The notes: generated by a model not told the origin, from the sequence alone. A stretch of DNA of 40,233 nucleotides from a virus (IMGVR_UViG_3300014711_000001:1-40233); one strand, 5' to 3'. Counted from the first letter of the stretch, positions 1 through 40,233 are shown. Numbers and translations are program-made.

Positions 1-77
1 TCTGACCCATTGGAGGTGGGACGGCAAACGGATGGGGCCATCATCGCGGATGTTGGTGCGGGCTGGCTTGCGGCGGG
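1..77. repeat. Terminal redundancy, left copy
   Basis: These 77 bases recur exactly at 40157-40233. The duplication most likely reflects a circular contig whose ends overlap by one k-mer (77 is a common assembler setting), so only one copy should be counted. A leftward reading frame runs across the junction and gains an ATG at 87, which supports circular continuity. Confidence 0.95.
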
Positions 78-87
78 TGGGGGTCAT
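1..87 (-). CDS. HNH nuclease, N-terminal part (continues at window end)
   Basis: This is the start of the HNH gene that ends at 39890. On the minus strand the ATG lies at 85-87 and the first residues are MTPTRRKPARTNIRDDGPIR. The frame stays open to base 1 and continues at 40156 once the circle is closed, giving a 117-residue protein. The start lies 12 bases after the stop of the upstream gene (100-348) and has only a weak purine-rich ribosome site. Without closing the circle, an annotator would have to use a TTG at 40183 and lose about 20 basic residues. Confidence 0.75.
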   Translation of the reverse strand, partial: MTPTRRKPARTNIRDDGPIRLPSHLQWVR

Positions 88-99
88 AAAATTTCTTTT

Positions 100-348
100 C
101 TAATGAACACACAAATCAGAAAGAATGACGCATTGAGGACCATCAATGGTCAATTGATTGCAGTCGCTTTTTTGGGGATCGCGCCAAATTTCCCCGCCCT
201 CATCGCCGCAATGCAATGCGGCTATTTTGCGCGCTGATTTCTCGTTTTTGGCTCGAATTACAAAATTGTCCACGCAATCATATTCTGGTTCTTCAGAATA
301 ATTACAAATGGGTTCTTCTGTAAGTTTGGTTAACACCCAGAGTTTCAT
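100..348 (-). CDS. Small conserved phage protein, unknown function
   Basis: 82 residues, starting MKLWVLTK. The layout resembles a small phage/bacterial family that begins with a hydrophobic beta strand (KLWVLT), then has an acidic stretch, an 'FVIRAKNEKSARKIAA' segment, a 'GDEGGEIWRDP' motif and a C-terminal strand ending near ILSDL. The function of that family is not known to me. The start overlaps the stop of the upstream gene by an ATGA, so translation is probably coupled. It belongs to the leftward early operon between the DUF1367-like gene and the HNH nuclease. The protein is acidic, with no membrane segment or zinc motif. Confidence 0.75.
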   Translation of the reverse strand: MKLWVLTKLTEEPICNYSEEPEYDCVDNFVIRAKNEKSARKIAALHCGDEGGEIWRDPQKSDCNQLTIDGPQCVILSDLCVH

Positions 349-776
349 GCAGCACCTCCAATCATAGCGTTGACCTCTTGCGTCAGTTCGCTTTCGGTCA
401 CTCCTGGTAACACTTCACTGACAATCACCCTCACCGCCGCCTCATAGAACCGCTTGAACGATTGCTGGTCCATTGACGCGAAACTGATCGACCGTGGCAT
501 CGGGTACTTATGGCCCTTGGTTCCCTGCACAATGTCGCAATGGCCTGCTCTGACTTTGATGTAGAACAGCAGGGCATCGGCGCTTTCAAAGTTGGCCCCG
601 GCCTCCACCACCTTGGCCAGCAGCGACCACAACAGCCGGTGATGGGCAGGATTGCGCGGTTTGGTCACAACAGCCCTGACCGTGGCACCGTGAGGCAATG
701 CCGCGATCAGTTCCGCTGTCTTGGGGTCCGATGGGACCAGCGCGTTAAGGCGTTTGGTGAGGTAATATTCGGACAT
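345..776 (-). CDS. DUF1367-like phage recombination-region protein
   Basis: 143 residues. The segment VTKPRNPAHHRLLWSLLAKVV, the 'HCDIVQ' region, the PMPRSISFASMD motif and 'FKRFYEAAVRVIVSEVLPG' match the pattern I associate with DUF1367/NinB-like phage proteins, found in early recombination/replication operons. NinB-type proteins have been linked to single-strand DNA binding in lambda-like phages, but that role is only inferred here. The start overlaps the upstream stop (TAATG) and its own stop overlaps the next start (ATGA). It lies downstream of ERF and the SSB-like gene, which fits a recombination role. Confidence 0.7.
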   Translation of the reverse strand: MSEYYLTKRLNALVPSDPKTAELIAALPHGATVRAVVTKPRNPAHHRLLWSLLAKVVEAGANFESADALLFYIKVRAGHCDIVQGTKGHKYPMPRSISFASMDQQSFKRFYEAAVRVIVSEVLPGVTESELTQEVNAMIGGAA

Positions 777-1000
777 TAGGCGTCAAGCATAATGTGAACG
801 AAGCCGTCTCGTTCGTGGCATGGGTTTCGCTCGGGAGCGCCATTCAACCACTCACTGCCATTTCGACGGATTGACCATCCATGAGCCGTTCCGCACAGAT
901 TTGAAATGTTTGCAAAATCAACAACCATTTCGTCATCCCAATTTGTGGGGACACAGACCTGCATATCTAAAACACCTTTGCGCGTGACTTCGGGTTTCAT
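776..1000 (-). CDS. Small conserved hypothetical protein
   Basis: 74 residues. The sequence has 'TRKGVLDMQVCVP', a W-D-D-E segment, 'NLCGTAHGWSIRRNG' and a C-terminal 'ERNPCHERDGFVHIMLDA'. Three cysteines and two histidines are present but not in a recognisable zinc-finger spacing. Small proteins with this layout occur in phage and bacterial accessory regions, but I know no function. A good ribosome site (GAGGTGAG) precedes the ATG at 1000, overlapping the end of the SSB-like gene. It is part of the tightly packed leftward operon. Confidence 0.7.
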   Translation of the reverse strand: MKPEVTRKGVLDMQVCVPTNWDDEMVVDFANISNLCGTAHGWSIRRNGSEWLNGAPERNPCHERDGFVHIMLDA

Positions 1001-1008
1001 GTCTCACC

Positions 1009-1320
1009 TCAAAATGGGATTTCCGAATCCATGTCATCCAGCGCATCACGATTGCCGCTGCCAACCTCGTAATGGCTCGGCCTCCCACGCTGCGGGCTTT
1101 GGTCATATTCATCCCGAGGCTTGGGCGGCATCATCAGCACCCGCGTTTCCAGCTTGCCATCGCGGTTCAATGACGGTGTGGGCAGGGCTTCGAATGACAG
1201 GCTGAACCCGTCCCGATCCCGCATGGCAAACGCCACCCCGATCTTGGTGAACTGCGATTTAATTTCGCCATCGCGGGAGGTGTATTGGCGGGCGACCATC
1301 AGGTCATAGCGGTCTGACAT
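1009..1320 (-). CDS. Putative SSB-like protein paired with ERF
   Basis: 103 residues, beginning MSDRYDLMVARQYTSRDGE. The N-terminal two thirds look beta-rich (ARQYTSRDGEIKSQFTKIGVAFAMR, FSLSFEALP). The last 15 residues are acidic and end DDMDSEIPF, closely resembling the DDDIPF tip that bacterial SSB uses to recruit partners. The gene starts at the overlapping TAATG end of the ERF recombinase gene. Inference: it works with ERF as a short ssDNA-binding or loading factor. No recognisable OB-fold signature can be proved by eye, so the function rests on the tail and the neighbour. Confidence 0.8.
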   Translation of the reverse strand: MSDRYDLMVARQYTSRDGEIKSQFTKIGVAFAMRDRDGFSLSFEALPTPSLNRDGKLETRVLMMPPKPRDEYDQSPQRGRPSHYEVGSGNRDALDDMDSEIPF

Positions 1321-1994
1321 TACGCGGCGTCCTTCTGTGCGAATTTTGCGAGTGTTTCATTCTTGACGTTGTAAGCGGCCATGACGGTATCAAACGCGCC
1401 CTTGGCCTTTTCGTGCAGTTTGTCGATATGGGGTTTATTGACCTCCATGATTTTGTGAAGGTCGGCCACGTCCCGCGCGGTGCTGATTTCGTACTCAAGC
1501 AAAGAGCGCATTTTTTCGACGGTTCCGGCTGGCGGGATCATGGCGCGGCCAGTTTGAACCTTGGGCAGGTTTGTAGGCATTGTGGAGGGGGGTGCGGCGC
1601 GACCACTTGCGGCTTCCCCGTCATCATCCTCCGGTGCCACGCCCGCGATTGACGCAAGGCAATAGCGGCGGGCGTAGGTCAAAGCAGAACCATATCCCTG
1701 AGGGTCTGCCTTGATCGGGTTGATCGGGTACAGGCTGGCAATCCACTCGCCTGACGAGTGCATCAATGTGGTTTTAAGCAACACAGACCCAGCATCATTG
1801 ACCGTGGGGGCCTGTACGATTGACAGGCCGTGTTTGGTCAGGGGCGCGCGGATGGCATCCCACACGCTTGATAGATCGGCATAGCGTGACCGAAAGTGCG
1901 GATTGGTGGCGTCCTTGACGGCCCCTTGTATTTCCGCTTGGGCTTTGGCCAGTGCGCCAGCCAGCGCGCCGATGGTTTCAGATTGCATGTTCAC
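1320..1994 (-). CDS. erf: ERF family single-strand annealing recombinase
   Basis: 224 residues. ERF-type proteins anneal complementary single strands and promote phage recombination and genome circularisation. The family signature is clear: 'PHFRSRYADLSSVWDAIR' near residues 33-50, 'KTTLMHSSGEWI', and 'GSALTYARRYCLASIAGVAPEDDDGE' near residues 101-127. The C-terminal third is a charged, probably helical tail. The start overlaps the end of the upstream gene by 17 bases (an alternative ATG lies two codons on), and the SSB-like gene follows by TAATG. Length is typical. It is the recombination core of the leftward early operon. Confidence 0.93.
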   Translation of the reverse strand: MNMQSETIGALAGALAKAQAEIQGAVKDATNPHFRSRYADLSSVWDAIRAPLTKHGLSIVQAPTVNDAGSVLLKTTLMHSSGEWIASLYPINPIKADPQGYGSALTYARRYCLASIAGVAPEDDDGEAASGRAAPPSTMPTNLPKVQTGRAMIPPAGTVEKMRSLLEYEISTARDVADLHKIMEVNKPHIDKLHEKAKGAFDTVMAAYNVKNETLAKFAQKDAA

Positions 1995-2271
1995 TGATTG
2001 CCTCCATTAAATCGTCGTATTCCTCAGGGCTAATGGGGAACTTCACCGCGTATTCCCAATCCTGTTGGGGTGTTTTGCTGACCTTGCCCGCAACCCAGAC
2101 GGTGCTGTCGTCATCAATAAAAACGGGCAGGAATTGCTTTGATCTGGCTTCCGCGCGGCGGGCATAAAATCCCGGCTGCGGCGGTCCCTCGAATATGTGG
2201 TTTTCAAGGCTGTCGTTGCCCGAGTTCACACGCTCCAGGTATCCGCGCCACCATGCTTGGGGATCGGTCAT
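1978..2271 (-). CDS. Hypothetical early protein
   Basis: 97 residues, starting MTDPQAWWRGYLERVNSG. It contains a 'FYARRAEARSKQFLPVFID' segment, a short beta-like stretch (STVWVAGKV) and an acidic C-terminus (SPEEYDDLMEAISEH). I do not recognise a family. Its start is coupled to the preceding gene by ATGA, and its end overlaps the ERF start. It looks soluble with no membrane helix. Co-transcription with ERF suggests an accessory early role, but nothing in the sequence names it. Confidence 0.65.
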   Translation of the reverse strand: MTDPQAWWRGYLERVNSGNDSLENHIFEGPPQPGFYARRAEARSKQFLPVFIDDDSTVWVAGKVSKTPQQDWEYAVKFPISPEEYDDLMEAISEHAI

Positions 2272-2519
2272 GCCAGCACCGCCAATCCCAAAATGGCCAC
2301 GGCCAGAAAAAACGCCAGCACCGCCGCGTCACGGAAAGCAACTGTCACGTCCTTGACGTTCACCCCATGCAGTGATGGGTAGGGAATGTCCAAGTCTGTG
2401 TCAGGGTATGGCATGGGCTTCCCCACTTCACGCGCAAGCTGGTTGTGCATTGCCTTGCGGGTCAACTCGGCCTGTGCTGACGGGCGGCGGGTGTATGATT
2501 TGACGGTTATCGTGGCCAT
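2268..2519 (-). CDS. Small tail-anchored membrane protein
   Basis: 83 residues from the ATG at 2519, which shares a base with the upstream TGA (TGATG). A GTG three bases earlier is possible but less likely. The N-terminus is soluble and basic (ITVKSYTRRPSAQAELTRKAMHNQLARE). The last 20 or so residues form a single hydrophobic helix (AVLAFFLAVAILGLAVLA), so it is probably a C-terminally anchored inner-membrane protein. No family recognised. It sits in the early leftward operon, so a host-takeover or exclusion role is possible but unproven. Confidence 0.65.
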   Translation of the reverse strand: MATITVKSYTRRPSAQAELTRKAMHNQLAREVGKPMPYPDTDLDIPYPSLHGVNVKDVTVAFRDAAVLAFFLAVAILGLAVLA

Positions 2520-2713
2520 CACTCATCACCATCCATGCTAAGAACAGAATTTGCGTGACTTGCGGCATGCATGAACGCGGCCAAGCGCTCATCCTTGGGG
2601 CCGTGGTTTAAATCTATAAAAAGTTGAACCAGCGCCCTTAATTCTGTGATGCGAGCTTTTAGTGCAGCGTTTTCATTAACAAGATCACTATGAACTTGCT
2701 GTGATATGCTCAT
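2519..2713 (-). CDS. Small coiled-coil protein
   Basis: 64 residues from the ATG at 2713 (TGATG overlap with the upstream stop). The N-terminal half is a likely coiled coil (VNENAALKARITELRALVQLFIDLNHG), followed by a helical segment ending in an acidic 'SMDGDE'. The 'ALKARITEL' core resembles the coiled-coil part of the DUF551-like proteins next to it, suggesting a shared origin with a lost or replaced C-terminal domain. Function unknown. Confidence 0.6.
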   Translation of the reverse strand: MSISQQVHSDLVNENAALKARITELRALVQLFIDLNHGPKDERLAAFMHAASHANSVLSMDGDE

Positions 2714-3021
2714 CACTCACCGCCTTTCAGCGCGGTCAGGGGCATCCACTTGGATGGGTATCGCCGTTCTCCGTCGCGATCACGCCAATGGTTTCGTTCC
2801 CAATGAACAATATCTATATCGCCACCGAAATTTTCCCCGCCTCCGGGGATACACAAAACAAGTATTTCAATTCCATCTGGATCATTTGCCAGCCACTCGC
2901 GCGCTGTTTCAATCGGTCGCCACGCCTGCGCGGCTTCCAGTTCTGCGATGCGGGCGCGCAGGCGTGTGATTTCCTCGGTCAAGCCAAGCGCCGTTGATTT
3001 TTGAATGGTTACTAGGGTCAT
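2713..3021 (-). CDS. DUF551-like protein with N-terminal coiled coil
   Basis: 102 residues from the ATG at 3021, which overlaps the upstream TGA; this is preferred over an upstream start that would overlap further. A coiled coil (TEEITRLRARIAELEAAQ) leads into 'WRPIETAREW', the opening motif of DUF551, and ends in 'YPSKWMPLTALKGGE', the usual closing W-M-P-L motif. DUF551 is widespread in phages with unknown function. Two paralogues lie at 37933-38280 and 38397-38864. The coding strand shares an exact 48-bp repeat with one of them. Confidence 0.75.
   Translation of the reverse strand: MTLVTIQKSTALGLTEEITRLRARIAELEAAQAWRPIETAREWLANDPDGIEILVLCIPGGGENFGGDIDIVHWERNHWRDRDGERRYPSKWMPLTALKGGE
2909..2956. 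repeat. 48-bp repeat, copy A
   Basis: This segment encodes the RIAELEAAQAWRPIE junction of a DUF551-like gene. It is identical over 48 bases to 38138-38185 and differs at three positions from 38602-38649. Near-identity at the nucleotide level, while the flanks have diverged, points to recent duplication or gene conversion. Confidence 0.9.
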
Positions 3022-3224
3022 CACGCACCTGCCTGTTGTTCGCAAATGTCAGCGGCGCAGTTGAAGCAATGCCAAGCATCCACCTCGACCAATCGCCCCT
3101 GAACCATGACAAAATCATCGCTGCGCTGTTGGGCGGGTGCGCCGCATTCCTCGCACTTATGCAGGGCGGCGCGGGCGCGTTCGGCTGCGCGGAAGCTGGT
3201 AAAATCCTCGGTGATGGTGGTCAT
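3021..3224 (-). CDS. Small zinc-ribbon-like protein
   Basis: 67 residues. Two Cys pairs, CEECG (about residues 24-28) and CFNC followed by DIC (about residues 52-60), could hold one zinc ion. The N-terminus is helical (FTSFRAAERARAALHK). A ribosome site (GGAG) lies 8 bases before the ATG at 3224. The upstream gene ends five bases earlier. Small two-knuckle proteins like this are frequent in phage early operons and often act as regulators or adaptors, but no specific role can be assigned. Confidence 0.7.
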   Translation of the reverse strand: MTTITEDFTSFRAAERARAALHKCEECGAPAQQRSDDFVMVQGRLVEVDAWHCFNCAADICEQQAGA

Positions 3225-3228
3225 GGTG

Positions 3229-3597
3229 TTACTCCGCAGCGAAATTGATGGGAAAACGGCCAGCCTTTAAGCGTTCGATCTCAGCGCGGGCGTCGGCAAG
3301 TTGCTTGGCCAGATCAATGGCGGTTCGGTGTGCGTCAAACACCCATTCACCGTCGCGCTTTTCTTCAACCGACCATTCACGCGGCTCTTGAAACATGGTG
3401 ATAATGCCAACAGCGCCGCGCCGTTCGGCTTGGGCTTGATATGTTTTTGCCAAACTCAAGGCTTCCGCAAAATCGTTTGTCGTATCGCCCAAATATGCCC
3501 CCCCGTAAGGACGCAAATTAGCGGTGACTTCAAAATGCCAATTTGTCGGGGTGTCGCTTTGGCGTCCGTCGATGTGAATAAAAACCGGATCGGGCAT
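3229..3597 (-). CDS. Hypothetical protein, first gene of leftward operon
   Basis: 122 residues from the ATG at 3597, chosen because a strong ribosome site (AGGGAGA) lies just before it. A longer reading from 3705 would run through the operator and lacks such a site. The first half looks beta-rich (DPVFIHIDGRQSD, WHFEVTANLRPYGG), followed by 'FAEALSLAKTYQAQAERRG'. The C-terminal end is a helix/coiled coil (HRTAIDLAKQLADARAEIERLKAG). Not recognised. As the first gene after operator 1 it should be among the earliest products upon induction. Confidence 0.65.
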   Translation of the reverse strand: MPDPVFIHIDGRQSDTPTNWHFEVTANLRPYGGAYLGDTTNDFAEALSLAKTYQAQAERRGAVGIITMFQEPREWSVEEKRDGEWVFDAHRTAIDLAKQLADARAEIERLKAGRFPINFAAE

Positions 3598-3685
3598 CGG
3601 TATCTCCCTGTTGGCGGCCCCGGTCGGTTTAGGAGGGTTGAACCGGAGCCGCCGTGTCTGCCGTGATTGGCTGACAGGGAGATAT

Positions 3686-3734
3686 TGCGCCAAACTCAAA
3701 TTCATTGCAACTACAAAATTGAGTTTCGCGCAAA
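3686..3734. promoter_or_regulatory. Operator 1 (left), inverted repeat
   Basis: Two half-sites face each other: CAAACTCAAATT at 3691-3702 and TTGAGTTTCGCGCAAA at 3719-3734, with outer TGCGC/GCGCA ends. The same arrangement, with the same 28-bp offset between half-sites, recurs at 4396-4445. It lies between the leftward operon and the rightward gene at 3782, matching a lambda OL-like position. A clear sigma-70 promoter could not be fixed by eye. Confidence 0.75.
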
Positions 3735-3781
3735 TTTATTTTGGGCTACCCTATGTCGGACAGCAAAAAGGATTGGTGACA

Positions 3782-4033
3782 ATGCAGGAATTGTTGGAAA
3801 GAGGCGCGGTTTTGGGTTCAATCGGGGGACTGATAACGGAGCACCCCGAAATGATTGAATCTTGTAAAGACTGCCGGTTCTATTTCCCCCATGAGGAAAA
3901 TCACCTCAAGGGCCAAGGCCTGTGCAGGCGGTTTCCTGCCGTTCCCATATTTCTTGGGGTTCCCGGCAATTATGCGACCAGCTTCCCGCAAATGACCGAA
4001 GCGGGGTGGTGCGGGGAATACAAGAAAAGCTAG
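3782..4033 (+). CDS. Small four-Cys protein beside the repressor
   Basis: 83 residues from the ATG at 3782, preceded by AAAGGA. It contains CKDCRFYFP, GLCRRFP and a C-terminal WCGEY, the pattern of a small phage/bacterial family with four conserved cysteines that probably bind a metal. It is transcribed rightward from operator 1 towards the repressor gene, and the two genes end in one shared CTAG in which both TAG stops overlap. Role unknown. Its place inside the immunity region suggests expression linked to the lysis/lysogeny switch. Confidence 0.75.
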   Translation: MQELLERGAVLGSIGGLITEHPEMIESCKDCRFYFPHEENHLKGQGLCRRFPAVPIFLGVPGNYATSFPQMTEAGWCGEYKKS

Positions 4034-4338
4034 GCTATTTTGTCCAAAAACATGGCCCGCAGGACGGCTGCGGCCCTATCCTGGTCGGCTTTGGACAGCT
4101 TTTGAAGCAGGGCATAAGGCTCGTTTAGCTGTTTGCCGACCTCGGCGGGGTCAAGAAATAGTTCATGGATCTGGCAATTATACGCCAAAGCCATTTTTTC
4201 TAAATGCTTGTTTGTGTATTCGGCTTTGCCGTTTTCGATGCGCGATAGGGTGCCATTAGACATATCAGTCATGGCTTCCACAGCCTTCTGTGCAAGGTGT
4301 CGGCTTTTTCTCCATGCCTTAAAATAGCGATGATGCAT
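4030..4338 (-). CDS. XRE-family transcriptional repressor (CI-like)
   Basis: 102 residues. A helix-turn-helix of the XRE type spans about residues 5-60 (AQKAVEAMTDMSNGTLSRIENGKAEYTNKHLEKMALAYNC), and the C-terminal third is helical and may dimerise. There is no LexA/CI-type peptidase domain, so induction would not use RecA-driven self-cleavage. It is transcribed leftward from the operator 2 region, divergent from the Cro-like gene at 4455. Length is typical of short phage repressors. It most likely binds operators 1 and 2 to keep both early operons off. Confidence 0.85.
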   Translation of the reverse strand: MHHRYFKAWRKSRHLAQKAVEAMTDMSNGTLSRIENGKAEYTNKHLEKMALAYNCQIHELFLDPAEVGKQLNEPYALLQKLSKADQDRAAAVLRAMFLDKIA

Positions 4339-4395
4339 GGCTAGTCTTTGAAATTATTAGATTTCCATTAGATACCGACCAGCAAAAAATAGATA

Positions 4396-4445
4396 TGCGC
4401 TCAAACTCAAATTTGCGCTTGCATCAATTTTGAGTTTCGCGCAAA
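4396..4445. promoter_or_regulatory. Operator 2 (right), inverted repeat
   Basis: This is the second copy of the operator at 3686-3734, between the divergent repressor and Cro-like genes. Half-sites are CAAACTCAAATT at 4402-4413 and TTGAGTTTCGCGCAAA at 4430-4445, with identical 28-bp spacing. It ends ten bases before the Cro-like ATG, so a bound repressor would block that promoter. Confidence 0.8.
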
Positions 4446-4454
4446 CTATGGGCC

Positions 4455-4664
4455 ATGAAGCTTGAACAATTCATAGCCCAGTCTGGCATTACCGCGTTTG
4501 CCTTTGCGAAAAGCATTGGCCGCGATCCCGGCACTATTTCCAAAATCCTGAACGGCCATCAAACGCCCGACGCCGAAACCATGCGCCGGATCATTGCCGC
4601 GACTGAGGGGCAAGTCACCCCTAATGACTTCTTCGACATTCCCAACACCACAGAGGCAGCATGA
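4455..4664 (+). CDS. Cro-like helix-turn-helix regulator
   Basis: 69 residues, starting MKLEQFIAQSGITAFAFAKS. The segment FAFAKSIGRDPGTISKILNGHQTPDAETMRRIIAATEG is a standard lambda-repressor-like HTH, with recognition helix near PGTISKILNG. It is small and almost only the DNA-binding domain, as in Cro proteins. It is the first gene of the rightward operon and lies just downstream of operator 2, opposite the repressor gene. Expected role: repress the repressor promoter during lytic growth. The next gene overlaps its stop by ATGA. Confidence 0.85.
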   Translation: MKLEQFIAQSGITAFAFAKSIGRDPGTISKILNGHQTPDAETMRRIIAATEGQVTPNDFFDIPNTTEAA

Positions 4665-4834
4665 GCATCGGCTTAATCATGGCGGTTATTGGCGCTTTTC
4701 TCGTGTGGTGTATGTTTTCATACGCAGCAACGACCGTGATGTTTGACAAAACCGCACCGTTCATTGTGAGGCTGGGGGCTTTTGCCTATTGGCTTATTTT
4801 GGTCGGATGCGCTTTGGGCGTTGCGGGTGTTTAG
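4661..4834 (+). CDS. 57-residue two-helix membrane protein
   Basis: A short gene whose ATG overlaps the cro stop (ATGA). The protein starts MSIGLIMAVIGAFLVWCMFSY and has a second hydrophobic segment (IVRLGAFAYWLILVGCALGVAGV). The two likely transmembrane helices are separated by a short loop (AATTVMFDKTAP). No family recognised. Direct coupling to cro suggests early expression and an inner-membrane role such as exclusion, though this is only positional inference. Confidence 0.65.
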   Translation: MSIGLIMAVIGAFLVWCMFSYAATTVMFDKTAPFIVRLGAFAYWLILVGCALGVAGV

Positions 4835-4840
4835 ATGACA

Positions 4841-5023
4841 TCACCTGTCATTCACCGCCGCATAGAACAGCCCCTCGCCCGATGGGCGGCTTTTGCGTTC
4901 CAGCATTTGCAGCGCCAGTCTGAGCAGGGCCAGCGCGACTACATCACCAGCTTGTTCCCAGTCGCTGTCATCTTGGCGGGTGTCTATGATTGGGTAAGCG
5001 TCCATTTCTCGTTGCTCCGTCAT
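4841..5023 (-). CDS. Possible small antisense gene
   Basis: 60 residues on the minus strand, in an otherwise rightward stretch: MTEQREMDAYPIIDTRQDDS, then a helical segment (AGDVVALALLRLALQMLERKSR) and 'GEGLFYAAVNDR'. Its composition looks more protein-like than the overlapping plus-strand frame (4835-5101), which is rich in His, Arg and Trp. Against it: no convincing ribosome site and the opposite direction to its neighbours. If neither frame is real, 4835-5048 is a 214-bp untranslated gap. Confidence 0.35.
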   Translation of the reverse strand: MTEQREMDAYPIIDTRQDDSDWEQAGDVVALALLRLALQMLERKSRPSGEGLFYAAVNDR

Positions 5024-5048
5024 CGCGTTCACATGATGCGAGGATGCG

Positions 5049-5456
5049 ATGAGCAAAGACACGTCCAAAAAGGGTGGGAGAATGCCGTTAGTCGCGGCTG
5101 AACATATCGCGCCCGAGATCGGCGCGCGGGTGGCGGCGTATCTGCGCCAAGCCTTCCCCCGCCATACGGCCAAGGAAATCGGGCGGGCGACCGACGCCGA
5201 CGAGCGAACGGTAAAGCAATGGCTGGCCGGCGTAATGCCCGCCAACCGAAACATGGTGAAGCTGGCTCAACTGTTTGGCTGGCGATTCATTTCAATGGTT
5301 TTTGAGCCTGCATGTGGTGACGCGGCTGCATTTCGAATTATGGGGAACCTGGATGATCTGGAACAGCGCGCCGCTTTACTTAAAGACGAGATTGCTAAAG
5401 CCCGCGCTGATTACAGCGGCGTTTGGTCTGGAGTGGATCGCAGAAAGGCTAATTGA
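5049..5456 (+). CDS. HTH DNA-binding protein (CII-like position)
   Basis: 135 residues. GAGGA lies just before the ATG. After a basic N-terminus, the segment IGARVAAYLRQAFPRHTAKEIGRATDADERTVKQWLAGVMPANRNMVKLAQLFGW is a helix-turn-helix region (recognition helix near DERTVKQWL). The C-terminus is helical (LDDLEQRAALLKDEIAKARADY). It is the second regulator of the rightward operon, so it could play a CII-like part or regulate replication genes; this is from position only. I do not recognise a named family. Confidence 0.75.
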   Translation: MSKDTSKKGGRMPLVAAEHIAPEIGARVAAYLRQAFPRHTAKEIGRATDADERTVKQWLAGVMPANRNMVKLAQLFGWRFISMVFEPACGDAAAFRIMGNLDDLEQRAALLKDEIAKARADYSGVWSGVDRRKAN

Positions 5457-5498
5457 CGCGGCGGCTTTTTGCCTGCGGATTTATTGGAGGATTTGAGG

Positions 5499-5660
5499 GT
5501 GCAGCTTTTCTTTTCGGTTCTTAATTTGATCGCGGCAATCATTTGGCTTTATCAAGCGATCATGCTTGCTTTTGGGTTTCGCGAACCAGACTTTATGCAG
5601 ATCGGTGTTGCCGTATTCCTGACGGCTGCGGATGTGTTTGCAAAAAATGCAAAATTTTAG
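5499..5660 (+). CDS. 53-residue membrane protein
   Basis: The GTG start at 5499 is chosen because GGAGG lies 9 bases upstream; a TTG at 5469 would add ten residues but has no such site. The protein has a first hydrophobic helix (FFSVLNLIAAIIWLYQAIML) and a second weaker one (FMQIGVAVFLTAADVFA), with a short loop between. It resembles other tiny membrane proteins in this operon. Function unknown. Confidence 0.6.
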   Translation: MQLFFSVLNLIAAIIWLYQAIMLAFGFREPDFMQIGVAVFLTAADVFAKNAKF

Positions 5661-5670
5661 ACTGCGCGCC

Positions 5671-5760
5671 ATGACCGACCACGACCCCAACAGCACATAC
5701 ATCATGGCGGCATACATCATTGTCGCGGCGTGGCTTTTAATCATTGCGGTGTTTGCATGA
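5671..5760 (+). CDS. 29-residue single-helix membrane microprotein
   Basis: The predicted product is an acidic head (MTDHDPNST) followed by one transmembrane helix (YIMAAYIIVAAWLLIIAVFA). Its stop overlaps the methyltransferase ATG as ATGA, like most gene junctions in this genome, which argues that it is translated. No clear ribosome site precedes its ATG, and a protein this short could arise by chance. Confidence 0.45.
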   Translation: MTDHDPNSTYIMAAYIIVAAWLLIIAVFA

Positions 5761-6818
5761 GTAACGTGCGGATTTTGATTGGCGATGTTTGTGATCGGCT
5801 TCGTGAGATTGATTCTGATAGCGTTGATTGCGTGGTGACTTCGCCTCCGTATTGGGGGCTGCGCGATTATGGCGTCGAGGGTCAGATTGGGCTTGAGCCG
5901 ACGCTTGGCGAACATATCTCGGTAATGATTTCCGTGTTTGATGAAGTCCGCCGAGTGATGAAACCCACGGCATCGCTCTGGCTGAATTATGGCGACTGTT
6001 ACGCCACCACGCCAAACGGTCGGTCGGCCGCGGCAACCAAAGCGGCGGGGACCGATGATCGGACATTCAGAGACAAGCCGTTTTCGACCATTGGGGGCGC
6101 GCTAAAGCCCAAAGACCTTTGCATGGTGCCCAATCGCCTAGCCATTGCGTTGCAGGAAAATGGTTGGTGGGTGAGGTCGGAAATCGTATGGGGCAAGCCT
6201 AATGCGATGCCAGACAGTTCAGGGCGATACCGCCCCGCGACCGCGCACGAAAAAATTTTCCTGCTCTCAAAAACCGGAAAGATGCACTACGACGCAGAAG
6301 CGGTTCGGTGCTTTTCTCAAAACGATCCATCAGAGTTTAAGTCGCCGGATAATTGGAACACCGCGCCGGGATCCCATGGTTCTTTCCACCCCAAAGGACG
6401 CGAAAAAGGCCAGCGCCCCGACAAGCAGCGCGGTCACTCCCGCCGCCATGCCGGATTTAATGATCGATGGGATCACATGACCAAGGAAGAGCAATCGCAA
6501 AACGGTCGGTTGCTTAGGAATTATGAGCCGGATCCATTTCAAGTTTGGCACTTAGCAACGGCGGCATTCCGCGACGCGCATTTTGCAACTTTTCCCACAG
6601 ACTTGGCGGCTTTGTGTATTGCAGCTGGGTGCCCAAAGGGTGGCGTTGTGCTGGATCCGTTTGGGGGGGCGGGTACGACCGGATTGGTCGCCGACCGCAT
6701 GGGCCGCGATGCCATTTTGATCGAATTAAATCCCGAATATGCGGATTTGGCCCGAAATCGGATTTCCGATGATGCCGGTGCTTTTGCCGATGTGGTTGTG
6801 GATAGGACAGCAGCATGA
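5757..6818 (+). CDS. DNA methyltransferase (N4-C/N6-A, DPPY-type)
   Basis: 353 residues from the ATG at 5757 (ATGA overlap with the preceding microprotein). The catalytic motif IV is TSPPYWGLRDYG (residues 28-39) and the SAM-binding motif I, DPFGGAGTTGLVADRMGRD, lies at about residues 300-318, so motif order is IV then I, as in beta-class amino-methyltransferases (N6_N4_Mtase family). SPPY is common in N4-cytosine enzymes, but the base cannot be fixed by eye. The middle region has 'IVWGKPNAMPDSSGRYRPATAHEKIFLLSK', typical of the family. No matching restriction enzyme is obvious, so it is probably an orphan that protects or marks phage DNA. Confidence 0.9.
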   Translation: MSNVRILIGDVCDRLREIDSDSVDCVVTSPPYWGLRDYGVEGQIGLEPTLGEHISVMISVFDEVRRVMKPTASLWLNYGDCYATTPNGRSAAATKAAGTDDRTFRDKPFSTIGGALKPKDLCMVPNRLAIALQENGWWVRSEIVWGKPNAMPDSSGRYRPATAHEKIFLLSKTGKMHYDAEAVRCFSQNDPSEFKSPDNWNTAPGSHGSFHPKGREKGQRPDKQRGHSRRHAGFNDRWDHMTKEEQSQNGRLLRNYEPDPFQVWHLATAAFRDAHFATFPTDLAALCIAAGCPKGGVVLDPFGGAGTTGLVADRMGRDAILIELNPEYADLARNRISDDAGAFADVVVDRTAA

Positions 6819-7150
6819 AAGAACGCGACCTCCACAGAGCCGTTGCAGCTTACCTCGACGCGGCCCTTCCCAAAGATGCTTACTGGACAACGATACCAGG
6901 GGGCGATGGCCGCGCCACACGCGCGCCGGGCTACAAGCCGGGGTGTCCTGATTTGCTTGTCGCATGGAACGGCATCACGGTTTTGATTGAATTGAAAACG
7001 GAAAGGGGTCGGTTGTCTGATGCTCAAAAAGAGACTTTTGAACAGATATTTCTGGCTGGTCTTAGAGGTGGCGTTTGTCGATCCGTTGATGAAGTTTTTG
7101 CGTCGCTAAAAACATTTGGCATCCCCCTGAAATCAAGGATAGCAGCATGA
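6815..7150 (+). CDS. VRR-NUC domain nuclease
   Basis: 111 residues. The core GYKPGCPDLLVAWNGITVLIELKTERGRLSDAQ has the PD...E-x-K pattern of VRR-NUC (PD-(D/E)XK) nucleases, with catalytic candidates in GCPDLL and IELK. An N-terminal helix (ERDLHRAVAAYLDAALP) precedes it. Stand-alone phage VRR-NUC proteins are thought to be structure-specific nucleases; whether it acts on replication forks or host DNA is unknown. Its ATG overlaps the methyltransferase stop (ATGA), so the two are co-expressed. Confidence 0.85.
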   Translation: MKERDLHRAVAAYLDAALPKDAYWTTIPGGDGRATRAPGYKPGCPDLLVAWNGITVLIELKTERGRLSDAQKETFEQIFLAGLRGGVCRSVDEVFASLKTFGIPLKSRIAA

Positions 7151-7338
7151 AGAACTATGTCCCCCGCGACGCCCTTGTTGGCCTGACACCTGAACAGGCC
7201 GAGGACGTGAAGCTATTGGTCCACCGTGGCGCATGCAGCGCGCGGGAAGCCCGCGAGATTGTCCTTCGCCCCAAGCGCAAGGTCCGCGCACCCACAATGG
7301 AAGAACTGATCGCAGGAGCGCGCCATAATGCTGTGTGA
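7147..7338 (+). CDS. Small hypothetical protein
   Basis: 63 residues, starting MKNYVPRDALVGLTPEQAED. The middle is helical (VKLLVHRGACSAREAREIVL), followed by a basic patch (RPKRKVRAPTMEEL). It overlaps both neighbours (ATGA with VRR-NUC; its end overlaps the DnaA-like start by 11 bases), as expected of a real operon member. No known family. The basic stretch could contact nucleic acid, but there is no recognisable HTH. Confidence 0.6.
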   Translation: MKNYVPRDALVGLTPEQAEDVKLLVHRGACSAREAREIVLRPKRKVRAPTMEELIAGARHNAV

Positions 7339-7597
7339 AAAATGCCAAGAGCAAACCATATATGGAACGGCTCAACGGATCATCATGGATATAGCTCGAG
7401 AACGCGGGTTTACCATCAGCGACATTAAAAGCCCGCGCCGCGAATATAAGCTGGTGCGCGCCAGATTTGAGATTATGGCCGCACTCAAAGCGTCGGGACT
7501 GTCGTTTCCACAGGTAGGCCGATTGCTTAACCGCGACCATTCAACGGTCATGCATGGCGTTCGGAAGCATTACGAAATGGCGGGGGCTGCTAAATAA
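7328..7597 (+). CDS. Stand-alone DnaA domain IV-like DNA-binding protein
   Basis: 89 residues. From about residue 17 it matches the DNA-binding domain of DnaA: IARERGFTISDIKSPRREYKLVRARFEIMAALKASGLSFPQVGRLLNRDHSTVMHGVRKHY, including the RDHSTV-x-H-G box that reads DnaA boxes. The ATPase domains are absent. The N-terminus has CEKC, which could be half a metal site. The next gene, the replication initiator, starts in the overlapping TAATG. Likely role: sequence-specific binding at the phage origin or competition with host DnaA. Confidence 0.85.
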   Translation: MLCEKCQEQTIYGTAQRIIMDIARERGFTISDIKSPRREYKLVRARFEIMAALKASGLSFPQVGRLLNRDHSTVMHGVRKHYEMAGAAK

Positions 7598-8478
7598 TGG
7601 CGCGCATCAGATCCATTCATCCTGGTATTTGGACCGACGAGGAATTTATCTCGGTATCAATGGCCGCACGTCTGGCATTCATTGGTTTGATGAATGAAGC
7701 TGACGATGGGGGTGTTTTCCCTTGGAAGCCGAAGCAGTTAAAGGCGAGAATTCTTGCTTGTGACGATGTTGACATGGTTGAGATTCTTGACGAATTGGGC
7801 CGCGCTCGCTTTTTGATGAAGTTTGAGGTTGATGGCGAGTGGTATGGGGCAATCAGGAATTTTGTAAGATATCAATCCCCGCAAAAGCCGAAGATCATTT
7901 ATCCATGTCCGATAGCAGTACAGGAATGGGTGGAAACTGGGAGACCATCAGTATCGTACAGGTACGATACAAGTACGATACCAGTATCGTCTGGAAAGGA
8001 AGTGGAAAGGAAGGGAAGTGGAGAGGAAGGGAGTGGTCAGTGCGCGCGCGACCCTGAACCCGACCAAATCCCAATAGCCTTCGCCGCCTACAACCGCATG
8101 GCGCTCAAAGCGGGCCTATCCCAAGCATCGAGCCTTTCGCCGAAACGCCGGGGGGCAATTCGAGCGCGGCTCAAGGAATGCGGAGGGCTGGACGGGTGGA
8201 ACGTTGCCCTCGAAAAGGTTGCGGCCAGCGATTTCTGCACAGGACAGCGCGGGGAGTGGCGCGCTGATCTGGATTTCATTCTGCAAGCATCATCGTTCAC
8301 CAAAATCCTTGAAGGGTCCTATGACAACCACAAGCCTGTCGGTTCCAAATCAGGAAAGCAAACCGCCCTTGACTCCATCACTGCTGCGGTTAGTCGGGCA
8401 ATCGGAACGGGGGACATCACTCCCGATGATTTCCGAGGACCAACAATCGTCATTGAAGGCGCGCGCAGGGTGGCTTGA
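7597..8478 (+). CDS. Phage replication initiator (O-like)
   Basis: 293 residues. The N-terminus (MARIRSIHPGIWTDEEFISV ... LAFIGLMNEADDGGVFPWKPKQLKARILACDDVD) is the winged-helix domain of phage replication initiators of the Lin1244/DnaD-associated type. A variable linker (about residues 118-155) is Ser/Gly/Glu/Lys-rich. The C-terminal part includes 'EWRADLDFILQASSFTKILEGSYDN', a motif common at the helicase-loading end of such proteins. The DNA of the linker carries an iteron-like array and purine tract (7951-8036), as lambda O carries ori-lambda. Translation is coupled to the DnaA-like gene by TAATG. Confidence 0.85.
   Translation: MARIRSIHPGIWTDEEFISVSMAARLAFIGLMNEADDGGVFPWKPKQLKARILACDDVDMVEILDELGRARFLMKFEVDGEWYGAIRNFVRYQSPQKPKIIYPCPIAVQEWVETGRPSVSYRYDTSTIPVSSGKEVERKGSGEEGSGQCARDPEPDQIPIAFAAYNRMALKAGLSQASSLSPKRRGAIRARLKECGGLDGWNVALEKVAASDFCTGQRGEWRADLDFILQASSFTKILEGSYDNHKPVGSKSGKQTALDSITAAVSRAIGTGDITPDDFRGPTIVIEGARRVA
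7951..8036. repeat. Iteron-like array and purine tract: putative origin
   Basis: Four 9-base elements are phased exactly 11 bases apart: GTATCGTAC at 7951, GTACGATAC at 7962 and 7973, and GTATCGTCT at 7984 (the outer two inverted, the last imperfect). A 44-base tract (7993-8036) with no C and only three T on the plus strand follows at once. The arrangement, inside the initiator gene's linker, resembles ori-lambda iterons followed by a purine-rich unwinding segment. It is not proven to be an origin. Confidence 0.6.
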
Positions 8479-8851
8479 GGCGCAGCTTCGGCCCTGCGGC
8501 GATGAGGCAGCGGGAGCAATCCTGTCGCAGATCGTGATGGCCAAGGCGTCAAAGGATTTTGATGCCGAGATTTACATCAAGCTGTTACGGCGCGCGTCGA
8601 AGTCGGCATTGAAGGAAGCGGCAGCGGAAATCATCAAAAGCCCAGACCCGTTCATTCCGGTCCCTGGTGCAATTTGGACAGCTTGCGAGGCCAAATCAAA
8701 AGCCATGCAGACAGAACTACGAGCCATTCAGCGGATACTACAGCCAAGGGATCCAGCCCCAAGGGAAATGACACAGGACGAGCGCGCGGCGTCATTGGCA
8801 AGGATCAAGGCCTACAGGCCGGGGGAATTGTTCAAGAGGGCCACGGCATGA
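8426..8851 (+). CDS. Hypothetical replication-module protein
   Basis: 141 residues from the ATG at 8426, which overlaps the initiator gene by 53 bases; a GGGGGA site sits about ten bases upstream. The protein is mostly helical: 'LEAQLRPCGDEAAGAILSQIVMAK', 'FDAEIYIKLLRRASKSALKEAAAEIIKSPDPFIPVPGAIWTACEAKS', then a charged C-terminus. The pattern 'PFIPVPGAIWTACE' resembles phage proteins located after initiators that may help load the helicase, but I cannot confirm a family. No Walker motif is present, so it is not a DnaC-type ATPase. Confidence 0.65.
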   Translation: MISEDQQSSLKARAGWLEAQLRPCGDEAAGAILSQIVMAKASKDFDAEIYIKLLRRASKSALKEAAAEIIKSPDPFIPVPGAIWTACEAKSKAMQTELRAIQRILQPRDPAPREMTQDERAASLARIKAYRPGELFKRATA

Positions 8852-9894
8852 CCACGATGCTCCCCTTCAAATTCGCTCCAATGCGGGAATATGGCGAATT
8901 ATTGATTCACGCAGAAGATCAAATCCTACCGGTTCCTAAGCCCGATATGGTCATTGGCGAGCCGGAGATTATTGCCCCAACAGCGTGGCAATATGATCGC
9001 TACGGTCAATTTCGAAAGGGCGATGGAATTTTAGCTTTTGGTCGGTTTGCTGTGATGCTCCATGACGTAATCGTTCACCGTCACGGCATGGTCAAAGACC
9101 GCTGGCATATTCAGTTGGACGCGGAACACGTTGCCCTTGAAAGCTATCGTCATGGCGAATGGTTTGCCGCAAATATGGGGGATGGGTTTTATGAAAACGG
9201 CGAATGGATGACGGCCATCCCCTTTGATGACGTGACCCCCATCCCTAAAATGGGCAAATCAACGATGATGAGATCCATGTGGGATGACAACTACGCCCAC
9301 TTTATCCATGAAACCTGCCCCCGTCTGGATTACGTCAACCGTTTCCCCCGCACAGGTCTGACGGGCGAGAACTGGTCTCGTGGCGGCAACACGCGCTGGC
9401 ATTTCGACGAACTGCTATTTCCTAGTTTCTGGCCCCATGTGAGTCTGTCACCCGATCCAATACACTGGCTGCGGGACCGCTTTGGCCAAAAGAAACACGG
9501 CGACATGGTTCTATGGTTGAGCCGGTCAGACGCTACCAAACGCCGGATACTGAACGAAGCCGAAGTATTGCGGGCCATCAGTGATTGGGGATTCCCCGTC
9601 ACAACGATGATACCAGGGAACTACACCGAGGAGGATCAGGTCAAAGCCTGCGCCAATGCCTCAATCATCATTGGCCCCCATGGCGCGGGGTTTATCAACA
9701 CGATATTCGCCCATCAGGCGGCGGTGATCGAACTGATCCCCAAAGCATACCAACACCCCATGTATCAATGGATGAACAAGTGGGCGGGGAACTGGTACGC
9801 GCGGATCATCTGCGATGCCGATCACAATATGGACATGACAATTGATCTGGACCAGTTGAAACAGGTTTTAGCCGAAGCAAGGGGGACGAAGTGA
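8848..9894 (+). CDS. GT61-family glycosyltransferase
   Basis: 348 residues from the ATG at 8848 (ATGA overlap with the upstream stop). GT61/DUF563 features are visible: 'DDNYAHFIHETCPRLDYV' (about residues 146-163), a 'WLSRSDATKRRILNEAEVLRAISDWGF' stretch with the R...N-E-x-E pattern, and 'DQVKACANASIIIGPHGAGFINTIFAHQAAVIELIPKAY', the diagnostic GxHGAGxxNxxF signature. These enzymes move sugars onto glycans, usually in the cytoplasm. No transmembrane helix. It is unusual between replication and packaging genes. It could modify host surface polysaccharide (serotype conversion), phage protein or DNA; the target is unknown. Confidence 0.85.
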   Translation: MTTMLPFKFAPMREYGELLIHAEDQILPVPKPDMVIGEPEIIAPTAWQYDRYGQFRKGDGILAFGRFAVMLHDVIVHRHGMVKDRWHIQLDAEHVALESYRHGEWFAANMGDGFYENGEWMTAIPFDDVTPIPKMGKSTMMRSMWDDNYAHFIHETCPRLDYVNRFPRTGLTGENWSRGGNTRWHFDELLFPSFWPHVSLSPDPIHWLRDRFGQKKHGDMVLWLSRSDATKRRILNEAEVLRAISDWGFPVTTMIPGNYTEEDQVKACANASIIIGPHGAGFINTIFAHQAAVIELIPKAYQHPMYQWMNKWAGNWYARIICDADHNMDMTIDLDQLKQVLAEARGTK

Positions 9895-10373
9895 CCAGAG
9901 CAACCCGCAAACGAAAGCCCGTAACCCTTCCCGGTGATCTGGGTGCAGTCGGCCCCGCCTCAATGGCGCGACCATCCTACCTTGGGCAGACCGCGAACTA
10001 TGCCGGCGCACCTGTCGCGCGGATATTCAAGGAACCGATCAAGATTGATTGGTACCTATCCCGAGGACTGTTGACAGACCGCCAGCATCAGGCAGCCGTT
10101 AAATTCGCCCGTTGGTGGGAAATCGCCCACGGCCACCCCAAGGTCACGGCAAGTCTCAATGACGCCCCCAAGCAGACCGTGAACGAGTACAACCAGCAGA
10201 AGGAGGACGCCACCACTAGGATCAGGATCGCCCTGAACGCGGCAGGGTGTCAGTGCCATGACGTGATTGTGCAGGTCTGCGGGTTGGATGAATGGCCCAA
10301 AACAACCATGGCAACTTTCCTATTGCGGTCAGGGCTGGATGCCATCGCCAATAGGCTCAAACTACCAAACTGA
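9891..10373 (+). CDS. DUF6456-like HTH protein, possible late regulator
   Basis: 160 residues from a GTG at 9891 (overlapping GTGA). The C-terminal two thirds, 'IDWYLSRGLLTDRQHQAAVKFARWWEIAHGHPKVTAS', 'DATTRIRIALNAAGCQCHDVIVQVCGLDEWPK' and 'LLRSGLDAIANRLKL', follow the pattern of the DUF6456 domain of alphaproteobacteria and their phages (a compact helical domain, possibly DNA binding). It lies at the boundary between early and packaging genes, a usual place for a late-gene regulator, which is inferred only. Its end carries one copy of a 17-bp repeat. Confidence 0.65.
   Translation: MTRATRKRKPVTLPGDLGAVGPASMARPSYLGQTANYAGAPVARIFKEPIKIDWYLSRGLLTDRQHQAAVKFARWWEIAHGHPKVTASLNDAPKQTVNEYNQQKEDATTRIRIALNAAGCQCHDVIVQVCGLDEWPKTTMATFLLRSGLDAIANRLKLPN
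10350..10366. repeat. 17-bp direct repeat, left copy
   Basis: AATAGGCTCAAACTACC is repeated exactly at 10557-10573. The two copies flank the 57-residue gene at 10385-10558, each overlapping the 3' end of a gene, as if the small gene had been inserted or duplicated at a short repeat. Confidence 0.9.
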
Positions 10374-10384
10374 AAGGAAACAAC

Positions 10385-10558
10385 ATGACTCTCGAAGAAG
10401 CTGAAAAAATCTGCAAAATCATTGAAACCGCCGATGATGGTTGCTCCCTATGCGTGAAGGATATGGTGCGTCAATTCAACAATGGTGAATTTGGGTTTGT
10501 GTGGAAATACAACACAAACGATTACCAAAGAGATTTTGTGTCCGTTGAACCTGCTTAA
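10385..10558 (+). CDS. 57-residue protein flanked by direct repeats
   Basis: A strong ribosome site (AAAGGA) stands 6 bases before the ATG. The protein begins MTLEEAEKICKIIETADDGC and goes on 'SLCVKDMVRQFNNGEFGFVWKYNTNDYQRDF'. Three cysteines are present without a clear metal site. I do not recognise a family. The gene sits between two exact 17-bp direct repeats and reads AT-richer than its neighbours, both signs of recent gain. Confidence 0.75.
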   Translation: MTLEEAEKICKIIETADDGCSLCVKDMVRQFNNGEFGFVWKYNTNDYQRDFVSVEPA

Positions 10559-10573
10559 TAGGCTCAAACTACC
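10557..10573. repeat. 17-bp direct repeat, right copy
   Basis: Exact second copy of 10350-10366. It starts inside the stop codon of the 57-residue gene and ends just before the TTGACA of a promoter candidate. Confidence 0.9.
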
Positions 10574-10576
10574 CAC

Positions 10577-10605
10577 TTGACACAAGGTATATGGTAGGGG
10601 ACAAT
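10577..10605 (+). promoter_or_regulatory. Strong sigma-70-like promoter candidate
   Basis: TTGACA at 10577-10582 and GACAAT at 10600-10605 are separated by 17 bases, a near-consensus bacterial promoter. Transcription would start around 10611, at or inside the ATG of the next gene (10610), so that gene would be leaderless from this promoter or use a read-through transcript. It may boost expression of genes leading into packaging. Confidence 0.5.
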
Positions 10606-10609
10606 TTAC

Positions 10610-10987
10610 ATGATTGATTCGTGCGCCCAGAGCGCAGACGACATTCGCCTAGCCTACATTGAAGCGGTTAAAGAAAGCATTAAGTCCTTAAAAGGATTTG
10701 ATTGTTCGCTTGTTGACGATTCTGACATTGTTGACCTCGGCACTCGGGCGCTTATGTGGCGCAACATCCACAGATGGGAAGCGTTATTCGCTTATAGGGA
10801 TGACCACCGATATGAGGTTATGGCCGCCCCGATGCATACAATGTTCAGGTTTGACCGTGGATTCCCAGATCCAAAAGACGGGCTATTTGGGAAAAAAGAC
10901 CCGTCCCGCATGACTTACAATCAAGTCGTTGAACTTGCCGTCGGTCGTTATCAGGCCGCATACGACAAAATAAGGGAACTATCCTGA
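10610..10987 (+). CDS. Hypothetical protein
   Basis: 125 residues, MIDSCAQSADDIRLAYIEAV at the start. It appears mostly helical, with 'VDLGTRALMWRNIHRWEALFAYRDDHRYEVMAAPMHTMFRFDRGF' in the middle and 'MTYNQVVELAVGRYQAAYDKIREL' at the end. No recognised motif. AGGGGA stands 9 bases before the ATG. Its last codons contain the ribosome site for the following glycosyltransferase, so the two are probably coupled. Base composition is similar to its 57-residue neighbour. Confidence 0.65.
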   Translation: MIDSCAQSADDIRLAYIEAVKESIKSLKGFDCSLVDDSDIVDLGTRALMWRNIHRWEALFAYRDDHRYEVMAAPMHTMFRFDRGFPDPKDGLFGKKDPSRMTYNQVVELAVGRYQAAYDKIRELS

Positions 10988-11811
10988 AACTATCCATTGT
11001 CATGGCCAGCCGTGGCAGGCCCGAGAGCCTTGCCCGCGCGGTTCAGAGCCTTGTTGATAACGCGGATAACCTTGACCAAGTAGAGATTATTGTCGGCTGC
11101 GACGACGACGACAAGGCCACATGGGATGCTGTTCACAATGGGACACTCCCAAAGGCCAAGTACCTGTTCACCGAGCGCCCTCCAACCCTGCACCACGTCA
11201 TAAACCGCTGTGTAGAACACTCGGCAGGCGATTGGCTGGTGGCGTTCGGTGATGATTACGTAGCACAGGACTTCGGGTGGGACCGGGCATTTATCCAAGC
11301 CATATCACACGCACCAGACGGGGCGGTGTTAAGCTGGGATGACCCAAGCCACCCCAGGTTTCCGAGTTTATACGCCGTCCCCCGCAAATGGCTTGAATAC
11401 ATGCCTTTCGCGGATGAGCGATTCCCCTTCTGGTGGTCGGACACCGGCTGGAGCGAGATTCGACGGCTAACAGGGCTAGGCTGGACTGTGGCGACTACGG
11501 CAGCCTCACAATCAAGGGGCAAGACCCAATCGCTTCGAGAGATTGGTTTCTGGTCCCAGCTATTCGAAGCCACCCGCCCCGAACGCGAACAGGCGGCACT
11601 GGCGATACTCCAACAGTGTCCCCACACGTTCCACAGATCAGCCCTAGAAGCATGGCAGGAACGGCTAGCAGTATGTCAGGGCATGGTTGAACACTGGAAA
11701 GACCCATTGGTCTGCAAGCACTTTGAAACGGCCTTAGCGGGTGCGTCCAATCCCCGCTATGACGAAACAAAACGTAAAGCATTGGCGTTGTTGAACAAAC
11801 TCAAGGATTAG
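10984..11811 (+). CDS. GT2-like glycosyltransferase, likely CTG start
   Basis: 275 residues if read from the CTG at 10984: LKLSIVMASRGRPESLARAV is the usual first strand of a GT-A fold enzyme (family pattern 'KLSIV-x-x-SRGRP'). Starting at the first ATG (11002) would cut this strand. AAGGGA lies six bases before the CTG but 24 before the ATG, which also favours CTG. Downstream are 'VEIIVGCDDDDKATWDAV' and an acidic metal-binding candidate 'WLVAFGDDYVAQDFGWD' near residues 80-96. The CTG overlaps the preceding TGA. Sugar donor and target unknown. Confidence 0.8.
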   Translation: MKLSIVMASRGRPESLARAVQSLVDNADNLDQVEIIVGCDDDDKATWDAVHNGTLPKAKYLFTERPPTLHHVINRCVEHSAGDWLVAFGDDYVAQDFGWDRAFIQAISHAPDGAVLSWDDPSHPRFPSLYAVPRKWLEYMPFADERFPFWWSDTGWSEIRRLTGLGWTVATTAASQSRGKTQSLREIGFWSQLFEATRPEREQAALAILQQCPHTFHRSALEAWQERLAVCQGMVEHWKDPLVCKHFETALAGASNPRYDETKRKALALLNKLKD

Positions 11812-11815
11812 TCAG

Positions 11816-12019
11816 ATGAAGAAGAACATGACCACAGCAAAGCACCCCGCAGCAGGCAGCAAGGGCGGCAAGTCCCCCGCGAGCCTCACAACCAAGAGGT
11901 CATCTGATGGCCTGAGTGTTGGCGCAGGCCAGACCTACAACACCGGCAAGGGCGGCAAGGGCGCGTTTAGCAGCGCCGCTGGTTGGGGCAAGGGCACCAC
12001 CACGTCGAAAGACTGCTAA
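11816..12019 (+). CDS. Small Gly/Lys-rich basic protein
   Basis: 67 residues, low complexity: 'KHPAAGSKGGKSPASLTTKRSSD' followed by 'GKGGKGAFSSAAGWGKGTTTSKDC'. Rich in Gly, Lys, Ser and Thr with no predicted fold. It could bind nucleic acid through its charge, but that is a guess. It sits between the glycosyltransferase and the terminase genes, with a short four-base gap upstream. An internal ATG (11828) is an alternative start. Confidence 0.55.
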   Translation: MKKNMTTAKHPAAGSKGGKSPASLTTKRSSDGLSVGAGQTYNTGKGGKGAFSSAAGWGKGTTTSKDC

Positions 12020-12038
12020 TCACTAACAATGATGGTTT

Positions 12039-12284
12039 ATGATGGCTGGCAAGGGTAATCCCAAGGGTGTTGGTCGCCCCGTTGGTTCGGTAAACAAAGT
12101 AACCAAGGATATCCGCGAAGCCATCAAGGCGGCCTTTGACCAAGCGGGCGGGGTGGATTACCTCGTCAAGCAGGCAAAGGATAACCCTACGGCGTTCATG
12201 ACCCTGGTGGGCAAGATTGTACCGGCTGAGTTAAAAGCCGAAGTCGCAGCCAAGATAATTGTTGAGAGTGGCGTCCCGCGCTAA
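12039..12284 (+). CDS. terS: Probable small terminase subunit
   Basis: 81 residues. 'KGNPKGVGRPVGSVNKVTKDIREAIKAAFDQAGGVDYLVKQAKDNPTAFMTLVGKIVPAEL' resembles short phage proteins found directly before the large terminase, with a GRP-x-GS basic stretch, then helices. It probably supplies DNA recognition for packaging, though it is shorter than usual and family membership was not tested. The large subunit starts in its stop (TAATG). Two adjacent ATGs (12039, 12042) could serve as start. Confidence 0.6.
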   Translation: MMAGKGNPKGVGRPVGSVNKVTKDIREAIKAAFDQAGGVDYLVKQAKDNPTAFMTLVGKIVPAELKAEVAAKIIVESGVPR

Positions 12285-13567
12285 TGCGGATCAGGACGGG
12301 CTACCAAGCACGACCACAGTTCTATGACCTGCACACCCGCAAAGCCCGATGGGCGGTTGCTGTGTGCCATAGACGCGCGGGCAAGACGGTAGCATGTGTC
12401 AATGACCTGCTGGACGCCGCCCTGCGCTGCACCAAGAATGAGGGGCGGTTTGCCTATGTAGCCCCGACCTACGGGCAGGCCAAAGACGTAGCATGGTCCT
12501 ATCTGCGGCAGTTCACGGCCCCGATACCTGGGGTAAGCGCACATGAAACAGAACTGCGTGTGGATTTACCGAACGGGGCCAGAATACGCCTTTACGGCGC
12601 AGACAATTACGACCGGTTACGCGGCATATATCTTGATGGCCTGGTGTGCGATGAGTTTGGCGACATGGACCCCCGCGCATGGTCAGAGGTTCTCCGCCCC
12701 GCTTTAAGTGATCGGCAGGGGTGGGCGATATTCATTGGGACGCCCAAGGGATCCAACCATTTCAGGACCATGTGGGATCAGGCGCAGGACGATCCGAACT
12801 GGTTTCGGCTGATGCTCAAGGCTTCGGAGACAGGGATCCTCCCGCCCGAGGAACTTGACGACGCCCGCAAGATGATGACGCCGGAGCAGTTCGCGGCTGA
12901 GTATGAGTGCAGCTTCCAAGCGGCCATCCTCGGGGCTTACTTCGGTAAAGAGATAGAGGCGGCAGAGAATGACCACCGCATCACCAGCGTCCCCCACGAC
13001 CCCGCTGTGCCTGTCCATACGGCATGGGACTTGGGTATTGGAGACACCACAGCAATCTGGCTGTTCCAGCAGGTCGGAACAGCCGTCCATATTATTGACC
13101 ACATTGAAGCCAGCGGAGTTGGCCTCGATTGGTACGTTCGCGAGCTTGATAAGCGGCCCTACAGATGGGGTGAGCATATCCTTCCCCACGACGCTAACGC
13201 TCGAGAACTCGGGACCGGGCGTACTCGCCTAGAGACACTTCAAAGCCTTGGGCTATCGAGCGCCAAGGTGTTAGGGGCGCAATCGGTAGAGGATGGCATC
13301 AACGCCGCCCGTCTGGTTCTGCCCCGATGCTGGTTTGACAAAGACAAGACCAAACGCGGGATTGACGCGCTCAAGAACTATCGCAGCGAGTGGGACGAAA
13401 AGAACAGGGTGCTTAAACCGCGCCCCGTCCATGATTGGGCATCACACAGCGCAGACGCATTTCGATACTTGGCCCTTGGCCTGCCTTCGGGCGGGTGGGG
13501 TGCATTGACCAAACAGATCGCCTCCCCCTGGAAAGTGCGGGACGGCGGGGAGAGAATATTCGTATGA
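12284..13567 (+). CDS. terL: Terminase large subunit
   Basis: 427 residues. The ATPase has a Walker A variant CHRRAGKT (residues 28-35), Walker B LDGLVCDEF (residues 117-125), and a coupling motif region 'WAIFIGTPKGSNHF'. The C-terminal nuclease shows the first acidic strand 'HTAWDLGIGDTTAIW' and a final 'HDWASHSADAFRYLALGL'. It cuts concatemeric DNA and drives it into the prohead through the portal. Which packaging strategy (headful, cos) it uses is not clear from the sequence; no natural ends can be seen in a circularised contig. Confidence 0.93.
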   Translation: MRIRTGYQARPQFYDLHTRKARWAVAVCHRRAGKTVACVNDLLDAALRCTKNEGRFAYVAPTYGQAKDVAWSYLRQFTAPIPGVSAHETELRVDLPNGARIRLYGADNYDRLRGIYLDGLVCDEFGDMDPRAWSEVLRPALSDRQGWAIFIGTPKGSNHFRTMWDQAQDDPNWFRLMLKASETGILPPEELDDARKMMTPEQFAAEYECSFQAAILGAYFGKEIEAAENDHRITSVPHDPAVPVHTAWDLGIGDTTAIWLFQQVGTAVHIIDHIEASGVGLDWYVRELDKRPYRWGEHILPHDANARELGTGRTRLETLQSLGLSSAKVLGAQSVEDGINAARLVLPRCWFDKDKTKRGIDALKNYRSEWDEKNRVLKPRPVHDWASHSADAFRYLALGLPSGGWGALTKQIASPWKVRDGGERIFV

Positions 13568-13674
13568 GCATAGCTGAATTACAAGCCTTGGTATCCCGCA
13601 TTGCCGAACTAGAGGCGCGAGTGCGGGCATTGGAAGCCAAGCGCGAAACGCTGAGTATCCCCAAACGTGGCTAA
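13564..13674 (+). CDS. 36-residue coiled-coil peptide
   Basis: The ATG overlaps the terminase stop (ATGA) and the frame ends inside the portal start. The product, MSIAELQALVSRIAELEARV followed by RALEAKRETLSIPKRG, is a regular leucine-heptad coiled coil. Such short helical peptides are frequent between terminase and portal genes in phages; function unknown. The gene is supported by overlaps on both sides. Confidence 0.6.
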   Translation: MSIAELQALVSRIAELEARVRALEAKRETLSIPKRG

Positions 13675-15880
13675 GTCCCTGCGGCAATTCAAGCCGCTAT
13701 CCGAGACAGAGATCCAGCAGATCGTTGCGGCAGAATCTCAAGATGCAATCGGTAACGTAGGTGGCCTTGTATCTTCGCAGCGTGAGACAGCCCTCAAGTA
13801 TTACCTCGGCCTGCCGTTCGGCAATGAACAGGATGATCGCTCCCAGATCGTAATGACCGAAGTCCGTGACGTGCTTGAAGGCGCGTTGCCGACCATGCTC
13901 AAGATATTCACGTCATCGGATGATGTTGTGAGGTTTGAGCCGCAGTCCCCCGAGGATGAGCAGGCCGCACAGCAGGCAACCGACTACATCAATTACATTT
14001 TCTACCGCAAGAATCCCGGCTTCAAGATTCTTTATACCTGGTTCAAGGATGCGCTTCTGTCCAAAGTCGGCGTGGTTAAATGGTGGTGGGACGAAAACAA
14101 GGACGTCACCGAGGAGAGCTATAACGGTCTGGATGACATGGGTCTGGCGCAGTTATTGGCCGATCCTGACGTTGAGCCTATCGAACACAGCGCCGAACCC
14201 GAAGTGCTTGAGATGATGGACCCCATGACGGGCCAGCCTCAACAGCAGCAGGTCATGACGCATAGCGTTAAGGTCAAGCGCACCAAGTCCTACGACCAGG
14301 CTCGGATTGCCAACGTCCCGCCCGAGGAGTTCCTGATTAGCCGAGATGCCACGGATATCATGGGCGCCCGGTTTGTCGGCCATCGTGTCACCAAGACCGT
14401 TAGTGAATTGATCGCAATGGGCTTTGACCCTGACGTGGTGGACCAGATTCCCACGGAGGACCAGACCTATTGGTCCACAGAATATATCGTTCGCCGTCAG
14501 AAGGATGACGAGTTCGGGGCGAGCATTCCCCAGTCGGTTGATCCATCACAGCGCCGCGTGACCGTGGTAGAGGGTTACTACCGCATGGACGCGGATGGGG
14601 ATGGTATTGCCGAGTTGCGCCAGATTTGGCATGGCAACCTTGGCACCCCGATCCTGTCCAATATCATGTGGGACAGTGACCGCCCGCCGTTCGCGGCCCT
14701 GACGCCGTTCCCGATGCCGCATCGGTTCTTTGGCTTATCCCTTGCGGATATGGTTCAAGACCTACAGCTATATAAATCGACCCTGCTGCGTCAGATCAGC
14801 GATAACATCTATTTCACGACCAACGCTCGGCACAAGGTCAAAATGACCTCACCGGACAGCGTGAACATCGATGACGTGCTGTCCTCCACCCCCGGCGGGA
14901 TTATCCGCATGAAAGCGGACGGCTCAGACGTTGAGCCTGTCGGCGCGGCCCCGATGCCTAATTTCGCTTATCAGTTGCTCGAGTATCTGGACACCATCAA
15001 GGAAAACCGCACAGGCGTCACGCGGTACAATCAGGGTCTAGACGCCGACAGCCTGAACCAGACCGCTACGGGGGTTAATCAAATCCTCAATCAAGCAATG
15101 GATCGGTTGTTGCTTATCGCCCGTGTGTTTGCCGAAACCGGCGTCAAAGACCTGTTCAAGGGCCTGTTGGGTCTGATCTGCCAGCATCAGGACAAAGCAT
15201 CGGTTATCCGGTTGCGTAATACCTGGGTACAGATGGATCCTCGCGAATGGAACCGCATGGACGATATTACGGTCCATGTGGGTCTGGGTACGGGTGACAA
15301 GATGGAATCCGCCCGGGTATTGACTCAGTTACTCGCGGTACAGGAAAAGATGGCGATGGCCGGAAACCCCGGCGGCATGGTGCGCCCCAAAAACACGTTT
15401 AATCTGTTGTCCGAGTTCGCCAAGGCAGCGGGTCAAAAGAACATTGACCAGTTCTTTACCGACCCTGACAGTCCGCAGGCGCAAGAGACCATGCAGCAGC
15501 AGGCTCAAAAGCCCAATCCTGAAATGATGAAGCTACAGGCCGAGGGCCAGCTTCGCCAACAGGAAATGGCCATGCAACAGCAGACCGAGCAGATGAAGGC
15601 TCAGGTCCAAATGCAGTTGGCGCAACACAAGGCCGAATTGGACGCGCAGGTTGCCCAAGCACAGCAGCAGTCACAGCAGGCCCAGAACAACGCCCAGATG
15701 CAGAACGACATGGCGATGGCGCAATTCAAGGCCAATCTCGACGCGCAGTTGCAGCAGTGGAAAGCCAAACTGGACGCCGAGACCAAGATTATTGTGGCGC
15801 AGATCAGCGCCAAGGCTTCGGTTGATGCCGCCACGACACAGGCAGCGGATCAGGGATTAACGGATAGCTTGGAGCAGTAG
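13667..15880 (+). CDS. Portal protein (P22-type)
   Basis: 737 residues from a GTG at 13667. The order 'LKYYLGLPFGNEQDDRSQIVMTEVRDVLEGALPTMLKIFTSSD' and 'FKILYTWFKDALLSKVGVVKWWWDE' near the N-terminus, 'IANVPPEEFLISRDATDI' in the middle, and 'GLSLADMVQDLQLYKSTLLRQISDNIYFTTN' match P22-like portals of podoviruses. The last 170 residues are a Gln/Ala/Lys-rich helix ('QLRQQEMAMQQQTEQMKAQVQ...'), comparable to the long C-terminal barrel of P22 gp1. It forms the dodecameric DNA channel and binds the terminase and adaptor. Confidence 0.92.
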   Translation: MAKSLRQFKPLSETEIQQIVAAESQDAIGNVGGLVSSQRETALKYYLGLPFGNEQDDRSQIVMTEVRDVLEGALPTMLKIFTSSDDVVRFEPQSPEDEQAAQQATDYINYIFYRKNPGFKILYTWFKDALLSKVGVVKWWWDENKDVTEESYNGLDDMGLAQLLADPDVEPIEHSAEPEVLEMMDPMTGQPQQQQVMTHSVKVKRTKSYDQARIANVPPEEFLISRDATDIMGARFVGHRVTKTVSELIAMGFDPDVVDQIPTEDQTYWSTEYIVRRQKDDEFGASIPQSVDPSQRRVTVVEGYYRMDADGDGIAELRQIWHGNLGTPILSNIMWDSDRPPFAALTPFPMPHRFFGLSLADMVQDLQLYKSTLLRQISDNIYFTTNARHKVKMTSPDSVNIDDVLSSTPGGIIRMKADGSDVEPVGAAPMPNFAYQLLEYLDTIKENRTGVTRYNQGLDADSLNQTATGVNQILNQAMDRLLLIARVFAETGVKDLFKGLLGLICQHQDKASVIRLRNTWVQMDPREWNRMDDITVHVGLGTGDKMESARVLTQLLAVQEKMAMAGNPGGMVRPKNTFNLLSEFAKAAGQKNIDQFFTDPDSPQAQETMQQQAQKPNPEMMKLQAEGQLRQQEMAMQQQTEQMKAQVQMQLAQHKAELDAQVAQAQQQSQQAQNNAQMQNDMAMAQFKANLDAQLQQWKAKLDAETKIIVAQISAKASVDAATTQAADQGLTDSLEQ

Positions 15881-16434
15881 TGGACCATTACTATCAGGAC
15901 CTTGAAGGGTTCTTTGACTTTCAGGACGCTTACAAACTCGCCATTGATACCACCGCGAACGGGGGCATGTTTGTCGAGGTTGGCTCATGGAAGGGTCAGT
16001 CAGCGGCTTTCATGGGCGTTGAGATTGTTAACTCAGGCAAAGACATTAAACTTTACTGCGTCGATACCTGGGCAGGATCCGATGAACACGTCACCGATGA
16101 TGATGTGATACTCGGCACCCTGTATGACCGTTTTCTGGAGAACACCCGCCCCGTTAAGGACGTGGTTGTCCCCATCCGCAAGACCAGCGTGGAAGCGGCC
16201 AAGGAATTCTTGGACGGTACGGTTGACTTTGTGTTTATCGACGCCGCCCATGATTACGACAACGTACTAGCCGATATCCTCGCATGGTGGCCCAAGGTTC
16301 GCCCAATGGGGATGATCGGTGGCCATGATTTCAACGACTTCAACCCCGGCGTGATTAAGGCTGTGACTGAGAACTTCCAAATGGTTCACATGCTCCCAGG
16401 CTGCGTCTGGATGATCGGTAAGCCCAAGATTTAA
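15880..16434 (+). CDS. Class I SAM-dependent methyltransferase
   Basis: 184 residues from a GTG at 15880 (overlapping the portal stop). 'GMFVEVGSWKGQSAAFMGVEIV' (about residues 29-50) is the SAM-binding motif I, 'LYCVDTWAGSDEH' a motif II/III region and 'VDFVFIDAAHDYDNVLADI' the post-motif; 'GMIGGHDFNDF' follows. The pattern fits the Methyltransf_24 group, often associated with glycan or small-molecule methylation. It sits between portal and scaffold genes, so it is produced with the virion. Possible target: sugars added by the phage glycosyltransferases, or a structural protein; unproven. Confidence 0.85.
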   Translation: MDHYYQDLEGFFDFQDAYKLAIDTTANGGMFVEVGSWKGQSAAFMGVEIVNSGKDIKLYCVDTWAGSDEHVTDDDVILGTLYDRFLENTRPVKDVVVPIRKTSVEAAKEFLDGTVDFVFIDAAHDYDNVLADILAWWPKVRPMGMIGGHDFNDFNPGVIKAVTENFQMVHMLPGCVWMIGKPKI

Positions 16435-16730
16435 TGACCGACGCACAGGAACGCGAAGCTGCCAAGTTGGAACTTGAGCGCCAGCGGGGAAGTCATGTCG
16501 AACGGTTAATGAGCGAACCGTTCCTAGTCGAAGCCTTTGAAACCCTTGAACAGCATTTAATTCAGACGTGGCGCGGTGCCAAAGACCCGGCAGTGCGCGA
16601 AACGGCGTGGGCAGAAATCCACGCGCTAGATCAGGTACGCAATCACCTGCGAACCATTATCCAAACAGGGCAAATCGCAGCCAAGTCCCTCTCCATGCTC
16701 CAGCGAGTGCGTGGCCGGATTGGCATGTAA
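16434..16730 (+). CDS. Small helical protein in head module
   Basis: 98 residues. TAATG overlap with the methyltransferase stop. The predicted product is almost all helix: 'AQEREAAKLELERQRGSHVERLMSEPFLVEAFETLEQHLIQTWRGAKDPAVRETAWAEIHALDQVRNHLRTIIQTGQIA'. Similar small helical proteins occur next to scaffold genes of SU10/P22-like phages, with unknown function. It could be an assembly aid, but there is no motif to decide. Confidence 0.65.
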   Translation: MTDAQEREAAKLELERQRGSHVERLMSEPFLVEAFETLEQHLIQTWRGAKDPAVRETAWAEIHALDQVRNHLRTIIQTGQIAAKSLSMLQRVRGRIGM

Positions 16731-16739
16731 GGACCAACA

Positions 16740-17795
16740 ATGGCACAGGTAGAGAACGACAGTGTAAAGCCGCCCCCCTTTAATGATCTGGGGCCGATTT
16801 CAGACACAACCGAGGCAGTTGACCAGCTTGAACGGTTGTTTGCCGCCGAGGATGGCGACGAAGCAGAATTTAACAGGGTTAGCGAGCGGGTAGAGCGCAA
16901 GGCTCCTCCTCCCAAGCCTGTACAGGAATCAGCGCAAGCTGAGGCACCGCAGAGTGCCGACACGACCGAGCAGGAACAGACGGATGAAAGTCCCTCACTG
17001 GAACCGCCCAAGTCGTGGTCTGCCGAACAGAAGGAAGTATGGGATTCCCTCCCTCCCAAGACACAGGAATACGTCCTGCAACGGGAAACGGAACGAGATA
17101 CGGCCCTGCGTCGGGGACAAAACGAGTTAGCAGAACAGCGCAAAGCGTTTGAAGCCCAAACGCAAGCGCAGTTACAGCAAGCCGCCGAATTTGCGAAGCA
17201 GTTACCAGTGCTTCAAAAGGCGCTACTGGAACGAGTAACCAACAGTGAAGTTGCGCGTATGACCCAGCAAGACTGGCTCAACCTCGCGCAAAGCGACCCC
17301 GCCAAATACGTTGAACTGCAAGCCAAGGCGCAGGCAGATCAACAGTTGATCCAAGCGACATTCCAGGCACAGCAGCAGATCGAAGCCCAGACCAAGGCAC
17401 AAGCCGAGGCGCAGCGGGCCGAAATGATTAAGGCTGAATGGAACAAGCTGATCGAAGTGGCCCCAGAGTTCGCTGATCCAAAAGCAGGTCCGACCCTCCA
17501 GAAGGAGATCATCGACTACCTGTTGGAGATTGGCGTACCCCAAGAGGCACTTGGCGGCATGGATCGCGCGTTTTTCCTTATTGCTGCGCGTGACGCGGTG
17601 AACGGACGCAAACTTGCCCAAAAGGCCAGTAAAGCACCGGAACAAGTGAAAAACCTTCCCCCTGTTGCTCGACCCGGAGCAGCCCAGAGAACATCTGACC
17701 AACGCACACAGCAACAATTCGGCGCGGACAAGACAAACATCAGTCGCGCGCGCTCCACAGATGACGCGGCGGCTATCCTTGAACGTTATTTATAG
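16740..17795 (+). CDS. Scaffolding protein
   Basis: 351 residues; AAGGA just before the ATG. The sequence is highly charged and rich in Gln/Glu/Ala: an acidic disordered N-terminus with a Pro-rich stretch ('KAPPPKPVQESAQAEAPQS'), 'PKSWSAEQKEVWDSLPPKTQEYVLQRETER', then a long coiled coil (residues about 120-240) and a basic C-terminal tail ('RSTDDAAAILERYL'). This layout, directly before the coat gene, is that of podovirus scaffold proteins, which template the procapsid and then leave. The 'PSWSxxxKxxWxxLP' element is a recurrent mark of this family. Confidence 0.85.
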   Translation: MAQVENDSVKPPPFNDLGPISDTTEAVDQLERLFAAEDGDEAEFNRVSERVERKAPPPKPVQESAQAEAPQSADTTEQEQTDESPSLEPPKSWSAEQKEVWDSLPPKTQEYVLQRETERDTALRRGQNELAEQRKAFEAQTQAQLQQAAEFAKQLPVLQKALLERVTNSEVARMTQQDWLNLAQSDPAKYVELQAKAQADQQLIQATFQAQQQIEAQTKAQAEAQRAEMIKAEWNKLIEVAPEFADPKAGPTLQKEIIDYLLEIGVPQEALGGMDRAFFLIAARDAVNGRKLAQKASKAPEQVKNLPPVARPGAAQRTSDQRTQQQFGADKTNISRARSTDDAAAILERYL

Positions 17796-17805
17796 GGGAT
17801 AACCC

Positions 17806-18759
17806 ATGGCCCAAGTAGCAAATACATTCCAGACTTATCAGGCAATCGGCATCCGCGAACAGCTTGCCGACCTGATCTCCAACATCAGCCCGGTTGACGT
17901 TCCGTTCCAGAACTCAATCGGCAAGGCTACCGCCGAGAACACCAAGTTCGAATGGCAGACCGATGCCTTGGCGGCCGTTAACACCGCGAACGTGCAGATT
18001 GAAGGCGATGATATTTCGTCTTACGAAGCCGTCACGGCAACCGTTCGTTTGAACAACTATTGCCAGATCTCCCGCAAGACCGTCATCATCGCTGGTACGC
18101 AGGAAGTGGTGAACAAGGCAGGCCGCAAGTCGGAACTGGCTTACCAAATCACCAAAAAGACCAAAGAACTCAAGCGCGACATTGAAGGTCTGTTGATGAC
18201 CAACTTCGCCTCGTCCGCTGGTACGGCCTCAACGGCTCGTCAGTCGGCAGGCTTGCGCGCGTGGCTCAAGACCAACACGGACTTGGGCGCTTCGGGCGTC
18301 AACGGTGGTTTCGGTACTACCTTGGTCACCGTGGCAACGGACGGCACCCAGCGCGCTTTGTCTGAAACCTCGCTCAAGAACGTCATCCGTCAGTGCTTTG
18401 CATCGGGCGGTGAGCCGAACATGATTTCGGTTGGCCCGTTCAACAAGCAGGTGATTTCGGGCTTCACTGGTAACAGCACCCGCTTCCAAGACACCTCGGA
18501 CGGCACCCTGTCCACGGCTTTGGACGTGTACAAGTCCGACTTCGGCGTGTTGAAGGTGGTCCCGAACCGCTTCCAGCGTGAACGTGATTGCTTCGTTCTT
18601 GAGACTGACAAGTTCAAGGTCGCCTACCTGCGTCCTGTGCAGTTGAAGGAACTGGCGACCACGGGTGACGCGGCCAAGCGCATGCTGATTGCGGAATATG
18701 GCTTGATGAGCCTGAACGACGCAGCCAGCGGCGTGGTTGCGGATTTGACCACGACCTAA
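17806..18759 (+). CDS. Major capsid protein (SU10/DUF5309-like)
   Basis: 317 residues, preceded by GGGGAT. 'NTFQTYQAIGIREQLADLISNISPVDVPFQNSIGKATAENTKFEWQTD', 'RLNNYCQISRKTVIIAGTQEVVNKAGRKSELAYQITKKTKELKRDIE' and 'DVYKSDFGVLKVVPNRFQRERDCFVLETDKFKVAYLRP' match the SU10/DUF5309 coat family with HK97 fold. Codon use is more biased towards C/G-ending codons than its neighbours, as expected for the most abundant protein. A strong terminator follows within 30 bases. It is the shell building block. Confidence 0.93.
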   Translation: MAQVANTFQTYQAIGIREQLADLISNISPVDVPFQNSIGKATAENTKFEWQTDALAAVNTANVQIEGDDISSYEAVTATVRLNNYCQISRKTVIIAGTQEVVNKAGRKSELAYQITKKTKELKRDIEGLLMTNFASSAGTASTARQSAGLRAWLKTNTDLGASGVNGGFGTTLVTVATDGTQRALSETSLKNVIRQCFASGGEPNMISVGPFNKQVISGFTGNSTRFQDTSDGTLSTALDVYKSDFGVLKVVPNRFQRERDCFVLETDKFKVAYLRPVQLKELATTGDAAKRMLIAEYGLMSLNDAASGVVADLTTT

Positions 18760-18784
18760 GCCTAGCCATTAGCGGAACAACCTC

Positions 18785-18816
18785 AGGGGCGGCAGCAATG
18801 TCGCCCCTTTTCTTTT
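18785..18816 (+). terminator. Intrinsic terminator after the coat gene
   Basis: A perfect 7-bp stem, AGGGGCG (18785-18791) with CGCCCCT (18802-18808), encloses a 10-base loop and is followed by TTTTCTTTT. It should reduce transcription beyond the coat gene, keeping coat in excess over downstream genes. The next gene has a strong AGGAGG directly after it. Confidence 0.9.
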
Positions 18817-18827
18817 AGGAGGCCAAG

Positions 18828-19199
18828 ATGGCGCTACCAGATCCCAATCCGACAGATGCCGAAAAAGTGGTGTCTGGCTCTATTCCCTTGCAGACTACGG
18901 GCAGCGTGTATGTTCCTGTGCCGTGTCCGGGGAACCTGACTTATTTCAATATTGTTTCAGCAGCCACAATCGCGGGCAACCCGGCAACGGTCACGCTTGC
19001 GATTGATAACGTCACCGTCACTGGCGGGTCAATCCTGACCTTCCCGGTTGCGGGCACGGCGGCAGGTACGGCGTCTTATTCGACGTTCTCGTACAACACC
19101 ACCACGATTGCGACGGGTAACAGCGTGTTGAAAGTGACCACCAACGGGTCCACTTCAACCGCGAACACCGCAACCTTCATCGCAAGGTTCCGTCCGTAA
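18828..19199 (+). CDS. Beta-rich head decoration-like protein
   Basis: 123 residues with a strong AGGAGG ribosome site. The sequence is Thr/Ser/Val/Asn-rich ('VTLAIDNVTVTGGSILTFPVAGTAAGTASYSTFSYNTTTI') with few charges, as in beta-sandwich phage surface proteins. It sits directly after the coat gene, the standard place for a decoration or stabilising protein. Family not recognised, so this role rests on composition and position. Confidence 0.7.
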   Translation: MALPDPNPTDAEKVVSGSIPLQTTGSVYVPVPCPGNLTYFNIVSAATIAGNPATVTLAIDNVTVTGGSILTFPVAGTAAGTASYSTFSYNTTTIATGNSVLKVTTNGSTSTANTATFIARFRP

Positions 19200-19516
19200 T
19201 GGCGGTTGAGTTTGACGCCTATCAAGTCACAACGGCAGGGACCTATGCGGCGGCGACAACCACGTCTGCCGTTATTGCCCTGCCGCAATGTGCCGCGAAG
19301 GTAAATCCCAAGTTTGTGCGAGTTTGCACCGACGCGGGGTCAATTTACGTCACATTCGGGGCAAGTTCAGCAGGTCTGACAGCCACGTCAACCAGCATCA
19401 TGGTTTCTGTGTCTGACAGCCAGTTTCTGAATGTGATGGGCCAGTCCCAATGGGCGGCAATTCGTACCGTATCAGGTACGGCTAACGTCAACATCGTCCC
19501 GATTGAGGGTGGCTGA
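19199..19516 (+). CDS. Beta-rich structural protein
   Basis: 105 residues. Its ATG overlaps the upstream stop (TAATG). It has a Thr/Ala/Val-rich beta pattern: 'YQVTTAGTYAAATTTSAVIALPQCAAKVNPKFVRVCTDAGSIYVTFG' and 'SQFLNVMGQSQWAAIRTVSGTANVNIVPIEGG'. It resembles small virion surface proteins located in head modules. It probably assembles on the capsid or head-tail junction together with its upstream neighbour, but this was inferred from context alone. Confidence 0.65.
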   Translation: MAVEFDAYQVTTAGTYAAATTTSAVIALPQCAAKVNPKFVRVCTDAGSIYVTFGASSAGLTATSTSIMVSVSDSQFLNVMGQSQWAAIRTVSGTANVNIVPIEGG

Positions 19517-19857
19517 TGGAATTACTAGGGCGTGAATGGTCTCTCGGAGGTATTCGGGAGACCTGGGTGGATGGCGACGGCAACGTCACTGAAAACCTGA
19601 AATCGACCCGCGCGGTTGGGGACATTCTAGACCTGAACCGCAAGGCCATGAATGGGGACAACCCCATTTCCATGATGGAAAGCATCGGGAGAAGCGAGGG
19701 GACGGGGCATCACCTCGTCGCCCGCGTCCCGATGTGGCTTGTCGAAAAGATGTGGAATGAGCGCGGCGTCAATCTGATGAACGACGACGAGGCGCTTTTG
19801 TCCCTGTTGAGGGACGCTGACTACAAATGGCTCAAAACAACTGACGAGGCTTTATAA
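19516..19857 (+). CDS. Hypothetical head-module protein
   Basis: 113 residues, coupled by TGATG to the upstream gene. It begins MELLGREWSLGGIRETWVDG and contains 'RAVGDILDLNRKAMNGDNPISMMESIGRSEGTGHHLVARVPMWLVEKMWNERGVNLM', with helical C-terminus 'DDEALLSLLRDADYKWLKTTDEAL'. The combination resembles a conserved small phage protein between coat and adaptor genes, but I know no function. It looks soluble and mixed alpha/beta. Confidence 0.65.
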   Translation: MELLGREWSLGGIRETWVDGDGNVTENLKSTRAVGDILDLNRKAMNGDNPISMMESIGRSEGTGHHLVARVPMWLVEKMWNERGVNLMNDDEALLSLLRDADYKWLKTTDEAL

Positions 19858-20583
19858 GTGCTGACCGAACCGCTTGAGCATCTGCATCTGCGCGTTTTAC
19901 TCCCCTCCACAGGAACAATGGTCAGCGAGACAGCCGCCGCAGTTGCTCTCAACCTCGCTCATGTCTGCATGACGGGCATAGCAAAGGAGCAGGTAGTCGG
20001 CATCAACACCTGTGAAAGTTCCATGTTGCCGTTGACCAGAACCATTCCGGTCAAGGAAGCCTTGAAGGCTGGTGCCACGCATCTGATCTTCGTTGACAGC
20101 GACATGGACTTTGCACCCGAGACCTTCACCAAGCTGATCTTACACGATCTGCCCTTGGTGGGGGTCAATTACATCCGCAAGAAGCCCCCTCATACCCCTG
20201 TGACCATCGGGATGGACGGTCTGCACCGTTACACCCGCGAGGAATCCACGGGGTTGGAGGAAGTATTGCATACAGGCTTCGGCGTCATGTGCATGAAGGC
20301 CGAGATATTCAAGGACTTCCCGCAACCGTGGTTCCCAATGGGCTGGGATGACAAGCGCCAGGAATACATCGGAGAGGATACGTTCTTTTTCCACATGTGC
20401 CGCAAGCGCGGGTTCAAAGCCTATATCGACCATGATTTGTCAAAGAAGGTGGGCCATTGGGGTGGGGCCAAGTGGACCTACGACCTAGCCCCCGATCCTG
20501 TCACGGAAGAAGAAATCGCAGAATATCACCGCAGGCAGAAGGCGGCGCGCGATAAGATCAATGAGGCAATAAATGGCGCTTAG
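19858..20583 (+). CDS. GT-A fold glycosyltransferase-like protein
   Basis: 241 residues from a GTG that directly follows the upstream TAA. A GT-A type DxD motif is present in 'THLIFVDSDMDFAPETF' (D80-x-D82), and a 'LEEVLHTGFGVMCMKAEIF' strand with 'IGEDTFFFHMCRKRGFKAYIDHDL' supplies the acceptor-side E-D and G-F motifs; 'VGHWGGAKWTYD' follows. The enzyme should use a nucleotide sugar and divalent metal. It is located between capsid-surface genes and the adaptor, so it may glycosylate a virion protein or host glycan. It is the third glycosyltransferase of the genome. Confidence 0.8.
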   Translation: MLTEPLEHLHLRVLLPSTGTMVSETAAAVALNLAHVCMTGIAKEQVVGINTCESSMLPLTRTIPVKEALKAGATHLIFVDSDMDFAPETFTKLILHDLPLVGVNYIRKKPPHTPVTIGMDGLHRYTREESTGLEEVLHTGFGVMCMKAEIFKDFPQPWFPMGWDDKRQEYIGEDTFFFHMCRKRGFKAYIDHDLSKKVGHWGGAKWTYDLAPDPVTEEEIAEYHRRQKAARDKINEAINGA

Positions 20584-21208
20584 TTCATATTCGGGATTAC
20601 AGACAGCCATCGCCAACCTATTGATGCGCGATGATTTGACCAATTATATCCCGGACTGGATTACGCTTTGCGAGAGTGACGTCAATCGCCAGCTTCAAGT
20701 GCAGGATATGGAAGTCACGACCCTTTTAACGGTCTCGACCTCCAACTATTCGGTATCGCTCCCAAGTGACTATTCGACTTTTCGCGCGGCATACATTGAC
20801 ACGGTATCTTCGGGCATATCGTCAAATGCCAAGACTATTGCATCGGTGACACCGCAAACACTGTTCAGCAATTATCTGAACGGCGGGACCAATTCGACAC
20901 CTTTGGCCTTTGCGATTACAGGCAATAAACTTCGCGTCGCGCCAATCCCAGACACAACCTATTACATCAATTTCGTCTATTACCAGACCGTCCCGGCACT
21001 TTCGTCCACCAATACGACAAACTGGCTGTTGACCCAATATCCGGCGGTTTACCTGTACGGCTCGGCCCTTCACTCGGCCCCGTTCCTGAATGATGACGGG
21101 CGTCTGGGTATGTGGGCGGGGCTTTATGCTGAAAACCTCGCCCAGATCAAGGCGCAGGATTTGTATGCGCGATATGGCGCGACACCGTTGCAGGTCAAAG
21201 TCGTTTAA
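20573..21208 (+). CDS. Head-tail adaptor (SU10 adaptor / gp4-like)
   Basis: 211 residues. 'YSGLQTAIANLLMRDDLTNYIPDWITLCESDVNRQLQVQDME' is the typical N-terminal helix region of podovirus adaptor proteins, followed by a beta domain ('VSLPSDYSTFRAAYIDT', 'LAFAITGNKLRVAPIPDTTYYINFVYYQTVPALSS') and a helical end 'DDGRLGMWAGLYAENLAQIKAQD'. It forms a ring under the portal that extends the neck. The 11-base overlap with the glycosyltransferase gene suggests coupling. Confidence 0.85.
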   Translation: MALSSYSGLQTAIANLLMRDDLTNYIPDWITLCESDVNRQLQVQDMEVTTLLTVSTSNYSVSLPSDYSTFRAAYIDTVSSGISSNAKTIASVTPQTLFSNYLNGGTNSTPLAFAITGNKLRVAPIPDTTYYINFVYYQTVPALSSTNTTNWLLTQYPAVYLYGSALHSAPFLNDDGRLGMWAGLYAENLAQIKAQDLYARYGATPLQVKVV

Positions 21209-21453
21209 TGCCGGTTCCTGCGTCTGCCCCGCCTGATCTTCGTGCATATCTTGAGGAACTGGAAAAGCGCGTTGATACCGTGTCGCGGGTGCAGTTGTTC
21301 AAGCTGAAACTATTGACCACGGCGACCCTTCCAAGCGCATCGGACACGCGGTTTCAGAACAGCATCGCATTGGTGTCCAACCCTGCGGGCAACAAGCGCC
21401 TGGTATTCTCAGACAATACCATCTGGCGCTATCCAGACGGGACGGCGGTGTAA
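21208..21453 (+). CDS. Small neck/tail-region protein
   Basis: 81 residues; overlaps both neighbours by TAATG. N-terminal helix 'APPDLRAYLEELEKRVDTVSRVQLFKL', then a beta hairpin-like C-terminus 'NSIALVSNPAGNKRLVFSDNTIWRYPDGTAV'. This last motif (LVFSDN-x-x-W-x-x-PDG) recurs in small phage structural proteins that precede tail hub genes. The helical start may trimerise. Function not known. Confidence 0.65.
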   Translation: MPVPASAPPDLRAYLEELEKRVDTVSRVQLFKLKLLTTATLPSASDTRFQNSIALVSNPAGNKRLVFSDNTIWRYPDGTAV

Positions 21454-23582
21454 TGCCCCACTTTACACTTCAACTCGGCGGCGGGGTGGTGGCTGATGAC
21501 AGTTCGGTCGCAGCCAAAGGGCGTGTGGTCGCAGCCGATAAAATGCGCTTTCGCCAAGTGGGCAATGAACCCTATGCGGAGGTAATAGGCGGGTGGGAAG
21601 ATGCCATTGGCTCAACCTTCGCCGGCACGTGCCGGGGGTTGTTTGCCAACGCCGACTTGTTGGGCAACCCGTTTCTGGTCGCAGGAACACATAGCAAGCT
21701 ATACGCTTGGACTGCGGGTTCTTTGTATGACGTGACGCCATTTGAAAAGACCAGCGTTCTTTCTGCGGCAGTCACCACAAGCCTTGCAAGTACAACGGTC
21801 ACAATCAATGACCCTGCCCACGGGCGGGCTACGGGATCCTATGTCAATATTGCGCTCCAGACAGCAGCGGTTGGCGGCATAACCCTATCAGGGGTCTATC
21901 AGTTGACCTCGGTATCAACGGACTATTACAGCGTCACGGCATCCTCTACCGCGTCCTCCACTTCAAGCGGCGGCGGTGTGGTGGTAGCGAACTATCAACT
22001 CGCACCGGGCAATGTGGACGGTCTGGGGCAGGGTGGGTATGGCGTCGGCACTTATGGGTCGGGGTCTTACGGGACTTCACAGCTAGCGGGCAAGACCTAT
22101 CCCCGCACATGGTCACTGGATTCCTGGGGCCAATACACGATCTGCAATCCTCGCGGCTACGGGGTTTATGAACTCCAGCCCGTCACGTCCAACACCGAAC
22201 TGAACCTTGATACGACATTTGCCACCACGGCGTCATGGACGGCAGGAACGGGTTGGAGTGTCACAGGTAACGCAGGGGTGGCGACGGCGGGTAGTGCTTC
22301 TACCTTGTCAATCGCAATATCCTCGGCATCGGTTGGGGGTTATTACCGCGCCACGATTACCGCCACTCGTTCGGCGGGGACGTGTCAGGTCATGCTTGGG
22401 TCGCAGAATGTCGGGTCGGCTATTTCAGCATCGGGGACGTTTGTATCCACCTTCCTTGCAACTGCAACGACGCCGCTGTCATTCTCGAAAGATGCGAGTT
22501 TCGCGGGGTCAATCACGCTCGCAAGCCTGAAGCTTGAGCCTTACGCCTATCAGATCACGAATTGCCCGAATACCGCTTCATGCGCTTGGGTGACGGGTGA
22601 AAAGATACTGGCCTTGGGTGGGACGGCAAGGGTATCAGATGGGACTGTTTCGCCCCTCACGGTAAGATGGTCGGATCAAGGCAATAACACGACATGGACG
22701 CCTTCGACCACAAATCAGGCGGGTGACTTCCAGCTATCCGAGGGGACCAAAATCCTCAAAGGCTTGGCCACTCGCAACCAGTCTTTGATATTCACCGACA
22801 CGGCCCTTTATGGCATGCGGTATTTGCCTGGTGATCCGCTGATCTACAGTTTCCCCCTGCTCGGGGTGGGGTGTGGGATTATCGGCCCCAATGCAGCGGT
22901 TGATGCCAATGGTATCATTTACTGGATGGGCAATAACGCTCAATTCTTCCGCTATGCCGGCGCGGTTGTTGAGGATGTCCCCTGCTCATTGAAGTCTGAC
23001 CTGTTCAACAACATCGCCCCCGGTCAGGGCGAGAAGGTCTATGGCTGGTACAATTCACGCTTTAACGAAGTGTGGTGGCTTTATCCCGACAATCGGGACG
23101 GAACCGAATGCTCCAGGTATGTCTCGCTTCAACTAGACAATGGCTGGTGGTCGCAAGGAATATTCACACGGACGGCGGGCTGCGATCAGGGCGTTTTACC
23201 CTATCCGATCATGACCGGCACCGATGGGATTGTGTATTACCACGACAAGGGAACAAGCGGGAACGGGGCCAGCTTCTCGGCTTCGATGGAGATATTCCCG
23301 CAGGAAATCGCGGAAGGCGAGGGCATTGTTCCGATTACACGAATTATCCCTGATTTCAAGAACTTCACAGGTGGCTGTTCGGTGTCCCTCTATGCCCGTC
23401 ACTGGCCGCAGGATTCAGTGACGATCTACGGGCCATATACGATTGGCAATTCAACGCTGAAATATGACCTTCGTGTGGCAGCGAGGCAATTAGGGGCGAA
23501 ACTGGTGTTCTCGGGCGCTCCCAACACGGCCCGCATGGGCGCGGTGCGATTTGACATTCGACCGACCGGCGCGAAACGATGA
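21453..23582 (+). CDS. Tail hub/nozzle protein (gp10-like beta-propeller)
   Basis: 709 residues. Repeated 'LFANADLLGNPFLVAGTHSKLYAWTAGSLYDVTPF', 'NCPNTASCAWVTGEKILALGG', 'LKGLATRNQSLIFTDTALYGMRYLPGDPLIYSFPLLG' and 'AAVDANGIIYWMGNNAQFFRYAGAVVEDVP' are blades of the propeller found in P22 gp10 and related tail hub proteins. A carbohydrate-binding-like Thr/Ser/Gly insert (about residues 240-370) interrupts the propeller. It plugs the portal-adaptor channel and carries the fibres. The insertion could be a receptor-contacting domain. Confidence 0.8.
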   Translation: MPHFTLQLGGGVVADDSSVAAKGRVVAADKMRFRQVGNEPYAEVIGGWEDAIGSTFAGTCRGLFANADLLGNPFLVAGTHSKLYAWTAGSLYDVTPFEKTSVLSAAVTTSLASTTVTINDPAHGRATGSYVNIALQTAAVGGITLSGVYQLTSVSTDYYSVTASSTASSTSSGGGVVVANYQLAPGNVDGLGQGGYGVGTYGSGSYGTSQLAGKTYPRTWSLDSWGQYTICNPRGYGVYELQPVTSNTELNLDTTFATTASWTAGTGWSVTGNAGVATAGSASTLSIAISSASVGGYYRATITATRSAGTCQVMLGSQNVGSAISASGTFVSTFLATATTPLSFSKDASFAGSITLASLKLEPYAYQITNCPNTASCAWVTGEKILALGGTARVSDGTVSPLTVRWSDQGNNTTWTPSTTNQAGDFQLSEGTKILKGLATRNQSLIFTDTALYGMRYLPGDPLIYSFPLLGVGCGIIGPNAAVDANGIIYWMGNNAQFFRYAGAVVEDVPCSLKSDLFNNIAPGQGEKVYGWYNSRFNEVWWLYPDNRDGTECSRYVSLQLDNGWWSQGIFTRTAGCDQGVLPYPIMTGTDGIVYYHDKGTSGNGASFSASMEIFPQEIAEGEGIVPITRIIPDFKNFTGGCSVSLYARHWPQDSVTIYGPYTIGNSTLKYDLRVAARQLGAKLVFSGAPNTARMGAVRFDIRPTGAKR

Positions 23583-24355
23583 TTCCAGTCTTGGCGTCTA
23601 AATTCACGCCATACGATGATGTTTTGAAGCAAAGGGCAAAGGACGGTTCATACCCCGCGATATTGCACAAGCCGTCTGGCTCGGTATCGCTTCCTGATCC
23701 GTTCACCTCGGCATTGGTTCAATATCATCTGGATCAGTTGGGGTGCAGGGATGCAAAGCCCACGATTGATTTTTGCGTGTCCTTCGAAAGCCCGACCTTG
23801 CCGGGGACGTTTACATACCAGAAAGACGGTTCAATGCCGTCTGACACAGACTGTACAGCCGTCATTCTAATGATGCTTCTGCGGCATGGCCTAGCTCAAC
23901 CGCGGCAGATATCAAAGATAATTGATGGCCCCATGAAGCCCGTTTGTGTCTCGGATGGAATTTACGCCACATGGATGGGCGTATCCCCCACGGGGAAACA
24001 AGACATCGACCCGGTTGTAAACGTCAATATGTCGGTATTGCTCAAGGCAGTCGGCAGACCGATAAACAACACGATTGCATGGGCCTCAAGGGTGATTGGT
24101 CAGGCAAAGTCGCCCAATGACGCGGCTAAACTATCGGCCTGGTATTCAAGCCCGCAAGAGATTCTTTTTGCATTGGATCGCGCCATTCAACAGGGCGTCA
24201 ATGAGTGGTCACAGTTGCGGCAAGTGATTTCCGGCTACGCATGGGGGCAGCCGGAACTATCGGACAGTCATAAGATATACAGGGGATTGAACCCCGCTGA
24301 TTATGTGACGTGTCGCGCGTTGCAGAGAGTTCGCCGGATTGTCTACCAACGCTAA
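23579..24355 (+). CDS. Class II terpene cyclase-like toroid protein (predicted)
   Basis: 258 residues, ATGA overlap with the tail hub gene. About four repeats of the alpha-alpha toroid type can be read: 'DGSYPAI ... FTSALVQYHLDQLG', 'GTFTYQKDGSMPSDTDCTAVILMMLLRHG', 'DGIYATWMG ... DIDPVVNVNMSVLLKAVG' and 'AWYSSPQEILFALDRAIQQG'. The second contains DTDCTA (residues 89-94), which follows the D-x-D-[DC]-T-A catalytic-acid pattern of class II terpene cyclases (DxDD in squalene-hopene cyclases; DCTAE in oxidosqualene cyclases). At 258 residues it is one domain rather than the usual two. It could instead be a non-catalytic structural toroid. Next gene overlaps it. Confidence 0.6.
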   Translation: MIPVLASKFTPYDDVLKQRAKDGSYPAILHKPSGSVSLPDPFTSALVQYHLDQLGCRDAKPTIDFCVSFESPTLPGTFTYQKDGSMPSDTDCTAVILMMLLRHGLAQPRQISKIIDGPMKPVCVSDGIYATWMGVSPTGKQDIDPVVNVNMSVLLKAVGRPINNTIAWASRVIGQAKSPNDAAKLSAWYSSPQEILFALDRAIQQGVNEWSQLRQVISGYAWGQPELSDSHKIYRGLNPADYVTCRALQRVRRIVYQR

Positions 24356-24821
24356 GGCCGACAGGTTCCGCGAGTGTGTCAATAGGTGGTTGTTAGGAAA
24401 CGCGGAAGCTATTGAGTTCGCAGAGGTCGTTTGTGGCATCGCCCATGTGTGGGATGACCTCATTGACTGCGACAATGACCTAGACGATTCCGCAATTCAC
24501 CGAGCGTTCTGGGATGCGCTGATAAGGCTCCCCCGCCTTCCGTTCTATGCGCGGAACTTTGTTTCATTCCAGCCGTTACTAGAAACGGCAATCATTAACT
24601 GGCAGATCGCAAACGAACTTGAGCAGTCGGGGACCAAGCCTGACCTGCATATCGCGTTTGTTCTCCGGTCCTCTTACGCAGATTTGATCTTGATGGCAAT
24701 GCGCCTCGTCGGTGGCGACGAGTACGCGCGACAAGCTGGCGTTGAAATGCGCCGCACATGGAGCAGCGAAGGCTTTGACGCCTATTGCGCGGCCCTTGAA
24801 AACGAAATGAGGCGAGCATGA
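24339..24821 (+). CDS. Class I terpene synthase-like helical protein (predicted)
   Basis: 160 residues from a TTG at 24339, overlapping the toroid gene by 17 bases. All-helical. 'FAEVVCGIAHVWDDLIDCDND' has the aspartate-rich DDxxD of class I isoprenoid synthases (residues 39-43), and 'NWQIANELE' (87-95) has the N-x3-x-x3-E spacing of the second metal motif, with Ala in place of Ser/Thr. 'DLHIAFVLRSSYADLILMAMRLVGG' continues the bundle. It is half the length of usual enzymes, and the two motifs are only about 45 residues apart, so catalysis is unproven. Its pairing with the toroid gene is what makes it notable. Confidence 0.55.
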   Translation: MSTNAKADRFRECVNRWLLGNAEAIEFAEVVCGIAHVWDDLIDCDNDLDDSAIHRAFWDALIRLPRLPFYARNFVSFQPLLETAIINWQIANELEQSGTKPDLHIAFVLRSSYADLILMAMRLVGGDEYARQAGVEMRRTWSSEGFDAYCAALENEMRRA

Positions 24822-26191
24822 GTTGTTTAACTGGATCACAGGGTAGCAGCAATAGCACCAGTTCCCAGACACTTGACCCGGCACTGAGGGATTACCTGAC
24901 CAATGTGGTCATGCCTTATGCCACTCAGTTGGGGAACGGCGCGGGTGATTTGCTGTCTAAGCAAGAGAATTATTCAGGTCCGTTGGGCGCGGGTGTCTCG
25001 CAGCTTCAACAGCGGGCATTTGATAATTCAGGCTTGGGCGCGGCCAATCAGGGCTATTTTGATAACGCGGCGGCTAATATCAACAAATCAGTGCAGGGTT
25101 ACAGCCCCGCAGGATATACGGCGGCAACGGGTGGCCCTGCGGCTCAAGCATCATCCTTCGGCTATACCGCGTCGGGTTGGGACCCGTCAGGCATGAACGC
25201 CGCGCAAATCGGCCCTGCTTCACAATCAGTAGCCGAACGCGCACAGGCTTATCTTGCCGATGCTCCGACCTTGGCCAAGACCGACCTGTCGTCGTATATG
25301 AACCCATTTACACAAAATGTCACCAACACCACGCTGGATCAGTTGAACCTGAACACACAGCGTCAGTTGATGAATAATTCCATGAACGCCGCCGCTCAGA
25401 ACGCTTGGGGTGGCTCGCGTCAGGGTGTCGCGGATGCCTTGACCAATGAAGCGGCGCAGCGCACAGCAGCCCAGACCCTTGCGGGATTGAACCAGGGCAA
25501 CTTCACCAATGCCCAAGGTGCCGCACAGCAGGATTTAAGCCGTCAGCTTCAAGCCAACCTCGCAAACAGCGGGCAGTTGTCGGACGTGTCTAAATTCAAC
25601 GCCGCGACGGGGACGCAGAACAATCAGTTCAACGCGACCTCGAACAATCAAAATGCAATCACACAGGCGCAGTTGCAGCAGCAGGCGAACGCGGCCAACC
25701 AGCAGGCATCTAACGCTTCACGGCAATTCAACGCCGATGCGACAAACCAGCAAGGCCAGTTTAATGCCGGCCAGTCTCAGGCGGTATCCCTCGCCAATCA
25801 AGCGGCCAACAACAACATGGCGCAATTCGGGGCAACGGCGCAGAACAACGCCAATCAGTTCAACGCAGGGGCCACAAACAACGCCGAACAGTTTTTAAGC
25901 CAAGCGCGGTTGAACGCAGGTAATTCATTGAGTGCTTTGGGAACAAATAACCAGAATGCCAACCTGAGCTACCTCAATTCACTGATGGGCATGGGCAACA
26001 GCCAACAGGCCACACAGCAAAACCAGAATACGATGGGATATCAGGATTTCCTGAATAACCGCAATTTCGGCTTGCAGCGCATCAACACAGGCTCGGGCGT
26101 TCTCTCGGCCATGAATGGCGCACCGTTTACAGCGGGTTCAACTACAAACAAAACGGGCAGCGAGGGACAGACCTCAATGTCGCTCTGTTAG
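24818..26191 (+). CDS. Asn/Gln-rich ejection-type virion protein
   Basis: 457 residues, ATGA overlap with the preceding gene. The N-terminal part has 'LDPALRDYLTNVVMPYATQLGNGAGDLLSKQE' and 'VSQLQQRAFDNSG'; residues 250-380 are a degenerate 'NQFNA...NQ..A' repeat rich in Asn, Gln and Ala, expected to form long helices or an extended coil. Such proteins appear in podoviruses after the tail hub and are released into the cell with DNA. It was identified by composition and position; no enzymatic motif is visible. Confidence 0.7.
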   Translation: MSCLTGSQGSSNSTSSQTLDPALRDYLTNVVMPYATQLGNGAGDLLSKQENYSGPLGAGVSQLQQRAFDNSGLGAANQGYFDNAAANINKSVQGYSPAGYTAATGGPAAQASSFGYTASGWDPSGMNAAQIGPASQSVAERAQAYLADAPTLAKTDLSSYMNPFTQNVTNTTLDQLNLNTQRQLMNNSMNAAAQNAWGGSRQGVADALTNEAAQRTAAQTLAGLNQGNFTNAQGAAQQDLSRQLQANLANSGQLSDVSKFNAATGTQNNQFNATSNNQNAITQAQLQQQANAANQQASNASRQFNADATNQQGQFNAGQSQAVSLANQAANNNMAQFGATAQNNANQFNAGATNNAEQFLSQARLNAGNSLSALGTNNQNANLSYLNSLMGMGNSQQATQQNQNTMGYQDFLNNRNFGLQRINTGSGVLSAMNGAPFTAGSTTNKTGSEGQTSMSLC

Positions 26192-26201
26192 GGAGATCGT
26201 C

Positions 26202-26621
26202 ATGTCGTCACCAAACCTCTTAAACATGATGCCTTACCAGCAGCCAATGATGGCACCGGGGCAGCAGTACGCCCAAAGCGTACCACAGTTCCAAGCAGGG
26301 AATGTCATTCCTGATGGTGCAAAGCCGGGGTTGTTCCAGTCAGCGATTCAAATGGCCGCACAAAATATGTTTGGCCAGCAAAACCCGCAAAATGGCGATC
26401 AAACGCAACAGGGGTATGGTCCAGTTCCCGGCTTATTTAGTCAAATGCCTCAACAGCAAAAGCAGCCAGACCAACCAAACTGGATGCAGCAGGCCGCTGG
26501 TCAGGTTATGCAAAAAATGATGCCCGAAACCTTTGCCGACATGGACCCGTCAAAAATGGGTGCAAACAATATGGCCGGAAAAGCCACGGGCAACGCAATC
26601 GCTCAAATGTGCGGGGGCTAA
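26202..26621 (+). CDS. Pro/Gln/Met-rich virion protein
   Basis: 139 residues from the ATG at 26202 (ribosome site GGGAGA); a longer frame upstream is only shadow of the previous gene. The sequence is Met/Pro/Gln-rich: 'LNMMPYQQPMMAPGQQYAQSVPQFQ', 'PVPGLFSQMPQQQKQPDQPNWMQQAAGQVMQKMMPE', and mostly disordered with one helix. It is likely a small ejection or internal virion protein in the same module as its neighbours. Not recognised otherwise. Confidence 0.65.
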   Translation: MSSPNLLNMMPYQQPMMAPGQQYAQSVPQFQAGNVIPDGAKPGLFQSAIQMAAQNMFGQQNPQNGDQTQQGYGPVPGLFSQMPQQQKQPDQPNWMQQAAGQVMQKMMPETFADMDPSKMGANNMAGKATGNAIAQMCGG

Positions 26622-26624
26622 TAC

Positions 26625-28082
26625 ATGGCAGAAAACCAACCCGCAGTCCCTCCGTCAAACGCCAATCTCGGTCTATTAGCCAATACAGGCTTTGGCGACC
26701 TCCCGACAGGCGCACAGATCGGAATGATTATCGACACCCTCAGGGGTGGGAATAGTCTCTGGAACTTCATGGCGCAGTCTGGCATGGCACAGAAGCAATT
26801 AGATTACCAGCGCGGCATGTTATTTGGCCAGCCCGGTCAGGTGACAACGCCAGATGATCCTGGCGATCAGAGCGCGCCCGCGCAACCCGCCACAACCGTT
26901 CCAACAGGGCAAATGGTCGGTGGATTATTAGCACACGCATCCCCAGACATGCGAAGCCGCGCGCAGGCCGCCATCATGAACGGCAACGGTGCGAACTTCA
27001 TTAATGAGATGACCGCGCTCCCCAAATTGGGCGAGGGGCACATGATGACCCCGCAGGGCATAGTTGTAGCGCCGGGATATTTGAATGCCGTTCAGGGTAA
27101 GTCTTTGGCCGAACAGATGGGCAAGGACTACCGCATGATCGGTCCTGACGGTTCGGTCATGAATATGCCCGGCGCGGTTCAGGCAGGCGCACAGGTCGCA
27201 GGCGGGAACGCCGGAGCAGTTGCAAACGCACAACAGCCGTTTGAATTGCAAAAAATCGGCGCGCGTGGTCAAGAAGAACGCCGCAATATCGGCGCACAGG
27301 GTCAGGAAGAACGTCAGAATATTCAGTATCGCAATATGTTTGAACCCATGACGGCAATCGTCAACGGCGTTCCGACACAGGTTCCCCGCGCGGTATTGCC
27401 TCAGATGGCGGCAACAGGTGGGCTACAGACGGACTACACCCCCGAACAAAAGTCCATCATGGAAGGGACGGGCAAAGCCAATGCGGAAATGCTGGCTCAG
27501 ATGCCCGAGAGCTTCCAAGCCCTTCAAAGCACGAAACAGCGACTTGATGACATGGCAGCGGCGTTTAAACGGTTCCAGTCTGGCCCGCTTGCTCCGTCAT
27601 TGGGTGAAGCTAACGCGGTTATGGATCAGCTTGGATTCCCGCGTCTGTCCAAGGTGGACCCCGATGCTGTAAATATCGTGTTCAAAAATGGCATGGGCAA
27701 CATTATCGACCAGATGAAGTCCATCCCCGGCAATCGCCCGATGAAGATTGAAATCGAAAACTTTGCCAAAGCCAATGCCTCCGCAGGCAATACACCGCAG
27801 GCGAACCAAGAGATTATTTCACAAGGCGCGGGGCTGGCGAACCGATCAATGGACTGGATGCAGGCCATGAATCAGGCGCGTCTTGATGCTTCAAAGTCCA
27901 TGAAACCCTTTGATCCCCAAGCCTTCACCCTGCAATGGATGAAGGAACACCCGACGCAGAGTTACATTGACAACGCGCGGAAGTCATATGGATACGCGCC
28001 GCCTGCGGGTCATGTTGAAGGTGGTTATAAATTCAACGGCGGCAATCCGGCTGATCCGAACTCATGGACGAAGGTGCAGTGA
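26625..28082 (+). CDS. Probable ejection protein
   Basis: 485 residues. It opens with 'NANLGLLANTGFGDLPTGAQIGMIIDTLRGGNSLWNFMAQSG', then a variable central region with repeated 'GARGQEERRNIGAQGQEERQNI' (residues about 212-231), and a helical C-terminal half ('MLAQMPESFQALQSTKQRLDDMAAAFKRFQ', 'IIDQMKSIPGNRPMKIEIENFAKANASAG'). It ends 'TLQWMKEHPTQSYIDNARKSYGY', common in large podovirus internal proteins. It probably travels through the tail before the DNA. No enzymatic motif. Confidence 0.7.
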   Translation: MAENQPAVPPSNANLGLLANTGFGDLPTGAQIGMIIDTLRGGNSLWNFMAQSGMAQKQLDYQRGMLFGQPGQVTTPDDPGDQSAPAQPATTVPTGQMVGGLLAHASPDMRSRAQAAIMNGNGANFINEMTALPKLGEGHMMTPQGIVVAPGYLNAVQGKSLAEQMGKDYRMIGPDGSVMNMPGAVQAGAQVAGGNAGAVANAQQPFELQKIGARGQEERRNIGAQGQEERQNIQYRNMFEPMTAIVNGVPTQVPRAVLPQMAATGGLQTDYTPEQKSIMEGTGKANAEMLAQMPESFQALQSTKQRLDDMAAAFKRFQSGPLAPSLGEANAVMDQLGFPRLSKVDPDAVNIVFKNGMGNIIDQMKSIPGNRPMKIEIENFAKANASAGNTPQANQEIISQGAGLANRSMDWMQAMNQARLDASKSMKPFDPQAFTLQWMKEHPTQSYIDNARKSYGYAPPAGHVEGGYKFNGGNPADPNSWTKVQ

Positions 28083-29878
28083 TGGCGGGTCCGTGGGAAA
28101 GCTACCAACCCGCACAAACTGAAACCGGCCCTTGGGCGTCCTATGCCCAGACGGGTCAGTTTGCAACACCCGCGCCACAACAGCCCGTCAATTCGAACGG
28201 CGGCCCTTCGTTTTTGGCTGGTCTAGGGCGCGGTCTTATGGATCCCCTAGATGCGGGCGCGCAAGCGATTGCCAATGGAGCGTCTGTTTTGGGGCTTGAT
28301 AAATTGGCCAACAATGTGTTGGGCGACAAAATCGCGCCAACGGCTGAACAATTAAAACAAAACATTGCGAACGAAACAAATCAATATGAGGCTCAACGCC
28401 AACAGTCTGGCCAGACTGGCATTGATTGGGCGCGTATGGCGGGTAACGTTCCCGCTTCGGTGGCAATCGGGGCCATGGTTCCCAGTGTTGGTTCTGGTTT
28501 GGTTGGCGCTATTGGCACAGGTGCTTTACAGGGTGCGGCGGCAGGGGCATTGACCCCTGCGATTGATCCCAACAAAACATTTGTTGACGAAAAACTTGAC
28601 CAATTAGGCCAAGGGGCAGCCTTTGGCGCGGCTTTGGGTGGGGCGGGGGATTTATTTCGAAAGGCGATTGCCCCCGCTATTGATCCTGCGGTTCAACGCC
28701 TCCGCGATGCAGGGGTCAAACTATTGCCGGGTCAGGTGGTCGGGGGATCCATTAAGCGACTTGAAGAAGGCGCCACCAGCGTCCCGTTAATGGGTGATGC
28801 GATCAAATCTGGCCTAAATGAAGGTCAGGACAGCTTTGTAAAGGCAGCCTGGAACAAGGTTCTCAGTGGCATCGGGAAAAAATATGATGGGGACGTTACC
28901 CAACACGGCTTTGATGGTGTCTGGAATCAAGTAGCGGATTCGGAAAACAAGCTACTACCGCGCCTTTCGCTGCCCGTTGATCAACAGTTATCCGCAGACC
29001 TGCAAAGCATTAAAACCGCAGCGGCGCAACTCCCTGAACAGCAAAAGGGCGTCTTTGATAGGTTCTATAATATGTTTGTAGAGCCCAAGCTTCAAAGCGG
29101 CGCGGTTGACGGCAAAAGTATAAAATCCCTTTTGTCAGATGTTGGCAAAAAAGTGGATAACTTTGCAACAGGCGGTGGTTCTGACGGGGAATTGGGGGAC
29201 GTTTTCAAATCCCTTAAGTCGAAACTTCAAGAAAACATTGCCCGCACTAATCAGGATATCACCACGCCAGAAGGTGCAAACTATGGCGATATTCGTAAGG
29301 CATGGGCGCAGCTTTACACTCTCCAAGATGCGTCAGCGGCGAGCGCGAAAACTGGCGCGACATTCACGCCGGGGCAGTTGCAATCAGCACTCAAAAGAAG
29401 CATTGGAAAAAATCAGTTTACCCGCATGAAGGGTGGCGATTTGCAGCAGCTTGCGAATGACGCAGAACAAGTTATTGGCAGCACCGTTCCCGATAGCGGG
29501 ACCCCATTTAGAAGTGCTGTAGAATTGGGGCTTGGGGCATTGGCGGGCCATGGCCTAGGGCTTGAACCGGCGCACATGCTTGGCATGGGGGCGGGTCTTG
29601 CTGGTGGGACGGCAATGTATTCGCCTTGGGGGCGTCAGGCCATGTCATCATTGGCGGCAAATGGCATGATTGGCGCTCCCATAAGTGGAGCGTCCTCTCT
29701 TATGGGCATGATTGCCGATAACCTGTCACCGGGGGCTAAAAAGCAATTTCTTTTGGCGTCACAAAAGGCTCTATCGGATGCCGCGAAAAAAACGCCTCAG
29801 TTTTTGTCCCCACTGGTAAGCGGCGTAATGCCCGCCGCCACTGTCGGGATCACGTCCGGGCTTCTTGCGCCAAGATAA
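28082..29878 (+). CDS. Large Gly/Ala-rich ejection protein
   Basis: 598 residues from the ATG at 28082, sharing a base with the upstream TGA. N-terminal 'GPWESYQPAQTETGPWASYAQTG' is a short repeat often found at the start of podovirus injection proteins. Hydrophobic Gly/Ala stretches ('VPASVAIGAMVPSVGSGLVGAIGTGALQGAAAGAL' and 'ELGLGALAGHGLGLEPAHMLGMGAGLAGG') could insert in membranes. The middle is helical ('SIKTAAAQLPEQQKGVFDRFYNMF'). By size, composition and place it is the P22 gp16/gp20-type channel component. There is no lytic transglycosylase motif. Confidence 0.72.
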   Translation: MAGPWESYQPAQTETGPWASYAQTGQFATPAPQQPVNSNGGPSFLAGLGRGLMDPLDAGAQAIANGASVLGLDKLANNVLGDKIAPTAEQLKQNIANETNQYEAQRQQSGQTGIDWARMAGNVPASVAIGAMVPSVGSGLVGAIGTGALQGAAAGALTPAIDPNKTFVDEKLDQLGQGAAFGAALGGAGDLFRKAIAPAIDPAVQRLRDAGVKLLPGQVVGGSIKRLEEGATSVPLMGDAIKSGLNEGQDSFVKAAWNKVLSGIGKKYDGDVTQHGFDGVWNQVADSENKLLPRLSLPVDQQLSADLQSIKTAAAQLPEQQKGVFDRFYNMFVEPKLQSGAVDGKSIKSLLSDVGKKVDNFATGGGSDGELGDVFKSLKSKLQENIARTNQDITTPEGANYGDIRKAWAQLYTLQDASAASAKTGATFTPGQLQSALKRSIGKNQFTRMKGGDLQQLANDAEQVIGSTVPDSGTPFRSAVELGLGALAGHGLGLEPAHMLGMGAGLAGGTAMYSPWGRQAMSSLAANGMIGAPISGASSLMGMIADNLSPGAKKQFLLASQKALSDAAKKTPQFLSPLVSGVMPAATVGITSGLLAPR

Positions 29879-29894
29879 GTAAGCATCTCGCAAC

Positions 29895-29916
29895 TTGCCG
29901 CCAATAACGGCGGCGA
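29895..29916. terminator. Weak terminator-like hairpin
   Basis: GCCGCC and GGCGGC (29897-29902 and 29909-29914) flank a six-base loop just after the ejection gene; two more weak pairs extend the stem. There is no U-tract, so it may only slow RNA polymerase or stabilise the upstream message. Confidence 0.3.
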
Positions 29917-29984
29917 ATGCGTTTAGCGCCATGCGCGCTGTCTGATCATCAATCATCCGCACATTCTACACCAATGGAGGCTAG

Positions 29985-30815
29985 ATGACTAGCACCCCAA
30001 CTACACGCTTGCGCCTAGAACAACAGGGGCAGGGGGATAATCTCAATACCTGGGGCGCACCCAAACTCAACGCCGTAATCCAAAAGATTGACGATGGGCG
30101 CGGGCTGGCGACAATTTCCCTTACAGGATTGTCAGCCTATACCCTGACCACGGCCAACTATTCCACAGACGATGCATCAAAGGGCGTTCTGGTCTTTACC
30201 GGCGTCCTTTCGTCCAATGTGGTGATTACCGCCCCTTCTGTCGAGTGCACGTGGGACGTTGATAATCAATGCACCCTTGGCTCGTACACGGTCACAATCA
30301 AGACTTCGGGCGGGTCTGCCATCACCCTGCCTTATGGCACGTCACGGATATACAGCAACGGCACAACGATCAAGTTTGTTCAGCAGACTGACTTCGGTGG
30401 CGCATCGCTGACCAGTGTTTCGTCCATCACGATGGCCGGCACAATTACAGGACTGAACAGCGCCACCACGTCAACGGGTGCTGTGAACTTCGGCCAGCTT
30501 CAGGCCGCAATCGCGACCGCTTCGACAATCGGCACTACAGGGACCGTCCTCAACAGCCTTGCCGATACCACGGCGGGCTATCTCAGTCAGAAGTTTGCAG
30601 GGCTTTCCCCTGTTGTCGTGGCGACCATCAACACGTCCTCCAATGAACAACAGCAGGTGTCATTGGCCACCACAGGGACGGCTTCGACAGTCGGATCAAA
30701 CACGGTCTCCCTGACCATCACCACGGACGCCTTTGGGCGCGTCACGTCCAAGTCAACCAACCCCACTCCATCCCCTTCAATGGCGCAGGCAATCGCCTAT
30801 GCCGTGGCGCTTTAA
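29985..30815 (+). CDS. Tail/head fibre protein
   Basis: 276 residues with GGAGG nearby. N-terminal 'TRLRLEQQGQGDNLNTWGAPKLNAVIQKIDDGRG' is a frequent opening of phage fibre or baseplate-attached proteins ('N-x-W-G-x-x-L-N'). The body is Thr/Ser/Val/Asn-rich ('NVVITAPSVECTWDVDNQCTLGSYTVTIKTSGGSAITLPYGTSRIYSNGTTIKFVQQTDFGG'), as in trimeric beta fibres, with a C-terminal 'AIAYAVAL'. It is probably attached to the tail hub as a receptor-binding fibre. Confidence 0.75.
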   Translation: MTSTPTTRLRLEQQGQGDNLNTWGAPKLNAVIQKIDDGRGLATISLTGLSAYTLTTANYSTDDASKGVLVFTGVLSSNVVITAPSVECTWDVDNQCTLGSYTVTIKTSGGSAITLPYGTSRIYSNGTTIKFVQQTDFGGASLTSVSSITMAGTITGLNSATTSTGAVNFGQLQAAIATASTIGTTGTVLNSLADTTAGYLSQKFAGLSPVVVATINTSSNEQQQVSLATTGTASTVGSNTVSLTITTDAFGRVTSKSTNPTPSPSMAQAIAYAVAL

Positions 30816-30825
30816 GAGGTAAGCC

Positions 30826-31593
30826 ATGTTGTCACCGTCCCCCTATCCCACATTCTCGAATGTCCGTTTCGACTACCAGACTTCCTTAACGGCGTCGAAT
30901 ACCAACTATTCATCCCCGACACAGACCAAGCTGATTGCAGTTGCGGGGCCTGATGGCTCGCTGATTACCAAAATCGGCGTGATTGCCACGACCACGCAAA
31001 CGTCACAGTCATCGGTGCAGCTTTACAAGTCACCGGATGCGGGAACGACCTTCAACATCCTTCCAATTACGGCCAGCTTCACGGCGTCCGATCCGACCCT
31101 GACGCTCAAGAACTTCACGCAGCCGGACGGGACCACAATCAGCGAAACCAACGGACTTCCGTTGAAGGGCGCAGTTTATCCTTCGCCCATTGTATCGGTG
31201 TCAAACGGTCAGTTTTCGCTGTCCTCAAAATATTACGTTGGCGCGGCTCCCACGACAGGATCAGCGAACAATCAGACGGTCTCAATCGTATCGCAGAACG
31301 GCACGATTACGACAACCTCAATCACGTTTTCGGGTGGTGAGGTGTTCGACATTATCCCGTCTTACACCAACACGGGCGCAACCTCTTTGAGCATCGGCGG
31401 GTCAAACCGTGGTGCGGTTCGTGCAGGAACGCTTGCGGTGCTGACGGGTAACGAGTTGGTGGCGAACTACCCGGTTCGGGTCCAAGGCGCACCCGATAAT
31501 TCAACCTGGTACGTTTACATCACCGAACGTCTATACGGCGCGATTGGCACCGCACAGACCGCCTCAATTCAGGCGCAGGGTGTTCATTACTGA
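30826..31593 (+). CDS. Beta-rich fibre-associated protein
   Basis: 255 residues; AGAGG-type ribosome site. Like its neighbours it is low in charge and rich in Ser/Thr/Val ('ASNTNYSSPTQTKLIAVAGPDGSLITKIGVIATTTQTSQSSVQLYKSPDAGTTFNIL' and 'WYVYITERLYGAIGTAQTASIQAQGVHY'). It resembles small phage virion proteins with a jelly-roll or beta-sandwich that join fibres. There is no enzymatic signature. TGATG coupling to the next (adhesin) gene argues for joint assembly. Confidence 0.7.
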   Translation: MLSPSPYPTFSNVRFDYQTSLTASNTNYSSPTQTKLIAVAGPDGSLITKIGVIATTTQTSQSSVQLYKSPDAGTTFNILPITASFTASDPTLTLKNFTQPDGTTISETNGLPLKGAVYPSPIVSVSNGQFSLSSKYYVGAAPTTGSANNQTVSIVSQNGTITTTSITFSGGEVFDIIPSYTNTGATSLSIGGSNRGAVRAGTLAVLTGNELVANYPVRVQGAPDNSTWYVYITERLYGAIGTAQTASIQAQGVHY

Positions 31594-32426
31594 TGGCTGA
31601 TATTCAGTCAATCTCCCCCGCGCGGCTGCCTGTATCGGGTATCCCGCAGGCGGGGACAAATTCAGGTCCCATTGCCGCTTATTTTAAAATCGACATAACC
31701 ACTTCGCAAACTTACACCCCAGACCCGACAAAAAACTATCGTCAAATGCGGGTGACCGTTCTTGGCGGCGGTGGCGGCGGGAGTAATGGAACGGGGGGCA
31801 GCGGCGGTGGTGGGGGCGGCAATGCCCAGAAAACCACAGCACCCTTCCCTGTAACCATTGTAATTGGGGCAGGCGGAACAACAGGTGCAACCGGCAATAC
31901 AGGCGGCACGACCACGGCGGCATGGGGCGCGTATCTCTTAACTGCGGTTGGTGGAACGGGCGGCGGAGCTTCTGGTGGCGCGGGTGGTACGGCTTCGGGC
32001 GGAGACACTAATTTCTCCGGCGGCACAGGCGGCAACGGTAACGGAGCAGGCGCGGGCGGCGGTGGTGGCGGCGCAGGTGGCACGACTTCTGTGGGCGCGA
32101 ATGGCACAAACGCCGTAAGCAATGGCGCGGCAGGTAACGCCGCGTCTGGTGATGGCGGAGGCGGCGGCGCGGGCGCTGATACCGTGGCCAATTTAGTTGC
32201 CGGTAGCGGCGGCGGGTGGGGGATGCCGGGCGGTTACGGCTTAAAAACAACCAGCAATCCCCAGATAAATATTGGAGGCGCTAGTGTGACCACAGGGCCT
32301 CAACCGGGCGCACCAAACGCGACAATTTTAAGCACAAATTCAGGCGGTGCTTTTGGTGGTGGCGGAGGTGGCGATGCAAACCCCGGCACAGGCGGCACAG
32401 GCGGCGTCAGAATTGAACTTTGGTAG
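31593..32426 (+). CDS. Polyglycine-rich tail adhesin
   Basis: 277 residues. After an attachment-like start (MADIQSISPARLPVSGIPQA), an N-terminal strand ('QMRVTVLGGGGGGSNGTGG') opens a Gly-rich domain that runs to the end ('GTGGVRIELW'). Many Gly runs are separated by Asn, Thr or Ser and Ala, the pattern of the polyglycine type II helix bundle in phage tip adhesins such as S16 gp38. Such domains present variable loops that choose the host receptor. The closing 'GGVRIELW' matches the family's conserved last strand. Confidence 0.75.
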   Translation: MADIQSISPARLPVSGIPQAGTNSGPIAAYFKIDITTSQTYTPDPTKNYRQMRVTVLGGGGGGSNGTGGSGGGGGGNAQKTTAPFPVTIVIGAGGTTGATGNTGGTTTAAWGAYLLTAVGGTGGGASGGAGGTASGGDTNFSGGTGGNGNGAGAGGGGGGAGGTTSVGANGTNAVSNGAAGNAASGDGGGGGAGADTVANLVAGSGGGWGMPGGYGLKTTSNPQINIGGASVTTGPQPGAPNATILSTNSGGAFGGGGGGDANPGTGGTGGVRIELW

Positions 32427-32435
32427 GAAACTAAA

Positions 32436-32678
32436 ATGCGCGTAGCACGAATTAACACGTCATTTACAGATCAAGCCGGACAGCATCCAGTGGTCAATGT
32501 CGAAATATGGGAAACCATCCCTGCCGATACAGGCCCGTTTACCTTCCGAAATGTTGACCCGCCTGCGGGTTACATCTGGGCGGTTGGCCCTTCCTGTTCG
32601 GTCAAACTTGGTTCGCCAGATCAGTATTTTGACATGACGGGCAATCCGGTTGTGCCTGTGCCGGAAATAACCCCATGA
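32436..32678 (+). CDS. Small protein after the adhesin
   Basis: 80 residues, starting MRVARINTSFTDQAGQHPVV. The middle 'VEIWETIPADTGPFTFRNVDPPAGYIWAVGPSCSVKLG' looks beta-rich and contains one Cys. No family recognised. It follows the adhesin by nine bases and overlaps the next gene by ATGA. It may be a chaperone or tail attachment protein for the fibre, an inference from position alone. Confidence 0.65.
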   Translation: MRVARINTSFTDQAGQHPVVNVEIWETIPADTGPFTFRNVDPPAGYIWAVGPSCSVKLGSPDQYFDMTGNPVVPVPEITP

Positions 32679-33118
32679 TTCCCGCGATTGCCTTGATCTT
32701 CGGCGCGGCGTGGCGCATGTGCCTTGGTGGCTGGGCGCATTTGCGCCGGTCATATATCCTTGTGGTTGGGGCCGTTGCGGCGGCGGCTATCCTTTACCTC
32801 AACACGTCTGATCTGATCCTGACGGCATGTGCCGCAGCCTTGACCATTGGCTATTTCACCATCGGGAACGGTTCGGTTTTGCGTGGTGATGATCCCGCAT
32901 GGCCGTACGTTCGGGCGTTTCTGACCAAGTTCATTGCGCCCGCCATATTGGCTAACGGCGTTTTGTGTCTTTTGGGTTATCCGAATTTTCTGGCCCTCGC
33001 CGGAATGATTGCATCGCTCGGATATTACGTCACTTGGAAAATTCAAAAACTTGACCCCTGGAATCGCTATGCCGAAGCCATCATGGGCGCGAGTTGGTTT
33101 GTATTTTTGGCATTGTGA
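32675..33118 (+). CDS. Four-helix membrane protein at start of lysis block
   Basis: 147 residues with four probable transmembrane segments: 'IPAIALIFGAAWRMCLGGW', 'YILVVGAVAAAAILYL', 'LILTACAAALTIGYFTIG' and, after a soluble loop 'NGSVLRGDDPAWPYVRAFLTK', 'FIAPAILANGVLCLLGYPNFLALAGMIASLGYYV'. It does not match the holin families I can recognise, but membrane proteins with this layout are common just before phage lysis genes. Role unknown; it may be an accessory holin or antiholin. Confidence 0.65.
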   Translation: MIPAIALIFGAAWRMCLGGWAHLRRSYILVVGAVAAAAILYLNTSDLILTACAAALTIGYFTIGNGSVLRGDDPAWPYVRAFLTKFIAPAILANGVLCLLGYPNFLALAGMIASLGYYVTWKIQKLDPWNRYAEAIMGASWFVFLAL

Positions 33119-33447
33119 TGGGGGGCCACATGGATTGGACTGCCGTAGGGGTTGAAGTCGCCATTATCGGCATTCTGGGCGCGATTGTCGCTTGGGTTGT
33201 CCGACACGTTAAGTCTGATGTCAAAGAACACGCCGAACGATTGGATGGCGATATTGACGGCATTCACGACCGCATCAACGGCGTTGTGGCAAGTGCCGCA
33301 GATACCATCAAACGCATGGAATATGAACAAAGAATGGGCGCGATTGAGACCAGGTTTGAAAGCCGAATTTCGTCAATGGAACACAAGATCGACGAAGGGT
33401 TCCGGGGCATCAATGGGCGTCTGGATAACCTGTTAAAGCGGGATTGA
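33118..33447 (+). CDS. Membrane-anchored coiled-coil protein (holin-like)
   Basis: 109 residues from the ATG at 33118 (TGATG overlap). An ATG at 33130, preceded by GGGGGG, is a good alternative. One helix near the N-terminus (VGVEVAIIGILGAIVAWVV) is followed by a charged coiled coil ('KSDVKEHAERLDGDIDGIHDRINGVVASAADTIKRM ... SRISSMEHKIDEGFRGINGRLDNLLKRD'). The arrangement occurs in small phage lysis-module proteins. It may be a holin partner or a spanin-like factor, but no family is certain. Confidence 0.65.
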   Translation: MGGHMDWTAVGVEVAIIGILGAIVAWVVRHVKSDVKEHAERLDGDIDGIHDRINGVVASAADTIKRMEYEQRMGAIETRFESRISSMEHKIDEGFRGINGRLDNLLKRD

Positions 33448-33449
33448 CC

Positions 33450-33860
33450 ATGACACCAAGAGGCTTGCGCAATTTTAATCCGGGTAACATTCGCAAGGGG
33501 ACAACGGACTGGCAGGGCATGGACCCCGCAGGAAATGACCCCGCTTTTATCACCTTCAAAGACCCCGTCTATGGCATCCGGGCAATGGCCAAAATCTTGC
33601 TCAATTACGAAGCCAAGTACGGGTTAAAGACCATTCGCCAGATCATCAGCCGGTGGGCACCACCAGATGAGAACGACACGGAAGCCTACATCGAGCATGT
33701 AGCCAAGGACTGCGGTGTCGGCCCTGACGACCGCATCAGTCTCAAGGAAAGCCCCGCGCTGTTGTCCCTGCTCGTCGAAGCCATCATTGAGCATGAGAAC
33801 GGGGAACAGCCCTACACAATCGGGCAGATCACCAAGGGCATTAATCTAGCACAGGCATAG
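33450..33860 (+). CDS. Endolysin-like muramidase (P5-like)
   Basis: 136 residues from the ATG at 33450. 'RGLRNFNPGNIRKGTTDWQGMDPAGNDPAFITFKDPVYGIRAMAKILLNYEAKYGLKTIRQIISRWAPPDENDTEAYIEHVAKDCGV' matches the 'structural protein P5'/lysozyme-like phage family that cuts peptidoglycan. The RN-x-NPGNI opening and WAPPxEN-x-T are the recognisable marks. No signal peptide is present, so export would need the holin. It is placed among the membrane genes of the lysis block. Confidence 0.8.
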   Translation: MTPRGLRNFNPGNIRKGTTDWQGMDPAGNDPAFITFKDPVYGIRAMAKILLNYEAKYGLKTIRQIISRWAPPDENDTEAYIEHVAKDCGVGPDDRISLKESPALLSLLVEAIIEHENGEQPYTIGQITKGINLAQA

Positions 33861-33869
33861 GAGAGCATC

Positions 33870-34010
33870 ATGGAACTTGCATTATTCATCGCCATTGCAG
33901 GCGCAGCAGTCGCACTCGGGATTTATCTGATCCGTGAGAAGGTCAAGGTCGCCATTGGTGACGTTGAGGAAGGCGTTGAGAAAGCCGCCAAGGACCTGAC
34001 GAGCAAGTAA
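33870..34010 (+). CDS. 46-residue membrane peptide in lysis block
   Basis: GGAGAG lies just before the ATG. The product has one helix (MELALFIAIAGAAVALGIYL) and then an amphipathic charged tail (IREKVKVAIGDVEEGVEKAAKDLTSK). The size and layout are those of small phage membrane proteins that assist holins, but the role is unproven. Confidence 0.75.
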   Translation: MELALFIAIAGAAVALGIYLIREKVKVAIGDVEEGVEKAAKDLTSK

Positions 34011-34030
34011 CCCAAACCTAGAGAGGCATC

Positions 34031-34510
34031 ATGGACCCCCTCAGTCTGATCGGGGGCCTTTCCGGCTTATTCGGGAAGGTCGTAGATAAGATTTGGCCGG
34101 ACCCTGCACAGGCGGCAGCGGCCAAACTAGCTTTAATGGAAGCGCAGCAGCGCGGCGACCTCGCCGAGCTGGATGCTGAAATGAAACTCGCCCTTGCGCA
34201 GTTGGACGTGAACAAGACCGAAGCGGCCAATGCCAATGTGTTTGTCTCAGGCTGGCGTCCATTTGTGGGGTGGGTCTGCGGCGCGGCGTTCGCTTGGGCG
34301 TTTGTGGTTTCGCCGTTTGTTACCTGGATTGCGTGGCTTGCCGGCAAAGACATTGGCCATGTTCCTGTCCTTGACCTGTCCCAGATGACGCCCGTCCTAA
34401 TCGGGATGTTAGGTCTAGGAACTTTAAGAACCTATGAAAGATCAAAGGGCGTGGCACCCGGCATGACCGACCGCGAAATGCCATCCTACCAGCCCACGGC
34501 CAAAAAATAG
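34031..34510 (+). CDS. Holin of the GTA 3TM family
   Basis: 159 residues. A helical N-terminus ('LSLIGGLSGLFGKVVDKIWPDPAQAAAAKLALMEAQQRG'), then 'NVFVSGWRPFVGWVCGAAFAWAFVVSPFVTWIAWLAG' and 'MTPVLIGMLGLGTLRTYERSKG'. The 'FVSGWRPFVGW' element is the hallmark of the 3TM holin family first seen in the gene transfer agent of alphaproteobacteria (GTA_holin_3TM). It should form the pore that releases the endolysin. Length is typical. This is one of the better hints of an alphaproteobacterial host. Confidence 0.85.
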   Translation: MDPLSLIGGLSGLFGKVVDKIWPDPAQAAAAKLALMEAQQRGDLAELDAEMKLALAQLDVNKTEAANANVFVSGWRPFVGWVCGAAFAWAFVVSPFVTWIAWLAGKDIGHVPVLDLSQMTPVLIGMLGLGTLRTYERSKGVAPGMTDREMPSYQPTAKK

Positions 34511-35448
34511 TGCTATTTAGACCCGTTTCGCTCGCGGAACGGGAGCGACGAATTGCGGCCATCCTTGCCGCCCCTTCATTGAACAAAGCCGCCGATTCCC
34601 TCGGGATGCCTCAAAGCACCCTGAAACAATGGGCGCGCACCAATAAGGACCGCTTGCGCCAGACTAGCGCAATATCCCCAATCATCCGACCTGCGCATAT
34701 CACCAAGATCCTCGCGGTTGGTGACTGCCACGACTCCCCCCATATTTCTGACAAATCCCGCTTTGAATGGATCGGTAAACACGCCCGATCTATCAATGCA
34801 GACTACATCGCCCAAGTGGGTGATTTCATGTCCATGGACAGCATTTGTCGGTATGTCCCCGATGAAACCCATTCGGGACGGCTCAAGGGTACGGTCCTTG
34901 AGGAATTTGAATCCGGCAACCTCGCCCTCGACGCTATTGACGCAGGGCTTAACGGGCATCCCTGCAAAAAACACATAACCTTCGGCAATCACGAATGGCG
35001 CATTGACAGCTATTCCGAACGCAACCCCGCCATATACGGGATGCTGATGATGCAGCTTGAGGATATGTTCAAGCACCGGAAATGGACCCATTCCCCCTTC
35101 AAAGCATATCACTCAATCGCAGGTGTAGATTTCACCCATGTCCCTCATTCCAAAATGGGCAAACCGATGGGGGCCAATGAAATCACAATCGCCAATCAGT
35201 TCACCTCGGATGTTGTGTTCGGTCATACCCATGTGGCCCGGGCGATTACGGCCCCGAAACTGGGATCCAAGTCCCTTGTGACGATTATTAACCCTGGTTG
35301 CGCCTTACCCTACGGATATGTCGAACCTTACGCCAAGCACACCCTCACCGGCTGGTCATGGGGCGTGATGGAATTGACGGTAGAGGATGGCTCAATCCGC
35401 GATTTTGCGTTTGTCTCCATGAAAACCCTAGAGGAACAATACAAATGA
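34510..35448 (+). CDS. HTH-fused metallophosphoesterase
   Basis: 312 residues from a GTG at 34510 overlapping the holin stop. An N-terminal HTH-like region ('ERERRIAAILAAPSLNKAADSLGMPQSTLKQWARTNKDRLRQ', residues 9-51) precedes a calcineurin-type phosphoesterase with GDCH (71-74), GDF (104-106), GNHE (159-162) and GHTH (238-241), the full set of metal ligands. It is likely an active phosphodiesterase or phosphatase acting on nucleic acid or nucleotides; substrate unknown. Similar fusions are seen in phages. It follows the lysis genes, so it is made late. Confidence 0.88.
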   Translation: MLFRPVSLAERERRIAAILAAPSLNKAADSLGMPQSTLKQWARTNKDRLRQTSAISPIIRPAHITKILAVGDCHDSPHISDKSRFEWIGKHARSINADYIAQVGDFMSMDSICRYVPDETHSGRLKGTVLEEFESGNLALDAIDAGLNGHPCKKHITFGNHEWRIDSYSERNPAIYGMLMMQLEDMFKHRKWTHSPFKAYHSIAGVDFTHVPHSKMGKPMGANEITIANQFTSDVVFGHTHVARAITAPKLGSKSLVTIINPGCALPYGYVEPYAKHTLTGWSWGVMELTVEDGSIRDFAFVSMKTLEEQYK

Positions 35449-35675
35449 GTGACGAGGTAGAAGATGTTGTGGAAATGTCCCTCAACCATTGGCAATGGGA
35501 CTGTGATGTTGATGAAAAACGCAGGGGATATGCGTTGGAATTAGCATCTATTGATTGGGGTTTGAGCAAAAAAGATGCTATACTCGCGGCGCAGATGATT
35601 GTTGAGTTTTTGGAGACTGGCAAGGTCCCAACAGACCACGTTGAAGCGCGCAAAACCATCAAGGCGGTGTCATGA
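35445..35675 (+). CDS. Small acidic hypothetical protein
   Basis: 76 residues from the ATG at 35445 (ATGA). 'MSDEVEDVVEMSLNHWQWDC', then 'RRGYALELASIDWGLSKKDAILAAQMIVEFLETGKVPTDHVEARKTIKAVS', mostly helical. No known family. It is the first of several small overlapping genes that end the rightward operon; such late accessory genes are often host-modifying, though nothing specific is visible here. Confidence 0.65.
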   Translation: MSDEVEDVVEMSLNHWQWDCDVDEKRRGYALELASIDWGLSKKDAILAAQMIVEFLETGKVPTDHVEARKTIKAVS

Positions 35676-35857
35676 GCAAATATGAATCTGTCGAAATTCC
35701 GTTTGTAACATTTGAAAACAACAGACGTGGGTTTGATAAAGCGTTTTTGGAAGATAAGCCGTATATAGTTGATTTTATCAAAACGTTTCCAGATTCTTTT
35801 GAGGCAGATTTTATTTCTGATCGGATTTACTTTATTGAGCCAAACGGTGACGCATGA
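35672..35857 (+). CDS. Small AT-rich hypothetical protein
   Basis: 61 residues, MSKYESVEIPFVTFENNRRG at the start. Mixed alpha/beta, rich in Phe, Asp and Ile ('PYIVDFIKTFPDSFEADFISDRIYFIEPNGDA'). The gene is noticeably AT-richer than its neighbours, which may mean recent acquisition. Coupled to both neighbours by ATGA overlaps. Function unknown. Confidence 0.6.
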   Translation: MSKYESVEIPFVTFENNRRGFDKAFLEDKPYIVDFIKTFPDSFEADFISDRIYFIEPNGDA

Positions 35858-36111
35858 AACCAAATCATCGACCCATCAACTACCGATCAGCCGATGACAT
35901 TCTGGCTTACGTCAATTCAATCCGTGTCGGCGCAGAAAAGCGCAAGCTGACCGCGAAGGAACGCGAATACCAACTAGCCCTGATGGCGGTTGAAAGCCAC
36001 AAGGCTAGGTCACATGGTTTCGTTCGCGCCATACCCCTAGGTGGCCCCGCAGACCTTCAAATCCGCATTGGCTCCCCTGATGACTTTAGCGTTCAAAGCC
36101 CTCATGGATAA
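35854..36111 (+). CDS. Small basic hypothetical protein
   Basis: 85 residues. 'MKPNHRPINYRSADDILAYV', then 'RVGAEKRKLTAKEREYQLALMAVESHKARSHGFVRAIPLGG'. The middle is a basic helix; the C-terminus is Gly/Pro-rich. No motif recognised. Overlaps upstream by ATGA and downstream by eight bases. Could bind nucleic acid through its basic helix, without proof. Confidence 0.6.
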   Translation: MKPNHRPINYRSADDILAYVNSIRVGAEKRKLTAKEREYQLALMAVESHKARSHGFVRAIPLGGPADLQIRIGSPDDFSVQSPHG

Positions 36112-36298
36112 TTACCAGACACCCCAGACCGCACACATTACCCACGATGGGGAGCAAATAGTGATAACCGGCGTGGGGGATAACGGGCAGCCTTTTCGAT
36201 GCCATCTCACCCGAAATGGCTGGCACAGACTGGCCGCACAGGTGTATGATTTGTATGGTGCTGAACTGGTGGCGCAGCGGGCGCAATGGAGAGGGTGA
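36104..36298 (+). CDS. Small hypothetical protein
   Basis: 64 residues from the ATG at 36104; a longer frame upstream only overlaps the previous gene. The sequence 'QTAHITHDGEQIVITGVGDNGQPFRCHLTRNGWHRLAAQVYDLYG' has a beta hairpin followed by a helix, and two Asn-Gly turns. No recognised family. Its TGA overlaps the next start (TGATG). Confidence 0.6.
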   Translation: MDNYQTPQTAHITHDGEQIVITGVGDNGQPFRCHLTRNGWHRLAAQVYDLYGAELVAQRAQWRG

Positions 36299-36579
36299 TG
36301 AATAAGGATCAAATGTTCTTCGGCGGCGTCGGTGTTGGTATGGTAATTGCCGGAAGCGCCCAATCTGGATGGGGTGCGCTTATTGGCGCTTGCTTGGCGG
36401 TTGGAATTATTGTTGCCCACGAAATCAGCAAATTTTTAACGAGGTCAGAACCGGAGGTGTCCGATAACACCGGTTCACGCCGCCTCATGGCCCGAAAGGC
36501 GTGTGAGGGTAAACACGGCACTTCTGCGGATGACCCCATGAACGTGATGGGGACAAGGGGTGAAAGTCCCCGCATCTAA
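36298..36579 (+). CDS. Small membrane protein ending in structured DNA
   Basis: 93 residues from the ATG at 36298. The first half is one or two membrane helices ('FFGGVGVGMVIAGSAQSGWGALIGACLAVGIIVAHEI'). The second half ('EPEVSDNTGSRRLMARKACEGKHGTSADDPMNVMGTRGESPRI') is polar and reads like a frame run over DNA with several hairpins (see 36448-36624). The real protein may be the first ~50 residues with the rest as a by-product. It is the last rightward gene before the integrase. Confidence 0.5.
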   Translation: MNKDQMFFGGVGVGMVIAGSAQSGWGALIGACLAVGIIVAHEISKFLTRSEPEVSDNTGSRRLMARKACEGKHGTSADDPMNVMGTRGESPRI

Positions 36580-36624
36580 ACCGATTATCCGCAACCAACC
36601 GATATTTAGTCCGTGTGCGGATAA
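36448..36624. other. Hairpin-dense, structured-RNA-like segment
   Basis: Inverted repeats crowd this stretch: GAACC/GGTTC with GGTGT/ACACC (36448-36476), GGGGAC/GTCCCC (36549-36571), and TTATCCGCA (36585-36593) with TGCGGATAA (36616-36624). The loop of the second includes GGTGAAAG leading into TCCCC, reminiscent of a motif in group II intron domain I. It lies at the convergence of both operons. It may be terminator structures, an RNA remnant or attP arm sites. Confidence 0.4.
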
Positions 36625-36771
36625 CTGGGGCAAAACGCGAACACCCCTGATGCAAAATGACTGATAGCAAAATATTTTGCTCCGCAAGTCATTGATTTCA
36701 AAGCATTTGACACAAATGAACTATTTAATTACCAAGCCAAATCGCGCTTAAATATCAACGTCTTGGCTTGG
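36580..36771. other. Intergenic segment between converging operons, candidate attP
   Basis: No gene is seen. It holds a nested palindrome: AGCAAAATATTTTGCT (36666-36681, perfect) flanked by AATGACT (36656-36662) and AGTCATT (36687-36693). Further on, ACCAAGCCAA (36731-36740) faces TTGGCTTGGT (36763-36772). It adjoins the integrase gene end, the usual place of attP and of binding sites for integrase and IHF. Either inverted repeat could also end transcription. Confidence 0.5.
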
Positions 36772-37725
36772 TCATTTTGCCCCGTTTGTCCCTTTTGTCT
36801 GGACAAAAGAAACCAGCTTCCCCAGCGCATTTGACGCGCGGCGCTTCTGGTCAGCGGTTCGGGTATATCGCTGCACATTCCCCAATGACTTATGGCCTGT
36901 AATCGCTGCCACCTCAAAGGCCGATGCCCCGGCCAGTGCAAGCCTTGTGGCGGCGAGGTGGCGGCATCCGTGAATAGATAGGCCAACCATCCCCAGCCGC
37001 CTTACTTCCCTGTCAAAGGCTATTGAAAACGCTTCGGGCGTCCACGGTTTACCCCGATAGGTCGCAAGGATCGTGGTGGTCTGTGTCTCCCGCTTCCACC
37101 TTGCAAGCTCCCTCTGCATTTCTTTATCAAGCGGGATTGATAATTCTGTGCCGGTCTTTTGTTGGGTCAGGGTGATCCAATCCCCGTCCCATTGGCCCCA
37201 GGTTAGGCGCACAAGGTCAGATCGTCGCTGGCCTGTGGCAAGTGCCAACAATACCGCGCGGCGCATTTCCTCGCGGGCGTTTTCAAGCCAGTATGTTACT
37301 TGTTCCTCGGTCCACGGCGCACCCTGATTTTGCTTGAACCTAGGCACGTCCCGGCAGGGGTTGTTTTCGATCAGATCCAAATCAATGGCGTGTTTGAATA
37401 ATTGGGATATGACAGCCAAAACCATATTGGCCTGACCCTCGCCACGGATCGCCACAAGTTCCCTCAACATCAGGATGTTGCGGCGTTTGATGTTCTCTAT
37501 CGGGGAATTAAGCAGTTCGACGGGGATGTATTTGAACGCCCGCTCATAGGCTGTCTGTGTTCCCGCGCCCAAGGCCCGCCAAGCGGCGGTTGTCTGATAA
37601 CTGACGATGATATGCCCCAACGTCCCAAAACCGGGAACCGTTGGCTTTACCTTGCGCTCATAACGATAGGTTTTGACGCTTCCGTCTTTGAGCCTTGCCT
37701 TGACGGTTATCGTTTTGCGCGACAT
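36772..37725 (-). CDS. int: Tyrosine recombinase / phage integrase
   Basis: 317 residues. An N-terminal SAM-like DNA-binding region ('GAGTQTAYERAFKYIPVELLNSPIENIKRRNILMLRELVAIRG') precedes the catalytic domain: Arg in TGQRRSDLVRL (R167), H-x-x-R in IHGCRH (H252, R255), His in TGHKSLG (H278) and the nucleophile in VQRYTR (Y287). It should integrate and excise the phage at an attP near its 3' end. It overlaps the excisionase-like gene by 68 bases and is the last gene of the leftward operon. The C-terminus ends in a charged tail. Confidence 0.95.
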   Translation of the reverse strand: MSRKTITVKARLKDGSVKTYRYERKVKPTVPGFGTLGHIIVSYQTTAAWRALGAGTQTAYERAFKYIPVELLNSPIENIKRRNILMLRELVAIRGEGQANMVLAVISQLFKHAIDLDLIENNPCRDVPRFKQNQGAPWTEEQVTYWLENAREEMRRAVLLALATGQRRSDLVRLTWGQWDGDWITLTQQKTGTELSIPLDKEMQRELARWKRETQTTTILATYRGKPWTPEAFSIAFDREVRRLGMVGLSIHGCRHLAATRLALAGASAFEVAAITGHKSLGNVQRYTRTADQKRRASNALGKLVSFVQTKGTNGAK

Positions 37726-37933
37726 GTAGCGCCTCGGTTAATATGCGGTCCACGGATGATGGGCTATTACCCCCCTTGAGGCGTGACCTGTCAATCGCCT
37801 CCCGGTCCCATCGTTTCATGGTCAGGAACGTGACGGGCGGGGGTATCTGCCGGGTGGCCTCCATGCGCCGGACGCTGGACACAGAGCAATCCAGGTATTC
37901 AGCCAAAGCCTTTCGGGATAGCCAGCGAGCCAT
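37658..37933 (-). CDS. Excisionase-like HTH protein
   Basis: 91 residues from the ATG at 37933 (TGATG overlap with the upstream stop). 'WLSRKALAEYLDCSVSSVRRMEATRQIPPPVTFLTMKRWDREAIDRSRLKGG' has the winged-helix/AlpA-type fold common to excisionases and small phage activators. It directly precedes and overlaps the integrase, so it most likely directs recombination towards excision. The tail ('AQNDNRQGKAQRRKRQNLSL') is basic. Whether it represses integrase expression as well is unknown. Confidence 0.78.
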   Translation of the reverse strand: MARWLSRKALAEYLDCSVSSVRRMEATRQIPPPVTFLTMKRWDREAIDRSRLKGGNSPSSVDRILTEALHVAQNDNRQGKAQRRKRQNLSL

Positions 37934-38280
37934 CACTCACCGCCTTTCAGTGCTGCGCCATTTGGCAAAGGCTTCCAAAGACTTGGTTTCAGCAAGTCAC
38001 CATTTCGATTTACCCATTCCGGCTTAAATGGCCTGAAATCAATTATTCGCCCAATTTCAATGCTGTTGCGATCCAACCCCCCGGCAAGCAAAACCTCGTC
38101 AACTTCGGGATTTTGCGCTAACCACTCCTCCGCGCTCTCAATCGGTCGCCACGCCTGCGCGGCTTCCAGTTCTGCGATGCGGGCGACCGCTCTTCTAACG
38201 CCATCTGCTTCAAAGTCTGATCCTTCGGCTTCGAGACACAGGATTGCGCTTGCTAAAGCTGTCTTGTCAATTTCGACCAT
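37933..38280 (-). CDS. DUF551-like paralogue (degenerate)
   Basis: 115 residues from the second ATG at 38280 (an ATG also at 38283). After 'VEIDKTALASAILCLEAEGSDFEADGVRRAV' comes 'ARIAELEAAQAWRPIESAEEW', then 'LDRNSIEIGRIIDFRPFKPEWVNRNGDLLKPSLWKPLPNGAALKGGE'. The core and the LKGGE end match the DUF551-like gene at 2713 and the one at 38397, but the middle has drifted. A 110-bp structured leader precedes the start. Function unknown. Confidence 0.7.
   Translation of the reverse strand: MVEIDKTALASAILCLEAEGSDFEADGVRRAVARIAELEAAQAWRPIESAEEWLAQNPEVDEVLLAGGLDRNSIEIGRIIDFRPFKPEWVNRNGDLLKPSLWKPLPNGAALKGGE
38138..38185. repeat. 48-bp repeat, copy B
   Basis: Identical over 48 bases to copy A (2909-2956) and with three differences to copy C (38602-38649). 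All copies lie in the same place in DUF551-like genes. The two identical copies lie 4.9 kb apart on the circle. Confidence 0.9.
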
Positions 38281-38396
38281 CATTCACCACCTTTCAATTA
38301 AAGCGCCGGGGTGCATGAGGCCACCGCCCCGGCTCGGTGTGCGAAATATAGTTGGCGCAGGGAGGCGCGTTGATCCAGCTTTATGCCTCATGCAAT
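38281..38396 (-). promoter_or_regulatory. Structured leader of the degenerate DUF551-like gene
   Basis: Unlike other junctions of this operon, 113 bases separate the stop at 38397 from the next start. On the minus strand the 5' TGCATGAGGC (complement of 38385-38394) can pair with GCCTCATGCA (complement of 38312-38321), while that second element lies in the loop of a 7-bp GC hairpin formed by 38305-38311 and 38327-38333, followed by GCTTT. The layout suggests alternative folding such as an attenuator, or a small RNA. Confidence 0.45.
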
Positions 38397-38864
38397 TCAC
38401 TCACCGCCTTTCAATGCTGGTGGTTGGGGTAAGGGCACCCAGTGGGTCGGATAAATTGGTCCAACAGCGCCGTGTGTGTCATAGGTAGACCAATACCAAA
38501 ACGGAGTTTCCGTCCGTGGGTTCGGCACTATCCATTTCCCGGTGGTCGGTGTACTGCGAGGAACAAAAAGTATTATTTCGGTTTCATCTTTCGGCGCAGT
38601 CTCAATCGGTCGCCACTTCTGCGCCGCTTCCAGTTCTGCGATGCGGGCGCAATACTTTTGTGCGTCTAATTCGTATTCAGCCAAATCAATATTGTCTTGG
38701 GAAAGACGTTTGAATAGTTCGCTAAGTTGCTTATCCCTCTCCCTCACCGCTTCGATCAAAGCGGGTACATGCGTTTCGATCAGACCAAGAACGATGGCTG
38801 CGCTGTCATAGGCGCGCGGAAGCAGGGCCTCAATCTCATTCAGTTGTTCGGGGGTAAGAGTCAT
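38397..38864 (-). CDS. DUF551-containing coiled-coil protein
   Basis: 155 residues from the ATG at 38864, which overlaps the upstream stop (ATGA); an ATG at 38873 is possible. N-terminal 'LTPEQLNEIEALLPRAYDSAAIVLGLIETHVPALIEAVRERDKQL' and a coiled coil lead to 'IAELEAAQKWRPIETAPKDETEIILFV ... FWYWSTYDTHGAVGPIYPTHWVPLPQPPALKGGE', a clear DUF551 domain with the P-x-HW-x-PLP motif. This is the most complete of three paralogues. Its role is unknown. Confidence 0.78.
   Translation of the reverse strand: MTLTPEQLNEIEALLPRAYDSAAIVLGLIETHVPALIEAVRERDKQLSELFKRLSQDNIDLAEYELDAQKYCARIAELEAAQKWRPIETAPKDETEIILFVPRSTPTTGKWIVPNPRTETPFWYWSTYDTHGAVGPIYPTHWVPLPQPPALKGGE
38602..38649. repeat. 48-bp repeat, copy C
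   Basis: Diverged third copy of the repeat at 2909-2956 and 38138-38185, with three differences in 48 bases. It encodes RIAELEAAQKWRPIE in the complete DUF551 gene, which may be the source of the other copies. Confidence 0.85.
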
Positions 38865-39103
38865 GGTTTCCATGTGATGCCTTCCATGTGATCTGCAACG
38901 CGATCTTTGGCCTGTAACAATAGGTTGATTGCCTCAGTCAAAGCGGGGCTTCCGCCTGATGCTTCGACTTCTCGCATTGCCGCATTAATGGCAATTTCTG
39001 CCGAGGACCAATGCTGGACAGAAGCGCGCGAAGGGATGCCATCGCCACGATCAGACGGGCGTGGATAAGTGAACTTTGGTCCGTGTTTCTGTTCGGGGGT
39101 CAT
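38861..39103 (-). CDS. Small hypothetical protein
   Basis: 80 residues. 'MTPEQKHGPKFTYPRPSDRG', then 'SVQHWSSAEIAINAAMREVEASGGSPALTEAINLLLQAKDRVADHMEG'. The C-terminal two thirds form one or two long helices. ATGA overlaps on both sides support translation. No family recognised; the helical region resembles small early phage proteins of the 'HWSSAEIAINAAM' type common beside DUF551 genes. Confidence 0.68.
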   Translation of the reverse strand: MTPEQKHGPKFTYPRPSDRGDGIPSRASVQHWSSAEIAINAAMREVEASGGSPALTEAINLLLQAKDRVADHMEGITWKP

Positions 39104-39675
39104 TGGGTGTCCTTGTTGTAGGGCTGAATAGCGCCAATGAAAATTTGAACATCGTAAGTTTTTTCAGTAGCTCCCAATATCCAGCCTTGTTGATATGCTC
39201 GCGCCGCATTGATAGCCGCGCCGACTTCGCGCAGGGCAATATCAAACGGATGGCGAAAAACCAAGAAACCTTCTTCGGTTTCAACCTCACCGCATTTGCG
39301 GCATGAGCATGTTATTTTGAACTTGTAGACAGACGTGCTTCCACCCCCGCCGTTATCATCTTCAACATCAAAGCCAAGTATTTCATCAACGCAGTCTTGG
39401 CATGTGTCGATTTGATTGCCGACGCAATCTTTCAGAAGTGGCTTGTTGTGTTTATTGCAGGTAACAGCGACACCTGCCGTCACAACGTCGCTGACAGTTT
39501 GATAAAACTTATCTTCGGTTGCCTCGGCAGAAGCCACCCAAGCATCTTCTTTGGCTTCGACCCAATTACATGACTCACAACTGAACGGGCTGCATTGCTG
39601 CATACCGACACCAATATCAACGAAGTCAGCCGTTGCAAGATTACCGCATTCGGGGCATTTTCTTATGTCGGTCAC
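39100..39675 (-). CDS. Multi-zinc-site protein
   Basis: 191 residues with three groups of cysteines: CPECG plus CSPFSCESC (residues 7-36), C-x(2)-H ... DC ... CQDC (about 73-95) and CSCRKCGE (about 122-129). 'CPECGNLATADFVDIGVGMQQCSPFSCESCNWVEA' alone is a full zinc ribbon. The end ('HPFDIALREVGAAINAARAYQQGWILGATEKTYDVQIFIGAIQPYN') is helical, then beta. It may bind nucleic acid or protein through several zinc modules. I do not recognise the full-length family. Confidence 0.72.
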   Translation of the reverse strand: MTDIRKCPECGNLATADFVDIGVGMQQCSPFSCESCNWVEAKEDAWVASAEATEDKFYQTVSDVVTAGVAVTCNKHNKPLLKDCVGNQIDTCQDCVDEILGFDVEDDNGGGGSTSVYKFKITCSCRKCGEVETEEGFLVFRHPFDIALREVGAAINAARAYQQGWILGATEKTYDVQIFIGAIQPYNKDTQ

Positions 39676-39893
39676 GGCGCACCTGCCAGACCGCAGTAGC
39701 CGTGGGTGGTGGATAGTTTTGTCTCTGCAAAAGGGACAAATTTAACTCTACCAAAAGGGTCTAAAGTCTGTGCTTCTGTGACAACATTTACCTTTTTCCA
39801 ACGCCAAGCCATGCAACTTGAACCTTGACAAAGCCCGTTGCTCAATTTCATCGGGCATAGTTTTTCGCCTCTTTTCGCTTCCTCAATAATCAT
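39672..39893 (-). CDS. Small four-Cys phage protein
   Basis: 73 residues. 'KLCPMKLSNGLCQGSSCMAWRWKK ... HGYCGLAGAP' holds four cysteines arranged as in a widespread family of small phage proteins (C-x-x-x...C-x-x-x-x-CMAWRW, ending GYCGLAG). They probably hold a zinc ion or iron-sulfur cluster; function unknown. ATGA overlaps with both the HNH gene and the multi-zinc gene show it is part of the same coupled operon. Confidence 0.78.
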   Translation of the reverse strand: MIIEEAKRGEKLCPMKLSNGLCQGSSCMAWRWKKVNVVTEAQTLDPFGRVKFVPFAETKLSTTHGYCGLAGAP

Positions 39894-40233
39894 ATCCGTG
39901 TCCCCTGTTTAACCAGCTTCAACCGATGCGGTGACTTGGCCCATAAACCGTCAGCTATCCTGTGGGGATCTTCGCCAACGATGGCCCAGAATGTTTTTTC
40001 CCCGTGAGCGTGTTGATAAGCGTGGTGATACGCGCAAAGGGGAACCGTTTTATCATCCCCCGGCTTCTGCCCCATACCTGCATGTGACCCAAGCCTGACG
40101 TGTGCGGCTTCTATCTTTCCTGCACATGATCCATCTGCGGCGATACAGTTGTGGCCTCTGACCCATTGGAGGTGGGACGGCAAACGGATGGGGCCATCAT
40201 CGCGGATGTTGGTGCGGGCTGGCTTGCGGCGGG
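39890..40233 (-). CDS. HNH nuclease-like protein (DUF968/Ref-type), cut by window edge
   Basis: The full gene starts at ATG 87 across the circle junction and encodes 117 residues. 'HLQWVRGHNCIAADGSCAGKIEAAHVRLGSHAGMGQKPGDDKTVPLCAYHHAYQHAHGEKTFWAIVG' has the H...P-L-C-x-x-HH-x-x-x-H order of HNH proteins, with AAHV supplying the first His, as in DUF968/Ref-like phage nucleases associated with recombination. Expected role: metal-dependent DNA cleavage during recombination or repair. Two of the family's cysteines (C in GHNC and GSC) may bind zinc. Within the window the frame is open to the last base. Confidence 0.85.
   Translation of the reverse strand, partial: RRKPARTNIRDDGPIRLPSHLQWVRGHNCIAADGSCAGKIEAAHVRLGSHAGMGQKPGDDKTVPLCAYHHAYQHAHGEKTFWAIVGEDPHRIADGLWAKSPHRLKLVKQGTRI
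40157..40233. repeat. Terminal redundancy, right copy
   Basis: Identical to bases 1-77. It is the second end of the circular overlap and should be removed when the genome is closed, giving about 40,156 bp. Confidence 0.95.

Follow-up and report, generated by a model that had tools for sequence, protein, structure and literature searches.

Two overlapping genes in a phage virion operon, ORF1 and ORF2, are best explained, at a probability of roughly one in two, as side-by-side genes of different history. ORF2 would be a core gene of the ejection module, placed immediately before genes for gp14/15/16-type ejection proteins, and ORF1 would be a later arrival encoding a stand-alone class II terpene cyclase beta (TC-beta) domain. 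In the part of the literature that was covered, no description of a terpene cyclase in a tailed phage was found.

The window (the whole stretch of DNA analysed), a single virus contig, is 40,233 bases long and encodes SU10-type portal, major capsid and adaptor proteins together with scaffold, terminase, holin and integrase genes; judged from this gene content, the virus is a temperate podovirus of the SU10/LUZ24 type. Relatives of the portal and hub proteins were found in Bradyrhizobium, Sinorhizobium, Roseobacter and Caulobacter phages, among others; because these relatives come partly from alphaproteobacterial phages, an alphaproteobacterial host is plausible. Elsewhere in the window, GT61 and GT2 glycosyltransferase genes (8674-11811) lie between the replication and terminase genes and may form a conversion module that modifies the host surface. 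The gene that follows the portal gene (15880-16434) has a partial match to a DNA methyltransferase PHROG (profile positions 316-460 of 599), and a calcineurin-like phosphoesterase gene (34510-35448) adjoins the holin gene.

The first-pass annotation had placed two overlapping genes between a tail hub and ejection genes, and the gene calls agree with this arrangement, as do the profile matches of the upstream and downstream neighbours (Table 1). The 709-aa upstream protein also matched proteins labelled 'phage stabilization protein' and structural proteins in tblastn searches. ORF1 and ORF2 are co-directional and overlap by 17 nt; the ATG of ORF1 overlaps the stop of the upstream gene (ATGA), and the 3' end of ORF2 overlaps the ATG of the next gene at 24818. 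Their orientation and their GC content by codon position, including the third position, resemble those of the neighbouring genes. Together, the overlaps and the neighbour-like third-position GC support reading both as real late-operon genes.

Table 1. Positions in the window of the genes, motifs and residues discussed.
Feature	Position	Strand	Comment
Tail hub/stabilisation-type virion protein, 709 aa	21453..23582	+	phrog_3287, E 8e-55; upstream of ORF1
ORF1 (P1), 258 aa, predicted stand-alone class II terpene cyclase beta domain	23579-24355	+	ATG start
DTDCTA, DxD(T/D)T-type motif of ORF1 (D89, D91, T93)	23843..23860	+	aligned with D331-x-D333-T-T of AsDMS
Y189 of ORF1	24143..24145	+	aligned with essential Y427 of AsDMS
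ORF2 (P2), 160 aa, phrog_21390, trans-prenyl-diphosphate-synthase-like helical bundle	24339-24821	+	TTG start
DDLID of ORF2 (D39, D40, D43) in AHVWDDLIDCD	24453..24467	+	C-terminal end of helix 22-43
E95 of ORF2	24621..24623	+	96% E in 57 non-redundant relatives
R110 of ORF2	24666..24668	+	invariant in 57
E144 of ORF2	24768..24770	+	93% E, 5% D
First ejection-type protein, 457 aa	24818..26191	+	phrog_4287 'DNA ejection protein', E 5e-4; position
Second ejection-type protein, 485 aa	26625..28082	+	by position; inferred from relatives' gene order
Third ejection-type protein, 604 aa	28064..29878	+	by position; inferred from relatives' gene order
Integrase	36772-37725	-	

No curated family in Pfam, PHROGs or NCBIfam matched ORF1, and no relatives were found in the phage records, viral contigs or species genomes searched, peptide-pattern scans included. 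Relatives were found on two plasmids. The Azospirillum lipoferum 4B protein WP_162488481.1 matched with an E value of 2e-6 at first and 9e-10 over nearly the full length, and the Calothrix NIES-4101 protein BAZ36681.1 was reached through it (E 2e-26). ORF1 is 26-30% identical to these proteins, all three share D-x-D-x-T, and both plasmid relatives bear DADDT, the class II terpene cyclase motif. The DTDCTA that had been noted at residues 89-94 of ORF1 is indeed there, and its aspartates are retained in the homologues. The four or so G..W/Y repeats proposed earlier correspond to no repeat family in the three collections named above; one repeat of the DG[SWY] type is visible (AKDGSYP) and pairs with QQDDGSF of a plasmid relative.

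A profile built from the three sequences was searched against all 177,635 PDB sequences and returned five matches, four of which were chains of HAD-TC-beta enzymes, namely two sequences of drimenol synthase (AsDMS; 9mhs/9mlo at E 0.06 and 9m7d at 0.53, the best matches) and two of AstC (22ty/22tz, E 0.59 and 1.3). ORF1 alone reached 9mhs in the same region at E 2. The reversed profile, used as a control, gave zero matches against the PDB, and a profile without ORF1 found neither drimenol synthase nor AstC; therefore, it is ORF1 that carries the PDB signal. None of 3000 shuffles attained the observed score against the drimenol synthase stretch, either for ORF1 alone or for the profile, a test that is supportive and not independent because the target had been chosen as the best match. 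The PDB match is thus suggestive and below significance over the whole database. The AsDMS fragment searched against the plasmids gave no match, and the Pfam models Polyprenyl_synt and SQHop_cyclase_C had none in the window. Additionally, a comparison with two rhizobial proteins taken as copalyl diphosphate synthase candidates (annotated as hypothetical and identified from operon context) superimposed the motifs, one of the comparisons giving E 0.003 as against 0.23 in the reversed control. A single-sequence AlphaFold model of ORF1 had a pLDDT of 36 and was discarded with no fold search. On balance, ORF1 is likely to be a TC-beta homologue.

The alignment with AsDMS also places the catalytic residues in register. 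The sequence numbering of 9mhs equals the published numbering minus 10 (its F308, Y309 and F318 are the F318, Y319 and F328 of the paper), and with the numbering mended, D89, D91 and Y189 of ORF1 correspond to D331, D333 and Y427 of AsDMS, with T93 opposite T335. Each of these three AsDMS residues is essential (PMC12365925; D333 also PMC9128629), and D333, activated by Y427, protonates FPP (PMC12365925, PMC9128629). Y189 is invariant in the three members of the ORF1 family, and DTDCTA is also aligned with DADDTA of the candidate rhizobial copalyl diphosphate synthase. At the fourth position of the motif, ORF1 has C where AsDMS has T and the plasmid proteins have D; the sites of F318 and Y319 hold F and Y in the plasmid proteins and Y and Q (Q81) in ORF1. 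Loss of Y319 abolishes AsDMS activity (PMC12365925), so that ORF1, with Q at this site, may use a different substrate or be weakly active. The first-pass annotation had likened ORF1 to a class II cyclase, and the apparent relationship to TC-beta domains, with the catalytic aspartate pair and tyrosine kept, agrees with this. Its further suggestion that so short a protein might be inactive does not follow, because a TC-beta domain of about the same size works in fusion with HAD in drimenol synthase. A stand-alone TC-beta cyclase, possibly active, is the most likely identity of ORF1, with the balance tilting slightly towards catalytic activity. ORF1 would probably use D91, aided by D89 and Y189, to protonate a prenyl diphosphate of the host (FPP or GGPP) and would release the cyclised prenyl diphosphate into the host cell; since it lacks a HAD phosphatase domain, the diphosphate would be expected to stay on the product.

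The two plasmids that carry the ORF1 relatives have a cassette in common (L003:4775-9059 in Azospirillum and L040:4550-8804 in Calothrix), which encodes a protein of 750-775 aa, a DMATS-like protein and the TC-beta-like protein. The match to DMATS-type aromatic prenyltransferases is weak (E 0.018 for the Calothrix protein), and by its predicted content the cassette looks like an undescribed prenylation-cyclisation cluster.

For ORF2, the AlphaFold2 model was confident (pLDDT 90.7), and VIA-align matched the whole protein to solved structures with a best Z of 10.1 and an rmsd of 3.6 over 142 residues. Trans-prenyl diphosphate synthases (heptaprenyl, geranylgeranyl and others) made up nearly all of the 37 top structural matches. 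In that family the second helix ends with the first Asp-rich motif, and in ORF2 it ends with DDLID. For a helical bundle, a Z of 10 does not decide the matter, and the Foldseek search gave E values above 1. At the level of sequence, the best unconstrained path between ORF2 profiles and prenyl synthase profiles laid WDDLID on the first Asp-rich motif at a non-significant E of 0.18, and a deep ORF2 profile searched against the PDB reached designed proteins only (E 0.43 and above). A shared prenyl synthase fold is fairly probable; ORF2 was filed as folding like these enzymes and not as a member of their family, because it has no NSE or second Asp motif and no sequence-profile support.

Chance could account for these resemblances if ORF1 were helical but unrelated and ORF2 simply a generic bundle of helices. 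Such a reading would fit the empty searches of curated families, the sub-threshold scores and a middling Z of the kind that helical bundles easily reach. It is improbable, however, in that HAD-TC-beta chains, few in the PDB set searched, make up four of the five ORF1 matches with the catalytic Asp and Tyr in register, the reversed-profile control was empty, and a single superfamily tops the structural list of ORF2. The motifs in both genes exceed chance, D-x-D-x-T recurring in every member of the three-protein ORF1 family and DDxxD, E95, R110 and E144 being kept across that of ORF2.

ORF2 belongs to phrog_21390 (profile E 1e-29), a large, widespread and undescribed phage family of unknown function. 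The first search for relatives gave 19 loci, and a scan for H-x-W-D-D-L-x-D-x-D gave at least 80 viral contig loci, with an ORF2 relative encoded at 69 of 80 among the matches listed. Conservation was computed over 57 non-redundant family members with identities down to 23%, a range over which H36, D39, D40, D43, D45, E95, R110 and E144 are kept; N67 is conserved in 89% of the members. The DDLID that had been pointed out at residues 39-43 is a DDxxD, equivalent to a first Asp-rich motif, and its D39, D40 and D43 are invariant, partly through selection, because most relatives were fetched with the HxWDDLxDxD or AHxWDD pattern. The relative in Achromobacter phage CF418P1 (WNO49113.1, 42% identity), found without a pattern, bears the motif as well. 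The aspartate motif persists throughout the family, together with E95, R110 and E144. Readings of the acidic motif as an HD domain or as MazG/dUTPase-like were dropped, since neither spacing nor residues fit. At one locus (L135:2647-3559), two tandem overlapping ORFs both match the family profile, the second weakly, possibly reflecting a duplication or a frameshifted copy.

The earlier proposal that ORF2 is a class I isoprenoid-synthase-like bundle held in part. The prediction is of a helical bundle that comes nearest, among solved folds, to the trans-prenyl diphosphate synthases, but the second motif is absent. NWQIANELE is present at residues 87-95, yet N87-x3-A-x3-E95 is no NSE motif: position 87 is N in 16 of the 57 relatives and A in 17, and it belongs to helix 74-97, the fifth element of the bundle. 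In class I enzymes, the NSE motif or second DDxxD sits on the last long helix, where neither ORF2 nor its family has a second Asp-rich motif or NSE/DTE, E144 alone being conserved there.

These features bear on whether the two proteins are inactive scaffolds, with the folds used structurally in assembly of the tail or ejection complex and the motifs left as relics or structural salt bridges. The virion module does hold both genes, ORF1 has C at the fourth DxDD position and Q for Y319, and ORF2 has no second metal site. Scaffolding is nonetheless unlikely, though it is the best placed of the alternatives, considering that ORF1 keeps all three essential catalytic residues while being so distant from its relatives and that the most conserved residues of ORF2 are largely charged or polar, as in an active site.

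Large co-directional genes directly follow the ORF2 homologue in CF418P1 and in most of the contigs that extend far enough. These genes usually grow in length and were in part identified by profile; the order is comparable to that of the gp14-gp15-gp16 ejection operon (PMC8954989). Sister phages that have no ORF2 fill the same slot differently. Roseobacter phage CRP-902 encodes a GNAT there (gp35, Pfam 3e-8), and in two others (MW202879 and MW805364) the slot protein is annotated as an acetyltransferase with no Pfam GNAT match. Modification by ORF2 of an N-terminal Cys in the downstream ejection protein (MSC, MGC and MCGGG starts) was considered and rejected, as many ORF2 phages do not have such a Cys. 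By its position, ORF2 is likely to serve the ejection module. Its bundle, with conserved acidic residues, one His and one Arg, would most likely be that of an assembly factor or a small metal-binding enzyme that acts on the ejection proteins themselves or on how they are packed into the virion, in the slot that an acetyltransferase occupies in sister phages.

A search of 16 ORF2-bearing phage records, run with no positive control, revealed no ORF1 counterpart. On this basis, ORF2 is taken to be the core gene and ORF1 an addition to it. The distribution and position of ORF2 also speak against the dedicated gene pair of the first-pass annotation. A related reading is a single pathway in which ORF1 would cyclise a prenyl diphosphate and ORF2 would remove or transfer the diphosphate, the product altering the host envelope or the virion. 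Such a pathway would account for the class II then class I order with overlap, which resembles the CPS-KS pair of rhizobial gibberellin operons; a Mesorhizobium plasmid likewise has two such genes after a polyprenyl synthetase, the two being taken as CPS/KS from the known make-up of that operon. Both folds bind prenyl diphosphates, and ORF2 keeps DDxxD and further acidic residues. The pathway is quite improbable all the same, since many phages have ORF2 without any ORF1 relative found, ORF2 has only 160 aa with no second Asp motif or NSE, and its conserved place is the ejection module. Still more speculative is a terpenoid made or handled in virion assembly or DNA ejection, with ORF2 binding a prenyl diphosphate, ORF1 supplying a cyclised one, and the ejection proteins or host envelope being modified for genome entry.

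Under the preferred reading of two probably independent genes, ORF1, if active, would be a phage-borne class II cyclase without a phosphatase or gamma domain and a very small natural test case for the capabilities of a TC-beta domain on its own. ORF2 provides a structural lead on a widespread phage family that is tied by position to the ejection apparatus, and since acetyltransferase and phrog_21390 alternate in a single slot, the role of the gene before the ejection trio becomes directly testable in a cultured phage (CF418P1).

Among known systems, the HAD-TC-beta drimane synthases (AsDMS, 9mhs/9m7d, and AstC) share with ORF1 the DxD(T/x)T, D-x-x-V-x-x-N and Y-x-x-P blocks in the same order and register, whereas ORF1 has no HAD phosphatase domain, lies in a phage virion operon, differs from AsDMS at motif position 4 and at Y319, and resembles it below database-wide significance. 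The Azospirillum and Calothrix plasmid proteins are full-length homologues with the DxDxT motif; unlike ORF1, they have a complete DxDD and adjoin a weak DMATS-type gene instead of lying in a phage operon. For ORF2, phrog_21390 members such as that of CF418P1 occupy the same place before ejection-type genes, but neither CF418P1 nor the other phrog_21390 phages yielded a relative of ORF1. The trans-prenyl diphosphate synthases (heptaprenyl, geranylgeranyl) match ORF2 structurally over its full length, and in both the second helix ends with DDxxD, whereas ORF2 is half their size and has neither the second Asp-rich motif nor sequence-level support. The GNAT gp35 of CRP-902 is likewise small and enzyme-like and takes the same slot as ORF2, with an unrelated fold.
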